A DNA stretch of 64,000 nt from Trichodelitschia bisporula (lineage: Eukaryota; Ascomycota; Dothideomycetes; Phaeotrichales; Phaeotrichaceae), in NCBI GenBank assembly GCA_010356995.1, contig ML996700.1, forward strand, positions 752,999 through 816,998, given 5' to 3'. Positions 1 through 64,000 of this stretch are shown here, one piece after another; within the stretch, counting starts at the first letter, position 1; each line of letters starts with the position of its first letter. The notes under the pieces were generated by a model. That model was given only the letters and a program-made list of their open reading frames with translations. It ran no database searches and was not told the origin of the DNA. Position numbers and translations under genes: made by a program.

Positions 1-636
1 CTAAACTTCCTCTCCATCAAAGGCCCGGAACTCATAACCAAGTACGTCGGCGAATCCGAGTACCGCATCAGAGAACTCTTCCGCCGCGCCCGCTCCGCCG
101 CACCCTCCGTCATTTTCTTCGACGAAATAGACGCGTTAGCACCGGCCCGTGGAGACGGGCACACGGGCCTGAACACCGTCGCCACGCTCCTGACCGAGCT
201 AGACGGCATCGACGCGGTGCCAGGCGTCCTCGTCCTCGCCGCCACCAACCGGCCCGGCGCTATCGATCCTGCCCTCCTACGCCCGGGCCGCCTGGGCACA
301 GCGCTATTCGTCGGCCCGCCAGGCCCCGCAGCACGGCGCCAGATTCTAGAAATGCACACGAAGGCCCGCCACCCGGGCCCGGACGTCGATCTCGATGTGT
401 TGGCGGAGAGAACGGAAGGGTATTCAGGGGCGGATGTTGCCGCCGTGTGTCAGGCGGCGGCGGTGAAGTGTGCTCATGACATGGTGCGGGATGAGGGTGT
501 TGAGATGCTGGGGATGAGGCATTTTGAGGAGGCGTTGGGGGAGTTTAGGCCGAGTCTGGCGAGGGAGGAGGTTGAGCGGTTGAGGAGGTGGAGCGTTGCG
601 GGGGGGTTCAAGGATGTGGAGGATGAGGAAGGATGA
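1..636 (+). CDS. AFG2: AFG2/Drg1-type AAA ATPase, C-terminal part (partial)
   Basis: The open frame enters from the left edge and gives 211 residues of a second AAA module. Visible are the pore-loop segment just after Walker A (KGPELITKYVGESE), Walker B (VIFFDEIDAL), the second region of homology (AATNRPGAIDPALLRPGRL) and the C-terminal lid with the EGYSGADV motif. The step IDPALLRPGRL followed by LFVGPP and the GMRHFEEAL tail match AFG2/Drg1 (SPATA5 in animals), which releases Rlp24 from pre-60S ribosomal particles in the cytoplasm; this assignment is from family knowledge. Rix7 and Cdc48 were considered, but the VGPP and RHFEEAL signatures fit AFG2 better. No intron is needed in this part. 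The stop codon lies inside a 10-bp tandem repeat (621-657). The coding strand is C-rich at the start and G-rich near the stop. Confidence 0.85.
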   Translation, partial: LNFLSIKGPELITKYVGESEYRIRELFRRARSAAPSVIFFDEIDALAPARGDGHTGLNTVATLLTELDGIDAVPGVLVLAATNRPGAIDPALLRPGRLGTALFVGPPGPAARRQILEMHTKARHPGPDVDLDVLAERTEGYSGADVAAVCQAAAVKCAHDMVRDEGVEMLGMRHFEEALGEFRPSLAREEVERLRRWSVAGGFKDVEDEEG

Positions 637-657
637 GGAAGGATGAGGAAGGATGAG
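621..657 (+). repeat. 10-bp tandem repeat over the AFG2 stop codon
   Basis: GGATGAGGAA is present three times head to tail, followed by a partial fourth unit. The first copy encodes the acidic tail, and the stop codon (634-636) is in the second copy. Because the unit is not a multiple of three, a change in copy number upstream of the stop would change the C-terminus. Confidence 0.9.
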
Positions 658-841
658 ATGTCGTCGAGACTGACACGAGTACTCGATGGAGATTTCGGTG
701 TCTGTGGTTCAAAAAGTATGCCAAAAAAAAGTTCATTGCGGCTCCGGTCCTCAGTCTCTGAACGCCGCGTCCCGCTCCACAGCAATCATCAAACACATCG
801 GCCGCAGCAAAAACTACAAACGCACCACAGGCCGAAAAAAA

Positions 842-935
842 TGGAGGTTGCAAGAATCGAACTCGCGACCTTCCGCAATCTTCAAGATAGAACCTCGAAT
901 GCAAAGCGGATGCTCTACCTCTGAGCCAAACCCCC
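842..935 (-). tRNA. tRNA-Ala (anticodon TGC) with 22-nt intron
   Basis: Read on the minus strand the sequence folds as a complete tRNA: acceptor GGGGGTT/AACCTCC with discriminator A, D-arm GCTC/GAGC, anticodon stem TCCGC/GCGGA with loop TTTGCAT (anticodon TGC, alanine), five-base variable loop AGGTC, and T-arm GCGAG-TTCGATT-CTTGC. A 22-nt intron (878-899) interrupts the anticodon loop one base 3' of the anticodon, the standard position for nuclear tRNA introns. CCA is not encoded, as expected. It lies about 200 bp downstream of AFG2 on the opposite strand. Confidence 0.93.
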
Positions 936-2224
936 AATGATTGGACAATGTCTTTCCTTTTTAAGAATACATTCCAGATGCTAAGCATCGGGAGCCCGCA
1001 GACGTACGTTGAGTATATGTATCCTTGCAGCAGGATGAGATGTCGTGCCTGGCTCCTTGCTGTTCTCGTGTAACCTCCCCGCCTTGATTCCGACGTCGGG
1101 ATCCTCCTTCCCATCCTACCTCGTGAGGACAATGCACGGACGGCAGTTCAGCCTCGTGGGGCGCTTTTTGTGGGTCAGTCAGTCTCTGCTTCATGCATTG
1201 GGAAGAGTACCGCATGAAGCGCCTTTGCCATGCGACTGAAAATACGATGTTCATTCCTTTGTAGTTAGTAGCTCGACCAAAAAGGTTCAGAAGGATTGCT
1301 TTGGCATCATGAGGTCGGATGCTGCGGCTGGAAATGACGTCTGTAGAGTAACGCCACGTGATCCCAGCCCTCCGGCCAGCCTTGCCCGTGGCGTGGGCCC
1401 GCCCGCAACGTCTTTCGACCTATTTGAAGTCTTGCGGAATGCTGAGAGCTGGACCAGTGCTTGATCTGAAAGCTGTTGGGAAGTCCGTCGATAATGTCAA
1501 CATGTGTGGATTTGCGAAAAGGGAGTTGATCATCGTTAGCTTATTTTAAATCGGGGGAAGCCAACTCGAACTAGCGACATCGGACTTCTGATGAGGTTGT
1601 AGCGTGCGGAAGGAATACCGCCGTGAGATCCCAGCCTTCGTAATCCTATCAGTCCATGAAAGTTGACACCGTTCAAGAAGCCGTACTGGACAGCAACAGT
1701 CTGAAGCGTGGGCGCAGTGCTAATGAATTTGACATCAGGAACTCCAACATCCCGCCGCCGATCATGTTTTCGGCCGCCTTTATCTTCCTGTCGGCTAAGA
1801 GCCGGAAGAGATCAGACATCATATTACGAAATCGAAGGATGCGACTAAGGAAGCAATGACCAGAACTAGTACCGTATAATCATGGACTAGTGTAGCGCGT
1901 GCTTAGACCGGATTTTAAATCCGCCCTACAGTAGGCGATCCTTCACAGGTTCACCGGAATTCGACCGAGTTTCCCCGCAAGCGGGGCTCAAGCCAACGCC
2001 AACCGCTTTTAAATAGTAATTAACACAGCAGTTCCCACAAGCCGCATTGCCAAATCTCAGCCTCAACGTAAGTGCTGACCAGTGTCCAAGGGGTATTAAT
2101 TTTTATCCTAATGCTATGCACAATGACCGGTATCCCTTTCGTGATAGTCTTAGCCGTTCCGTTCAAGATTATGTACAGCCGGATGGCTCGAGAAATAAGC
2201 ATTATGCACCGAAGAATCCTCCGT
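936..2224. other. Intergenic region, no gene seen
   Basis: About 1.3 kb between the tRNA gene and the 3' end of the deacetylase gene. Open frames are short and overlap on several frames without family resemblance. At 1551-1610 the minus strand has a T-arm-like stretch (TTCGAGT between imperfect pairing arms), but no matching 5' half is present. Confidence 0.6.
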
Positions 2225-3055
2225 CTACTTGTACCAGGCGCTCGCCGGGTCGCCAAGGCAAGCCCCCACAGTCACAGCTATTCGGATTAGCCCATCCCCA
2301 AGACACATGCAGTAAGCACTTACGGGTCAAGCCAGCCGCGCGAACAGCGTTAATCTGATCCTGCACCAGCGTCTGGACAGTGTTCTGCAGCGGGTCGTGC
2401 TCGAGGGTAATCGAGCCGCCGGACGCCAGGAGGGAGTTGAAGATACCAACGCTGTTGCCAATCGTCTCCGGCGTCTGATACTGCCAGTCCTGAGTATCAA
2501 TCGACGCGGTGATGACGTGGTACCCGAGGCTGCCGAGAGCAGAGAGCGTATCCCCGGAGTACGCAAAGTACGGCGGGCGCATGTACGTAGGCGCCTTGCC
2601 GATGATGCTCCGCAGCGCATCCTCGAGCTGGCTCATCTGCGACGCAATGCCGTTGTAGTCTAGCGTGCTCAGGTCCGCGTGGCCCCATCTGCAGCGTATC
2701 AGTTTCACCGCAACTGCATCCTGCGGCATGTGACATACGTGTGGGACGCGACCTGGTGGCCCTCGGAAACCATGCGCTGGATCACGCCGGCATAGTTGTA
2801 GATGCTGTCGTAGTTTTGGCCGTTGACGAAAAAGGTCGCCGGGACGCCGTTCGCGGCAAGAATATCGAGCACTTGGCTGGTATAGATGAACGGGCCGTCG
2901 TCGAACGCAATGGCAATGGTGCCCGGCACCGTGCACGACGTGATGACGGTGCCGTACGGGACAGCGGACTGGCGCTTCTCGAGGGCGCTGGGGAGGGGCG
3001 AAGCGAGCGCAGCGCCTGCAAGCAGGACAGGGAGCAATGTCGTGAGGGACTTCAT
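2225..3055 (-). CDS. Secreted polysaccharide (chitin) deacetylase, CE4
   Basis: Three exons: 3055-2739, 2688-2324 and 2277-2225, with introns of 50 and 46 bp, giving 244 residues. The N-terminus is a signal peptide (hydrophobic core LLPVLLAGAALA) followed by a Kex2-like KR at 27-28. The NodB/CE4 motifs are in order: FDDGP (metal and base Asp at 52-53), SHTWGH (metal His at 105 and 109), RPPYFAYS around 143, DTQDWQY around 171 and ITLEHD (His203). The last exon encodes a short CLGDPASAWYK-type end typical of fungal enzymes. Family members remove N-acetyl groups from chitin or chitin oligomers in the wall or secreted space. No chitin-binding module is attached, so it is a minimal catalytic form. 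The splice into WGH restores the HxxxH motif, which supports the model. Confidence 0.92.
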
Positions 3056-3124
3056 TTTGATATTGGGATGGAAGCGAATGTAAAGGTACCACTACTGAGC
3101 TGCTGCATCGTGGCGACGAGCTGA

Positions 3125-3131
3125 TTATATA
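3125..3131 (-). promoter_or_regulatory. TATA-like box of the deacetylase gene
   Basis: TATATAA on the minus strand, 70 nt upstream of the start codon at 3055. Position and sequence fit a core promoter; no experimental support can be read from sequence. Confidence 0.45.
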
Positions 3132-6074
3132 CCGTCGAGCTCTCCCACTAAAACCAGCCACCCGCGCCGGTGACCTGTAAGCACCAGGTTCAACTGACGC
3201 CGGCCGCGGCGCAGACATGCTAGCAGGCTCGGCGTGCTCCTGGACGGCCAGGCTGAAGTGCTATGAAGATGATTCGAGCGCCGCTATGGTAGCTTAAGCT
3301 GCGGTCAGGACTCAAACGAATCACTGAAAATGTGGCTGGGAGGGGCGGTTGGAGAGTGGTGGGGAGGCCGGGATCAGAGAAACTTTTGGGACCTGCAAGC
3401 CACTGCAAATGCGCATACTTGGCGGCCAGCTAGAGTCCATGGCCATTCGATAGGAAACAAAACTCGACAGACGTCGCCGCTGAGTCAAATAAAAGGCGCA
3501 GCGGAATGAGCTCCAAGGCCTGCAGGAACGCACACGTTGGAGGTACGGTATTGGAAGCACTTAGTAACGAGATCTGGTGCGGGGTGAAAGCGGCACTGGG
3601 AGGCAGACTCTGCGACTCCGTTGTTGTTTGTTGACCCGCTTCCAAAGGTGCCGAGGACTGTACCCGATGGGGGCGGGAGCGGGGTCGGAGATGCCCGGAA
3701 AGAGAGTGATGTCCTTGGTGCTGGATTAATTTAGAATCAAGCATCAACCGGTGGAGGGGAAGCGGAAGGTCAACAAGCTCAACTTTCGGTTCGGCTCTCT
3801 TGGACAAGTCGCTTGCTGGGGTCAAGGTCGACGGACACCAGCCACTTGCGCATCCTGGAGGAGCTCATCACCTGATATTGCCTGGCTTCCCCGCAAGCGC
3901 CTTGGAAGGTACAATTTAGCACCGAACCACCCGGTGCCGGACTCGAGTTCGGGCCGGTGTAGCATTCTCCTATTATTGTCGCCTGGGGGCCCAAAGAAAG
4001 CCATAACGGGTGAATCGGATATTGCGATAGTCGTATTCCAAAGGCTCCCAAGGCCCCTTCAATTTGGAGTCACTCTGCGCTACGAGGAGGATCGTCGAGA
4101 GCGGCTGAGCACATTGCGGTACTCGTGGACGTGACAAGCTGCAGGTCGAGGAAAGGTTCCACCCTCGGATACGAAGAGGCTTGACCCCGCATGCAGCTGT
4201 GCAACCGACGGCCATGCGCAGGGCAAGCCTCTTGCGTGCTGGCGGTCGGCAACCTGACCTGCAACTTTGTGGAGAAATGTGGAAACGTTGATCATGTCGA
4301 CATTTTCGAATACGGAGGTACAATTGTTGCTTCCTAATGTACCGCAAGCATTTGTGAGAGCCGTGAGTGACAAGTTCGGGGTCAAAAGTCGAGTCGCCGC
4401 TACGTCATGAGAAAAAACGGCCCGTCGGGAATCTGCATACGCCTTGTCAGACCCGCATTAGCAAGAAACTGCCGTACGACTTCGGATGAGGTGCTCGCAG
4501 GCCAACGCAAGGTATCAGTTGACGTCCCCCGCTGTGCCATCGCGACATCCTCTCAACTTCGAACGTGCTTGTCCTGGAGCTTTGCAGGAGTGTTGGTGGA
4601 CGTCTGGTGAGCTGGAGGACAGCACCCGAAAAAAGCATCGCCGATTCGGATCTTCCAGCTGCATGCGCTTAACGAAAGGATGGGCATTCAGCCACGCGGT
4701 GATCGCCGATTTTGGCCTTTTCGCGGAGGAGGACGCTTTGCCGAGAGCTGGTAAATGGAGAGCGGAATGTTACCATTTTCGATCGTCCATGCCACGCTGT
4801 TCAGTGGGATGCTGTACCCCGCAGTTGTCAATTACTGGACAGCTTCGGCTGAGGTGGGACAGGGCGTTCAGAAGGCGTCTTGAGTGCAGCTGAGAGCGGG
4901 GGTGGTCAATTGGACAAGAGTGAAGCGCAAGCAGAGAGAAGGCTGAAATCCTAATATCTGATGGCTCGACCTGGACCTCTGATTTGTTGTAACACCTGCC
5001 AACACGACTCTCAGTCCCCTTCTTGAAGGCTCAAGCAATGTTATGTGCCGCAAACGTGTGGAACTGTTCCACCTTCTCCTGGCGAACAGATAATGGAAGG
5101 CATCGGCGCCCTGACATGCGCGGTTCAAGATGTTTCCGCGCAGACCTGGCCTTTACCCTGCAGCATTTAACATAGACTCTGTACCAGTCGTAGCGGGACG
5201 CGTGGGAGGAGTATAATGGCTTCGCCATTCCGAGGCCTATGTCGAGTATCCAGTCCAGTGATGAGAAACCGAGCGAACTTCCGATTAGGATCGAAACAAG
5301 TCACTCCGATACCCGACTTGTTTGACGTGTTGAGAGGTACGGTTCCAGACGTTACAAAGCTTGATCGAAGTCGACTTGAAGTATTAGGACACCCAAGGAA
5401 GGAGTATATGGACGAGGCTGTGGATAGTTTGAATGCTTCGGATGCATCAAACGTCGGTCTGAGAGTGAGAAGCATAGCTATAAAGATCTGAGATGCTCCT
5501 GGTAAATAGAATCCGCTCTTCACAGGGAAGGAATACACCCCCTTTAAAGCACATCTCATGGCTCCAAAACAAATTGTGCTATTCCAGTGACATCCGGAGT
5601 GGCACTCAGATGCCTTCACAGAACGCCATGAGGGTGGAGAAATGATTGGTTCACAGAAGCGGTATCCTTGTTGAAGTACTAAACGGTCAGGTCGATGACG
5701 ACCATATAGCCATAACCAGCCGTAGACTAATGCATAAACTCGGCTTGAGGTATACCTAAGCGCTGAAGCTAGGCCTAACAAGTGGATTGACGTTTTTTGT
5801 CTTGTTGCACGTTGGTATCATTTCATGAGCTCAATGTGCGAGGCAACTACTTTTTCGCGTTGAGGCACCTCCAACGCTATCGATAAGATTAAGGCCACAA
5901 GGCGGAAAGAATGAACGCCAAGGCGCTTGCCCTCGAACTAACGACTAACGAACACGGTGGATCATATTTCCGACAATCCCGGCAACACACACAAGCGAAG
6001 TCGCAAAATCCAACGACTTCAACGCCCATCGCCAACATCGACAAACCCCGGGTCTCGATCGTATCACCGCCAAA
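3132..6074. other. Long intergenic region with only weak ORFs
   Basis: Nearly 3 kb without a convincing gene. ORFs of 90-205 codons occur on both strands (for example 3430-3825 minus, 4080-4385 minus, 5167-5781 minus) but overlap each other and show no recognisable domain. The last 190 bp should hold the RPL13 promoter and leader. No transposon signature was recognised. Confidence 0.5.
5216..5491 (+). CDS. Small ORF, 91 residues, doubtful
   Basis: Starts at ATG in the context GTATAATGG and reads MASPFRGLCRVSSPVMRNRA and onward, with a polar, mixed-charge composition that looks more protein-like than the longer antisense ORF covering it (5167-5781 minus). No domain is recognised, no intron that would extend it is evident, and no neighbour suggests a role. 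It may be chance. Confidence 0.15.
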   Translation: MASPFRGLCRVSSPVMRNRANFRLGSKQVTPIPDLFDVLRGTVPDVTKLDRSRLEVLGHPRKEYMDEAVDSLNASDASNVGLRVRSIAIKI

Positions 6075-6909
6075 ATGACGATCAAGCACAACCAGCAGCT
6101 CCAGAAGAACCGTGAGTCTCTCCTGCACCCATTAACCAGCCTACTGACCCCGTTGCAGACTTCCGCAAGGACTGGCAGCGCCGCGTGCGCGTGCACTTCG
6201 ATCAGGTAATTCCCCTCTCATTCTGTGAGAGCAGTGGCGCCTCATGATCGAGCGACCCTGCAATCGAGTATTGAACTCGTATTGACGTCGCATTTTTCCA
6301 GCCCGGCCGTAAGCTGCGTCGCCGCAATGCGCGCATTGAGAAGGCTGCTGTCCTCGCGCCTCGCCCGGTTGACAAACTCCGCCCCGTCGTGCGCTGCCCG
6401 ACCATCAAGTACAACCGCCGCGTGCGCGCCGGTCGTGGTTTCTCGCTCGCTGAGCTGAAGGTATGTAGACCACGGATATCCAACCGCAATAGCTAACCCG
6501 TCAGGCTGCTGGCATTCCCCGCAAGTATGCCCCGACTATCGGTATCGCCGTCGACCCGCGCCGCCAAAACCTGTCGGAGGAGTCGCTGAAGGTCAACGTC
6601 GAGCGCCTCAAGGAGTACGCTCAGCGTGTCATCGTCTTCCCGCGCCGCTCTGGCAAGCCCAAGAAGGGTGATGCGTCGGCCGAGGAGGTCAAGGCGGTCA
6701 AGGAGGGCGAGAACTTCGTCAAGAGCAACCGCGCTGCGCTGGCCATTGCCAACGTCATCAAGGTGCCGTCTGTCAATCCCAAGAACGAGAAGGGCGAGGA
6801 GGGTGCCTACCGCAAGCTTCGCGATGCTCGCTCGACCGCGCGCTTCGTCGGTGTGCGCGAGAAGCGCGAGAAGGCCAAGGCGGACGAGGCAGCTGCTGCG
6901 AAGAAGTAA
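6075..6909 (+). CDS. RPL13: 60S ribosomal protein L13 (eL13)
   Basis: Four exons: 6075-6111, 6159-6205, 6302-6460 and 6505-6909, encoding 215 residues. The sequence is the canonical eL13: [20 protein letters not shown] at the start, then [15 protein letters not shown], the signature [39 protein letters not shown] and a Lys/Ala-rich C-terminus ending in AAAAKK. It is a structural component of the large cytosolic ribosomal subunit. Each intron is short (44-96 bp) and all three sit in the first half, the usual layout for fungal ribosomal protein genes. Length is normal for the family. Confidence 0.97.
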
Positions 6910-7554
6910 GCGTATCGTACTCGGTGGTCGGCAAGGGGTTTGGGTTGATGCTCGTTTCCGGGATTCATGGCGTTCTGCTACGGCTTGCAAATGTGGGATG
7001 TTTGTCCGGAAAATGGGTTTGGTAGAACAATGAATGACCTGGGCGCCGTTAACCCGCCTTGAGCCACGGCCTTTTTCATGACTGAGCAGTGATATGTGAT
7101 TTGCTTTGTGATGTGATGATGCCTTGCCCGTTGATACAAAGGCCGGAACGTCGTCTATCATAATCCATAGAGTACATCTCTGGCCGTTACACCATCGTAC
7201 ATATTAAGACATCAACGTAGTTGTTTTGATGCTCTCCCATTGACGCTACTGACCGGTACACCGTCTCCAGACACTGTACACCTAGGTCTCCTTTCGCAAT
7301 CATAATCCGTACATCCCCATCCAACACATCATCGTACACATCAAGCCATCCCCGTAGCCGCCAGATCCAGTCCAAATCCTAAGATATACAGTGTGATCCC
7401 CCGTTTTATGCAAACCCAAATTCAAACCCATGCAAGATATGCAACAGGCCGCCCCAGGCGCCACTCAAAGCCCATGCCAAATGTTTTCCATCCTGTTAGT
7501 ACACTCCCCCCGATCACCGGCCAGCGAGGTACAGCAGTCTCTGCTTCATACCGA
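6910..7554. other. Convergent intergenic spacer
   Basis: About 640 bp between the 3' ends of RPL13 (plus) and the rhodopsin-domain gene (minus). It should hold both 3' UTRs. No gene or clear repeat seen. Confidence 0.6.
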
Positions 7555-8844
7555 TCACCGCTCAACCAGCCTCGCTAAACTCTCCCTGCTCTCCAAAACC
7601 CTCGCCCCGCCAAAATCACCCCCTTCCTCTCCCTCCAACGTCTCCCTCTTAACATCCATCGTCCGCGTAACCTGCACGCCCTCCCCACTCTCCTCCCTCT
7701 CCGGCCTCAACTCAAAGCTGCTATCCCGGGCGCCCCCTTGCACTGTGACGCTCGTCCCCATCTTTCCTCCCATACCCTGCAGCGGCACGTTGTCGCCCTC
7801 CCACTTCCGCTCCTTAGGCCACTCCTCCTTAACCCAGTTATTCTTGGGTCCGGGCACAGGAGCCGGGAGCTGCATCGCAGTCGACGGCTTCCCCCCGCTG
7901 CAGGCCGGGATGTCGAATCCCATGCAGCAGAGCATCTGCATGAGGAGCGGTTTCAGGGCTGCGCTGGACACGGCCGCTATACCGAGGCCGGGTTCGGCGG
8001 AGGACCAGATTATGACGTCGACTGTGTCCCAGAGGAAATCGTGCGAGGCGGATAGGGTGTGGATGTAGGGGATGCGGATGATAGTCGCTGCGCTGGCGAC
8101 GGCGCCGACGGAGAGGATCATGACGAGCGGGATTTTGCGCCTTCTGCTGAGCTGCAGGTCCCACACGATGATGCCGGGGATGATGGCGAAGGCCCAATCC
8201 AGCACGGCGGAGACGGCGGACTGCGCGTACGTGCTCGCAATGCCGATATGCGCGTGGCACACGCCATGTGCGGCGCGGGCCTGGTCGGCCGGGGACCCGA
8301 GGCGCAGCCAGTAAGTCTTGATAGGGGTGCACTGGAAGATGGTGAAGATCAGGTAGTAGGCGTTGAAGAGGATGTTGGTTGCGTTGAGGGCGTAGAGGAT
8401 GTGCCTGTGGGGACGGCGGAGGGCGAGGCGCAGGAGAAAAATGCCGACTGCGAGGCGGAGGACGGTGGTGTTGAGGATGTAGAAGAGTTCGCCGAAGTAC
8501 CAGGCCTAATAGGGGTTAGATGGTTTGGAAGAGGAAGGGGGATAGTACCTTCATGGCGTTGACGCGCTGCCGCGCGGTTAGCTCTTCGGCGTGCAGGCCG
8601 ACACCCCAATGGAGTCCGATGAACGTCATTGCACTGTAGGCCGTAAATAAAGCCTGTCCCGTCAGCTGTGGTTCAACCGCATTGCACATGCACTTACCAG
8701 CGAAGCCCCGATCAACCAGTCATCCAGTGAAAATGCATTAATCATACGCATGCGCACCCAAACCCTCAACACGAAGGTCAACCAGCAGAGCACCAGAAAC
8801 AGTATCGTGGTGCCGGCCACCTCAGCTGCACGGGACTCCCCCAT
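7555..8844 (-). CDS. Fungal rhodopsin-domain (PTH11-like) integral membrane protein
   Basis: Three exons: 8844-8698, 8653-8549 and 8505-7555, giving 400 residues; introns of 44 and 43 bp. The chain has about seven hydrophobic segments spread over the first 280 residues, starting with TTILFLVLCWLTFVLRVWVR, and carries the hallmarks of the fungal integral membrane / rhodopsin domain: an NAFSLDDWLIG segment after TM1, LGSPADQARAAHGVCH between TM4 and TM5, and FDIPACSGG near the end of the membrane part. A hydrophilic tail of about 110 residues follows, rich in Gly, Glu and Arg. No CFEM domain precedes it. Such proteins are abundant in Pezizomycotina, and some act as GPCR-like sensors; no ligand can be inferred. 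Confidence 0.85.
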
Positions 8845-10864
8845 GGTGGGCGGTCTGACGGAGAGTGGCGAGGTGTGAAAAGAACAGAAGCTGCGACGGT
8901 ATGCGCGCGCGCAGCATCGGCTTGCAATGCTGGATGGATATAGAGTCGATAGCAGGCACCGCGTGTGGCGCCGCGGGCATGAGGCTTTGAAAGCTTAACA
9001 GAAGATAGGACTACGTGTCGAACCTCGATCAGTCGATTCAGAGGAGGCAGGCCAGGGCGCTGGAGCAAGGAAACCGTAGACTCAGGTCCGGGGAAGCGTT
9101 CGTACTGGAGCAATATACGGATATAAAAGCGGACAGGAGCACAGCCCAGTCAGAGAAATGGAGATCAAGACCGAAGGTTTGAAGGACGACAGTGATGGCA
9201 GATAAAGCAGATGGCGATTTGGTTAAAAGTCAAAAAGGAGGGCTGGGGAAGGGATTTCTTGTAAAGCTCTCGAGTGCGTGGCCGACCCACATGCTCCACT
9301 CCCCACGCCGGGGGCCTCCGTGGGTTGTCCATGTCGCGGGACGAACGGGTGGGGCAAAATGCATACATCTTAGGCAGTTAGGTTTGACGATCTCGAGAAT
9401 GGGAATCAGGGAGGAAGTTCTACGGTACAGAACATCGGCAATTCCGAGGTGGGGTGTGAGATCTGACTTAGGGACCGCACCGAGGTAGGCTTGATGAGGC
9501 GTTCGTAGGCAAAGGCGGAGGACGGTCCGGAAGTATATTCGAAGACTGTGGATGGACCTGAGAGGGGTACTTCAGGAGCTAGGGAAGAGGGGTTGGTGAA
9601 TCTTTGCCTTGTTCCTGCGTCGGGTCCACTCCTTCCACCCTAAGTCGCGCAGTGCTAGACGAGAATAGTGGGGGTTTAGTGGTCATGACAGAGGGGCATC
9701 GGAGGCGAGCGATGCTTAGCAGCTGATATGGGGTTGGCTGTAATTGGAGCATCGATGTCAGAAATGTGGACCTCCAATGCTGGGTGGTTACGTTGTTAGG
9801 CTATCCGATATGTCACAGACGCCTGTAGTGAGCATTCAGTGCCTGTCGGCCACTGGGGCAAAGTGGTGAAGTGGGTGAAGTGGCGATGGAGAAGTAGAGA
9901 AGAAGCAAGAAGAGGCGATGAGGAAGCAGAGATGAAGCACAGAAGAGGTGAAGACAAAGAAAGGGATAAAGAAGCGCAGAAGAAGCCATGAAGCACCCAT
10001 GATGTCGTTAGATAAGGTGAGACAAATCCTTTCAAATAAGGTTAGAGGTGCGTTGACGCAATAAGGATCGCCAACCCTGCACAACAGCCTGTTCATCGAT
10101 GTCCATTTCATACATAGATAGTTCGGGGCATAGCTCGCAGGACCGTTAAGCGTTACCCCTCACGGATTGTGCTAGCTACATATTGCATCACTGCTCTATC
10201 AGCTACTGTCCCATCCTTCAGGGAAAAAGCTGAATTGCGGCCCGTACGGGCACGAAGACTCGTAGTAGTGGCCACGCCTCAAGCCACTCAACCCTCGATC
10301 CCACTCATACTCCCTCTCAAAGACACCTTTCTCATCTTCCTCAACCTCCTTGTTCACGGGAGCTTTCTCAGCGATCTCAGCCGTCTCAACTGGCTCAGCA
10401 CTCTCACCTTCCTTGAACTGCAGTCACGTTAGCTACTCGCTCTCACAATTCCCCTATGCGCTCGAAAAGAATGAGACAAAAAACCAAAGAGCCAGAGAGG
10501 GAAAACGGGCTTCATTGTTCCCATCCCCCAAGCCCATGGCAACATAATCATACGCATCATCTACTAAAACGCCGGGGCTGCCCAAAGCGCAGATAGCAGC
10601 AGAAGGAGGCGCAGGCACAGAAATATCGACGCCCATAAACGAGTTTACGAAGAGATACCGTCTGAATGTGCCCCAGACGCTCCAGTGGTGCAGACAATGT
10701 AGAAAATGGAAAAACGAGTGACAGGAGGCGGTCATATATTCATGACAGGCATTTGCTTCCCACGCACGACCACGCCGGCCGTCCCGTTCTCAGCTTTCCT
10801 TTCGTTACGCGTGTCGCCACGCGTGAGCGCGCACACAAACACACACACTCGCCGATACGAAAGA
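8845..10864. other. Intergenic region with purine-rich tract
   Basis: About 2 kb between the rhodopsin-domain gene start and the 3' end of the SR-protein kinase gene. Between 9857 and 9985 the plus strand is almost all purine with imperfect GAAGAAG/GAGGAAG repeats. No coding region was recognised. Confidence 0.6.
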
Positions 10865-12846
<1,982 letters not shown>

Positions 12847-14425
12847 GATGGAGGATTTGTGGTTGTGGGGAGGGGGTGTACGCAGTCTTGATTGCGGGGG
12901 TGCGGTGGGTGAAGGAGCGAGAGGGGAGAGGGGTTGGCGGTGCTAACAACGCGGTGAATGCGGCAAGCGAAGTGCGGCGATGGAGGAAGCCGCGCGGTCA
13001 AGAACTCATTTGAGGGCAGTAGTCTGAAGCGGGATGATGGCGAGTGGAGTGGTTGGTGATGATGAAAGAAAAGACGAGTTGTTGTTGTTGTTGAAGAGTG
13101 GGATTTGCAATTCGACGTCCCTTGGTCATCCACAGCCTGAGCCCAACTCTTGGGGCGCGGTATCCACGTTGCGCAGCCAGGGCTTTTTGGAGGGGGAGGG
13201 GGGTGGGCGGCGGTGCTTGCTCAGAATTTGGGCTCGGGCGGGGGGGTGTTGATTGGGTGCAGAAGGGGGGGGTAGACTTGCGACGTTTGGAGGGGCTGGG
13301 GTTGGCGGGGAGGCGGTGGACTCGCTGGCGGGTGTTTAAGGAGCAATGAGGTTGGCAAAGAGACAGGATGAGGACAGAGGAGAGGTCAAACTAGGTCCGG
13401 CAGTTTTGTGTTCATATGGTTGGTTATGCGGAGAGGCAGAAGAGGCAGAAGAGGCAGAGACGAGGCCGAAGAGGCCGAAGCGACGGAAAGAAAGAAGAGT
13501 GTGCCCGAACAACAAACAACGCAAGATGACGATGCTTGCTGAGGTGATAGGGAAAGCAGCGACAGAGAAATGCAAAGTGATCCCGAGGGAGACTGTAAGT
13601 GGGAACTGGCAACTGGCGTCTGTTTGACTGCCTGAGAAAGAGCTATCAAGGCAGCGCACTCTCGGTCTCCGTTGGCATAGAAGAAGATGCCATGTACCTC
13701 ATGCAGGGCAGGACAAGAGGCCGTTGTTTGGTGGTTTGTTTGTACGTAGTATCTGGTTTGGCCAGTTATACTATGCCCAGCAGGGAACCCAGACACGATG
13801 ATGTAACTCCTCGAATCCGCCTTGCAGTGCTGTAAGACAACCTCGAGAACAGCTGCAGGTCTGCAAGGCACCACGTTAATCAGGTTCAGCATTTTGATTC
13901 CTTTGCTGCGACTGCTATGATATTTCAAGTGGAGGTATTTCTATAGCCTCTATCTTCTGAGATTTGGCAGCATCTGGCCTCTGGAGACTCTTTCCTTGTG
14001 CCCGAGACAAGATGATTCCACCAACTCTAGTTCAGAAGATCATAGCCCGGGACAGGATCAGATGCGCGCGGATAATTAACCTTGTACCAGTAGCACGAAG
14101 TTCTGGAATGCTTACTTGAACTTCTGCACTTGGAAAAGAGACGGGCAGGGGATGGCTCCGTAATTCCGAACTCTTCTGCGCCCAGCTTGGTGTTGCAAAG
14201 AAGCCTTCCAGAGATAAAGGCGGCGACGATTGAAAGTTGTCTTGCGTACATCATCTATACGTACCAAAATAGAGGCGAAAAAGAAGCTAGTTACGGTACA
14301 CATCCTACTGACCAAAAAGCTTTTCAAAACCGTCTACAGAAAGCATATACCAAACCCAAACGATTCCCTCTAAATCATCTCGATGCGGCAGTATGGAGTG
14401 GACTGCGAGTCTTCACTGATGGCCA
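12847..14425. other. Intergenic region, purine-rich repeats
   Basis: About 1.6 kb upstream of the kinase gene. Between 13430 and 13500 imperfect GAGGCAGAA/GAGGCCGAA repeats occur. The plus strand is G-rich at 13180-13330. ORFs present are low-complexity or overlapping; no gene is supported. Confidence 0.55.
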
Positions 14426-16128
14426 TTACCACGGCGCTGTTGCCTTCAGTTCAGCATCAGGGTCCACTAGCTCTCCCAGTGAATCAACCGTCGGCTCTTC
14501 AACCTCGCCGTCTTCGTCCTTGATCTCGGCCACCTCGACAGCCAGTCGCTCGAGAAGGGCACGACCATATGAGGAGGTGTTCTGTGTTCCAGAAAGATCG
14601 TCTATCTGTCCACACTCGGCAGCCTTCCGAATTCCGAGAGTAACTTCCGCAAGCACAGATAGCGCAATCCTACTGCCGGCCGAATCAACTGGCAAGTGCT
14701 CGAACGCGCACCAATGCGCCGCAAGCCAGGCTCTCAGCCGGCCCTGCTCATCAGAGGGGGGGACTGCATGCATCTGGCGCAACTTGAGGTCGATGTACCG
14801 CGACCCAGGCTCGTGTTTATCACTTCCATTTCCGTCCATGAAAGCGGAGCTATCCTCATCAGTGTCTTCGGAGCGCTGGGGTGGCAGGTGTGGAATCAGG
14901 CCCGCTAGATTCGTCAGGATCTGCGTAGCGGTTGCCTCAGGAATGGTCTTCTCCAGCGCGGACACATCATCCCAACTCGGATTCAGGTCTGAAGCCGCAA
15001 TACGGAGAGCGAAGAACGCGGCATGAAGGGCGCAATGCTCGGATTCAAGGGTGGCGCATGAGTCGCGGAGGGTAGTGAGAGCCGTCGACGGTGCCGGTGC
15101 GGAGTCCTGATGCTCGATTTGAGGGCCTTGCTGAGAGTCTGGCATGGTAGAATAGGTTGAGTTCATCGCTTCCAGAACCTCGGCGAACTTATTCAGCTGG
15201 CGGACACATGCTGCGTGGTTAGAGCGCATCGGAAGGATTTAGGCTCGCTTACCAGGAAAGGGAAGTGCGTTTGGATGCTTCAGCAGCTCGCTAGAAGCGG
15301 TGCGGAGCCGCTCTAGTGCGGCAACCGGATCGGAGCGATCGTCGACTGTCGACATAAGACAGGCATCGGGAGACCACAGGAAACTTACCGAAGGCGCCCG
15401 CTGGGATGCTTGTCTTTCCAGACGGACTGCCAGCTAGGCCTTCGAGTCTCTCAGCAATTGAAAACCGTGTAGGACTCGCGCAAGTTGGCATGAGAGCTTC
15501 ATCAATGGCGCCAATGATGCCTGAAATATCCGTTCGAATGGACCCAGCACCACAGATACCACCCACGGACGACGAGCCGTGCGGAGAATGCTCAAAATCA
15601 AAAATCGGGTCCTGGAACGGGCTAATGGGCTTTCGCGCCACAGGCATATGCGGCATTGCGCCGGCGTTTGAGAGGAGGCCATCGGTGTCGGAGTGGTCTT
15701 TGCGGCCTGTGATACTACCCCACTGGCTGAGATGACAGTCAGGGATGATAACGCCCACAGCCGGAGCAGGCACAGGAATAGGGCTAGAGCGGGGAACGTC
15801 ATCTGAGTCGCGTTTGCAGGTATCCAAGTGAACGCTCTTCTTTCGTGCGAGTGCAGTAGCTCGAAAAAGGGCCTTGAAGCAGCGTGCTGTCATGGAGCGG
15901 TTCGCCTCCTCACGCTTAAAGGGAATGGAGCTGCGCGTCTGGGAACGGGCCTGCAAGGTCGGGTCCTGGGACCACCATGCCTCCCCTTGCTTCGTCTCAT
16001 CTGGCGGCGGAGGTTCCTTTGGCGGTTGGGTGAGCCCTGTAGACTTTCGCATGAGAGACAGCCGCTTGAACGTATTGGTGAGGGTGCCGGTGGATGTCTC
16101 ATCCGAATCCTTCTTGGGCTTCGGAGCG
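14426..16128 (-). CDS. Unrecognised multi-exon protein, 5' end uncertain
   Basis: Three well-supported exons: ?-15389, 15345-15253 and 15210-14426; the introns of 43 and 42 bp have good GTAAGT/GTAAGC donors and CAG acceptors, and all junctions keep frame. The C-terminal half (from CVRQLNKFAEVLEAMNSTY) is mostly helical, with a Glu/Asp-rich end. The middle is Ser/Pro-rich. No domain is recognised. Upstream, the frame continues as APKPKKDSDETSTGTLTNTF to a CTAAC-TTCAG acceptor at 16129, so the first coding exon probably lies in 16129-16383; ATG codons at 16052 (internal methionine) and 16383 are both possible starts. A hypothetical fungal protein; the neighbours give no clue to its role. Confidence 0.55.
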
Positions 16129-16854
16129 CTGAAGCCGTTAGCTACGGTAACAAAAGCGGCAGTCTCGAGTACACAGGCGTTTCCTTCATGAAAGACAGCG
16201 CGTTCATCGTGAAGGACTGCGGGGTTGTGGGGTACGTAGAGAAGTTGAATTGTGGGACATGTGGTTCAGCCCTTAACAAGTCGGTAGAGAATGAGAGTCA
16301 ACAGAGATCCCGGAACACGAATTCATCGCAGCCTCAGGAGCAACGGCTAAGTTGTACCTGGCGGTTGGCATGAGAGGTAGCATGGAAAAGTGGAAAGTTC
16401 AGTCTCGAAGAGAATATTCGGAGGATCGGAGTGGTTGGATGTCACTGCACACACTATGCATAGACACGGTGCGGAGTTCATGGGGAAACTGTGTGTTGAC
16501 ATTGGAAGGATAGGACACCTCAGGACCCTCCTTCGGTAGACAGCCGGATGGCGACTGACCGTTTATTGCGTGCACCAGATGTTGGTGTTTCGACGTCGGG
16601 TCGTGATGTCCTTGAGATGACCCCCGCATAAATGGTTGTTCCGTGCTCTCCCCCATGAGTGGGCCGGATGCAGTTAGCGGCAAGGCAATCGCGATGAAAG
16701 TAAACGCGTCTGTCTCTCTGGTCGGAAAGAACTCCTCCCGTTTGCTCATTCTTCGTCAACGCCTCCACATTCCGCGATCTCTCTTCAACCGCTGATACCA
16801 CCTCCCTCTTCATCTCTAAACCTCGCCTCCATAGTCAATCGCCTATCTGCAGTC

Positions 16855-17871
16855 ATGGCGGGCGGCAACTCCGCGACCGTTTTCACGAAACTCGTGCAAG
16901 CTGGTACATTCTCTCTCTGCTCATTGCTCTGCGCATGGATTGACAAGTAGCAGATCGTGCCCGCAAGCAGCAGCAGGAGCTAGCAGACTCGATTCTAGGC
17001 AGTGGGCGACGTTCCGGTACACCTACCTCAAACACAGGCCGCAAACCTCCTTCCGGCCCTTTGTCGAGCCGGGCGGGCGTCTCCAAGGTAAGGACGGGGC
17101 GTCGTAAGCCGCACTCCAGCCTGACAACGCAGCCTCCCACTGGGCCCAAGGCGTCTCTCGATCGCCCGAAGCACTTCAATCCCCCTACTGGCCCAGCTCG
17201 CGGGCGCCCCCTGCAGCGTGCGGCCTCGTCGTCGCAGCTCGAGCGTCGCAATCGGGCAATCACGACTGCAGTCAACCAAGGCTCCGGTATCACAGTTCGC
17301 GGTATGGGTGGCATGTTCACCGTGATCGCGCAGAACTTCGCTCCCGGCACAACGGCCCAAGACATTGAGACGGTTCTTGTTCCGCCGGAGAGTGCGCATC
17401 TTCTCGTTCGCTGCCAGCTGCTCTCTGAATCACCGACTGTCATTGCAGAGCTGGTCTTTTCGTCCAAAGAGACAGCGGACACCGTAATTTCTTCATTTAA
17501 CAACATGAAGGTCAGTGACTCCTTGTTGGTTACTGGAGGTGCTGACCCCACAGGCTGACGGGCGCCTTCTCTACGTCTACATGAAAGATCCCCAGCCCGC
17601 TTTACGCAAGGCAGCTCCAGGTCGCGCAGCAGGGTACGATAGCATGGATGTAGATGAGGGCCATGCTTCCGACGACGCTAGCTCCTGGTCGCAACGCAAG
17701 CGCCTGGCAGAACCCGAGTTTCAGGACGGCAAGTACGGATTCCAAGAATCGCGTACCGGGGCGCAGCGCAGCAGCAGCGGACGGGGAGGTCGGCAGTACG
17801 AGCGACAGGAGTACGGGTCGGGACTTGTATCAGATGACCTGCTGCGTCCGTACGAGCCGCAGTATCGTTAG
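16855..17871 (+). CDS. RNA-binding ALY/RRM-like nuclear protein
   Basis: Three exons: 16855-16903, 16954-17510 and 17554-17871, encoding 307 residues. Residues 1-140 are basic and low-complexity (RARKQQQELADSILG, many Arg/Ser/Pro). From about 146 an RRM-type alpha-beta fold follows: GITVRGMGGMFTVIAQNF, then APGTTAQDIE, VRCQLLSESPTVIAELVF, KETADTVISSFNN and DGRLLYVYMKD. The C-terminus is Arg/Gly/Ser-rich. The layout resembles REF/ALY-type mRNA export adaptors and similar fungal nucleotide-binding alpha-beta plait proteins; the exact orthologue is not certain. The first intron ends in a tandem TAGCAG acceptor, so one alanine may be included or skipped. Confidence 0.7.
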
Positions 17872-18193
17872 GGGCATCTCGATTCGGGTACTATGGGCAC
17901 TTCTTGCAGGATATGTATATGGGCTTAGCCGGCGTAAGGCAACTATTATGCGCAAGGGACAGGAATCAAAATGGTAGACTGCAGTAGCGGAACTGCACTG
18001 GACGGCAGGCGCCTTCGGAATGTAAGGCCATTGTTGGGGGAGTGTCTCCGGAAGGCTGCGCTTGCTCTTGCTCGGATATCGTTATAAACATCGTCTTCCC
18101 ATTGATGACGGGTCATCCCATACCATTGATCGACGGCATATTGTTCTTTGAACTGCAATCTCTGAGTATTCCTAGCGTGCTCCACCCTGCGTC
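17872..18193. other. Intergenic spacer
   Basis: About 320 bp between the RRM-like gene and the next ORF on the same strand. Nothing distinctive was seen. Confidence 0.5.
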
Positions 18194-19057
18194 ATGGAAG
18201 CCACTTTTCGCTATCGTATGTACCCCACTCCCGTGCACCCCATGCGGGGAGAGCTTGAGCTCGAGCTCCAAACATCCGACCACGACCCCTCGCGCTGGGC
18301 ATTCACCCGCACTGAACTCAACGTCCCGCCATCAACTGCTGTCGTAAGATTGCCAAACACCGGCCACAACCCCAAGCCGCTCAATCCAGCTGCGCCGCCC
18401 TTTATCCCAGCTTCCGCCAGGCTCAGGCACAGCGGTAACGCACCCGCACCGCCAGAAAATCACGAGACGCGCCGAGCCGAAGACCACCTTCACTTATTTG
18501 ACGACGCGGACTACTGCCTCTCACGACTGCAAAGGCAAGGCCCTTTGCGCCCTGCGGCATTGTCCCGCAAACCTCTCCATCATCTCCGGCCTGTTTCCCT
18601 CAATCTGCGGTCGCTCTCGCCGCTGCGGCTCTCGGAGACGACTGTCTGGCCGTCATCACATCCATCACGATCGTCTTCCGTCCGCTCGGAGACTCCCTCG
18701 GGTCATTCGCAGAGTACTTTGAGCCCGAATCCGTCAGACACACAGTCTACATCGTCGTTGGACAGTTTTGAGTGGATCACCTGCACTTCGTCGTCGGATG
18801 AGGACCGAACGTGCGAGCCCTTGAACAACGTAGGACGTAACCTCGTGGACGACCAAAGGCCAGTAAGCAGGTTCTGGAAAAAGATTAAGAGAGCTTGCTC
18901 GTCGGAAGAGTCTAAGCTGTGCCTTCGAGGAGGGGCAGGCTGGCCTGAGGACGTGTCCCCTACGGAAACCCTCCGTGCATCCACCACCCCCAGTTCAACT
19001 CATCCAAGTACTACAAAAACTCCTGCATTTTCCACCTATATTTCAACTCATTTCAGT
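18194..19057 (+). CDS. Long ORF of unknown function, in frame with MED27
   Basis: The frame is open without interruption from ATG 18194 through the MED27 start at 19058, so it is 288 codons up to that point. Such a length is unlikely by chance at this base composition. The product is Ser/Pro/Arg-rich and looks disordered, with a basic-acidic patch (RFWKKIKRACSSEESKLC). It may be a separate small gene whose last intron was not identified: a GTAAGC donor at 18863 and a TTTCAG acceptor at 19056 would end it at a stop soon after. It may also be an N-terminal extension of MED27, or an uORF-bearing leader. No domain was recognised. Confidence 0.4.
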
Positions 19058-20070
19058 ATGGACACTAAGGATGCCCTTGCGGGAGACCCCTCTCTGTGGT
19101 CTGAGGAAGAATACATTCTATCCCTTGCTCGAATAGAGATGCTTCAAGATAAGGTACTTACACTCTTCCTCGCCCTTCACTCACTTACATGTCCAGTTGA
19201 ACAAGCTTCGCACAGCGCCAGGTGACTTCATCCACTCAACGACCAAAACGGCCGAAACACCGGAGGAACTGTACCAGGGCATCAGCACAACGTTCAACGC
19301 GTTTAAGGACGGTGTAGGCGATTTCCTGACCACGCAGAGCTCCCCTGAAATCAAGAAGATTTATGAGCACGCAGAGGCGTGCATCAAAGCCGATCCGGAC
19401 CTGGACCCAGCTCGGTCTAAGACGGTCGATCAGTATGGCTGGGTTGATAAGGCCAAGGAGCGTGGCCTGCTGAACAATAAGGAGGAGGAGAAAGACGAAG
19501 GGGGCCCGCTGCTTAGTAATGAGGAGATGTCACAAGCAATGGCGAATTTGGTCCAGAAGTACCCTTGGGTGAAGGCCAGCTGGATGGTTGAACAGCGGAT
19601 GGCGGAGGTACCTTTTACCTTTTACCTTCCACCACGGAGGTGAAGCTAACTGGATAGATTTCATTCCACGCCGTCACCATACGGCTCCGGTTCAAGGTGA
19701 CCGTTGAGAACCGTAACTCTAAAGCATGGTATACTGTCTCTGTATCCAGCGTGCCGCCGAAGCACGGTACGGATGCGTTTCTTGCTGGCATCAATAGCAG
19801 TTTTTCCCAGCGACCGAGCCCCGTCAACGATCTGCCTACTCTTCTTGTAAGTGCTCCCGTTCCAAATCGGCTTGTCTCACGGCGACGTCGCAGGAAATGA
19901 TCATTTCGTATCAGACTGTCAGGAGCGCCAAATGCACTATTTGCAATAAGGTCTTGGATGATAAACTGAACTGGCCCGATCTGCGCTGCCTGGGACCCGT
20001 CTCCTCCCCTGCTGCTGAACGAGTCTATCTCCCATACCATAAATCCTGCTTCGCCGGCGCCCAGGCATGA
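19058..20070 (+). CDS. MED27: Mediator complex subunit 27
   Basis: Four exons: 19058-19153, 19197-19607, 19658-19846 and 19894-20070, encoding 290 residues. The N-terminal third is helical (SEEEYILSLARIEMLQDKLN), then comes a region with a beta-rich stretch (RLRFKVTVENRNSKAWYTV) and a C-terminal zinc-binding-like end: CTICNKVLDD spaced to YLPYHKSCF, the arrangement seen at the end of Med27 proteins. Mediator links DNA-bound activators to RNA polymerase II in the nucleus; Med27 is in the tail or tail-proximal part. The third intron ends with a perfect GCTAAC branch site. The assignment rests mainly on the C-terminal Cys/His pattern and overall length. The frame continues upstream (see 18194-19057). 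Confidence 0.6.
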
Positions 20071-20159
20071 ACACCTCAATACGTCTTCCCCAACGCTCGT
20101 TGATACCCACTCTCTGCGCACCATCGTCTTCCCACGTCTTTTCCGTTACCCGACTCTCC

Positions 20160-20678
20160 TTACGCGAACGGCGGCCTCCTCATGAACGGCATATTATGCC
20201 CTGGCAAAAAGTGCCCCGGGAAAGGCGCCATATTCCTCAGCTGAAACCAATCCCCTTCCTCACAGCGAAACGCAAGCGGGTGCATATATCGATCCGCATC
20301 TTTCAGCGGCCACTTCGCATCCGACCACGTCCACCGCTGCGGCGCGCGGTACCTCCTCGTCAGGAAATCGTACTGTTCATTTGGATCCCTTTTCGCCCAC
20401 GGCATCGGATCATTCGTGTTATCGAACAAAAACGGGTCCATCAGTGCGCGGTTCGTCCATCGTCCACGTGTTGGCCGATCACCGTGCGTTGAGATGAAGA
20501 TGTCAGGTCCGCGGCCTTGGAGCAGGTCTTTCGCGCGGCCTAGGCGGGAGGTGCGCTTGCCATCGCGCGGCCAGACGAAGCGTGGGCGGGGCTTTTGGCG
20601 TACTGAGTCCCAGGGAGCGTCATTTTCGTACTTGTGGGGCAGGGTGCCGTCGGGGAGGAAGACGGGGACGTATTCCAT
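20160..20678 (-). CDS. Unrecognised 172-residue protein rich in Trp, Pro and Arg
   Basis: Single exon with ATG at 20678. The product begins MEYVPVFLPDGTLPHKYEND and is rich in aromatic, Pro and Arg residues (for example YRAPQRWTWSDAKW), with no signal peptide or membrane segment. Frame length and consistent composition support coding. It is convergent with MED27, whose stop is only 89 bp away. No family was recognised. Confidence 0.6.
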   Translation of the reverse strand: MEYVPVFLPDGTLPHKYENDAPWDSVRQKPRPRFVWPRDGKRTSRLGRAKDLLQGRGPDIFISTHGDRPTRGRWTNRALMDPFLFDNTNDPMPWAKRDPNEQYDFLTRRYRAPQRWTWSDAKWPLKDADRYMHPLAFRCEEGDWFQLRNMAPFPGHFLPGHNMPFMRRPPFA

Positions 20679-21076
20679 CGTTTGGATTGTGTGCTCCGGT
20701 TGGCTGTGTGAATCTTAGATGGTGGGGGCTTAAATCAGACTTATAGCTTGGAAGCCTGGATGTTTGATCATTGACGGAACAAACGGGGGGCATCTGTGCT
20801 GGCAGGCGGGCGAGGTTTTGTCTCAGCAAACATGTTGGGTGAGAAAGGTTATTCGTAGTTTGGGTGGTGTACGATCGCTGTATTGGTTAGGTCCTGATGA
20901 TATGAACACCAGACGACAGCGTAATAATTGATCCAAAGTTTGACCTAGCAAGCGGTAAACGTGCGGTAGGGCAGTGAAGTTGAGCAACGCTTGTCAAGCT
21001 TGAGCGTGCGCTATCAATACATCTATTTTATGTACACCCGCAGCTCCAGCATCCGTCATCCTCGCAAACGGGGCGT
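20679..21076. other. Intergenic spacer
   Basis: About 400 bp between the start of the 172-residue gene and the 3' end of ATP8. Holds the promoter of the former and 3' UTR of the latter. No gene seen. Confidence 0.5.
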
Positions 21077-21485
21077 CTACAACTTGCTAATGAACAGGCG
21101 GGCAGCCATGACGCGCACACGCTGCGGCAGCAGGTACTTGGAGAAGAGGTAGATGAGCGCCGGCAGGCAGATGAAGGCAACGGTCGCCTCGTTGACGAAG
21201 TAGAAGGGAACGAGCTGCGGCATACCGGCGGCGAGGACTGTCTGGGAGTATTATCAGCTTATGTTCGATGACGGCGCTCCTATATGGGCCGAGCCGGGAG
21301 AGACAAACCAGCTTCGGGAAAGCCGCGGGCTTGGCATCCTCCTTCGCCACGCGGGCCGACGTCAATTGAGCAGACGCCGATTGCGCAACTGTCTTGGTGC
21401 TGAGGAAGGCGGCCGGGCGCGCAGTCAGCTGCGGCTGGCGGGCGAGGGCGCGCGCGAGCGGGCGGAAGAGACGGGCGGAGGACAT
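21077..21485 (-). CDS. ATP8: ATP synthase subunit 8, nuclear-encoded with mitochondrial presequence
   Basis: Two exons, 21485-21309 and 21241-21077, joined by a 67-bp intron (GTTTGT donor, CAG acceptor), encode 113 residues. The last 48 residues are a full-length subunit 8: MPQLVPFYFVNEATVAFICL at the start, one membrane span, and a basic end with the family's terminal FISKL. The first 65 residues form an Arg/Ala/Ser-rich, acid-poor targeting sequence (MSSARLFRPLARALARQ) with no counterpart in mitochondrial ATP8. The intron lies six codons before the ancestral methionine. Subunit 8 is part of the Fo stator in the inner mitochondrial membrane. In most fungi this gene is in mitochondrial DNA, so this copy suggests gene transfer to the nucleus. 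Standard codons, a spliceosomal intron and GC-rich coding argue against a recent mitochondrial insertion. It is divergent from NIC96. Confidence 0.92.
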
Positions 21486-21892
21486 GGCGGGTCTGGAGTA
21501 GGAGCAAGCGGTAGGTTAGCTTCGAGACGGGTTGCCAGGGTGTTTGATGGGGGTGGATTGGGGGCAAACTGACGAATTGCACTGTCGGCGACCAATGCGG
21601 ATGGCGGGATGCGGATGGTGATGGTGGTGGACGACGGTAATGGTGATGGAGGTGTGCGGTCGTTGTCGTCCGGAACGCAAATCGCTCCCGACGCCAAGGC
21701 TAGTCTGCATCCGATGTTTCCCCGAGAAGCGCGGATGGTCCGTGCGGGCTTTTGTTGCTGGTCCATTGGTTTCGTTTGCTTTTAGCTTTGGCGATGTTTG
21801 GTAGTTGACCTTGACTGCCTACAGGACTGTCCAGCACGCGCAACTTCGCCCTTACATCTCCACCACCCATAGCCAAATCCCATTCCACTGTC
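21486..21892. promoter_or_regulatory. Shared divergent promoter region ATP8 / NIC96
   Basis: The 407 bp between the two start codons must contain both promoters and both leaders. No clear TATA box is seen. A run of GATGGTGATGG-type repeats is present around 21597-21650. Confidence 0.5.
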
Positions 21893-24800
21893 ATGTCGCT
21901 CTTCGGCAATCAAGGAACGAGCGGTCTGTTCGGCGCTCCTGCTGCATCCAGCGCGCCGCAAACGAACTCCTTGTTTGGTAACACAACCGCGCAACAGACC
22001 CAACCAGCACAACAGCAGCAATCCCAACCGCAGCAATCACAAGGCAGTCTCTTCGGCGCTGCTCCCAAACCAACCCTCTCCCTCGGCGTGCCGAACCTGG
22101 CTTCTTCGACTGCTGCTACTCAGCAAGGCGGCCTCTTCGCCAACGCGACTGCGGGACCCGCGGCTCCTACGCTAGGCGGCTTTTCTCTGAATCAACAACA
22201 ACCGCAGGCGTCTGCTCCAGGGATGGCAGGTGCGCTAGGGATGGGAGGTGCTCCGGGGATGACAGGGCTTGGGGGCTCGCTGTTTGCGTCTACTGCGGCG
22301 CCGCCGCTGATGCAGCAGCAGCAGCAGCAGCAGCAGCAGCCCGATGCTCAAGCTCAGTCGACAACGACGCGTCCCACGCTGCAGTCGGCGTACTTTGACC
22401 AGATCCTCGAGCGCGGACGTAAGCGCAATGCTGCCGCTGGTGCGTTGCCGGACGTGCCTGGGCTCCAACTCGGACTGGGTGACATTGCGCGCAAAGCTCG
22501 GAACCTGGGAGCGGCTGACGCGCCGAAAGCGGGAGATACCAAGGCGTGAGTTTACGAGTCTGGTTCACGGACGCGGCTAACGGGTGCAGACACTACCTCC
22601 TCGCAGCATCGGGTGTTTCCACAGCTGCGGCGCTGCGCGATCTCAATGCCTTCAGTGCCCAGGCCGGCGCAGCTGCCGTTCCCGTTGCCTCGGGCGGCTT
22701 CTCCGACACCGACATTGAGAGCTTCGTGTCCAATATCCAGGCTCAATCGACGCTGGACATGATCCAGGAGGGACTCGAGCAGTCCAAGCGCGACTTTGAC
22801 ACCTTCCTCGAGGACAACGTGCAGATGAACTGGGACGCGCAGCGGCGGCGCATCTACGAGCACTTCGGCCTGGCGAAACCGAGCGAGCAGGAGCAGGAGA
22901 GCGCCGGAGGTGCTGATCCTACTGATCGCGGCGCATTCGGGCGCTCTGCTCGCCGCAGCAAGATTGGGGGATCTACAATGGCGTTCGGCCAGAGCGGGCT
23001 GAATAAGTCTATCCTGGGCAACTCTAGTGCGCGCGCTACTTTCCGGGCCAGCTCGTTTGAAGGTGCGGAAAAGACGCAGATGACGCTGCCGCCGGTGGAG
23101 GATCGCTTCCAGCGCGACAAGCAGGAGCGGTATGCAGCGACGGTCAAGGATCTCAACGCGTGTCGCAACCGTGAACTGTGCTATCCGGTTATCCACAAGT
23201 TCGCCGAAGTCGAGGAGCAAGCGGGTCTGGATAATACGGCGTCGCTGATCAGCGCGTACCAGGCGTTGGCATCTATCACGGGCGAGCCGAACGAGATCGT
23301 GCAGTCGTTTGAAGCGAGGGCAGCCAAGGAGCGCAAGTTTGCGGCGGATTACCTGGACGAGAACTCCAATTCGAGGAAGTCCATTGAGCTGCGGAAGCGA
23401 ATTATCGATGGGTCACGGCGGTGCTTGGAGAAGATGTGTGTGCATTTTCCAATGGTGATAATGGAGCTGACTCTCTAGATTTCTCAAAAAGATTGAGGAT
23501 ACCATAGCCAAAGACCCCAAGGTCGCCAACCTCGGTGGTATTCCTTCCCCAGTCAACAAGATCCGCGCCTACATCCGCGTCCTCTCCAGCCGCAAGGAAC
23601 TCGCGGCATCAGACAATATCAATCTGCAGTCAATCACAGAGGGCAGCAACGAAGACTACTGCTGGGTGATTCTCTACTTCATGCTGCGGGCCGGCCTCGT
23701 CAAGGAAGCCGCGCAGTACGTCGCCGACAACATAAAGGCCATCCGCACCATCGACCGTAAATTTTGCCAGTACATAGAGCGGTATGCCGCCGACGAGGAT
23801 CGCCGCTTGCCGCAGGACATGCGCCAGAGCATCAACAGTGAGTACAGCCAGAGGACCAAGATCGCGGCCGAAGACACGTTCGACCCGTACCGCATGGCCT
23901 GCTACAAGCTCGTCGGCCGCTGCGAGCTGTCACGCCGCGCGCTGGACAATATCCGCACCGACGAGGACGACTGGATGTGGCTGCAGTTCGCGCTTGCGCG
24001 GGAAGTCAACCGTGCCGAGGAGGCAGCTGGTGAGGTGTTTGGTCTCGAACAGATTCGGGAGATGGTTGCGGAGATCGGGCGTCGCCTCTTTGCCCCTGGG
24101 TCGGAGAATTCTCCTGGTGGTTTAGGCTTGCTCTTCTTCCTCCAGATCCTGTCCGGCATGTTCGAGCAAGCTGTTGCGACGCTCTATCCCACGAATCACG
24201 TGGCGGCTGTTCACTTCGCCATCGCGCTCGCGTACTATGGCTTGCTGCGCGTCGCGGATCTCAGCGCCACCGATCTACTCAGCTTTAACACCCGCCAGCA
24301 GCCGCGCATTCATTTCGCCCTGATGGTCGGTTACTACACTGGCGACTTCCGCGTCGCCCAGCCCGACGCTGCTGCCGACTACCTGATCCTGCTGTGTCTG
24401 AACGCGGACCTGCCCGGTGAAGCCGGCGTCCAGCAAGCGAAGCTCTGCCACGAAGGCCTGCGCGAGCTCGTTCTCGAAACCCGCGAATTCGCCCAGCTCC
24501 TCGGCGACGTGCGCGCCGACGGCGCGCGCCTGCCCGGCGCCATCGAGACGCGCCTGAAGCTCATCCGTATTCCCGGCGCCGCCGCCACCGACACCCAGCA
24601 ATTCGTGCACACGCTCACCGTGCAAGCCGCCGCCGCCGCAGACGATAACGGGCGCACCACCGACGCTGTGCTCCTCTACCATCTCGCCAACGAATACGAC
24701 CGCGTCATCAGCATCATAAACCGTACGCTGTCTGAGGCGCTGACGACCGAACTTGGGCATGAGCCTATGCACCTCGAGCCGCTGAAGCCCCGTGCTGCAC

Positions 24801-25324
24801 TTGCGGCTAACAGCACGCTGTCGCTGACGGCCGTGTCGGACCCCGCGCAACTGGCACGTAACATGACGGATCTGTACCAGCGCGACGCGCTCGTGTACAC
24901 GCAGATCCGGCCCGTGGCGCGGGATGCGTGCGTGCTGCTGCTGCGGCTGTGGGAGCTGCGCGGGATGGTCGAACGTCAACAATGGCAGGCGGCGCTGGAG
25001 AACGTCGAGGCGCTGGGACTACTACCGCTCAACGCGCGCGGGAATGTCGGCGCCATCCGCGCGACGGCGGCGAACTTCGATGAGCTCCCCGAGCCTGTGG
25101 CAAGGGTTATTGGCGATGTGCTCATGTGGACTATTGTGGCGTGTGGGCAACAGAGGGAGGCGCTGAGGAGTGAGGGGTGGAATGATCGGGGGCGGAAGGA
25201 GGCGGCGATGGGGTTGGAGCAGGGTGCGAGGGATTTGATGATTTATGCGGGGCTTATAAGGTTTAAGTTGCCGCCGAGGGTGATGGAGGTTATTGCGAGG
25301 GTTGGGGGGGATGTTGGCGTTTAG
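21893..25324 (+). CDS. NIC96: Nucleoporin Nic96 (Nup93) with FG-type N-terminus
   Basis: Three exons: 21893-22545, 22590-23435 and 23479-25324, giving 1114 residues. Residues 1 to about 155 are Gln/Ala/Gly-rich with FG-type motifs (SLFGNQ, GLFGAP, SLFGNT, SLFGAA) and a pure nine-glutamine run. A linker with coiled-coil segments follows (FDQILERGRKRNAAA; IQAQSTLDMIQEGLEQSK). From about 400 to the end is the alpha-solenoid Nic96 domain, with conserved stretches such as DYCWVILYFMLRAGLVKEA, DPYRMACYKLVGRC and YPTNHVAAVHFAIALAYYGL. Nic96 is a scaffold of the inner ring of the nuclear pore and anchors the Nsp1 complex through its N-terminal helices. Size is above that of yeast Nic96 (839), mainly because of the N-terminus. 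Confidence 0.95.
22313..22339 (+). repeat. (CAG)9 microsatellite inside NIC96
   Basis: Nine uninterrupted CAG codons encode polyglutamine in the low-complexity N-terminal part of Nic96. It may vary in length between strains. Confidence 0.95.
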
Positions 25325-25886
25325 TTCTAGGGCGTCTCTGGGCGGGATAGTGAGGGTTGAAAAGGGTGTTGATATAGTGTTAATGTGAAGCGCCGTGGGT
25401 TACCCGTTCAAAGTCGCCATATACCTTCCTTCCATCATGAGCACATTACCATGTTACTTCCTTCCTAACAATGCTCCTACCTCATATATCTCCTGCCTTA
25501 TAATTTACCTGTACCAAATCAGGCCAGGAAGAGGACGGACTTCGGAGGTAATGTTGTCCCGACAACACATTCAACTCAGGAGCGGTAGCATGTGCAGACC
25601 TGGAAATTTTATCCAACTTCTCACCTTGACTTTGACCGCCTGGCACTCCTCTGCTTTATCTACCAGAGTTACTGTAGGCCTTCTCCACAACAACAACAAC
25701 ATGTACAATATCACTTGTTGCTTCACCAATGAGGTTAGGCTTGCACAACCGATTCCAAGCCACCGATATTCTGATTCGTCCAGTTGAGACTCAGCCTCAC
25801 AGAGCCGCTTCTCCCCTGACAACGTCGCGACATCAAACCTCGCGAGTTACTATAAAAACCAATGCGACGAAGAGATATTCACGGCC
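25325..25886. other. Intergenic spacer
   Basis: About 560 bp between NIC96 and the HET gene, with more A+T than its surroundings. A TATAAAA-type motif occurs around 25851-25857, about 30 bp upstream of the next start codon. No gene seen. Confidence 0.5.
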
Positions 25887-28800
25887 ATGGAGGAAACATA
25901 CGTGTGGGCTGGGTTCATCCTAGGCCTGATCCTGATATGGCCCTTTCTCTTCATTCGGCTCCTCAGCTACTCCTACATCATGTACGCTCTCCTCATCTCC
26001 CTCATCAGCCTCAGAATCGACCAGCTCGCCATCCCAAAAGGCGTCTTCTGGACATGCTTCACGCTCCTCCTCCCCAGCGCCTTCGTCAACAACTCACTGG
26101 GCACTCCGCTCATGTCCATGATCATCTTCTTCTACTTCTGGACCAACCACGCCTACTGGGCGCCCACCGCCTTTGTCATCGACTTCGGAATATTCCTCGC
26201 CTTCCTCCCCCCCACCGTCACATGGTCCCAAATCCTCGCCTGGCTCGTTGCGCTGGCCACCCTCGGCCACAACACCATCGTCTGGGACATGCCTTGGCCC
26301 TGGGTCGCCGCGTGGGCCGCCCTCGCCGTGGCCCTTAAACTCTCGTTCCCCCCTGACCTCCACATGAGCTGGTACGTCCTCTCCGCCTCGCTCATCCTCG
26401 CCCTCGCAGCCGCTACCCGTCCCGACCAGTCCCTGGAGCGTTTCCTGGCCTGGACAGCCGCCATCGCCCTGACCCGGCCCCTTCTGTCCGTAGCCTACAA
26501 GCCCCTCGCGCCATACCTCCGTGACCCAGTCAAACTCATCACCGCCATCCCCGCGTTCTGGGAATCCAAATGGCGTCTAAGAAAGCCGCTTTGGTACCCT
26601 GTTTCCGCGCGCGCAGCTGTATCAGGGATGCAGCCCACGTCCCGCCTGTGTGCAAAGTGCGGGCGCTTCACGGCCCGCTCGGATCTGATCATGGGCTCGC
26701 GGAAGTACCTCGTGCGCCTGGTGGAATGGCATTCGTACCATCCCACGACAGCAGATCTATGGCGTTCGGCACGGGAGGTGAGTCCTTGCCATTTGTGCCA
26801 TTTGTTTTGGTATTCAATTGGCGAGGGCCGGCGACGGGAAATTGTGTTGGGAGCAGTGTGGCCCCGGGCGGGGAGGGTGAAAGAGAAATTAAGAGTGAGA
26901 GTTGTTGAACGGCGCCCGCTGTCGAGTTATACGTATGTGCAGCTTTTCTTGGGGGAACGGCCGGTTGGGGTGCGATTATTGGTGCACCGCGAGGTGAGGC
27001 TTGATAAGCGTGAGTGGGGACTGCACTGGCGATGGGAGAGACGCTGATCCATGCAGTGTCGCTCGCGAGCCAGTTTCCAAGAACCGACTCGGATGAACAT
27101 TTCAAGCAGATCAAGGAGTGGCTCGAGATGTGCTCCACTTGCCATCCGCAGTGCAGCGGCGTCGGCAGCGCCCCTCATGCACTCCCCACGCGACTGGTAT
27201 ATATCGAGCCCGAGCAACCGGCGTCCCAAAGCGACCCTCCCTCACTCAATGTCAACCTCGTTGAAACAGCCCAGCTCGCGGACCACGACGTCAAGTATCT
27301 CGCCCTGAGTCACTGCTGGGGAAGCACCGTGCCCTTGCGCCTAGTTACAGACACCTACGCCCCCTTCCTCAGCAGCATCCCTTTCCACTCTCTCGCTAAA
27401 AACATGCAACACGCCCTCCTCGCAACCCACCGCCTCGGCTTCTCGTACATCTGGATCGATAGCCTGTGCATCATCCAAGATTCTGCCACAGACTGGGTTG
27501 CAGAAGGCGCGCGCATGGCCACCGTCTACTCCGGCGCAACCCTGACACTCGCCTCCACGTCCTCCGCCTCCAGCGCCGGCGGTCTCTTCCACACCCGCTC
27601 ACCACTAAGTCTTCGCCCCTGCATCATCGGCTACTCCTCTCTCACCGCCCTCCTCCCCTCAACCATTATCGCGCGCCCAGACGACATCACCGCCTTCACC
27701 CACTCCATCGACCAAAGCATCCTCAACACCCGCGCCTGGGTCCTCCAAGAACGCCTCCTATCGCGCCGCATCGCACACTTCGCTACCAACATGCTAGCCT
27801 GGGAGTGCGCCTCGCGCTCCGCCTCCGAGCTCAGCACCCGCGGCTACGTGTTCAAGCGCTACCCGGAAGACTTCACCGACTTCTATGCCCCGAACGCAGC
27901 GCGCATCCGCAACACGACCGAACTTGCGGCCGCGCTCAAGCTCGTCCGCGCTACGTCCTGGCTCGCGCACGAAGCCATCCGCCGCCGGCCCCCGCACCTG
28001 CCGGACGCGGATCCCGACGCTCCGGTCGCGAAAGCTAGTGCTTGGACCGAACGCCGCGCGTTCTGGGCTCAGGCGCGCAAAGCCGAGGACGGGAGCTGGG
28101 CATCGGATTCGTCTGATCATGTACGGGCGGGGTTTAGAGCGGCGTTTGCAGGGTTGCTGAAGGGGACGTATTTGCGTGAGGAAGGGGGGGCGGCGTTGAT
28201 TGGGCCCGGCAGGTTCAGTTATGCCTGGTTTGAGATTGTGGGTGCGTATTCGAGGGCGAGAGTCAGCTTTGCGCGGGACCGCTGGCTGGCGCTGGAGGGC
28301 GTGGTGGCGGAGGTGAGGCGCGCGACGGGATTTCGGTATGTGGCTGGCCTGTGGAAGCAGTTTGTGTTGGTGCAGATGCTGTGGTTTGCGAGTGAGGGGC
28401 CGGGGGAGAGGGTGGTAGATGAGATGCCTTTAGGGGCGGGTGGTGGTGTGGATGGGGAGAGGGTGAAGGTGCCTATGGCGCCGAGTTGGTCTTGGGCTTC
28501 TACCTCTGCGCCTGTCGCGCTTAATCTTCTTCCGCAGACAGCGCTGCATAGCTTGACGCTTAGACGCGTGCTCACTACTGTGCATGAGGTGACGACGCAT
28601 GCGGTCCCGGGGCATGGAACGGCGCTGGCGGGGGAGATTCTGATCTCCGGCCCGGTGTCGAAAGGATGGGTAAGCAGGACTGTGGATGGGGGACTGGAAG
28701 TGCGGGTTTGGGGCCTGGGATGGGGGCTTACAGTCGGAGGGAAGCACTTTCGCGGAGGGACGTGGTTGAGGGGATTGGTTGCAGCACGGTTCTTTCCTGA

Positions 28801-29017
28801 TGCCGAGGGCGAGGCGGGTGAGGGGGATGAGGTGGCGTGTTTGGGGTGTCTTGTGCTTGGGGGTAGGGAGGAGGGAGTTGGAAGGGAGGAGATTCAGGGT
28901 GTGGTGCTTGCTAAGAGAGGGCGGGCTTGGGGAAGAATAGGCTTCTTTGTTGGGAATGGGAGAGATGTCGTTGGGGCGTTTGCGGAGGGGGAGGCGGACA
29001 GAATTAGGATTGTTTAG
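25887..29017 (+). CDS. HET-domain protein with N-terminal multi-span membrane region
   Basis: Two exons, 25887-27009 and 27057-29017, with a 47-bp intron (GTGAGT donor, CTGAT branch, GCAG acceptor) give 1027 residues. Residues 6 to about 210 contain around eight hydrophobic segments, e.g. VWAGFILGLILIWPFLFI and MSMIIFFYFWTNHAYW. A Cys-rich preamble follows (SRLCAKCGRF near 260, CHLCHLFW near 312) as in many HET proteins. The HET core is at about 452-600: VKYLALSHCWG, then FSYIWIDSLCIIQD (about 503-516) and ARMATVYSGATLTLAS. The C-terminal 400 residues resemble the variable end of HET proteins. HET proteins mediate heterokaryon incompatibility and cell death on non-self recognition; partner specificity cannot be read. 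The membrane region is in one continuous exon with the preamble, so the fusion does not depend on a doubtful splice. Confidence 0.85.
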
Positions 29018-29259
29018 AGGTGAGACTGTTGATGGTGTAGTATCGCGGAGCGCGGAATTCATACCACAGCTACGGAGTCCGCAATCGGCGACTGGGAACA
29101 GGTCAGCTGTGTCATTTTACCGGAGTCTGTTATGTCCGAGGCCGAATCTGGCATGTGTGGACGGTTTACTGGAACGCTTCATCTTCAGGTCCCCAGATGC
29201 TTGCGTCCTATATACGTGTACAACCTGAATAAAGGGTCTACACGTGCTAATACTAGCTT

Positions 29260-29965
29260 ACCGCTCGGTACCATAGCCTCCGACCGCGCTACAACGTAAG
29301 CGGCACGACTCCCCTGTTGTTCCTCAAGAGACTTTACTCTGCTATGCTTCCTGCTCATGATTCTGGTCCACGGCTTCGTCCCGTACGCGGTCCGTTGGAA
29401 AAAGAGTAAATGATGTGACGTGTGCTGGTTCAACTTACCACACTGCGTCCTTTTCATGGTTCCGGTCTGCAACAACTCCCCAACTTCGACTTATGTCAGG
29501 GAACGAGTAGAGGGCGTGACGTGCTACGATCTCACCACTCGGTGCTATGGCCTCCTAGAGCGTTGAGCATCATAAATCCGTGACTATTTTGCTGGTCGGC
29601 TTTAGCTCGGTCCGGCAAGGCTGGACAACCAACTTACCACACGGCTTCCTCATACATCTGGTCTTACGGCTCCTTCGCGTCGCCGACCTGCTGAGAAAAG
29701 AGTGTAAGGACATGACGTATGCTGGATCAATTTACCACATTGTATCCTCCTCGTACATCTGGTCCACAGCTCATTCCCGTCCGCGTTCTGCTGGGGAACG
29801 AGTAAACGATGTGACGTGTTGCGATCTTACCGCCTGATACTATGACTCCCGACCATACTGCGCGTCAGGACTCCCTTGACTGTTAGTTGGTACGCTTTCC
29901 TCGGTTGGACCGGCTGGATTCGACTTACCACGCGGCGTCCTTCTCGTACATATGTACCAGGTCCT
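29260..29965 (+). repeat. Diverged tandem array, ~100-bp units in ~295-bp higher-order repeat
   Basis: Recurring blocks are TGACGTG/TGACGTA at 29416, 29518, 29713 and 29812, and CTTACCAC-like words near 29434, 29634, 29732 and 29926. Spacings are about 100 and 195, so the same block returns every 294-297 bp. Other shared words include TACATCTGGTCCACGGCT, GGGGAACGAGTAAACGATG and ACCGCTCGGTACTATG. Copies are well diverged, so the array is old. It lies between the HET gene and an orphan ORF. Confidence 0.7.
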
Positions 29966-30331
29966 TGTCCTTCCCGGTTCCCGATCCGAATGAGACCTGC
30001 ACTTGCCATACGTCTGAACCGCGGCCTTTTGCCATCCGTATTCGCCCCAAATGTTGAGCTGCTGAGTGGTTACGTGCTTGAAATAAGCTTTGAAGGACAC
30101 GACGCCTTTACCTCCAGTCACGTACTTAAGCACTCTCGTCCCTGGCTAAAATCTCCCGTCTTGTCCAACACACTCCCCTCTCATCCAGCAAACTCCACGC
30201 CCATTTCACAGACATTGACAAAACGACAACCCTTTCACCTTTCCCTTACACAGATAATACTAGAGCGTAAGCTTTTTGGCTTTCCCTCACGCAGATACTT
30301 ACAAGTGGCAAGCTTTTCTTTGCCGAGCAAC

Positions 30332-30730
30332 ATGATCCCAATTAGTACTACACCTTATGACGCGTCGACAGCCCTCCGCGCTAGCCTGTGCAGCGAGCCG
30401 GGCAAGCTGTACGGGAAGTTTGTCCTCGCAACATTGCGGTTCAAAAATGACAACCTCATTGCGCAAGAGGAGGACCTATTTGTTCGCGCAATGGCGGAGT
30501 TTGGCGATGGCTTCGATAATGCAAGGCGCATGGTCCTTGACGAGACCGATGTGCCGGGTCAATACGGGGCTGCTCAAAGCTTCGTCGCCCATCAACTTGG
30601 CGAGTTGCGGGACCAAGCGCTCACACAGGCGCCGTTCCGGTCTCTCATGACTTTCTACTACTGCGGGCATACTTACAAGAGTCCGGACGGCTTCTCCTCT
30701 GCGGCAGACAGGGGTCGAATACCTTCATAG
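30332..30730 (+). CDS. Orphan ORF, 132 residues
   Basis: Single open frame starting MIPISTTPYDASTALRASLC. Composition is balanced, with acidic helical-looking stretches (LIAQEEDLFVRAMAEFGDGF), and no signal peptide or membrane span. No family is recognised. It may be complete or may be the 5' exon of a longer gene; no convincing splice into the next ORF was found. It lies about 370 bp downstream of the tandem array. Confidence 0.4.
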   Translation: MIPISTTPYDASTALRASLCSEPGKLYGKFVLATLRFKNDNLIAQEEDLFVRAMAEFGDGFDNARRMVLDETDVPGQYGAAQSFVAHQLGELRDQALTQAPFRSLMTFYYCGHTYKSPDGFSSAADRGRIPS

Positions 30731-30837
30731 ACTGGGAGCCCCTCGTCGATAACTAAAGCAACAATCCATGACTAGGACGACGTCCATAGGCAGGCAGGCC
30801 CCAACCGCCGGAGGCGCCGGTGCAAAGATGAGGGGAC

Positions 30838-31215
30838 ATGATCAGCCGTCAGCCTTTACCCCGCACGGTTGAGCTTGTCACGTTCCTACCTGCGCCGAAC
30901 CTATCTTGTGGTGTGATAGAGCGTGTCTCCTCGCAGCGGCCCAGCCTCGTCACTCTCGCCCGGTGCAGAAGAGGGATCTGGAAGGTCAGCTTGATGATGC
31001 ACGTCCTCGGACAGCCGGATGATGAAGAACCTCTAGGGCTCAGACAAGGGATCGAGGAGTTACCGGCTCAATGTCGTGCCCGTGTTATGGATGTGTGGCT
31101 CTCGGACTCCACAGTCTTCCTCTTGACCGTACCGCACGCCGATGCAGCTCGGCTTCAGGCCTGCACTGGTTTCGTGCCTTTATGCAATGTGTTCGAGCGG
31201 CTGGACGGAGGTTGA
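30838..31215 (+). CDS. Orphan ORF, 125 residues
   Basis: Single open frame starting MISRQPLPRTVELVTFLPAP, with a plausible amphipathic composition and no recognised domain. It is in a different frame from the preceding ORF (30332-30730), about 107 bp downstream. The two may be parts of one unrecognised gene or independent. Confidence 0.35.
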   Translation: MISRQPLPRTVELVTFLPAPNLSCGVIERVSSQRPSLVTLARCRRGIWKVSLMMHVLGQPDDEEPLGLRQGIEELPAQCRARVMDVWLSDSTVFLLTVPHADAARLQACTGFVPLCNVFERLDGG

Positions 31216-31667
31216 CTGAAAGGAGGGGTCGGGTGTGGTTGGTTTCCTGGTTTTGTCGCTTCAGACATGGTTAGGACGTGATGTGAGCATGGAAGGAGCA
31301 TTGTTACGTCAGGAACGAGCGTACTGAGTGACATGAAGTAATGTGAGCATGATAGCAGGAATGAGCAAAGGAGGATACTTGGTATCGCGTATTTAAGTTT
31401 CGAGAGGCTCTTACTCTCTTCCTTTTCTCTGTCTTCTACTTCAATCTTCAGCATTACAGTTGCCTTCGCACATAATGAGCTTTGCTCCCATCAGGACGTA
31501 TACTGTATGTTTGTGCGGTACATGCTCTAGTCGTATGCGTTATGCTGTGCTTTTCCTCGTGGTAGACATCTAGCTCCCAATGTAACAACGATCTTCATGT
31601 TGAGTGTACTGTTGATGTCGGCATCACGGCGGGTGAACGAGTGACGTTGAGCCGCCTTGAAAATCTT
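31216..31667. other. Intergenic spacer
   Basis: No gene seen. TGTGAGCATG occurs twice (near 31281 and 31341) in a short imperfect duplication. Confidence 0.4.
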
Positions 31668-31747
31668 AGGGCCACTCAGAAAAGTCGTAGCCGCTCATCT
31701 CCGCAAAGGCATCCGGGCTAGGCAGCCACGACTTTCTTGAATGGCCT
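31668..31747. repeat. Palindromic mini-element, copy 1 (diverged)
   Basis: About 80 bp with imperfect terminal inverted repeats: GGCCACTCAGAAAAGTCGTA at the left and, on the other strand, GGCCATTCAAGAAAGTCGTG at the right. The centre holds CCGCAAAGGCATCCGGGCTA, similar to the centre of copy 3 (GCAAAAGCCCGGCTA on its minus strand). It looks like a small MITE-like repeat without coding capacity. Confidence 0.55.
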
Positions 31748-32199
31748 CGGTCCGTGCGCAAGCCATGCAGATACCCGGGTGTCGATCGCGGACACTTCAA
31801 CTTCACGAGAACGCGTCCCATCACCCATTGAGCACAATCAAAAGCCATCTCGCTGCCTACTTTGCTCTCCATTGGCGATTTATGTGAAATTTGTCTCCTT
31901 TTTCATCTCTTGTTTATAGCGATAGTTTTTACCTCGTCCAAGGAAGTGTAAGTGAAAGACTAGTATGGATCATCTTGACCTCAGACTGACCTCTATTCAG
32001 CATTACCTACGGTTAGATACATAAAATTCAACGGTCTCCAGGGTGTCTGCATTGAGGTGCCCAAGTCTCAAACTCCAGGCTCACAGCAGCAGGCTACAGG
32101 CCTGTACCAATCCGCTCGAAACCTGGTCTGCGCCCGCCTCGCGTCCTTCTCCAACAGCCTTAACCTCGATTTCCGTCTCCACCGCAGAAGGCATCCACC

Positions 32200-32796
32200 A
32201 TGTTCACCCCCTTCCGGCTCCTCACTCGCACCCTGGCATCACATATCCCCCGCCGCGCCCTAACCCGCAGCTTCACATCCCACCCCCCCGCGCTCTCCTC
32301 CGCATCTCCCCCCTCCCCCGAGGGCGAAGCATCACCTCCCGCCCTGGAAACCATGATCGCGAAAGGCGAAGACATCTCATTCGTCTCCGCCGACATCAGC
32401 ACACTCATCCGCGACAGCGGGTGGAAAGTGCTACCAGATGGGCGGCTGCATAAATTGTTCAAGCTGCAGAGCTATGGCGATGTTCTGCGCTTACATACGC
32501 TTATTGGCAAGGAGAGTGACAAGAGGAATCATCATCCTAGGATGGTTTCAGTGAGTTCTGCTGCGCGGATCCAGGGGCGCGTGTTGACGTGTTAGGGATA
32601 TCGTATGCTTATCGTTAGGTTTAAGACGCATAAGCCCGTGGGTTTGACGGCGAATGATGTAACGGGCGCGAGGGTGGCGGATGAATGTGCGGGGAAGTGT
32701 CGGGCACGCTGGGAGGATGCAGATGGGCAAAGCAACAATGTCTCCTGGAAAGAGTCAACTGTTCTCCGTCGGATTGTTGTTCAGCAAAAGCCCTAG
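32200..32796 (+). CDS. Pterin-4a-carbinolamine dehydratase, probably mitochondrial
   Basis: Two exons, 32200-32550 and 32596-32796, with a 45-bp intron (GTGAGT donor, TTGAC branch, TTAG acceptor), encode 183 residues. The N-terminal 25 residues are Arg/Ser/Thr-rich without acids (MFTPFRLLTRTLASHIPRRA), a likely mitochondrial presequence. The PCD fold shows as SGWKVLPDGRLHKLFKL, the active-site HHPRM (His111, His112), then VRFKTHKPVGLTANDV (His129, Asp137). The enzyme dehydrates 4a-hydroxy-tetrahydropterins; PCD-like proteins in fungi may have other substrates. The fold should end near residue 160; the last 20 residues are encoded by a repeat (32736-32852), which also supplies the stop codon. 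Confidence 0.88.
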
Positions 32797-32852
32797 CTAA
32801 GGCCGGCCACGACTTTCTGGAGGGCGACATGACTTTTTCGGGTAGCCCTTGG
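32736..32852. repeat. Palindromic mini-element, copy 2, overlapping the PCD gene 3' end
   Basis: The right part (CAGCAAAAGCCCTAGCTA at 32782, GGCGACATGACTTTTTCG, ending GCCCTTGG at 32852) matches the minus strand of copy 3 closely, with an extra internal segment of about 20 bp. The left terminal repeat is only weakly preserved (TGGAAAGAGTCAACTG). The PCD stop codon is at 32794-32796 inside the element. Confidence 0.6.
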
Positions 32853-35823
32853 AACAACGAGGTTCGGTGTTCGGAAGCGAAGACGAACTACGTTCTGAAA
32901 CCCGGGGTTCTGGAAAGCTGCCGCGGAGCTGAAAAAATATGTCAATGAGGTATGGGAGCACGAGGGCCGGCAGATCGACATGTTTTGGCCCAAGTCAAGG
33001 CATAAAAAAACGTTGTCGTACCGCTGCAGAAGCGTAACATCGCATCTTGACTGCAGCTCGTTTGGGAGTGCTTTGCAAGATTGGTCTGCGACAGGCGCTG
33101 TGAAATCGACGGAGTACGAGGACCGCATCGTTGTGGAGGAATATTTTCATTAGGGCGGTATTGCGTGTCGGGGCTCCCTTTGAGGTCACTTCTTATGACT
33201 TGATGCCCCGCATCCGCCTGTATACCCAAGCTCATTCAACGACCGCATAAACTGTCAGTTTTACAGTAAAAATCCCACTCACGCGACAAGGCCAGTGCCG
33301 CCAAAATGTAACGGCAATACCTAACCGCTTCCACCGTCATCCACGACTAAATTAGCAATCCCAACTGTACATAGTAACTCCCCACGCGGGGAAAAACAGT
33401 GGGCCCCACACATTGGCCACAGAAAGCATACTACGGTACCAGCTCGCAGCAGTGCAAAAGAATCTAGCAAACCCGTTAAGCAGAATTCCAACATTCGGTG
33501 TACCGTAGACCGTCATTGCCTAGGCCCCGCCATCCCCCGTCGTCAGCCATCCACCTTCCGCCAGCGACATTCCACGCATGAGGCATATTCCACCGGCCTG
33601 GGCGGCAGGCGGTGGTAGCAGCACGTCAGTCGGGGTTACCACAGTACTGCGTGCACGCATGGTGAACTCTGATTGGTCGACAGGCGAGGCTGAACTAGGG
33701 TACGGGCGAGAGAGTTTGGTGCCGGCGCGCAGTTTGCTGGCTATTGATTTTAGTTATTTGGCACGCGGTACGGATGTAAAAGGTACTTGTCGAAATGGTC
33801 TCACGTCCGTCGTTTCCGGGTTTGAATGATGGGTGTGCGTGGCTACATACACGTGGGCAATCCCCGGGGGAGGAGGGCTGTGGCTGGGACCGGATCAGGC
33901 TGGGGGGGGATATGGCGGGGTTGGGGTGGAGAAGTTTACTGCGTTGCGGGGTGGAGATATTCGGGAAGCTGCCTGCGGATTCACGGCCGGTGAGTGTACA
34001 GTAGTTGATGGAAGGATTCTTCTTCATTATTCAAAGCAGAGGATTGCGTGATTCCCATGACGCCGTTCAGGCGAAGCCAAGGGTGGTACCGTAACTTGGC
34101 TCTCAACACAATTGGAATTTTGAGATGTCAAGAAGCGCGCAGTGGGGTATCGCTCGAAACCCGGCTGCCCGCGAATAAGGTTACAGGTCCGTGGTCGACT
34201 GTGCAGCCTTCTCTCCGAGGTCAAATCATGTAAATATCTCCGCACGTGCAGCCCGTTCGCCCCTGGTTTTCTCTCCGGGATTCGCAGAGTATGCAAATCC
34301 CGCCGTAGATCAAGGCGCGTGTTAGAACTCGGCATCGTCAGCCGCGCCTGTTAAGCGCGGCGGCGATCAATCCTCATGCTGTCATCCTCGTGTCGTTGTT
34401 GGTCGTCTCGGAGGGATTAATCGATGTACTAGAACATTATGCCTGACGTGGTGGGGCAGCCCAGTTTTCGATGTCATTGGGCAGTCGCACCTGCCGCGTG
34501 CGGCTGCCGAGATCTCCAGACGCCGACCACTGCGCCGTGCGCTCGATTCACGACCGCATCGGGTACAACCAAACACCTCCAAATAGCATCGTGCGCACCT
34601 CGAAGCCATTAATTGGCTTGTCGTATCGATATCTACTTGACTAGCCTTCCGCTACCGTCCCTGTCCTCTTTGCCACAAGTACAGTGGCTTTAAGCCGATG
34701 GCCCCCTCTCTCGCTATCCCAAGACCTTAGCCTTTTTGCCATGGCCCGATCATGCTTGACAATTTACCCACAGTTGCAACACTACTGGACAATTGCGTCG
34801 CTCTAGGCGTGGCAGCGCAATGCTTGGTATGCTTGACTTCTGTGCTCCTTCCCTCTTTCGAATGAGCGACACTGGGACTGACGACAACCAAGCACCCTGA
34901 ACCACCCTGACCCGCCCGAAGGGTCATCGCACAGCCGATGGCAACATGCACGTCCTTGTGGAGTCGGGCCGCCGAGGCCATACTTGCACAGTCCAAGCGA
35001 CTTTGGCTTCGGACACTCCACTACGGCGATGCGTCTGTCCGATTGCGTATCAACTTCCCCACGTGCAACACCATATCGCTGAACCCTCAACGGGAAGGAG
35101 GAGGATTCTTTCGCCTTTGCGCTTGGCCATGGTCGCCGAGTCGTGAGCTCTGCCAAATGAGATGTCCTGGCTTTCAGTACCCAAGCTTCAACATCTCTTG
35201 TTGACAGGCACGGTTGGGTGAAGGGAAATACGCTCCAAGGCCGCTGTCGGTGAACTTCTCACTGCAAAGGTCGTGCGGGCTCATGGTCTGGCTTCAGTTC
35301 CATCTTGGCCACGGTTCGACCGGCATCAACGCCAATTACCTCTCCGGAGACATCTTAGCAACACGTTTATCCATGATCCAGTCCCATTGGTTCCGCTCTC
35401 ATCTGCACTTGGCAAGCGGCGGAAGAACAAGCGGGCCAAGGCTCTTGGTTGGAGTCCGTTGCTCTTGGCAGGGCGGAGCTTTCGCCTTGTCCAAGACATC
35501 TAATGAGCGGAAGCTCTCGAAAGCGCAAATGGACGAAAGGCTGTGACAACCGCAGACATCTCGAATCCCTTATGGTGGGGTAGCCACCGTCGGTGCTAGT
35601 CTCGTAGTTGACCGCACTCCCTGTAGCAGCACACGATTGTGGCAACACTGTGGGGAGCCCTGGATTCCACTACCATACCATGCGGGCAAAGCATGCTCCC
35701 CCCGGGTGAGCATCATATAATATGGGCGTCCCTTGCCGTACAACCCATCCTCACGCCGCAACACACGCAAAGTCCTCCCGTAGCCGAGCCTCAACACGCC
35801 AGGCCGCTCCGTGATCCGTCAAG
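32853..35823. other. Long intergenic region, no supported gene
   Basis: About 3 kb. ORFs are short, overlap on both strands and show no domain. The plus strand around 33900-33960 is G-rich. The last few hundred bases must include the phosphate symporter promoter. No transposon was recognised. Confidence 0.5.
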
Positions 35824-37774
35824 ATGATTCTCCACGCCTACGACTACCTGTTCGCCATCGGCGTCATCTTCGCCTTCCTTGACGCCTGGAATATCGGTAC
35901 GTGGTCCCCACCGCTTCGTGCTGAAGCTCCATTCTAACAGTCTCCAGGCGCCAACGATGTCGCCAACTCCTTCGCGACGTCCGTGTCCTCGCGGTCGCTC
36001 ACGATGATGCAGGCCATGTTGATAGCGACCGTCTGCGAGTTCGCCGGTGCCATGGCCGTCGGTGCCCGCGTCGCGGAGACCATCCGCACCAAGATCATTC
36101 CGCCTAAGCTCTACGCCGCCAACCCCGCCATGCTTATGCTGGCCATGGTGTGCGCCGTCGTCGGCTCCTCGACTTACCTCACCATCGCTACTCGTCTCGG
36201 TATGCCCGTGTCCACCACCCACTCCATCATGGGTGGTGTCATCGGCGCCGGTGTCGCGTCCGTCGGCGCTGCCCAGATCAACTGGGGCTGGACCGGTGTG
36301 TCGGCTGTCTTTGCCGCGTGGGCCATTGCCCCGGGTCTGGCGGGTGCTTTCGGTGCCATCATTTTCTTGATCACCAAGTACGGCGTCATGCGCCGCAAGA
36401 ACCCCGTCAAAGCCGCCTTCATCACCATCCCCTTCTACTTCATCCTCACCTCCTCGCTCGTTGCCAGTAAGTCGCCCTGCCAACCACCGTTAACCGGCCC
36501 GAAGCTAACCACCTACACCCAGTGCTTATCGTCTGGAAGGGCGCCTCCTCCAAGATCAAGCTCACCAACGCCCAAGTCACAGGCACCATCATCGGCGTCG
36601 GCTTCGGCATGGGCGCGCTGGTCACCATCTTCTTCCTGCCGTACCTGTGGCGCAAGCTCATCCAGGGCGACTGGCAGCTGAAGTGGTACCACATCCCGCT
36701 GGGCCCGCTGGTGCTGCGCCGCGGCGAGATCCCGCCGAACCCGGGCCACGACCTTGTCAAGAACTACTACGCCGGTCACCTGACAGTCGAGCAGCTGGAA
36801 GCGAAGCGCGTAGCTGCGCTCGCCGACCCGGAGGCCGCGCTGCGCGCCCCGGTGGGCGACGAGAAGCTGGCTACCGATGCCACGACGGCCAAGGGCTCGG
36901 ACGACGGATCCGCTGGCCCCGTGCACCACGTGCACCACGAGAAGCCTGTGTACAAGAGCATGATCGGCGAGAAGCCCGAGGGTCCGTGGTACAGCGCCGT
37001 CGGCCTGTTCTGGTGGGCTAAGCGGATTTTCCTGCACGGCGTGGACAAGGACGTTGTTGGCAGCCAGGGCGGGCAAAGTTTCCTGTCTGGTGATCTCGAG
37101 GCCATGCATGCGCGGGCCGAGCACCACGACAACGAGGCCGAGTACATGTTTTCCTTCCTCCAGGTTCTCACCGCTGCGACGGCTTCCTTTGCCCATGGCG
37201 CCAATGACGTGTCCAACGCCGTTGGCCCGTTTGCGACTATCTTCCTCATTTGGCACACCGGTCAGCTGGGCAGTAAGACGCCTGTTCCGGACTGGATCTT
37301 GTGAGTTCCCCTGTTGCTTGCGAGGAAGGGTATGGGTGGTTGCTGACTGTGCAGGGCCTTCGGTGGTGTCGCTATTATCCTCGGCCTCTGGCTGTACGGC
37401 TACAACATCATGCGCAATCTGGGCAACCGCATCACGCTGCACTCGCCGTCGCGCGGCTTCAGCATGGAGCTCGGGTCTGCGATTACGGTTATCCTGGCCA
37501 CTAGGCTGAGTGCGTACCTTCTTCCCTCCCCTCTCCTTACCATTGACTAACACACCCGACAGAGCTCCCCGTCTCCACCACGCAATGCATCTCCGGCGCA
37601 ACCGTCGGTGTCGGTCTGTGCTCCGGCGACTGGCGCACGATTAACTGGCGCATGGTAGCGTGGATCTACATGGGGTGGATCATCACGCTGCCCGTTACGG
37701 GCATCATTTCGGGGTGTCTTATGGGGATTATTATTAATGCGCCGAGGTGGGGGCTTGCACAGGGCGCGAAATAG
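35824..37774 (+). CDS. PHO89: PiT-family Na+/phosphate symporter (Pho89 / PHO-4 type)
   Basis: Five exons: 35824-35896, 35948-36466, 36523-37300, 37355-37509 and 37563-37774, encoding 578 residues. Both PiT signature repeats are present: GANDVANSFATSVSSR near the N-terminus (first intron falls in its Gly codon) and GANDVSNAVGPFATIFLIWH in the C-terminal half. There are about ten to twelve membrane spans with a large hydrophilic loop of roughly 200 residues between them, containing a HHVHHEK stretch. The family imports phosphate with sodium at the plasma membrane and is usually induced by phosphate starvation at alkaline pH. Length is normal. Confidence 0.96.
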
Positions 37775-38881
37775 GGATAAGGAGTTGGGTGGGATACTGG
37801 GGGGTTAAGCGTTTTCGTTGTTAGGTTTGGTACGGGATGGTTTGGAGTAATATGTATTCTTTTAACTCACGAGGCTGACTCTTTCTTTGATGCTTGATGA
37901 TGGTGTTGTGTTCTTCGTGAGTATGGCCTGGCTGTGCCGGCCTTTGGGAATGAAAATTTCTCACCATGGACTCGCGATGTTCACCTCTGATGTCTTCACC
38001 GGGCAGGAGCATCCATACCATAGGAAAGGGCATCCGCACTCTAGGAAGGAGCATCCTTAACCGGGGAAGTAGCTGGGGAGGGTATGGAAGAAACCTTGGA
38101 GGACAGGACAACAAGTATTTCTGGACACCAGCGGCTCTGCCACTCCCCTCTCTCTTCTTTCGTCTTTTCTATGTTTTTCCTCTGCACTCTTGCTTTTGCA
38201 TACCTTAAGCACATGCTCCCATTACTCTCACCCGAGATTGATGTCATGATATGACCAGGATGAGCAGATGACGAAACTTTAGCTCTTGAGGTCGGTGGTC
38301 TGAGTGGCTGAGAAGGAAATCAAAGAAAACATCTGCTGATGGGATGAACAGAGAGATGGCCATCCCCTAGGCAGAGCATCAAATATGATCCACCGCGCTC
38401 AAGTCTGGCTGATCGAGTGCCACAGCTCCGTTCCCACCATCTTCGAGAGTGCCTGCGCTGGGATCTTCGAGCATCTGTACATGTCGCGATGTCTAGTGTC
38501 GAGTCGACAGGTCCTCCTCCGTAATCCACTTCACATCGGAGATGCGCTCGACGGAAAGAGTGTGAGCGGGACAATGGAAGCGCAGAGTAATTGGTGTCTG
38601 CTGGCGGAAAAAGGCCCACACTCCTTCGGTGACTATTGCGGCAAAAGATGGACATTCAACTCATGGCACCAAAAAGTTAAGTACCCCGCCAGGCGTACGC
38701 CGCCCCCCAACGGCGCCCAGCGCTACAGTACATAACGAGCATCCCATCTAAATCTCTATCATGGTATTTAAAACCCTCTGACAAACGCCTTCGCCATGCA
38801 ATTCTCCCACAGCAACCCAACAAAAAAAACAGATCATACAACATGCAAGCGCCACCCACATTTTTAAAAAACACCGCTCAC
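37775..38881. other. Convergent intergenic spacer
   Basis: About 1.1 kb between the 3' ends of the phosphate symporter (plus) and the CSC1-type channel (minus). A short duplication (AAGGGCATCCGCACTCTAGG / AGGAGCATCC) is near 38000-38060. No gene seen. Confidence 0.5.
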
Positions 38882-41773
38882 TCAACGCCTGCCCCGAAAG
38901 TAGTCGTAATCCGTAACCACCGGCCCAGGCTCCTCCCCCGGCGTCGTCGCCGCGCTCCTTCCGCTCATGGACCGCGCGTCACTCGCACCCATGGGCGCCG
39001 CATCGCCCAATAACCCGCCGCGCGCCCGCCCATCGGGACTAGGCGAGTATCCGCGCAGCGGGCCTGATGGCGTAGTGTGATACCCAGCCGGGTAAACAGT
39101 GCCATCAACCGGGCCATCCAACTGCGGGGGCGCCGGCCCATCCGCCGCACGCGGCGGCGCAGGCGCAAGCGGCGCCTTTTTATCCCCACCATACAACTCG
39201 CCATCGCCATTCTCATCCTTGAAATCGTCGCGGTCCTTGTAGTTCGCAAAATCCATGTCGCCTTCACTGACAAACTCGAAACCCGCGTGCGGGGCCTTCT
39301 TCTGCGGGCCGCGCCGCAGCGAGCGCATGCCGTAGCCACCGAATTCCGGCGCTAGGTTGTCGTACTCATCGTCCTCGTCCAGGCGGCCTTGGTAAACCTT
39401 TGCCAGCATGTGCTGGGACTTGGCGTGCACCATGGGGGTCAGGAGCGGGCGGTACAGGGCTGGGTGGCCGAAGCGGACGCCGACGTTGTTGCTGCGGATG
39501 GACTTGTTGTCGGGGACGATTGCGTCCTCCTTGGCGTCCAGACGCTGAGCATAGTACTTGAAGACAGCATCAAACTTGCGGCTGCAGTAGAGCTTGAATG
39601 CGATCATGAGCAGTGGAAGTGGGGCAAGAGCAACGAGCATGGGAACATAGTTGATACCCTTGGCCTTGACCAGTGCACCAACGATGAAGTTGGATAGAAT
39701 GGCGGCGAAGACGACGCGGTTGAACAGCGAGCGCCAGAACATGCCACCCGACTCCATCTTTGTGACGAAAACGTACATGATGAGATACTTCTTGAGGTAG
39801 CTGTCGAGGCAGAAGTAAAAGGCCGTCACGGGGAGGACCAGCGGCTGCAGCGTCGCAAAGCACAGCGCGACGGTCGTGTAAAACAAGAAGTAGTTGTAGT
39901 AGCTGGCGTAGTCGAATGGCGGCGGCGCTGTGTACTGAATCAGCTGACGCGGCGTCGGGCTGAGGAAGCGGCGCGCAAAAGAGCCCCACGCCAGGTTGAC
40001 AACCTGCGAGAGATCGATGGCGGCGCCGAGATTGCGCTGCAGCAGCCAGCTGATCCAAAACGGCGACACGTTGCAGAATGCAATCATGATCTTGTTCCAG
40101 ATGTCACCGGCGCGAATGGCGGCGTTTAGGTCGGCGTTTGAGTTGCGAACCTGGACGACAGTGGCAATGAACTGCCAAAGGGCACCGAAGACGGAGAAGA
40201 CGATGAGATTGTTGAACACGAAGAACGTGTAAAGTTTGGACATGACGTGCCGCTCGCGAGACGTTTTGGACAGGTCACCGGCACGCTGGGACAAGCGCCG
40301 AAAGGCCGTCGGCAGGATAAGATAGAAGAGTGAGGTCAGCGCGGGGGCGGCCACACCCTGGATCACCGCCCATAGCTTCGGATCGCGGTGCAGCTCGGTG
40401 TCGAACGCCTTCCAGACCTGGCCTAGGTTGGCCAAGTTGGATATGAAGACGGCCAAGAGGGCGTTGCAGAAAGTCCAGATTACGGTAAGCACAAAGATCC
40501 AGAGGTTGTTGGTGATGGAGCGCGTGCGGCGCGCGCCCTTCGTAAGCGGCAGATTCTGCCAGATGATGTTGGACGGTTTGGGTGCCAGGGTGATGTTCGT
40601 ACCGTGGGGGTGCTTGCGGCGCGCAGCGAAGGCGACTGCGTGGGCTTCGGCGACGGTCTCGTAGCTGGCGAAGCCGTACGACATGGCATCACGTTGGTCG
40701 ACCTGTTGGCGGACCTCGGTGATTCTAGTCTCCAGATCCTTGATACGGTTCGTGAGGTACTCAATGGCATCCACTTTTTGGCCCTTGATAAAGTTGGGAT
40801 CCTTTTTCGACTGCTTACACATCGGCCGCGTGGCGGGCAGACTGTCGGGGTTCTTGAGGTACTTGGCAAGCACAGACTCTAGCTGCTTGACCAGTTCCGA
40901 GTGCTCCTCGATCATATCAGGGAGGTCTCTGACGTTGCGGGCGATTGCTCCGCGAGGAAACTCGTGCGCGCTTTGAACCTCATCGACAATCCTGACGACA
41001 CCTTCGTCGGTGCGCAGCGTCTTGGGTACCTCGGTGACCTTGGGCCAGTTAATAAATTGCCTAGTAGGCTGGGGCACATATCTCACCATGAGAGTACGAG
41101 CGTACAGGCTGTTCTGATACTCCGGGCTCTCGAGGTACGCCCGGCGCAAGCGAACAATGGCCCGCGAGTTGATGTAAAGGAACACGCACACGACCAGGTC
41201 GATGGTCCAGGCGATGGCGACGAGTGCCCAGTATACTTGACCGATCATGAACTGCGGTGTGAGTTTCATGAAGCCGGCAACGTTTTGGGAGAACTGGCGA
41301 CCCCCCACGACGTTGACGGGGATAATGACGGCACAGCCGACTAACGACAGGACGAGGAAGATGTTTCGACACATGTTGGTGAAGCGAATGAAGACGGCGG
41401 CATCTAGTCCGACCTTTTCCACCAATTGCTGCTCCTTGGTTGTGATGAGGGGCTTGACCCAGGCGAAGACGCCTTTGCCGATGGGGGGGGGGGCATGCTT
41501 GAGGTCAGAGTGTTTTATGCGCGGAGCGTAAACGACGGTATTCAACGGGCGGAGGAAGCAGAAGATGAGTGCGACGAGGAGAGTGACCCCGATGGAGGTT
41601 CCGAGAGAGGCGAGGAAGGCACTCTGTTGGATCTGACAGTGTTAGCAAGAGGAATTGCTCGTTGCGGAGATGCGTACCTGGGTGCGGAAGGGGTCCGACA
41701 CGAGCCTGAGGAACTGTTCTGCGGGCGTGAGAGTCGCGCGCGGGAGGAGTCTAAGCACCGGGCTTGGATCCAT
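38882..41773 (-). CDS. CSC1: CSC1/OSCA/TMEM63-type stress-gated cation channel
   Basis: Two exons: 41773-41678 and 41632-38882, intron 45 bp, encoding 948 residues. Three N-terminal spans (SLGTSIGVTLLVALIFCFL; NIFLVLSLVGCAVIIPVNVV; YWALVAIAWTIDLVVCVFLY) are followed by a large cytosolic domain (PHM7_cyt-like, with RTLMVRYVPQ and a coiled-coil around DLETRITEVRQQVDQRD), then the conserved membrane part with LPLTKGARRTRSITNN, PALTSLFYLILPTAFRRL and the FNNLIVFSVFGALW span. The C-terminal 200 residues are disordered and charged. Members are hyperosmolarity- or tension-gated Ca2+-permeable channels. The start in exon 1 (MDPSPVLRLLPRATLTPAEQ) is supported by the clean splice into the first span. 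A C10 run (G10 on the plus strand, near 41485) lies in coding sequence. Confidence 0.93.
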
Positions 41774-43039
41774 GGTGTACAGGTGGGCTACTGGAACATG
41801 AAGATGAAGGTGCTGAAGTTTTGGGATATGGACAGGCCGCGAGTGGCGAGCAGTGTGGGTATTAGTTGGGGATAAAGGACAATGCTTTTGTCTGGGGGGA
41901 TGTGAATTAGAGAACTAGCATAACGACAGTGACAAAGAGAGGAGTGCAGTGGAATGGAGAAAAGATCTTCAAAAGGAGGGACAAGCTACGACAAAGGTCG
42001 TTGGTGAGGGTGAGAAAGTCGAGAGAGAGTGATATGGATGGTTTGGTGGTTTGGTGGTTGAAGGGGTGCTCTAACAAAAGTGTTCCGCTCACCCAAGGGC
42101 TTATCGAAAAAGTCATGTCGCCACAGTAGCCGGGCTTTTGCTGAGAGAGGGGCGCATGACTTTTTGGATAAGCCCTTGGCCCATCAGCGATCCCAGTCTC
42201 CACCCCCAGTCCCCCAGTCCCCCAGTCCCTTTTTTGGGCCCACACCGCGTCGATCCAACGTCATTCAGTGGCTAACGAGCCTTCAGTCAATGACAACCAA
42301 TCACTCCGATCGGGCCGTGAAAGCTTGAAACGCCGCAGCTGTGAGCAGCCGCTGACTTTTGCTCTCCCTCTTCTTTCCTACGTCTCTCTTACTGGTGCAG
42401 CGTGAGAGACCGGCGACTACTCTTCACCTTTGCGCGCGTCTACTATAGCTTGTTACATGTGGAATGCTTCACCTTCGAGTTTCATCCCTTCTCCACACCT
42501 CGGAGGCACTCAATGCATATGCAGTAAGCAGTACATGAATCTACACCTTCACGTGCCAGCCGATATCCATGATGAGAGAGTTGCACTAGATGCACATTGC
42601 CACACACTAATTCTCTCAACAAACTCTACGGTAGCTAACTGCAGCAAGAGCGACGTCGTGCTACTATGGAACAACACCGGATCCCCGCAGTGGAGTGGCA
42701 CAGGAATGCAATCGCCTCTCATTCCAATGTAAGCAGCATCTAATCACCGTGGCGCGTGCGGGAGCGCTTAGCACTGCCGCATTGCAACCACCTAGGGTAG
42801 CCAGTATCCCAGCATCTTCGCGTCCATGCGCAAGAAGTAGCAGCAGCGCAAGTAGATATCCTCCGTAGCGCACCGAACGCCCTCTCTGTCTATCCACCAA
42901 GTAGCAAAGCCGCTCGTCCCAAGCATCGCTGAAGCGAGGAATAAAAAAAATGCGGCCGATCCAAAACACCTAGGTATATCCCAAATCAACAGATTCATCT
43001 GAGCAAAGTCAATCTAGCCAGTATTCCACCGTGACGCAA
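41774..43039. other. Intergenic region with palindromic element
   Basis: About 1.3 kb upstream of CSC1. It contains mini-element copy 3 (42093-42179) and otherwise no supported gene. Confidence 0.6.
42093..42179. repeat. Palindromic mini-element, copy 3 (best preserved)
   Basis: 87 bp beginning CCAAGGGCTTATCGAAAAAG and ending in its near-perfect reverse complement (last 29 bases; one mismatch and one indel in about 30). The centre holds TAGCCGGGCTTTTGCTGAGA. The terminal inverted repeats make a strong hairpin possible. It resembles a MITE; no clear target-site duplication was seen. Related copies are at 31668-31747 and 32736-32852. Confidence 0.8.
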
Positions 43040-43759
43040 TCAATCTTCATCCCACACGTCCTTGACATCCAAGCCCACTCCCGCCGTCTTCTTCTCCTTA
43101 TCCTTGTCCTTCTCAACGTTAGGCTTGACCTTCAGCTTCTCTTCCTTGACCACCTCCTTCTGCACTATAACCTTCTCCTTCTTCCTCCAAAATTTGAACT
43201 TCCCACCCCAAGCCCCTCTCCTCTCCTCATCCTCCTCCCCCACAACACTCCCCTTGTCACTATCCTTCCTCTCACTCCGACTCCTCTGCCTCCTACCCTC
43301 CTTCCTCTCCGCCGCCGCTCTCGTCTCATACCCCGCAGACACACTCCGATCAACCCCCTCCCCCCCGGCCACCGTCGGCACAAGCTGCCCCGTACTCGCC
43401 GCCGCCGGACCCCCCACACTAGGCGCAAACCCGCCCGTGCTAGGCGTCGGCACAAACCCCCCCGTACTCGGCGTCTGCGCCGGCGAACTGAAGGTAGACG
43501 CGCCACTCGGCGACCGCGCCTCGCTGTCGGCGATCGTGGCGGGTGTCTTGGGGCTCAAAGGCTGCTGCTGCAGCTGCCGCAGGGGCAGCGGGTGGTACAT
43601 CGACCCGACGGGCGCGGGGGCAGGTGGCGAAGGTGGCGGTGGTGAGGCGGGCGGGCTGGGGATCAGGTCGGCGGGGGGGATGTAGCGCGGGGCGAGTTGA
43701 GTGAGGGGGTCGGCGTTCGCGCCGGTGTTGGTGCTTATGATGCTGTTGTGAGGACTCAT
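43040..43759 (-). CDS. Proline-rich / lysine-rich disordered protein, unknown
   Basis: Single exon of 239 residues starting at ATG 43759 (MSPHNSIISTNTGANADPLT). The N-terminal half is Pro/Ser/Ala-rich (SPPASPPPPSPPAPAP) with the repeated PSTGGF motif (GFVPTPSTGGFAPSVGG). The C-terminal part is strongly charged with a long Lys/Glu stretch (VVKEEKLKVKPNVEKDKDKE) preceded by a GKFKFWRKK basic-aromatic motif, and ends DVWDED. No domain is recognised. The frame is open and the plus strand is C/T-rich in the same interval, so a low-complexity chance ORF cannot be fully excluded. Confidence 0.55.
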   Translation of the reverse strand: MSPHNSIISTNTGANADPLTQLAPRYIPPADLIPSPPASPPPPSPPAPAPVGSMYHPLPLRQLQQQPLSPKTPATIADSEARSPSGASTFSSPAQTPSTGGFVPTPSTGGFAPSVGGPAAASTGQLVPTVAGGEGVDRSVSAGYETRAAAERKEGRRQRSRSERKDSDKGSVVGEEDEERRGAWGGKFKFWRKKEKVIVQKEVVKEEKLKVKPNVEKDKDKEKKTAGVGLDVKDVWDED

Positions 43760-46513
43760 TTTGGCGGTTGGTTGGGGTGGTCGTGCCTTGGGATTTGAGG
43801 CTGGATGGGGGATTGTGGGGAAGCTGTTGCGGCGCCCGCGGGCGTTGAGGGGTTGCGGTGGGTTATATGCGCGTGTATGCCGGAGTGCGGATAGCTAGGC
43901 GCTGGGGTTGTATAGGCAGATTGCGGCGAGGGCGGGACCCCGCGCCGTGCGAGGGAGTGGAAAAACTAGGGGCCCTTGCAAGGCTGGAGGCAGGCCTTGG
44001 AGCTGAGGCCTTCTCCGGTGAGGACTCTGGAGAGCCGAACGTCTGCCTGGTTTTGTGTTGCTTAGTCCGGCGAGATTGTCCGGAGGAGTATCTTCCAAGC
44101 TGGTTTGGGATGGTGGCACGAGGTTTGGTCTGGGGGAGGGGCGGACCGCGCCGTCGGGAGGCGGGTTGGGCGGGGATACGTAGGAGAGCGAGGCTGCGGT
44201 GTTGGAGCCTGGGATGCGGGTGCTGGGATGGTTTTTGGAATCGAATTCGAACCTGGATGGCCGAGTTGGAGTTGACGTGAGTCAAGCGGTGCAGTTGGTC
44301 GGTGGAGGGGTGGTTCCGCTGAATGGGGAGTGGCGGTCGAGGCCAATAGTATTGATGGTGTTGTTGGTTCCACGCATCAACGTCTAGACATTAGAACTAG
44401 ACGACAAGGAAAGAAAAACGGCAGTCCTTTTTTGCAAAATGTCCGAGCACGACGAGAGGCATAAGTGAATCACAGAGGACCGGGGCGTCACTCCGGTTAT
44501 GTACGACGCAGCCCTTTCTCGTCAAGGGCGCACACTCGCGTTTCACGGTGGGCACGCGCATGCGCGGGGGTGTGTGGGATGGTGGGAGGCGCAGAGGAGG
44601 AGGGGAAGGGGGGTGGTTAGCCGGGGTGCATATTGCGGCTGTGATATGCGATGGTCGCGCTTTCTCTTGCTGCTTTCTCGCTGGCTTGCTCGGCGTTCTC
44701 GGGTTTTCAGTGTAGGGGACACAGGAGACGGGGGTGCATTGTCTTCTCGTTTCATGGGAGGTTGACGCGCAGGCTTGAAGATGTGACGGGTTTCTGGGAT
44801 TTGGTGGACGAAGGCGACGAGGAGAGAGGGAGAGAGAGAGTGATGGCTCTAAGCGCGCAGGCAGAGGTAGGCGGGAGGTGGTGATGTGTGGTTGGTGGAG
44901 GGAGTGACCTGCCAAGGGTGATGGGGTGCCGTTGCGCCGTAGGGCGGGCGCGTAGGGTGAAACGCCTGCTCAGTGTGTTTTGGATGACGATGAGCCTCAT
45001 CTCGTCACTGCACTTGAAACTTCATGCTTCATGCCTTTTCTCCACAGTCCTCCAAACTATGTAGAAAGCCACTTCGAAATCAAGAACTGAACACTTTTGC
45101 AACTCCATACTCTAGTGTATCTCGAGATGCCAATATCGCCGATCTCCCTCCATTCAGAGCAAACTCAAGGCCTCCCATCTTGGCCACCCCACCACACCCT
45201 CCGCCATCGCACTCGACCAAACACAAGGCCCATCTCCAATCCAATCACCACCTTCATACGCACCACTTGTTGTATTTGCAAAACGGTAAATCCCGTCGCC
45301 AAAAGCCAAAACACCACCGACGCACTCCGCCACAATCACCCGCGCCAGCGGTCCAGCCGATATACGCCGTTCTGTGGTAGGGTACCTTCCCGAAATCTGC
45401 ACCAAAGCGCAAGCTCGTGCCGCCGTGAACCTCTTTCGTCCCTCGACAGACATGCATGTACTCCGTCCTATGTATACCGCGCGTTGGTGGCCATCCGTCT
45501 CCCCATTTATCAGGTCCAAAGTGCGGCGTAACGGCGATCGATGTAGGGATTCTCGTTAGCAGATACTAAAAGGCAGAAGCGGTCAGGCGCGCCTGCCCGC
45601 TCCCAGCACCCAGCAGTGAAGTACAGTATTCCAAAACCGCGATATGTACTCCCTGGCCCTTGGTGTTACTCCCCACGCCGCAACCCGCCATGACGGTCGT
45701 ACAGTACCGTACTCCCGCGCGCACGGCTGGGGTAAGTATCTCCATCGGCGTTCACGGGCGGGAAACGCGGGAGCTAGACTTTCTCGCCCTCAGTGGTTCA
45801 CACGGCGCGATAGTGGTCTGATCGCAACATCCGTGAGCGCCGCGTCCCATTGGTCAGGGGAGATGAAACGAGGCTGAGGCTGAGCGGGCGCGTAATGGAC
45901 GTTGCGTTGGTGAGAAAGGGAGGGAGTGTGAAGATGCAGTCGTGCGCGGAGGGGAAAGTCGAGGCGGGGAGGCTGTTGTGTGCGGGTTGGTTGGTTGGTG
46001 GTTGATGCCGTTTGCTCGGGGAATTTTGGTGTTGTGCGAGTTGGGTGCAGTCGAGGGAGCGCCTTGTGCTACGTTGGGTGTGGCGAGAGGGTTGCGGTAA
46101 AGGAGGTCTTTGAGGGTGGGGGAGGATAGCCTTGAGAGCGGACGGCTGTCAACGATTGGTCGGTCGGGAGGCCGAGTAGAAAGCTGATACACGTCTCGAG
46201 CCGGGTCTGGTTCGGCTCAGCCTCCGTCCAGTGGTCGGTCTAGCGCATATCATTGGGCCATTCTCGCTAGAGTCCATGGAGTGCGTCGACGGTGGGGGCC
46301 ATCTTCAACGCCTGGCAATCAATTGTCTCGACACCAATCGCCCACGGCGAACCATAAGTCGTACAAGATGGCGTCCAAGTGGATAGGAGTGAGGCTGAAG
46401 GCCGGTGTTGCGGCCTACACCAGCCCTATCCGTCGCGGCGAACGACAAATGTCCTTCACGATATCGAACTAGGGATGTCTATTCGTCTAACCGCCGTACC
46501 CAATGCAAACTCA
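43760..46513. other. Long intergenic region, no supported gene
   Basis: About 2.75 kb. At 43858-44285 both strands carry 140-codon ORFs over the same bases, which argues against either being real without other evidence. No RNA gene, transposon or clear repeat was recognised. Confidence 0.5.
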
Positions 46514-48682
46514 CTATCCCGTCCGCTTCGGAGCCCAGTTCTCCAACCATCTCCGCCCAGAATCGATATCTCCCTCCTCAGCCTCAAGCGCAGCAACACA
46601 CCACTCAAGCCGGTAGACACCCTCCATAGCCATCCTCTCAGCCAGCATCCTCCTCCGCTGATTCTCCTCCTCCGTGCAAAAATGCAGCGGGCTCTTCCAC
46701 CCACCCTGCCCATCCTTCTCAAACAATCCCTCCAACAACGGCCTCACAACTGGCAGCGCATCCTTCGTGCTCACGCCCTTAACCTCACTCCCAACCTTAT
46801 TCCCCTTCCCCGTCTTACAAAACTCATTCACGCACCACGACCGCCCACACCCCGTCATAAGCTGGCTCAAATACCTCCTCTCCACCCTCCTCCTCAGCCC
46901 CTTCCCCTCAGGATCATACGCCGCAACATAAAGCGGCCCAAAGCACACCCCGCACAGACCCACGTCATTCCCCGCCCCGTCACTGCGTAACCGGGTGTTC
47001 CCGCCGCGGCCCACGCCCTCTAGCGTCCGCCCGCACAGCACGTTGCGGCACACGAGGGGCACGTGCCGGACGCGCTTCTCGCTCTCGTGGCCGATTTCAT
47101 GCGTGGCCAGGTCGCGCAGCCGCACGAAGCGTCCGCAAATCGCGCATTCGGTAGTCCGGGCTCCGTCGGCGAGTTCGTGCGGCGTGAGACCCGAGATCCA
47201 GACTTCGGCTTCGGTGCCGGGGGAGGGGGCGCCTTGTGGAACTTGCAGGCGGCAGAAGCGGCAAAGGATGAGTTTCGAGGGGCAGCGTGTCGTGCGATGA
47301 CGGGCGAGATCGCTGATGCTGGGGAATTCGTGCGAGCATGCGGTGCAAGTCGCTGGGATGTGGAAGAAAGCGTCGTGTTTGGACTTGGAGGTGGCTGAGT
47401 CGCCGCTTGCGTCGTCGTAGGGGCAGTGCCAATGTGCTGCAAAGGCGGGGGAGCGCTTTTGGAAGACACGTCTACATATTGGACATGCGGTGTTGTTGCG
47501 GAGGCAGAAGTTCATGTGTAGAGGTAATGTGCGCGATGGGATCCACTGGAGGCAGTTGTCGCAGCAGGTTGAGTCAGGCGGCTCAGAGGTCTCGTCCTGC
47601 TGTACTGATGAAGAGGCCGGATCATGCGGGTCGACACGAATGGTAAACGTAATGGATCTTGAATTCGTGCGTGATTGTTCGAATGGGAAGGCGTAAACTG
47701 ATATCCAGAGAGCTTCGGCGTCTGCCATGTCTATCCCATCTGGCGGGACCACCACCTTGCGTGATTTTCTGCTGTCCACACTCGAATATACGTGTTCCCT
47801 GATGCGAGGTCGCGTTCGTTGACGGGGACCGAAGGGCGTCACGAACAGCGCAACCTCGGCGTCATCTGCTTCATCCTCGATAATAATGCTGATATCCACC
47901 CCTTGGGATCGTATCCATGATGGGACTTCGAAGTCGGCGTATTCGCCCTCTTTTACGGAGCCTGGCCGGGCCTTGAGCAGCTCCAGCTTCACATTAGCAC
48001 CGTCAGATCCTACTTGCTGTTTCCGTGTTCGATCCACGACACGCCGCACGGTCTCGCGGGCCTGCTCCTCGTTCAGCGCCTCAATATCGACCTCTAGATC
48101 CGTATCGACGATGCAGATGCCCTCGCCCTCGGGCTTGAACCCATCCACCAAGAAGCGAAACTCTTCGCCGTCGGACGGCACGACGAGCACGTCACCATTC
48201 GTCAAGGTGGTATAGTTGTTCCGCAGGTGATGTTCGAGCAGCGCACGCCAATCTTCAGGGGCATATCCGGCCTCGAGTGGACGCAGCTTGACGAAGGTAC
48301 CCTTGGGGAGGGGTTTGGCGACTACCGTGAGCATGGCGTCCGAAGGGGCATCGTTGAGGCCGAGCGCGTCGCGTAGATGTGGGCTAAGCACCACCTGCCC
48401 ATCGTCGGCAGAGAACTCTCGGATACCCGCGTAAACGACGCGTTCGTTGGCAGGGTTCACGACGCGAAAGGTGAGCGGGTGAGGGAGGGTCTGGGACTGT
48501 GTGGGTTCGAGACGTTGGGTGAAGCTGTAGGGGTCGAACGACGTGGGGGCGGGCGGAGGCGGGGCAGAGGCGGCGAGGAGCTGTTCGAGGGCGGCTTGGG
48601 GGAGGAGGAGCTTGTCTCCGGGAAGGTGAACGGGTGATTCTGGAGCTAGAGCGAGAGAGGCAGACCAGTTTAACGAAGCCAT
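46514..48682 (-). CDS. Ufd1-domain protein with zinc fingers, AZUL-like and UBA-like C-terminus
   Basis: Single exon of 722 residues. Residues 1-200 are a Ufd1-like double-psi beta barrel (LPGDKLLLPQAALEQLL; GTFVKLRPLEAGY; LTNGDVLVVPSDGEEFRFLV). The middle has paired zinc-finger motifs (CCDNCLQWIPSRTLPLHMNF, then CPICRRVF, CTACSHEFPSISDLARH, CRFCRLQVPQG, CAICGRFVRLRDLATHEIGH). Near 600 is RRYLSQLMTGCGRSWCVNEF followed by CKT, a close match to the AZUL zinc domain known from the N-terminus of UBE3A. The end (YRLEWCVAALEAEEGDIDSG, then RRWLENWAP) looks like a UBA-type three-helix module. A role in ubiquitin-dependent degradation with Cdc48 is likely but inferred from the domains. No frame breaks. 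Confidence 0.85.
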   Translation of the reverse strand: MASLNWSASLALAPESPVHLPGDKLLLPQAALEQLLAASAPPPPAPTSFDPYSFTQRLEPTQSQTLPHPLTFRVVNPANERVVYAGIREFSADDGQVVLSPHLRDALGLNDAPSDAMLTVVAKPLPKGTFVKLRPLEAGYAPEDWRALLEHHLRNNYTTLTNGDVLVVPSDGEEFRFLVDGFKPEGEGICIVDTDLEVDIEALNEEQARETVRRVVDRTRKQQVGSDGANVKLELLKARPGSVKEGEYADFEVPSWIRSQGVDISIIIEDEADDAEVALFVTPFGPRQRTRPRIREHVYSSVDSRKSRKVVVPPDGIDMADAEALWISVYAFPFEQSRTNSRSITFTIRVDPHDPASSSVQQDETSEPPDSTCCDNCLQWIPSRTLPLHMNFCLRNNTACPICRRVFQKRSPAFAAHWHCPYDDASGDSATSKSKHDAFFHIPATCTACSHEFPSISDLARHRTTRCPSKLILCRFCRLQVPQGAPSPGTEAEVWISGLTPHELADGARTTECAICGRFVRLRDLATHEIGHESEKRVRHVPLVCRNVLCGRTLEGVGRGGNTRLRSDGAGNDVGLCGVCFGPLYVAAYDPEGKGLRRRVERRYLSQLMTGCGRSWCVNEFCKTGKGNKVGSEVKGVSTKDALPVVRPLLEGLFEKDGQGGWKSPLHFCTEEENQRRRMLAERMAMEGVYRLEWCVAALEAEEGDIDSGRRWLENWAPKRTG

Positions 48683-49917
48683 GAGAAATAATGTACCGTA
48701 GAGGCGTAAATGGCGGGGCAGCTGACGGAGGTACCAGCGGCGCGCAGGAGGAGCTTGGCGGAGAGTGGGGCAGGAAGCTGTGGTGGTGGTCCGACGGGCA
48801 CGCTGGTCACGAAGTACAGATTCAACACCCCAGCTTCTACAGAGTGCAGATGCTCGAAGTGATGCTTTTATGCGGAAAACGTTGTGAATGTTTACTTGCC
48901 ACGCTTGGTGGAAGGGATGGAATCGAGTCGAACCAAGTCACGTAAGCGAGTAGGATCCCAAAGCAGAGAGTGAGATTGGTACTGCACGGTCTTTTCATGG
49001 AGTTGTCGAACATCTTGCAGCACATGCCGCTATGCTCCAATTTCGATGCCAATGATACCAAAGTCTAGTAGAAGATCTAGATGTCCGAGATCTTGCTCGG
49101 AAGAAGTTGCCGGCTGGCTTGGAATGCGGAGTACTCCGCTTCGATTTTGTTGCTTACGATCGCCTGATCAAGTGAACGAGCATTTTCGCTGACAGAATGT
49201 ATTCTGTGCGTATCTGGGGACGAGCGGTCTTATCCTTGGGTGCAATTTCTGAGGGGTTGATCTCTCGAACGGCGATGCGAAGAAGATAAGCAAGTGAACC
49301 CAGAGGATTGGGGACATTTTGTGCTGCCACCCCCCCTCAGCTTCAGATGAGGTCATCGCGAGCAAGTGCTTTGTCAAAGTTTCCCCAGAGCTCTTTCGGG
49401 CCAAGGCACTTGTCCGCGTCAACGGCGCTTCTAACGATTTGTTTGCCTTCCTTCGGCGCGGCAACTGTCTATCACGGTCTCTGGCGGTAGAATACTTGCC
49501 GGCCGACGAACGTGCCGGCTCACTCAGCATCGGGCGGAGTGTGCCTAGTCTAGGTTGTAGCAATTAGCTTCGCGCTTCCTCTAATTCGCTTCTCTTCTGT
49601 TCATGATGCCGCCAGTGCCGGACCCAATGGCGTAATGAATTGAAGTGGCGGGGCGGTCGACGGAGCCGCCCGACGAACACGTTCAACGGGTCGCGCAAAC
49701 TGACGCCGGGAACCTTGCGGGCCTTGTCGTGCCGTCCCCAAGGCGGAGGTGGCCGTCAATGCCATTGTGGCTCTGATAACACCCGCGTTGGTATAAAGAC
49801 GACGGAAAGCCGCTTATTGTAGACGCAATTCACTCATCTACAAGCTTCGTCTCATCTCATCTCTACCCATTTCCCTGTCTCTTGCCTCTTCCATCGCTTC
49901 CATCTACTACATCCACA
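48683..49917. other. Divergent intergenic region Ufd1-like / uricase
   Basis: About 1.2 kb between two divergent starts. The uricase-proximal end holds GATA and TATA motifs (separate entry). No gene was recognised. Confidence 0.5.
49774..49797 (+). promoter_or_regulatory. GATA site and TATA box upstream of uricase
   Basis: TGATAA at 49774-49779 fits a GATA (AreA-type) binding site, and TATAAA at 49792-49797 lies 126 nt before the start codon. Purine catabolism genes in ascomycetes are known to be under GATA-factor nitrogen control. The sites are matched by eye only. Confidence 0.4.
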
Positions 49918-50917
49918 ATGGCCGAAGTCACCTACGCCCGCTATGGCAAGGATAACATCCGCCTGCTCAAGGTCATCCGCGACCCAGCCGACCGCAACAA
50001 GCAGACCGTGGTAGAAATGACAGTGCGCATCCTACTCGAAGGCGACATCGAAAGCTCGTTCGTCCCCCGCCTCCGTCCCACCTCCCCACTAACCCCCACA
50101 GCTACACCCGCGCCGACAACTCCGTCGTCGTCGCAACCGACACCCAAAAGCAAACCTGCTATATCCTCGCAAAGCAGCATCCCATCGCGCCCCCCGAACT
50201 CTTCGCCTCCATCGTCGGCACGCACTTCATCACCGAGTATCCGCACATCCACGCCGCGCACGTCAAAATCACCCAGCTCCGCTGGACGCGCATGCTCATC
50301 GATGGCAAGCCCCACGCGCACTCCTTCCTGCGCGACGGCGAGGAGACCCGCGACGTCGAAGTCGTGGCACGCGAGGGCGCGGGCCTGGATATCAAGTCTG
50401 GCATCACGAAGCTGACGGTGCTGAAGAGCACGGGGTCTGCGTTCTACGGCTTCCATCGCGATGCGTACACCGCGCTGCCGGAGACGTGGGACCGCATTTT
50501 GTCGACTGAGGTCGAGGCCGCGTGGCGCTGGCGCCGGTTTGCGGGGCTGGAGGATGTGCGCCGCGAGGCGGGGGCTTTTGACGGCGCGTGGGAGAGTGCG
50601 CGGCGTATCACGCTTGAGACGTTTGCGAAGGAGAATAGTCCTAGTGTGCAGAACACTATGTTCAAGATGAGCGAGCAGATTTTGGCGGCGGTGCCGCTGG
50701 TGGATTCGGTCGACTACTCGCTGCCGAACAAGCACTACTTTGAGATTGGTGAGTTCTGGCATGAACCAGGCGCTGGATATTGCTAACTCTCCCAGATCTG
50801 AGCTGGCACAAGGGGCTGAAGAACACGGGCGCCGACGCCGAGGTGTACGCGCCGCAGTCGAACCCGAACGGCTTGATTCAGTGCACGGTGTCGCGCAAGT
50901 CCAAGGCCAAGTTGTAG
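49918..50917 (+). CDS. uaZ: Urate oxidase (uricase), peroxisomal
   Basis: Three exons: 49918-50057, 50102-50748 and 50796-50917, encoding 302 residues, the usual length. Features: YGKDNIRLLKV with catalytic Lys11, VVATDTQKQTCY with Thr59-Asp60, LRWTRMLIDGKPHAHSF, LKSTGSAFYGFHRDAYT, SPSVQNTMFKM and NKHYFEIDLSWHKGLKNTG. It oxidises urate to 5-hydroxyisourate in purine breakdown. The last three residues AKL are a peroxisomal targeting signal type 1 variant. Introns have GTTCGT and GTGAGT donors with CTAAC branch sites. Confidence 0.97.
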
Positions 50918-51194
50918 TCTAGCATTCTAGCGGGAGCATCTTTGGTTCGGCGCATGGGATGGTTGCACTTTAGCGTTCGTTATATGATACATCTACCGTT
51001 CAATTCCTGACTCCTGACGCCGCTGATGCTGCTGATGCGTGCTTGCGGGCTGCCCAGTAACCTCCCGTGTGGATCGCTCTTCCTTTATGGGTTGCTGCCT
51101 TGTGCAGGCTGCTGATGACCACGATACATGTCCATAGCCAAAAGCGGTCCCCGGTGCCCTACAATCCTATGTCCCTACGCAATGTCCTTGGTGT

Positions 51195-51832
51195 CTATGC
51201 CTTCGGAGCTGCCGGAGCTGTCGGAGCTGCTGATGCCGCCTCGCGCTCCTTCTGTGCTTGCCTCGCCTCAATCTCCTGCAACACCGCCGGCTTCTGTCCA
51301 TAATACTTGACCACATTCTGCTTAAACGGATGCTCATGCCCCTCAAACGCTGCTACCAGTTAGCTGCATCCCCCCGCACCCAACCCACGTCCCCTCAACT
51401 CACCCTTAAGCCTCCTCAACCGCACATCCCTCAGCCGATTCTTCGGCAACATGCCCCTCACCGCACGGCGCAGAATCTCCGCCCCACCCCACTTATCCAT
51501 CACCCGCTCCATGCTCATGGCCTTCAGACTTCCAGGTCGCGTCGTGTGCGTGTAGTACATCTTCTGTGCCATCTTCCGCCCCGTCACACGCAGGTCCTGA
51601 CATCCCACCGCGACTATGTAGTCGCCGCAGTCGGTCGATGGGTCATACATGGGCTTGTGTTTGCCCATGAGGGTGAGGGCGATGCGGCTTGCGAGTCGAC
51701 CGAGGGGAAGGGGGGACGCGGTGATGTCGAGGAGGTGCCAGGGACGGGCGTAGGCGAGGCGGGTCTGCGTGGTTAGGTCTTTGCGGGTGGGGGAGGGGAG
51801 GGAGGGCGTACCTTGCCCACGGCTTGGGACAT
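51195..51832 (-). CDS. MRPL23: Mitochondrial large-subunit ribosomal protein uL13m (MRPL23)
   Basis: Three exons: 51832-51812 (only seven codons, MSQAVGK), 51764-51404 and 51349-51195, encoding 178 residues. Conserved uL13 motifs: TRLAYARPWHLLD, LGRLASRIALTLMGKHKPMY, DPSTDCGDYIVAV, VTGRKMAQKMYYTHTTRPGS and AVRGMLPKNRLR. The longer ATG frame reaching to 52067 is not the start: the short first exon matches the known MSQxVGK start of the family and is followed by a clean GTACGC-CGCAG intron. The last exon adds KQNVVKYYGQKPAVLQEIEA and an Ala/Pro-rich tail. The last intron ends in a TAGCAG tandem acceptor. Confidence 0.93.
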
Positions 51833-53281
51833 GGTGGTGGTGCGGGCTGGCCCTGGTGGATGGTTGGCTGGTTATGGGGGGGCGAGAGCTGAGAGGAGGG
51901 TTCAATTGAGCGGATGTGGGTGTGGTGGTCGTGATGCGGCGGAGGTGTTGCGGGCTGGCGTTTTGCGGTCGGCGTGGAAAAATCCGGATGCGGCTAGCGC
52001 CCGGGCTTTTCGGGATGGGCCGAGTGGGAGTGACGAGAGCTCCGAGACGTAAAAAGCCGAACATCAAAACCTATCGTTCGGTTTTTACTTTCCTAAGACT
52101 GGGTTCCTTGATTCCGCATACTCAGGTTTGTTCTCCGTCGGAGCATCACAAAATGCGAGCATGGGTTGATTTTTGTATGATTTTTAGGTTGCATGTAAGA
52201 TCACATTGATGTCGACATTGCGAGCTCCGCATTACAAGCCTTGATATCTCCATGACTACTGGGAGTCTGACCACTTCCCTTTCCTCATCTTTCTCATTTT
52301 CGAACTAAGTAGTAGTCCAAGTAGCAGGCATACCGTACTGATATCCTCTTTAGTGACCCAATTCATCGATGAAAGTAGCCGGGCAGCCGAGCCATGCCAC
52401 GACGGAACGTCTCATGGAAGAACCGGGCTGAAGCGCCGCCCAAAGGATATATAGGAATTGGGGGAGTGTGGAGCACCACGGCTATCGTGATGTCCTATCA
52501 TACTACATCGGTTGAGTTCCTTGTGCGTGTCCCACCGGGAGACGTTGGAGAAGTCAAGGCATCAACGGCCGTATAATTAGCTTCAGGCCTCTGCGGCCAG
52601 GGACATCGATATGAGTTCGCTGATTCATCTGCATTGCAGTCCGCAACTTCATTAAATCATATCCCAAAGCCTGTCCGGCGCTCAGTGAAGCAGCAAACTA
52701 TCGTGAAGCAGCATATGAAACGAGGTCAACTTAAGCTCTACGCACAGCACAGTTAGCCATCAAGCCATCTGCTCGCTCCGCCAGGTGAAACATACGTCCA
52801 TTGGACATCGAACGCATTACCGAAAGCACCAACATATTGTAAAGCGACCAGGCCGGCCTATCCACAGAAGTGCGATATCATTGGATCCCCAAGCTCATCC
52901 ATGTGGTGGGACGCCTGACGGTCTGCCTTGCCGTACCACTAAACCCGCGAGACCGTGGCTGTGACGCAGGTGCACGAACCCCGAAGCTCAGAGTATTTGA
53001 CGTCAGGGAACATGAGCTGATCAACGTTGGCTCCATCAACGAAAGCATTGAAGCACCAACACGAGTTCCAAGTCATCGTTATGCTAAATGTACACAGCTT
53101 AGGCTCTCAACCCAAGCACGATTAATTACCGAGTGTCTGCCCTATGCGCGTCGAACACATGCACCAAAAAAGTTCACGAAGCGCGCTGCGACAGGATTAC
53201 TGCCGCAAAGAAGTAACGCCACCCCAATGCCCAAAGCACCACCGGCGCCGTCGCCAACCGCCTCCCAATGCAACCGCGACT
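51833..53281. other. Intergenic region, no gene seen
   Basis: About 1.45 kb between the MRPL23 start and the ERG25 3' end. Short ORFs only, none with family resemblance. Confidence 0.5.
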
Positions 53282-54270
53282 CTACTGCGCCTTGTTCTTC
53301 TTCGCCTTCTTTGCCTCGCGCTGGCGCTGCAGCGACTCTGCCGTCGCCTCCGTATCGAGGCAGAAGTCCCACCAGCGGAAGCTGCTGGCGTAGTTGCCGA
53401 TGAACTTTTCGTGGTGGACGTCGTGATGCTCGGCACCGGCCCAAAAGGGGAGGAAGTGATGAAGGCTCCAGGGGAACTCGTAGCCCGAGTGCGCGTCGAT
53501 GGCCTGGAAGAGCCGCAGCACAATCCAGATGTACATGGTCAGGATGTGCAGGTCGCCCGTGACGGCACACCACAAGATCGGGCAGCCGACGGTGCCGAAC
53601 CCGAGCACCATGACCTCAATGGGCGACGCGTATTCAGCCGCCAGGCCAAACGGCGCGCTGTACTGGTGGTGGATCTTGTGGACGTTCTTGTAGAGGAACG
53701 AGGACACGTGCATTAGCCGATGCGACCAGTAATGCCAGGCATCTTCGAGCACAAAGAAAACGGCGATTTGGTAGGCCATTGTCCAGATCGAGGGGAAGGG
53801 AACCGTGGTGCTGAGGCCGCAGTACTGTGCCATGGGGTGGAAGAGCCTGGATCAGTCAGCGAGATTCGGGTGTAAGCGGGAGCAAACGTACCAGATCTGC
53901 GGGAGCTCAACGGTGAAGTGGCTCAGCAGCACGAGCAGGGCGCAATTCCACTGCTCGCGCGCAGTGGGAATCTTGTTCGCCTGGATCTTGTAGCGGTTGA
54001 AGTAGGGTATGCAGTCGATGATGATCCAAGGTAGGCTGCGGCCGAAGTAGACGAGCTCATGTATGACAAAGGACATTACGCCTGTTGCGAGCACGTCGTT
54101 TTGCATGTATGCGTACCACGCCATCCACAGGCGCTCAAGGTAATTGAGGGACACATTGTACTTGGAGACCTCGTCGAACTGCGCCCAGTAGTCGAGGCCG
54201 GTGATGGTAGAGTTTCTGGCGGGTTAGTTGTGTTCGCCGGGAGCAAGAGAGCGACTTACACCACGTTCAT
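53282..54270 (-). CDS. ERG25: C-4 methylsterol oxidase (Erg25)
   Basis: Three exons: 54270-54260 (11 nt), 54215-53892 and 53846-53282, encoding 299 residues. The tiny first exon MNVV is followed by [20 protein letters not shown] and hydrophobic membrane segments. The di-iron histidine boxes are SHRLMH (154-158), HKIHH (168-172) and, near 247, HHDVHH preceded by [10 protein letters not shown]. The enzyme removes the C-4 methyl groups in ergosterol synthesis at the ER with Erg26 and Erg27. The C-terminus is lysine-rich (KKAKKNKAQ), compatible with ER retention. Introns are 44 and 45 bp with CTAAC and CTGAC branch sites. Confidence 0.96.
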
Positions 54271-55026
54271 GGCGGCGACAGGAAGCGGTGAGAGGGGTGT
54301 GAGAGGGCAAGGAGAGGTGCAGAGCGAGGGATTGCACCGGTAAAGGAAGCGAAGAGCGTAAGAGAGGAGATGGGAAGTTAAAGAGGAGAGAGGAGAGCGG
54401 AGATAGTGCGCCCCTGAGAAGCACTGAGAGGCCAAAGCAACGGGGGGATTTGAATTGCGCGTTGCAGTTGGACGATGAGTTTAAGGAGAGAAGGCGGGAG
54501 GTTTTTGTTGGGTGCAACGCGGCAAAGAGGCTCGGGGGCGCCAGGGTCAACGGCGCTGCCAGCCCCTGTCCCTCTTGTCCCTGTCGAGCCATTTTTGCCT
54601 GCGCGGAACATGGCGATTCCGGCGCGCTGAGAGAGAACAACTGCAAAGTCACGCTTCAACCCGAGCCAGCCCACTATCATATCTCTCGGCCCGAGAAAAT
54701 CTGACATGATGAGGCTACTGCTTGCGCGGCAAAAATAAGTCATGCGACTGATTAATTCGTCATGCCACTCCCTCAGCCGCTGCTGCTCTCAACCAGCTGC
54801 GGCCACTCATCCGGCGTCTGGACCTGCGCATTCTCAACGCCTGGTCAGCTGACACAATTACCGGTTACGTATTAGCTCTACTATGATAGTGGTACAGGAT
54901 ATCAGATGTTCTCCCACCAAGAACGCCCCTGAACTCCTCGGAACCCGCCGCTATGATACCGTAGGCTACAACAGACAAAAGCACGGCAAGACAAACACAA
55001 GAATGACCATAAACAGTATCGCATCT
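54271..55026. other. Intergenic spacer
   Basis: About 750 bp between the ERG25 start and the LRR-gene stop. ERG25 promoter expected near 54271-54700. No gene seen. Confidence 0.5.
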
Positions 55027-57242
55027 TCAATCGTCAACATGACTGGGTGGTGCCAGCCTCGCCCGAAGATCGTGCTTGAGCTCCTCGGTACTCATCGTCA
55101 AGAACTTGCGCTCACGCAGCGGATTCGCCGCGATCTTGAAGCCCTCGAGACTCTCCATGAGACCAATGTGCTCATCGAGCCGCACAAAGTTGTTGCCCGT
55201 GAAGTCGACGTTACGTAACGAGTGCGCCTCGGTGAAGCCGTCGGGGAGAAAGGCAAACTTGTTGTCCTCGGCGAGGATCGTGATCAGCGCAGTCCAGCCC
55301 GCGAGGCCCGGCAGCGCGGCGATGGAGTTGAAGGCAATGTTGAGCGTCTTGAGGGTGGGCAGGTCGACAGCGAAGGCAGACCCGCAGAAGGCGCGCAGCT
55401 GGTTGACCGACACGTCGAGCGTCTGCAGGCGCGGCATGCCAGTGGCCTCGGGAGGGAAAAGGGTGCCGCTGATGGCGTTCTTTGATGCCAGAATTTCCAC
55501 GAGCGGCAGCTTGCTCAGCGCGAGCATCGGCAGCTCGGTGAGCCGGTTGTTGGAGACGTTAAGCACGCGCAGGCGAGTCAGCAAGCCGAGCTCGTCGGGT
55601 AGCCGCGACAGTTTGTTGCCCTGCACGTCGAGCACCTCGAGGTTTGTCAGCGTCTCAATGGACGATGCGAGCTCGCCTGTGAGCAGGTTGTCGCCCATGC
55701 GCAGCTCGCGGAGGCTGGAGATCTGGGCGATGGTCTCGAGCGCATCGTTCATAAGGCGGTTACGGGACTGGCGGGTTAGCCTACGATACATAGAAGGAAT
55801 GGTAAACTCACTAGGTTCAACGTCGTCAGGTGTTCCAGGCGGCGCAGGCCGACGGGGACGTCGAAGAGCAGGTTGCCGTGCAGGTCCAGGTGTTCAACGC
55901 CACCAAACTGCGGCGCCTTGTCAGGGTCATCGGCATCCGGGAACACAGTGTCCGGAATGGTCTCGATCTCGTTGTCCGCAGCTACGAACCGTACCAGGTC
56001 GACGACCTCGTTCCACATGGTTGTGCTCGCCTTGTTCGTCTCGTAGTCGTACATGTTTAGGACCTCATCCGGGATGGTCTTGAGGACCATGGCAGAAATA
56101 TTGAGGCGGCCGTCGATGCGCGCAGCATCGACGCGGAGCTGGACGGGGGACGGACCGTCCTTGCCTTGGTTGAAGGGGTCGGCATTGTCAAAGTCGAAGT
56201 CGGCGGGGAAGAGGTCCTTTTTGGGCTGCGTCTTGCGCTCCGCCTTTGCTTTGCGGATCTGCTCACGAAGGGCGGCTGAAGACTTGGATGCGCGCAGCTC
56301 GTGAGCGGGCTTCTCAGGAACATCGAGCTTGGTGCTTGGTTCCTTTGAATTTGGCTCAAAGAGACCGGCGAGCGGCGGGCGCTGTTGGGGAGCCCGGGCG
56401 GCGACGGTCTTGCTACCGCGGAAAGGGCGAGCTTTGGCAGCGGGAACTGGGGTGGAGGGAGTGCTGGTAGGGTTGATGTCGGCGGGGGTGGAGGTAACGG
56501 GTATGAAGAAGGGCGAGTTGGATGGAGACTCAGCGGCGAGGGCGGCCCTGGCCGCGGCTTTGACCGCTGCCAGCGATGGTTGTACCCTCTCCACGGAGCG
56601 AAGCACGCTCGCCTTCGTTGGGGATACGGCGCGCGTCACCTTGGGTGTGGCGACACTGATGCTTCGACGATTTGGCGTGGCGGAGATGGACGCACGCGTC
56701 TTGGGGTTCCGGAGAGGCGTCGGCGCAGGTGCGCGTTTGTTCTCACGCGACGACGGCCGGTTTGACTGTGATGACCCTGACCGCGGAGACGCAGGGCTCT
56801 CGGGGAAGATGCTGGAGCGGCGCCTCACACTCGCAGGTGACGGCGGGACTTGGGCAAGCGTCTCTTTTGTGCGGTCCAGCAGCGACAGGCGCGAGCTGCG
56901 GAGGCGAAGTTTGGGAGTCTGGGGCCCGTCGGTATCCTCATTGTTGCTGTCACTAGCCGAGCCTTTACGTTGTGAAGCGGGCAGGCCGGGCCGTCGGAAC
57001 GTGGTCTCTATGGGGGAGTTTTTCGGCGTGCTGACTGACGTGCGCGTGGAGCTGATTGACGTACGCGACGAAACGATGCGGGAGCTCGCGGATGAGGTTG
57101 TCGAAGCATTGGACGATGCCGCAGGTCTGGTGCGGGGGATCGAGACGGAGACCGGGCGTTTCTCAGCCGGCTTCGGTATTGGGAGGCGCGAAAGGCGGGG
57201 GATGGCCGATGGCTTGCGGGGAGGCGAGGACGGGGCCTCCAT
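55027..57242 (-). CDS. Leucine-rich-repeat protein with Ser-rich N-terminus (LRRC40-like)
   Basis: Two exons: 57242-55812 and 55767-55027, 44-bp intron, encoding 723 residues. I chose ATG 57242 (MEAPSSPPRKPSAIPRLSRL), because the additional upstream frame to 57431 looks non-conserved. Residues 1 to about 330 are Ser/Pro/Arg-rich and disordered; a short basic-helical segment follows (ALREQIRKAKAERKTQPKK). From about 385 to the end are at least ten LRRs of the SDS22/PIRL kind, for example LEVLDVQGNKLSRLPDEL and LRVLNVSNNRLTELPM. The motif RLNISAMVLKTIPDEVLNMY matches LRRC40-like fungal proteins. Probable scaffold; partner unknown. Confidence 0.85.
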
Positions 57243-58473
57243 GACGTAGGTTGAGACGAGACGAGACTCGATATCGAGGTGGAATGGAGTGAGGAACGGG
57301 TGAGGAGACAGGATTGAAGTTGAGAAGCGGGAGGGGAAGAGTTGAAGGTGAGATGGTGGATAGGGGAAGTGAACACGAGGGGCGGTTGCTCTTGGAGACT
57401 GTGTGCACACTAACGCGTCATCCACGGCCAATTAGATGAACGGACGTAAGACGGCGGGGAGGAGGGGATAAATAATGCATCGCAATGCTTTGAAATTATG
57501 TTGGAGTTAAAAGTGGTTGAGATCTACGGATGTACGATGGCGATCTTTTCATGGGAATTGGCTGTCCGATGAGTGACAACAGGCACTGGTTCCATGGAAT
57601 TATTGTACCGTATAATCCGTAGCGAGCTCAGCTCTACCTACGGGTACGGCATGGAAGGTGGGCTTGAAAATGGCAAGGCCAGAGATCGCCTTGCTTGGAG
57701 TAACGAATGGAGGCTTTGACTAGACTTGAAATGGAGAAGCGAATAATAGAAGAGAGCGCGATATCATCAAAATGCCCAGAGAGGCGTTCGTGCAGCCTCG
57801 TTGCCCGGTGAGACGGGGGCGTTTCGGATGTTGATGATCGACTCGTCCACACAACTTGGACACAACCCCCAACGCTGGCGCTCTCCCCTCAGTACTCTCC
57901 GCTATTATCCCCAGTGAATTCCCACATCTTGCCCCTCTCTAGTGGACTCCCCCACTGGAAATCTAGCACCCCCCCCTGGAAGTCTAGTGTGCCCCCCACT
58001 GGAAGTCTAGCGACCCCCCCACGCCCCACCAAACGAGGAGGAGAAATGGCGAAACGGAGTTGAACGGCCGTACCCCCCCGTCTCTCGGTATCCTTCTCTT
58101 CTCCAGTTTCATAATCTTCCCCTCATCTATGCTTGCGCATCGCTCCATCATCATTCTGTTCAGATTTCACATCGTCGATTTATGAAAGCCGTGATTAAAT
58201 AAAAAAGATCGACCAATCTGCGCGTTCATCCCGCCTCAAACGCGAACACCCGCGCACCCGCCTTGCCCTCCACCGGATTGGCTGCCATCCGCCCGCATCT
58301 GGAGAACAAGACGAACACCCAGCCATCCGATCCTCGACCACACCACAACACGAACAACTGCACCCACCCCTCTCCCCGCAACATCCGCCGCCTTTGCGCA
58401 ATCTGAACCTGTCTTAAGTTGATTCAGGCTCCGGTGAAAGCATCACCATCTGCCGCACGTTGAGTCTGCGAAA
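57243..58473. other. Divergent intergenic region with C-rich tandem repeat
   Basis: About 1.2 kb between divergent starts of the LRR gene and the coiled-coil gene. The repeat at 57941-58024 is listed separately. Otherwise no gene seen. Confidence 0.6.
57941..58024 (+). repeat. C-rich tandem repeat, ~20-23-bp unit, three to four copies
   Basis: Units of the form CCCCCCACTGGAAGTCTAG repeat with small changes (CCCCCACTGGAAATCTAGCA, CCCCCCTGGAAGTCTAGTGT, CCCCCCACTGGAAGTCTAGC). It sits between two divergent genes, so a promoter-associated minisatellite is possible. Confidence 0.85.
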
Positions 58474-59820
58474 ATGAATCAAGACTCGTCGCAAGACGGC
58501 AGCCAGCCGGCCTCTACTCTCGTTCCCGGCACGCCTACCCTCCAGCCTCAGACCGAGCCCTTCTCCTCCCATCTCGAGCGCGCCAAATTTGCGTCGCCCG
58601 CGCCGGTACAGAGCGCATCGTTGACGCCGCCACCGTCGTCCCAGCTTCTTGTCCGGTCCGTCGCGCGAACGCCGTCGCCGCCCACGTCGCATCTCGAGTC
58701 CCCTCCCCCGACACATCGCGCTGCGCTGGCGAGCGACGTCCCCACCCCGGACCAGGTGCGCGATGCGTCGGTTGACGAGCTGCGCGGCATGGTGGAGCGG
58801 CTGAGCGTTGCGCTGCGCGAGGCGCGCACGTCGGCGGCCCACTACAAGCTGCAGCACAACATGCTGCTCATCGACAGCTCCGAGGCGTCGAAACGCATGG
58901 CCGTCGAGCTCACCATGGCCCAGCGCGAGGTTGACGTGCTGCAGGAGGCCGAGGAGAAGCGTCGCATCGACTCCCCGCAACACCCGCTGGCGGACGTTGC
59001 CGCTGCCAACACGAACCTGATCCGCGATCTGACCCGCCACTGCTCCATCCTGCAGGCTGAGAATGACGAGCTACGCCGTGCGCTCGGTCAGGCGCACAAG
59101 GCAGTCGAGTACCGCGATGGCCAGCTCCTGGGACTCGAGGAGGAGAACGAGCGCCTGCGCCATCGCATCCGCAAGAACCGCGAGCACATGAACGGCCTGC
59201 TGGACTCCGTGCACGAGTCGCCGCGCTCGCTCGCCGGTACTCCGCGTAATGCGCCCACGAGCACGCCCCGCACGCTGCCGCCGCGCCATTTTGCTCAGCC
59301 GACGCCGCCTCACCGCGATAACCAGCCCTTTGAGGCCTTGCTGCTCGCGGACAAGGTACTTAGCCAGGAGACGGCAACTGCTCCCTCGACACCCAAACCG
59401 CGGCCGATCAAGCACCGCCTGGGCCACACGCGCAACACGCACTCGCTGTCATCCCTGCCGAGCACGCCGCCGCGTTACCCACAGACGTTACGTACACCAC
59501 CAGCGCTCGCTGCCATCCTGGAGCCGCCAGTTGCGGGCGCGCCGCTGTACCATCAGGCCGCTTCGGCTCCCGCACGCCGACGCCGCGCGAGCTCCGACTC
59601 AACCATCACGGCGTCGAGTGAAGACGATTTGCCCGAGAGCCAGGCAAGTCAGGCGGCGAGCAACATGCTACGCGCGACGGCCAAGGGACGAATCGTCGGG
59701 CGCGTGTCAAAGCCAGGTAGCGACAAGGAGAAGCGCCGCGTGGGCGATAAGGCGAGTCCGACCAAACGGAGCAAGCTGGGAGTGGGTTTGGGGATTGGGG
59801 TGAGTGGGGCTGGGCGGTAG
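58474..59820 (+). CDS. Coiled-coil protein of unknown function
   Basis: Single exon, 448 residues. The N-terminal 90 residues are Pro/Ser/Thr-rich. From about 90 to 245 a long heptad-rich region is predicted by eye (VDELRGMVERLSVALREART; SKRMAVELTMAQREVDVLQE; ILQAENDELRRALGQAHKAV; LGLEEENERLRHRIRKNREH). The C-terminal half is disordered, with many TPP/SP sites (possible proline-directed phosphorylation) and a basic end (KEKRRVGDKASPTKRSK) that may be a nuclear signal. No enzymatic domain. It looks like a conserved filamentous-fungal protein but I cannot name it. Confidence 0.75.
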   Translation: MNQDSSQDGSQPASTLVPGTPTLQPQTEPFSSHLERAKFASPAPVQSASLTPPPSSQLLVRSVARTPSPPTSHLESPPPTHRAALASDVPTPDQVRDASVDELRGMVERLSVALREARTSAAHYKLQHNMLLIDSSEASKRMAVELTMAQREVDVLQEAEEKRRIDSPQHPLADVAAANTNLIRDLTRHCSILQAENDELRRALGQAHKAVEYRDGQLLGLEEENERLRHRIRKNREHMNGLLDSVHESPRSLAGTPRNAPTSTPRTLPPRHFAQPTPPHRDNQPFEALLLADKVLSQETATAPSTPKPRPIKHRLGHTRNTHSLSSLPSTPPRYPQTLRTPPALAAILEPPVAGAPLYHQAASAPARRRRASSDSTITASSEDDLPESQASQAASNMLRATAKGRIVGRVSKPGSDKEKRRVGDKASPTKRSKLGVGLGIGVSGAGR

Positions 59821-60263
59821 CTTTTTGGCAGAGTTTTGGACGAACTGGCGACTAAGGCTGGGAATAGCGACTGGGGGCTGGACTGGAGTGAATGGCGCCT
59901 AAGAGGACTGGGGACTGGGACTTTTTGCAGGAATGGGTGGCTTCTGGAGACTTGGTGCTGGATCTGGGTGATGCTGGACGCTGAACGAACTCTGAATGAA
60001 GGGGTGCTACGAGGGCACTGGGCGAAGCTGGGCAACCCTGGGACCGCATGTCCCGAAGCTTCCAGCGGCACCACCGGGTCAGGACCCGATCATGCTCTGT
60101 ACTCTGTTTGCGATTGGATTTTTTTACGCAAGATACTCGATAGGAATTCAACAGTGCATCACGGCCCACGGGCGAAGTCTTGGTGGATCCACGCCCTGGC
60201 CCTAAGCTGTAGAGTTCCTGCCGCCGCCAACCGCACCTTACTCCTCTTATATGTGGGGACGAG
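59821..60263. other. Intergenic spacer
   Basis: About 440 bp. GACTGGGGACTGGGACT-type short repeats near 59870-59925. Should hold the histidine kinase promoter. Confidence 0.5.
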
Positions 60264-63027
60264 ATGGATTCCGCTCAACACCGACGACATGCAACCATGT
60301 TGCCTGTACACGCTCCCTTGGGCACTCGTTTGCCACCTTCCGCCGCGCTGCTGGCTGCAGATCCGCTGCCGGTGCTTGTGGTTGAGGGTGACCGACTGCC
60401 GGGGGCTTTTGTCAACGCGGCACTGCGACGTGCTGAGAGAGCATGGAATGGGGGGGCGCGCGCGTTTCGTGAGCGATGCGCCGCCGTGACGACGGAAACG
60501 GCGTTTGCGGGCTGGAGATGGACGTCTTTTGAGGTGGGGCGCTGGCGTGTAGTTCGAGGGCTGCGGAAGGACGACGGATGGACGGAGCAAAGCGAAGAAC
60601 TGCACGACACGAAAGTGGAGGAGAGGCAGGAAGCGGACCAAAGCGACGATGCAGCGGAAGAGATGACGGCCGAGTTCTACGCAGACGGATACGGCGAGGG
60701 CGCGGACGAGGACAAGTCTTTCCTGCGACGCATGGAGAGCGCCGTCGGCGTGTTCGAGTGCAACCTTGAGGGCCATCTGTTGCGGGCAAACGTACGTTTA
60801 AGTGTCCTTTATGACGACGACGCTGACCAGCAGGACACATGGCGCGAACTCAGCGATCACCGCGACTGTTGCTTCCTCGATCTCGTCCACCCAATGGACC
60901 AGCCCGAGGCTGCTGGCGCGTGGAGCCGGCTGGTCAGCGGTGACGCCGTGACATTCGAGACGCGCTGGGGCGAGCGCAGAGTGCTGTCAGACTGTATACC
61001 TGTGATGAAAGACGGGCGGCCAATGGGCGTCGCGGGACTCAGCCTCGATATCAGCGCCCTGGGTGACGGTCAGATCTTGCAGCGTACCGATAGCGAGCAG
61101 CGGGCCCTCGAATCCGAGCGTCGCTTTGCGCGCTTTGCCGAGATTGCGCCCGTGGCCATGTACATCATTGACGCCGACAGGCGGGTACGTCTCGCTGCCG
61201 TGCGCATATCTGCTGACGTTCTCAGATGCAGTACTGCAACGAGAACTTCCTCGAGCTCACCGGGTACCCACGGGACACCTGGCCAGAGGTCGACTGGAAC
61301 AGGCTTGTATATGCTGACGACATTCCCATCGTTGACTCTACCTGGCGCACGATACTCGCCGAGAAGCGCGAACACACGGCGCAGTTCCGGCTCCGGCGCA
61401 CTTGGGCCAGCGGCGACGGCATGGACGGCCATATTTGGGTACAGGCGCAGGCACATCCCGAACTCGAGGCTGACGGCACGGTGCGTACCGTCATGGGCGT
61501 GCTGACCGACATATCGCAGTGGAAGTGGGCCGAAGGCGTGCAGCGCGAGCGCGTCGAGGAGGCTCTCGAGGCGAAGCGCCAACAGGAGAAGTGCGTTGCC
61601 GTCGGCTACCCGTCCGTACTGACTCTCGCAGCTTCATTGACATGACATCTCACGAGATGCGGAACCCGCTCTCCGCCGTGCTCCAGTGCGCTGACTCGAC
61701 GCTCGACTCCATCGTCCTCATGCAGCAGCTGGGTCCCGACGAGAAGGTGCTCGCCGAGCTGCGCAGCTGCCACGACGCACTGCAGACGATTGTAATGTGC
61801 TCGCTGCACCAGCAGCGCATCATTGACGACGTCCTAACGCTCTCGAAGCTGGACGCCAACTTGATGGTCGTCACCCCGGTTGCGGTGCGTCCGGCGAAGA
61901 CGGTGGCCGACGCGGTGCACATGTTTAAGACAGAATGCGCAAACCTAGATATTATGCTAGAGTTTGATGTGGACGCGTCGCTGGAGGCCATGGGCGCCGA
62001 GTACGTGACGCTGGACCCCTCGCGGATGATGCAGGTGTGTCTCCGGAGTGGGCTGTTTTGACCGCCCCCTGTGCCGTTCTAACCAGGTGAGCTAGGTGCT
62101 TATCAACCTCATCTCCAACGCCATCAAGTTCACCCGCGGCCGCCGCCGGCGCAAGATATCCGTGCTGCTCGGAGCGTCACGGGAGCGGCCGTGCGCGGTG
62201 TGGAAGGACATAAGCTTTTCCAACCCGGCCTCGAGGGATGCTAGGGGCTTGTACGTGTGGGTCAGGGTGGAGGATACGGGGTGCGTTTGTTGCTGTTCTG
62301 CCTTGCCGCCTCCCTATCCTTTTCACTGCTCCTCTCCCTTCGTCTGCTGACTATCATCAGCTGCGGCCTCACGCCCTCCCAACAGGGTACCCTATTCGGA
62401 CGGTTCTCGCAGGCCACTCCCCGCACCCACATCCACTACGGCGGCGCCGGCCTCGGTCTCTTCATATCGAAATGCCTAACGGAGCTGCAGGGCGGTGCCA
62501 TCGGCGTCCAGTCACAAGAGAACATCGGCTCGACCTTTGCTTTCTTCGTGGAGACGCAGCCGGCGGACGACGATGGCGAGTCAAGCAGCGACGACGAGCC
62601 CCTAACGCCGTCCTCGCGCTGCAGCGTGCTCGTCGTCGAGGACAATCTCGTGAACCAGAAAATGCTAGCGGGGCAGCTGCGCAAAGCGGGCTATGAAGTG
62701 CACGTTGCTGGCCACGGCGAGGATGCGCTGGCCCTGCTGGCTACATCGCGCATCTGGCGGCCCGCTCCGCCGGACCCTGTGGCCATTGACATTGTGCTCA
62801 TGGACGTGGAGATGCCCGTCATGGACGGCTTGACTTGCACGCGCCGCATCCGTGATTTGGAGCGTGAGGGGAAGTTGGCGATGCGGATGCCGATCTTGGC
62901 GGTTAGTGCGAATGCGCGCGGCGAGCAGCTGCGCCAAGCGCGTGATGCCGGCATGGACGACACGATCACCAAGCCGTTTCGCATTCCGGAGCTGCGGCGC
63001 AAGGTTAGTGCGTTGGTGGGTGAGTGA
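60264..63027 (+). CDS. Hybrid histidine kinase with PAS domains and receiver
   Basis: Six exons: 60264-60791, 60831-61184, 61226-61590, 61632-62034, 62096-62280 and 62361-63027, encoding 833 residues. The first exon carries an unrecognised N-terminal region. Two PAS modules follow, the second clear (FAEIAPVAMYIIDADRR, then MQYCNENFLELTGYPRDTW). The HisKA box is DMTSHEMRNPLSAVL with phospho-acceptor His423. The ATPase domain shows LINLISNAIKFT (N box), VRVEDTGCG (G1) and GGAGLGLFISKCL (G2). The C-terminal receiver has VLVVEDNLVNQKML, LMDVEMPVMDG with phospho-acceptor Asp760, AVSANA and TKPF. No membrane span, so it is a cytosolic sensor feeding a phosphorelay (Ypd1-type transfer protein). The first intron (39 nt) is in frame and could be retained. 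Acceptor choice in intron 4 (GCTAG rather than the earlier CAG) avoids a stop and restores the QVLINL motif. Confidence 0.9.
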
Positions 63028-63299
63028 GGGTTGCGGATCGGCTCGTGGCTGCTTGGGTGACGTGTTGAACGCGATTGTGTATGCTTTTAGGAGATACCAT
63101 GGTGTTTGTTTCATCGTAAATGAATAGATGTTGACGTGTAGTAGGATGTCAGTGATCATGAGAACCATTTTTTTTGGATTCAGCTTCAAGGTTCTGCCCA
63201 CATTAGAGCACCGGGGTGCTTGCTATCTAAGTTCAACTCTCTAAACTCTGGATCGCTTGGCTAGCTTCAACGGTAATAACGCGTAGCCAGCCCAATCGA
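63028..63299. other. Intergenic spacer
   Basis: About 270 bp between the kinase gene stop and the fossil element. No feature seen. Confidence 0.5.
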
Positions 63300-64000
63300 C
63301 CCTGAGCAACCCCGCACAGTACGTGGCCTGTACCCTTTGCCACTTCTTTCCGAGGACACAGTAAAGGCCGTGTCTTCCACAACGCACTTCACTCCATTAA
63401 CAACTTCTATTGACGCAGCTGCTCTTGCCACAAGCATTTTGAAACAGCCCCTCAAACCCTTCGGCTGCACTGTAAGTATCGTCGTGTCCATTCAGATACT
63501 CCTGCACCGTCGGCCCCACTTTTCAACGTTCTCGATGCCTAACATGGCCTCGTCTGATCAGTTCAACGGCCTTGTCGTGGGAGATCAATGCCGGGCCTTG
63601 ACCTTATTGGCTCCCCGCGATCTTCCCCTGCGGCTGCTGCCACGTCACGCCAGCATTCCCGCACCCCGCCGTGCCTTAGGCAGACGGCAGCGCGATCTGC
63701 TCAAGAGTCTGGCGGCTCGCTCTTCAGATAGATCTTTGTGGAAGTAACTTGTTCATGCCTGCACCATACCCATCGTCACTTCCACACTTTGCACACCCCT
63801 GACAGAACCACCTCCAGAACGATTGGGCACAATTCCTGCCAGCAGCGGAGTTTGCCGCAAACAATGCCGAGTCGTCAACCACCGATGTATCGCCATTTTT
63901 CGCCAATTACGGGCAAAACCCACGTATTGGATTCGAAGAATCGCTCGGACCAAGCGATGCAGTAGCCGAAGTAAATCGACTGGTCGAGAAGATGAAGAAG
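63300..64000 (+). mobile_element. Fossil Ty3/Gypsy LTR retrotransposon fragment (integrase part), broken
   Basis: The translated region resembles the integrase core (HFTPLTTSIDAAALA) and, further on, the end of the integrase domain ([10 protein letters not shown] and SPFFANYG-type words) of Ty3/Gypsy polyproteins. It is broken in several places and continues beyond the window edge. No terminal repeat is inside the window. It appears old. Confidence 0.75.

What the first reader, a model, noticed from the sequence alone, without database searches (positions are those of the whole stretch)
21077..21485. ATP synthase subunit 8 encoded in the nucleus with an acquired presequence
Seen: a complete 48-residue ATP8 (starts MPQLVPF, ends FISKL) is preceded by a 65-residue Arg/Ala-rich sequence and interrupted by a 67-bp spliceosomal intron six codons before the ancestral start. 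Established: fungal atp8 is normally in mitochondrial DNA, and subunit 8 must reach the inner membrane from the matrix side. Inference: a completed mitochondrion-to-nucleus transfer, with the intron marking the join of targeting exon and old gene. The span holds a charged residue (Glu) and many small residues, which may reflect lower hydrophobicity needed for import.
Basis: partly seen in the sequence, partly recalled or inferred. Interest (0 to 1): 0.75.

Follow-up and report, generated by a model that had tools for sequence, protein, structure and literature searches.

The report
Nuclear-encoded fungal ATP synthase subunit 8
In this fungus a tiny ATP synthase part that is normally made inside mitochondria is encoded in the nucleus behind an address tag and an intron; the gene looks real and working, but the same kind of move has already been reported in related fungi.

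Summary
A two-exon gene on the minus strand (21485-21309, 67-bp intron 21308-21242, 21241-21077) encodes a 113-residue protein: 65 N-terminal residues followed by a complete 48-residue fungal ATP synthase subunit 8 (PF05933, profile 1-48 of 48, E 2.3e-19). The N-terminus looks like a matrix-targeting presequence (first 30 residues: 5 Arg, no Asp/Glu, amphipathic). The gene lies in GC-rich nuclear DNA beside NIC96; its GC3 is 0.90 against 0.06-0.25 in six AT-rich mtDNA-type relatives. It is most likely a functional relocated atp8, imported to the matrix and inserted from there. No genome, mtDNA or transcripts are held, so loss of mitochondrial atp8, splicing and import are inferred. The hydrophobicity argument is undecided and its Glu part fails: Glu12 is in 4 of 7 mtDNA-encoded comparators. 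Novelty is low: nuclear atp8 with a predicted targeting peptide was reported for Stemphylium lycopersici (Pleosporales) in 2017, and Pleosporales mtDNAs are reported to lack atp8 (PMC5626475, PMC6221350, PMC11167856; passages). I did not see an intron near the joint described (nine literature searches, 13 papers opened by passages).

The parts
21309..21485 (-). Exon 1: residues 1-59, presequence-like (MSSARLFRPLARALARQPQLTARPAAFLST...), intron phase 0 after codon 59
   Evidence: charge and amphipathicity; base rate
21242..21308 (-). 67-bp spliceosomal-type intron, donor GTTTGT, branch-like CTGAT, acceptor CCCAG
   Evidence: inferred from frame and consensus, no transcripts available
21077..21241 (-). 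Exon 2: TVLAAG plus the 48-residue ATP8 core and TAG stop
21080..21223 (-). ATP8 core (MPQLVPFYFVNEATVAFICLPALIYLFSKYLLPQRVRVMAARLFISKL), Pfam PF05933 1-48 of 48
21486..21892 (.). 407-bp stretch between the atp8 ATG and the presumed ATG of the divergent NIC96 gene (21893); presumed bidirectional promoter; CCAAT/ATTGG at 21557, 21592, 21765 (not tested against chance)
   Evidence: NIC96 frames; promoter role is inference

Best explanation
This is a functional nuclear gene for ATP synthase subunit 8 (A6L) of a filamentous ascomycete, moved from mtDNA to the nucleus. Shown from sequence: an intact 48-residue ATP8 in nuclear-type DNA and codon usage, behind a presequence-like N-terminus, with a frame-restoring intron six codons before the old start. 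Inferred: the spliced mRNA is translated in the cytosol; the basic amphipathic N-terminus takes the precursor through TOM and TIM23 to the matrix; the processing peptidase removes it; and the short membrane span is inserted by Oxa1 from the matrix side, leaving the N-terminus outside and the Arg/Lys-rich C-terminus in the matrix, where it joins the Fo stator. The mtDNA copy has presumably been lost.
For: Full-length Pfam match well above the cut-off (69.7 bits against 26.1) and gapless match to PDB 6b2z_A ATP8. Intact frame; GC by codon position 0.56/0.33/0.90 in the window against GC3 0.06-0.25 in six mtDNA-type relatives; against these, second positions differ at 9-11 of 48 and third positions at 39-44 of 48. 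N-terminus: 5 basic and 0 acidic residues in the first 30, hydrophobic moment 0.85 in a 14-residue window, reached by 0.4% of 5000 shuffles; with the cut-off set at that observed value, 4 of 491 ATG starts with 60 open codons in the window meet the three-part criterion, this one and three nested starts of one Arg-rich frame. Neighbouring frames are nuclear fungal genes: Nic96 (E 7.5e-184) and HET. Precedent: nuclear atp8 with a TargetP-predicted targeting peptide in Stemphylium lycopersici (PMC5626475, passages); recoded yeast ATP8 plus a targeting sequence works from the nucleus (PMC3420929, passages).
Against: No transcript, proteome or mtDNA of this organism was available, so expression, splicing and loss of the mtDNA copy are not shown. 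No targeting predictor was run; charge and moment are crude. No clear canonical processing site was identified. GTTTGT is recalled as a less common fungal donor, and 4 other GT-AG pairs also keep the frame. The codon-position pattern (second positions fewest changes) is also seen between the mtDNA relatives themselves (second 1-10, third 12-24 of 48 in 15 pairs), so it shows constraint on the protein but not when it acted. The window protein has the most private residues of the 8 compared, 14 of 48, against 1-11 in the others.
Confidence: 0.92

Rival explanations
1. A nuclear insertion of mtDNA (NUMT) or a dying pseudogene without function, the real subunit 8 still being made in the mitochondrion.
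For: Mitochondrial DNA of this organism is not held, so a mitochondrial copy cannot be excluded. 14 of 48 residues are private to the window protein.
Against: GC3 0.90 with the whole protein still matching the Pfam profile, intact frame, presequence-like exon and usable intron. No sign of other mitochondrial genes in the window: tblastn of six other mtDNA-encoded frames from L002-L004 (labelled by recall ATP9, ATP6, NAD1, COX1, COX3 and a further NAD) gave no hit at E 1 or better.
Confidence: 0.04
2. A dual-coded state: a working nuclear copy alongside a retained mitochondrial copy.
For: Not excluded, since no mtDNA is held.
Against: In the published Pleosporales mtDNAs described in PMC5626475, PMC6221350 and PMC11167856 (passages) atp8 is absent; whether the window is from Pleosporales is unknown.
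Confidence: 0.04
3. Transfer as in the best explanation, but the intron was gained after the fusion and does not mark the joint of a captured targeting exon.
For: The intron lies six codons away from the old start and not on it; no donor gene for the presequence was found: PDB matches to it are noise (E 0.65) and the only other window match is weak (E 0.049) in a stretch that holds a stop.
Against: An intron close to the joint is what capture of a targeting exon would leave. The search for a donor covered only the window and the PDB.
Confidence: 0.5
4. No intron: exon 1 and ATP8 are one continuous frame and the assembly carries a small length error between them.
For: The exon-1 frame stays open through the intron stretch, and the exon-2 frame is open from 21250.
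Against: Donor, branch-like site and acceptor are all present at the right places for a short fungal intron; an assembly error would be a coincidence.
Confidence: 0.03

Closest known systems
Nuclear atp8 of Stemphylium lycopersici, locus tag TW65_04673 (PMC5626475, 2017; passages read)
   Same: Fungal atp8 in nuclear DNA, longer than the mitochondrial homologue by an N-terminal extension predicted as mitochondrial targeting peptide
   Different: Sequence, intron and neighbours of that gene were not available here; the window's organism is unidentified
Pleosporales mtDNAs lacking atp8 and atp9 (PMC4366305, PMC6221350, PMC11167856, PMC11881002; passages read)
   Same: Loss of atp8 from mtDNA, which implies a nuclear copy
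   Different: Those papers describe the mtDNA side; in the passages I saw, only PMC11881002 and PMC5626475 state a move to the nucleus, and PMC11167856 speaks of loss
Botryosphaeriales mtDNAs with atp9 but apparently no atp8 (Macrophomina phaseolina PMC8451660; Neofusicoccum parvum in PMC4366305; passages read)
   Same: atp8 absent from the listed mitochondrial genes (Macrophomina) or implied absent (N. parvum)
   Different: No nuclear copy described in the passages read; PMC8451660 nevertheless names atp8 in the gene set of its tree; whether the window belongs here is unknown
Yeast ATP8 (PDB 6b2z_A) and allotopic yeast ATP8 (PMC3420929, passages)
   Same: Homologous 48-residue protein; per PMC3420929 allotopic expression needed only a targeting sequence and recoding
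   Different: Yeast gene is naturally mitochondrial; 26 of 48 residues identical by the 54%

Membership tests
Fungal ATP synthase subunit 8 (PF05933) | Full-length profile match above gathering score | tested here: met
   69.7 bits against 26.1, profile 1-48 of 48
Fungal ATP synthase subunit 8 (PF05933) | MPQLVPF start, single hydrophobic span, basic C-terminal part | tested here: met
   22 columns invariant across four sequences, 17 across all eight; R35, R37, R42, K47 after the span
Relocated nuclear mitochondrial gene | Located in nuclear DNA with nuclear-type codon use | tested here: met
   GC 0.52-0.63 over the window, Nic96 and HET neighbours, GC3 0.90 against 0.77 in the main Nic96 exon
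Relocated nuclear mitochondrial gene | Targeting presequence | tested here: inconclusive
   Composition and amphipathicity fit; no predictor or import assay
Relocated nuclear mitochondrial gene | Mitochondrial copy lost | not testable with these tools
   No genome held for the window
Relocated nuclear mitochondrial gene | Expressed and spliced | not testable with these tools
   No transcript data
Pleosporales-type atp8 transfer | Orthologous presequence, intron and neighbours shared with Pleosporales nuclear atp8 | not testable with these tools
   No collection of fungal nuclear genomes on hand; the paper's alignment figure is not held

The most novel reading that the evidence does not exclude
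The window comes from a fungus outside Pleosporales (for example one of the lineages whose mtDNA keeps atp9 but lacks atp8), and its intron-split presequence records a targeting exon captured from another nuclear gene, which would date the atp8 transfer before, or separately from, the atp9 transfer.
Probability: 0.25. Interest if true: 0.35.

Novelty: new member of a known kind. Interest (0 to 1): 0.2.

Why it matters
It is a clear case of a mitochondrial gene that sits in the nucleus with its protein kept whole. atp8 is among the genes rarely transferred (named among those with fewer than 6 transfers in PMC10809612, passage), so each fungal nuclear copy helps to show how presequences are gained and whether subunit 8 had to change to be imported.

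Tried and rejected
Searching the window's own genome for atp8 failed, because none is held. Two viral-contig scans gave the same two fungal mtDNA-like loci (L001, L002; 2 of 84 and 2 of 16 candidate stretches), and the one genome-contig scan gave four fungal-type mtDNA contigs inside bacterial assemblies (L003-L006; 4 of 6 candidate stretches). None is a nuclear atp8, so conservation of presequence and intron could not be tested. The organism could not be placed: the Nic96 frame against the PDB gives NIC96/Nup93 entries without class-level resolution.

Rejected: Glu12 as import adaptation (Glu12 in 4 of 7 comparators). Left open: lower hydrophobicity of the span (columns 13-31 by Kyte-Doolittle: 1.70 in the window, 1.51 in L001, 1.89-2.59 in the other six; Hessa-type minimum 2.85 in the window, 2.81 in L001, -1.26 to 1.25 in the other six; small residues in columns 12-34: 6 in the window, 7 in L001, 2-4 in the others). 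A NUMT reading was rejected for lack of other mitochondrial genes and for composition. A presequence donor was sought in the PDB and in the window only, with no credible match. Structure prediction was not run: the spliced protein is not contiguous in the window, and a single helix would add little. The Cladosporium paper PMC7748603 (passage) names atp8 only in a figure legend and was not used.

Literature searches (nine). Listings were complete for (31; 3; 10; 5; 1), and capped at 20 for (of 23; of 27; of 263; of 23). Thirteen papers were opened, all by passages and none in full. A description of an intron near the fusion joint was not seen in those listings and passages.

Full report
What is there. 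On the minus strand at 21485-21077 lies a two-exon gene. Exon 1 (177 nt) gives 59 residues, a 67-bp intron follows in phase 0, and exon 2 gives TVLAAG, then the complete 48-residue ATP8 and a TAG stop. The start ATG has G at -3.

Identity. The protein matches Pfam Fun_ATP-synt_8 over the whole profile, E 2.3e-19, and the ATP8 of PDB 6b2z_A (yeast by recall), E 1.9e-10, without gaps. Six further relatives were fetched: two from IMG/VR records and four from bacterial assemblies. All six loci are AT-rich (GC 0.26-0.33). In five of the six (all but L002) the next long frame after atp8 begins in the way I recognise, by recall, as ATP6; in L002 an ATP9-like frame lies upstream. So they serve as mtDNA-encoded comparators. 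Their ATP8s share 23-28 of 48 residues with the window's; 17 columns are invariant in all eight sequences with the 6b2z_A one.

Nuclear setting. The window has GC 0.52-0.63. Of 30 frames that I chose for Pfam (29 of the 67 of at least 180 codons, and one of 168), 11 matched at E 0.001 or better, among them Nic96, HET, an RSN1-type channel and a fungal rhodopsin (count of 67). The three divergent frames next to atp8 belong to NIC96: the last carries the Nic96 domain, the middle matches the NIC96 N-terminal parts in the PDB (E 5.8e-25), and the first has only a sub-threshold nucleoporin FG match (29.3 bits against 32.2), so the start at 21893, 407 bp from the atp8 ATG, is presumed. The atp8 core has GC3 0.90 against 0.06-0.25 in the six comparators; the main Nic96 exon has 0.77. 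Against the comparators, 9-11 of 48 second positions and 39-44 of 48 third positions differ. Among the comparators themselves (15 pairs) the figures are 1-10 and 12-24, so the pattern shows constraint on the protein but does not date it to after the transfer; the whole, unbroken frame with nuclear composition is the better argument that it is not a recent mtDNA insertion. tblastn of six other mtDNA-encoded frames found nothing in the window at E 1 or better.

Presequence. The first 30 residues have five Arg and no Asp/Glu; SARLFRPLARALAR reaches a hydrophobic moment of 0.85, equalled by 0.4% of 5000 shuffles. As a base rate, with the cut-off set at the observed value, 4 of 491 ATG starts with 60 open codons in the window meet the same criterion: this one, and three nested starts of one Arg-rich frame. 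No targeting program was available. There is no clear canonical cleavage motif; R23 and R45 are candidates (inference).

Intron. The unspliced exon-1 frame never reads ATP8, and the exon-2 frame is open only from 21250, three codons before the acceptor. Of 60 GT-AG pairs of at least 40 nt before the old Met, 5 keep the frame open. Three of these share the CCCAG acceptor and the CTGAT branch-like site; of the donors, GTTTGT is the most usual-looking by recalled fungal consensus. A small assembly error instead of an intron is not strictly excluded. Whether the intron marks a captured targeting exon or was gained later cannot be told; in plants, presequences of transferred genes have come from other nuclear genes for mitochondrial proteins or from unknown sources (PMC8317393, passages).

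Hydrophobicity. Over columns 13-31 the mean Kyte-Doolittle value is 1.70 in the window; the seven comparators give 1.51 (L001), 1.89, 1.97 (6b2z_A), 2.07, 2.22, 2.34 and 2.59. So 6 of 7 are more hydrophobic and 1 of 7 is less. By the Hessa-type sum the window (2.85) is the least hydrophobic of the eight, L001 next (2.81), the rest -1.26 to 1.25. The trend fits the idea of easier import but does not set the nuclear protein apart from L001. Glu12 is present in 4 of 7 comparators, so it is no adaptation to import. The window protein has the most private residues of the eight, 14 of 48, which fits either faster change after transfer or mere distance. Recoded yeast ATP8 with a targeting sequence works from the nucleus (PMC3420929, passages), so no further change need have been required.

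Mechanism. From established knowledge of ATP8 topology (N-terminus in the intermembrane space, C-terminus in the matrix; recalled), a presequence-borne import into the matrix followed by Oxa1-type insertion fits: the basic C-terminal part stays in the matrix. TIM23 stop-transfer would give the wrong orientation. These steps are inferred.

What is known. PMC5626475 (passages) reports nuclear atp8 and atp9 with predicted targeting peptides in Stemphylium lycopersici, and absence of both from the mtDNA of other Pleosporales. PMC4366305, PMC6221350, PMC11167856, PMC7225605, PMC5722872 and PMC11881002 (passages) report the same absence for further Pleosporales, and PMC11881002 says that the genes moved to the nucleus. 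Seven Mycosphaerellaceae (Capnodiales) keep atp8 in mtDNA (PMC7999263, passages). In Botryosphaeriales, the Macrophomina paper lists atp6 and atp9 as its ATP synthase genes, though it names atp8 in its tree's gene set (PMC8451660, passages), and PMC4366305 implies that Neofusicoccum parvum has atp9 but no atp8. The window's organism was not identified, so I cannot say whether this is the Pleosporales event, a wider Dothideomycete event, or an independent one.

Verdict. A real and very probably functional nuclear atp8, of a kind already in print. Interest is low to modest.

Noticed in passing
window 20163-20714 (-): 184-aa frame next to atp8 with a weak match to NDUFA4/B12D (residues 86-119, PDB E 0.0072; Pfam B12D E 0.42, below its cut-off); possibly another mitochondrial protein, unproven.
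   Followed up: partly
L003-L006: Fungal-type mtDNA contigs inside bacterial assemblies (Streptomyces albospinus, a Bacilli MAG, an Atribacteria MAG, Tolypothrix sp.): likely contamination.
   Followed up: partly
L001, L002: Fungal-type mtDNA (atp8 with an ATP6- or ATP9-like neighbour and frames that look, by recall, like homing endonucleases) filed as viral contigs in IMG/VR.
   Followed up: partly
window 841-936 (-): tRNA-Cys (GCA) of 96 bases, long enough to suggest an intron.
   Followed up: no
window 51363-52070 (-): Ribosomal L13 family frame with about 110 residues before the domain, perhaps a mitochondrial ribosomal protein.
   Followed up: no
window 21080-21223 (-): The window ATP8 has 14 private residues among eight compared sequences, several in the membrane span (A13, V15, I18, C19, P21, A22, I24, L31) and a shifted Arg (Q34, R35); cause unknown.
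   Followed up: no
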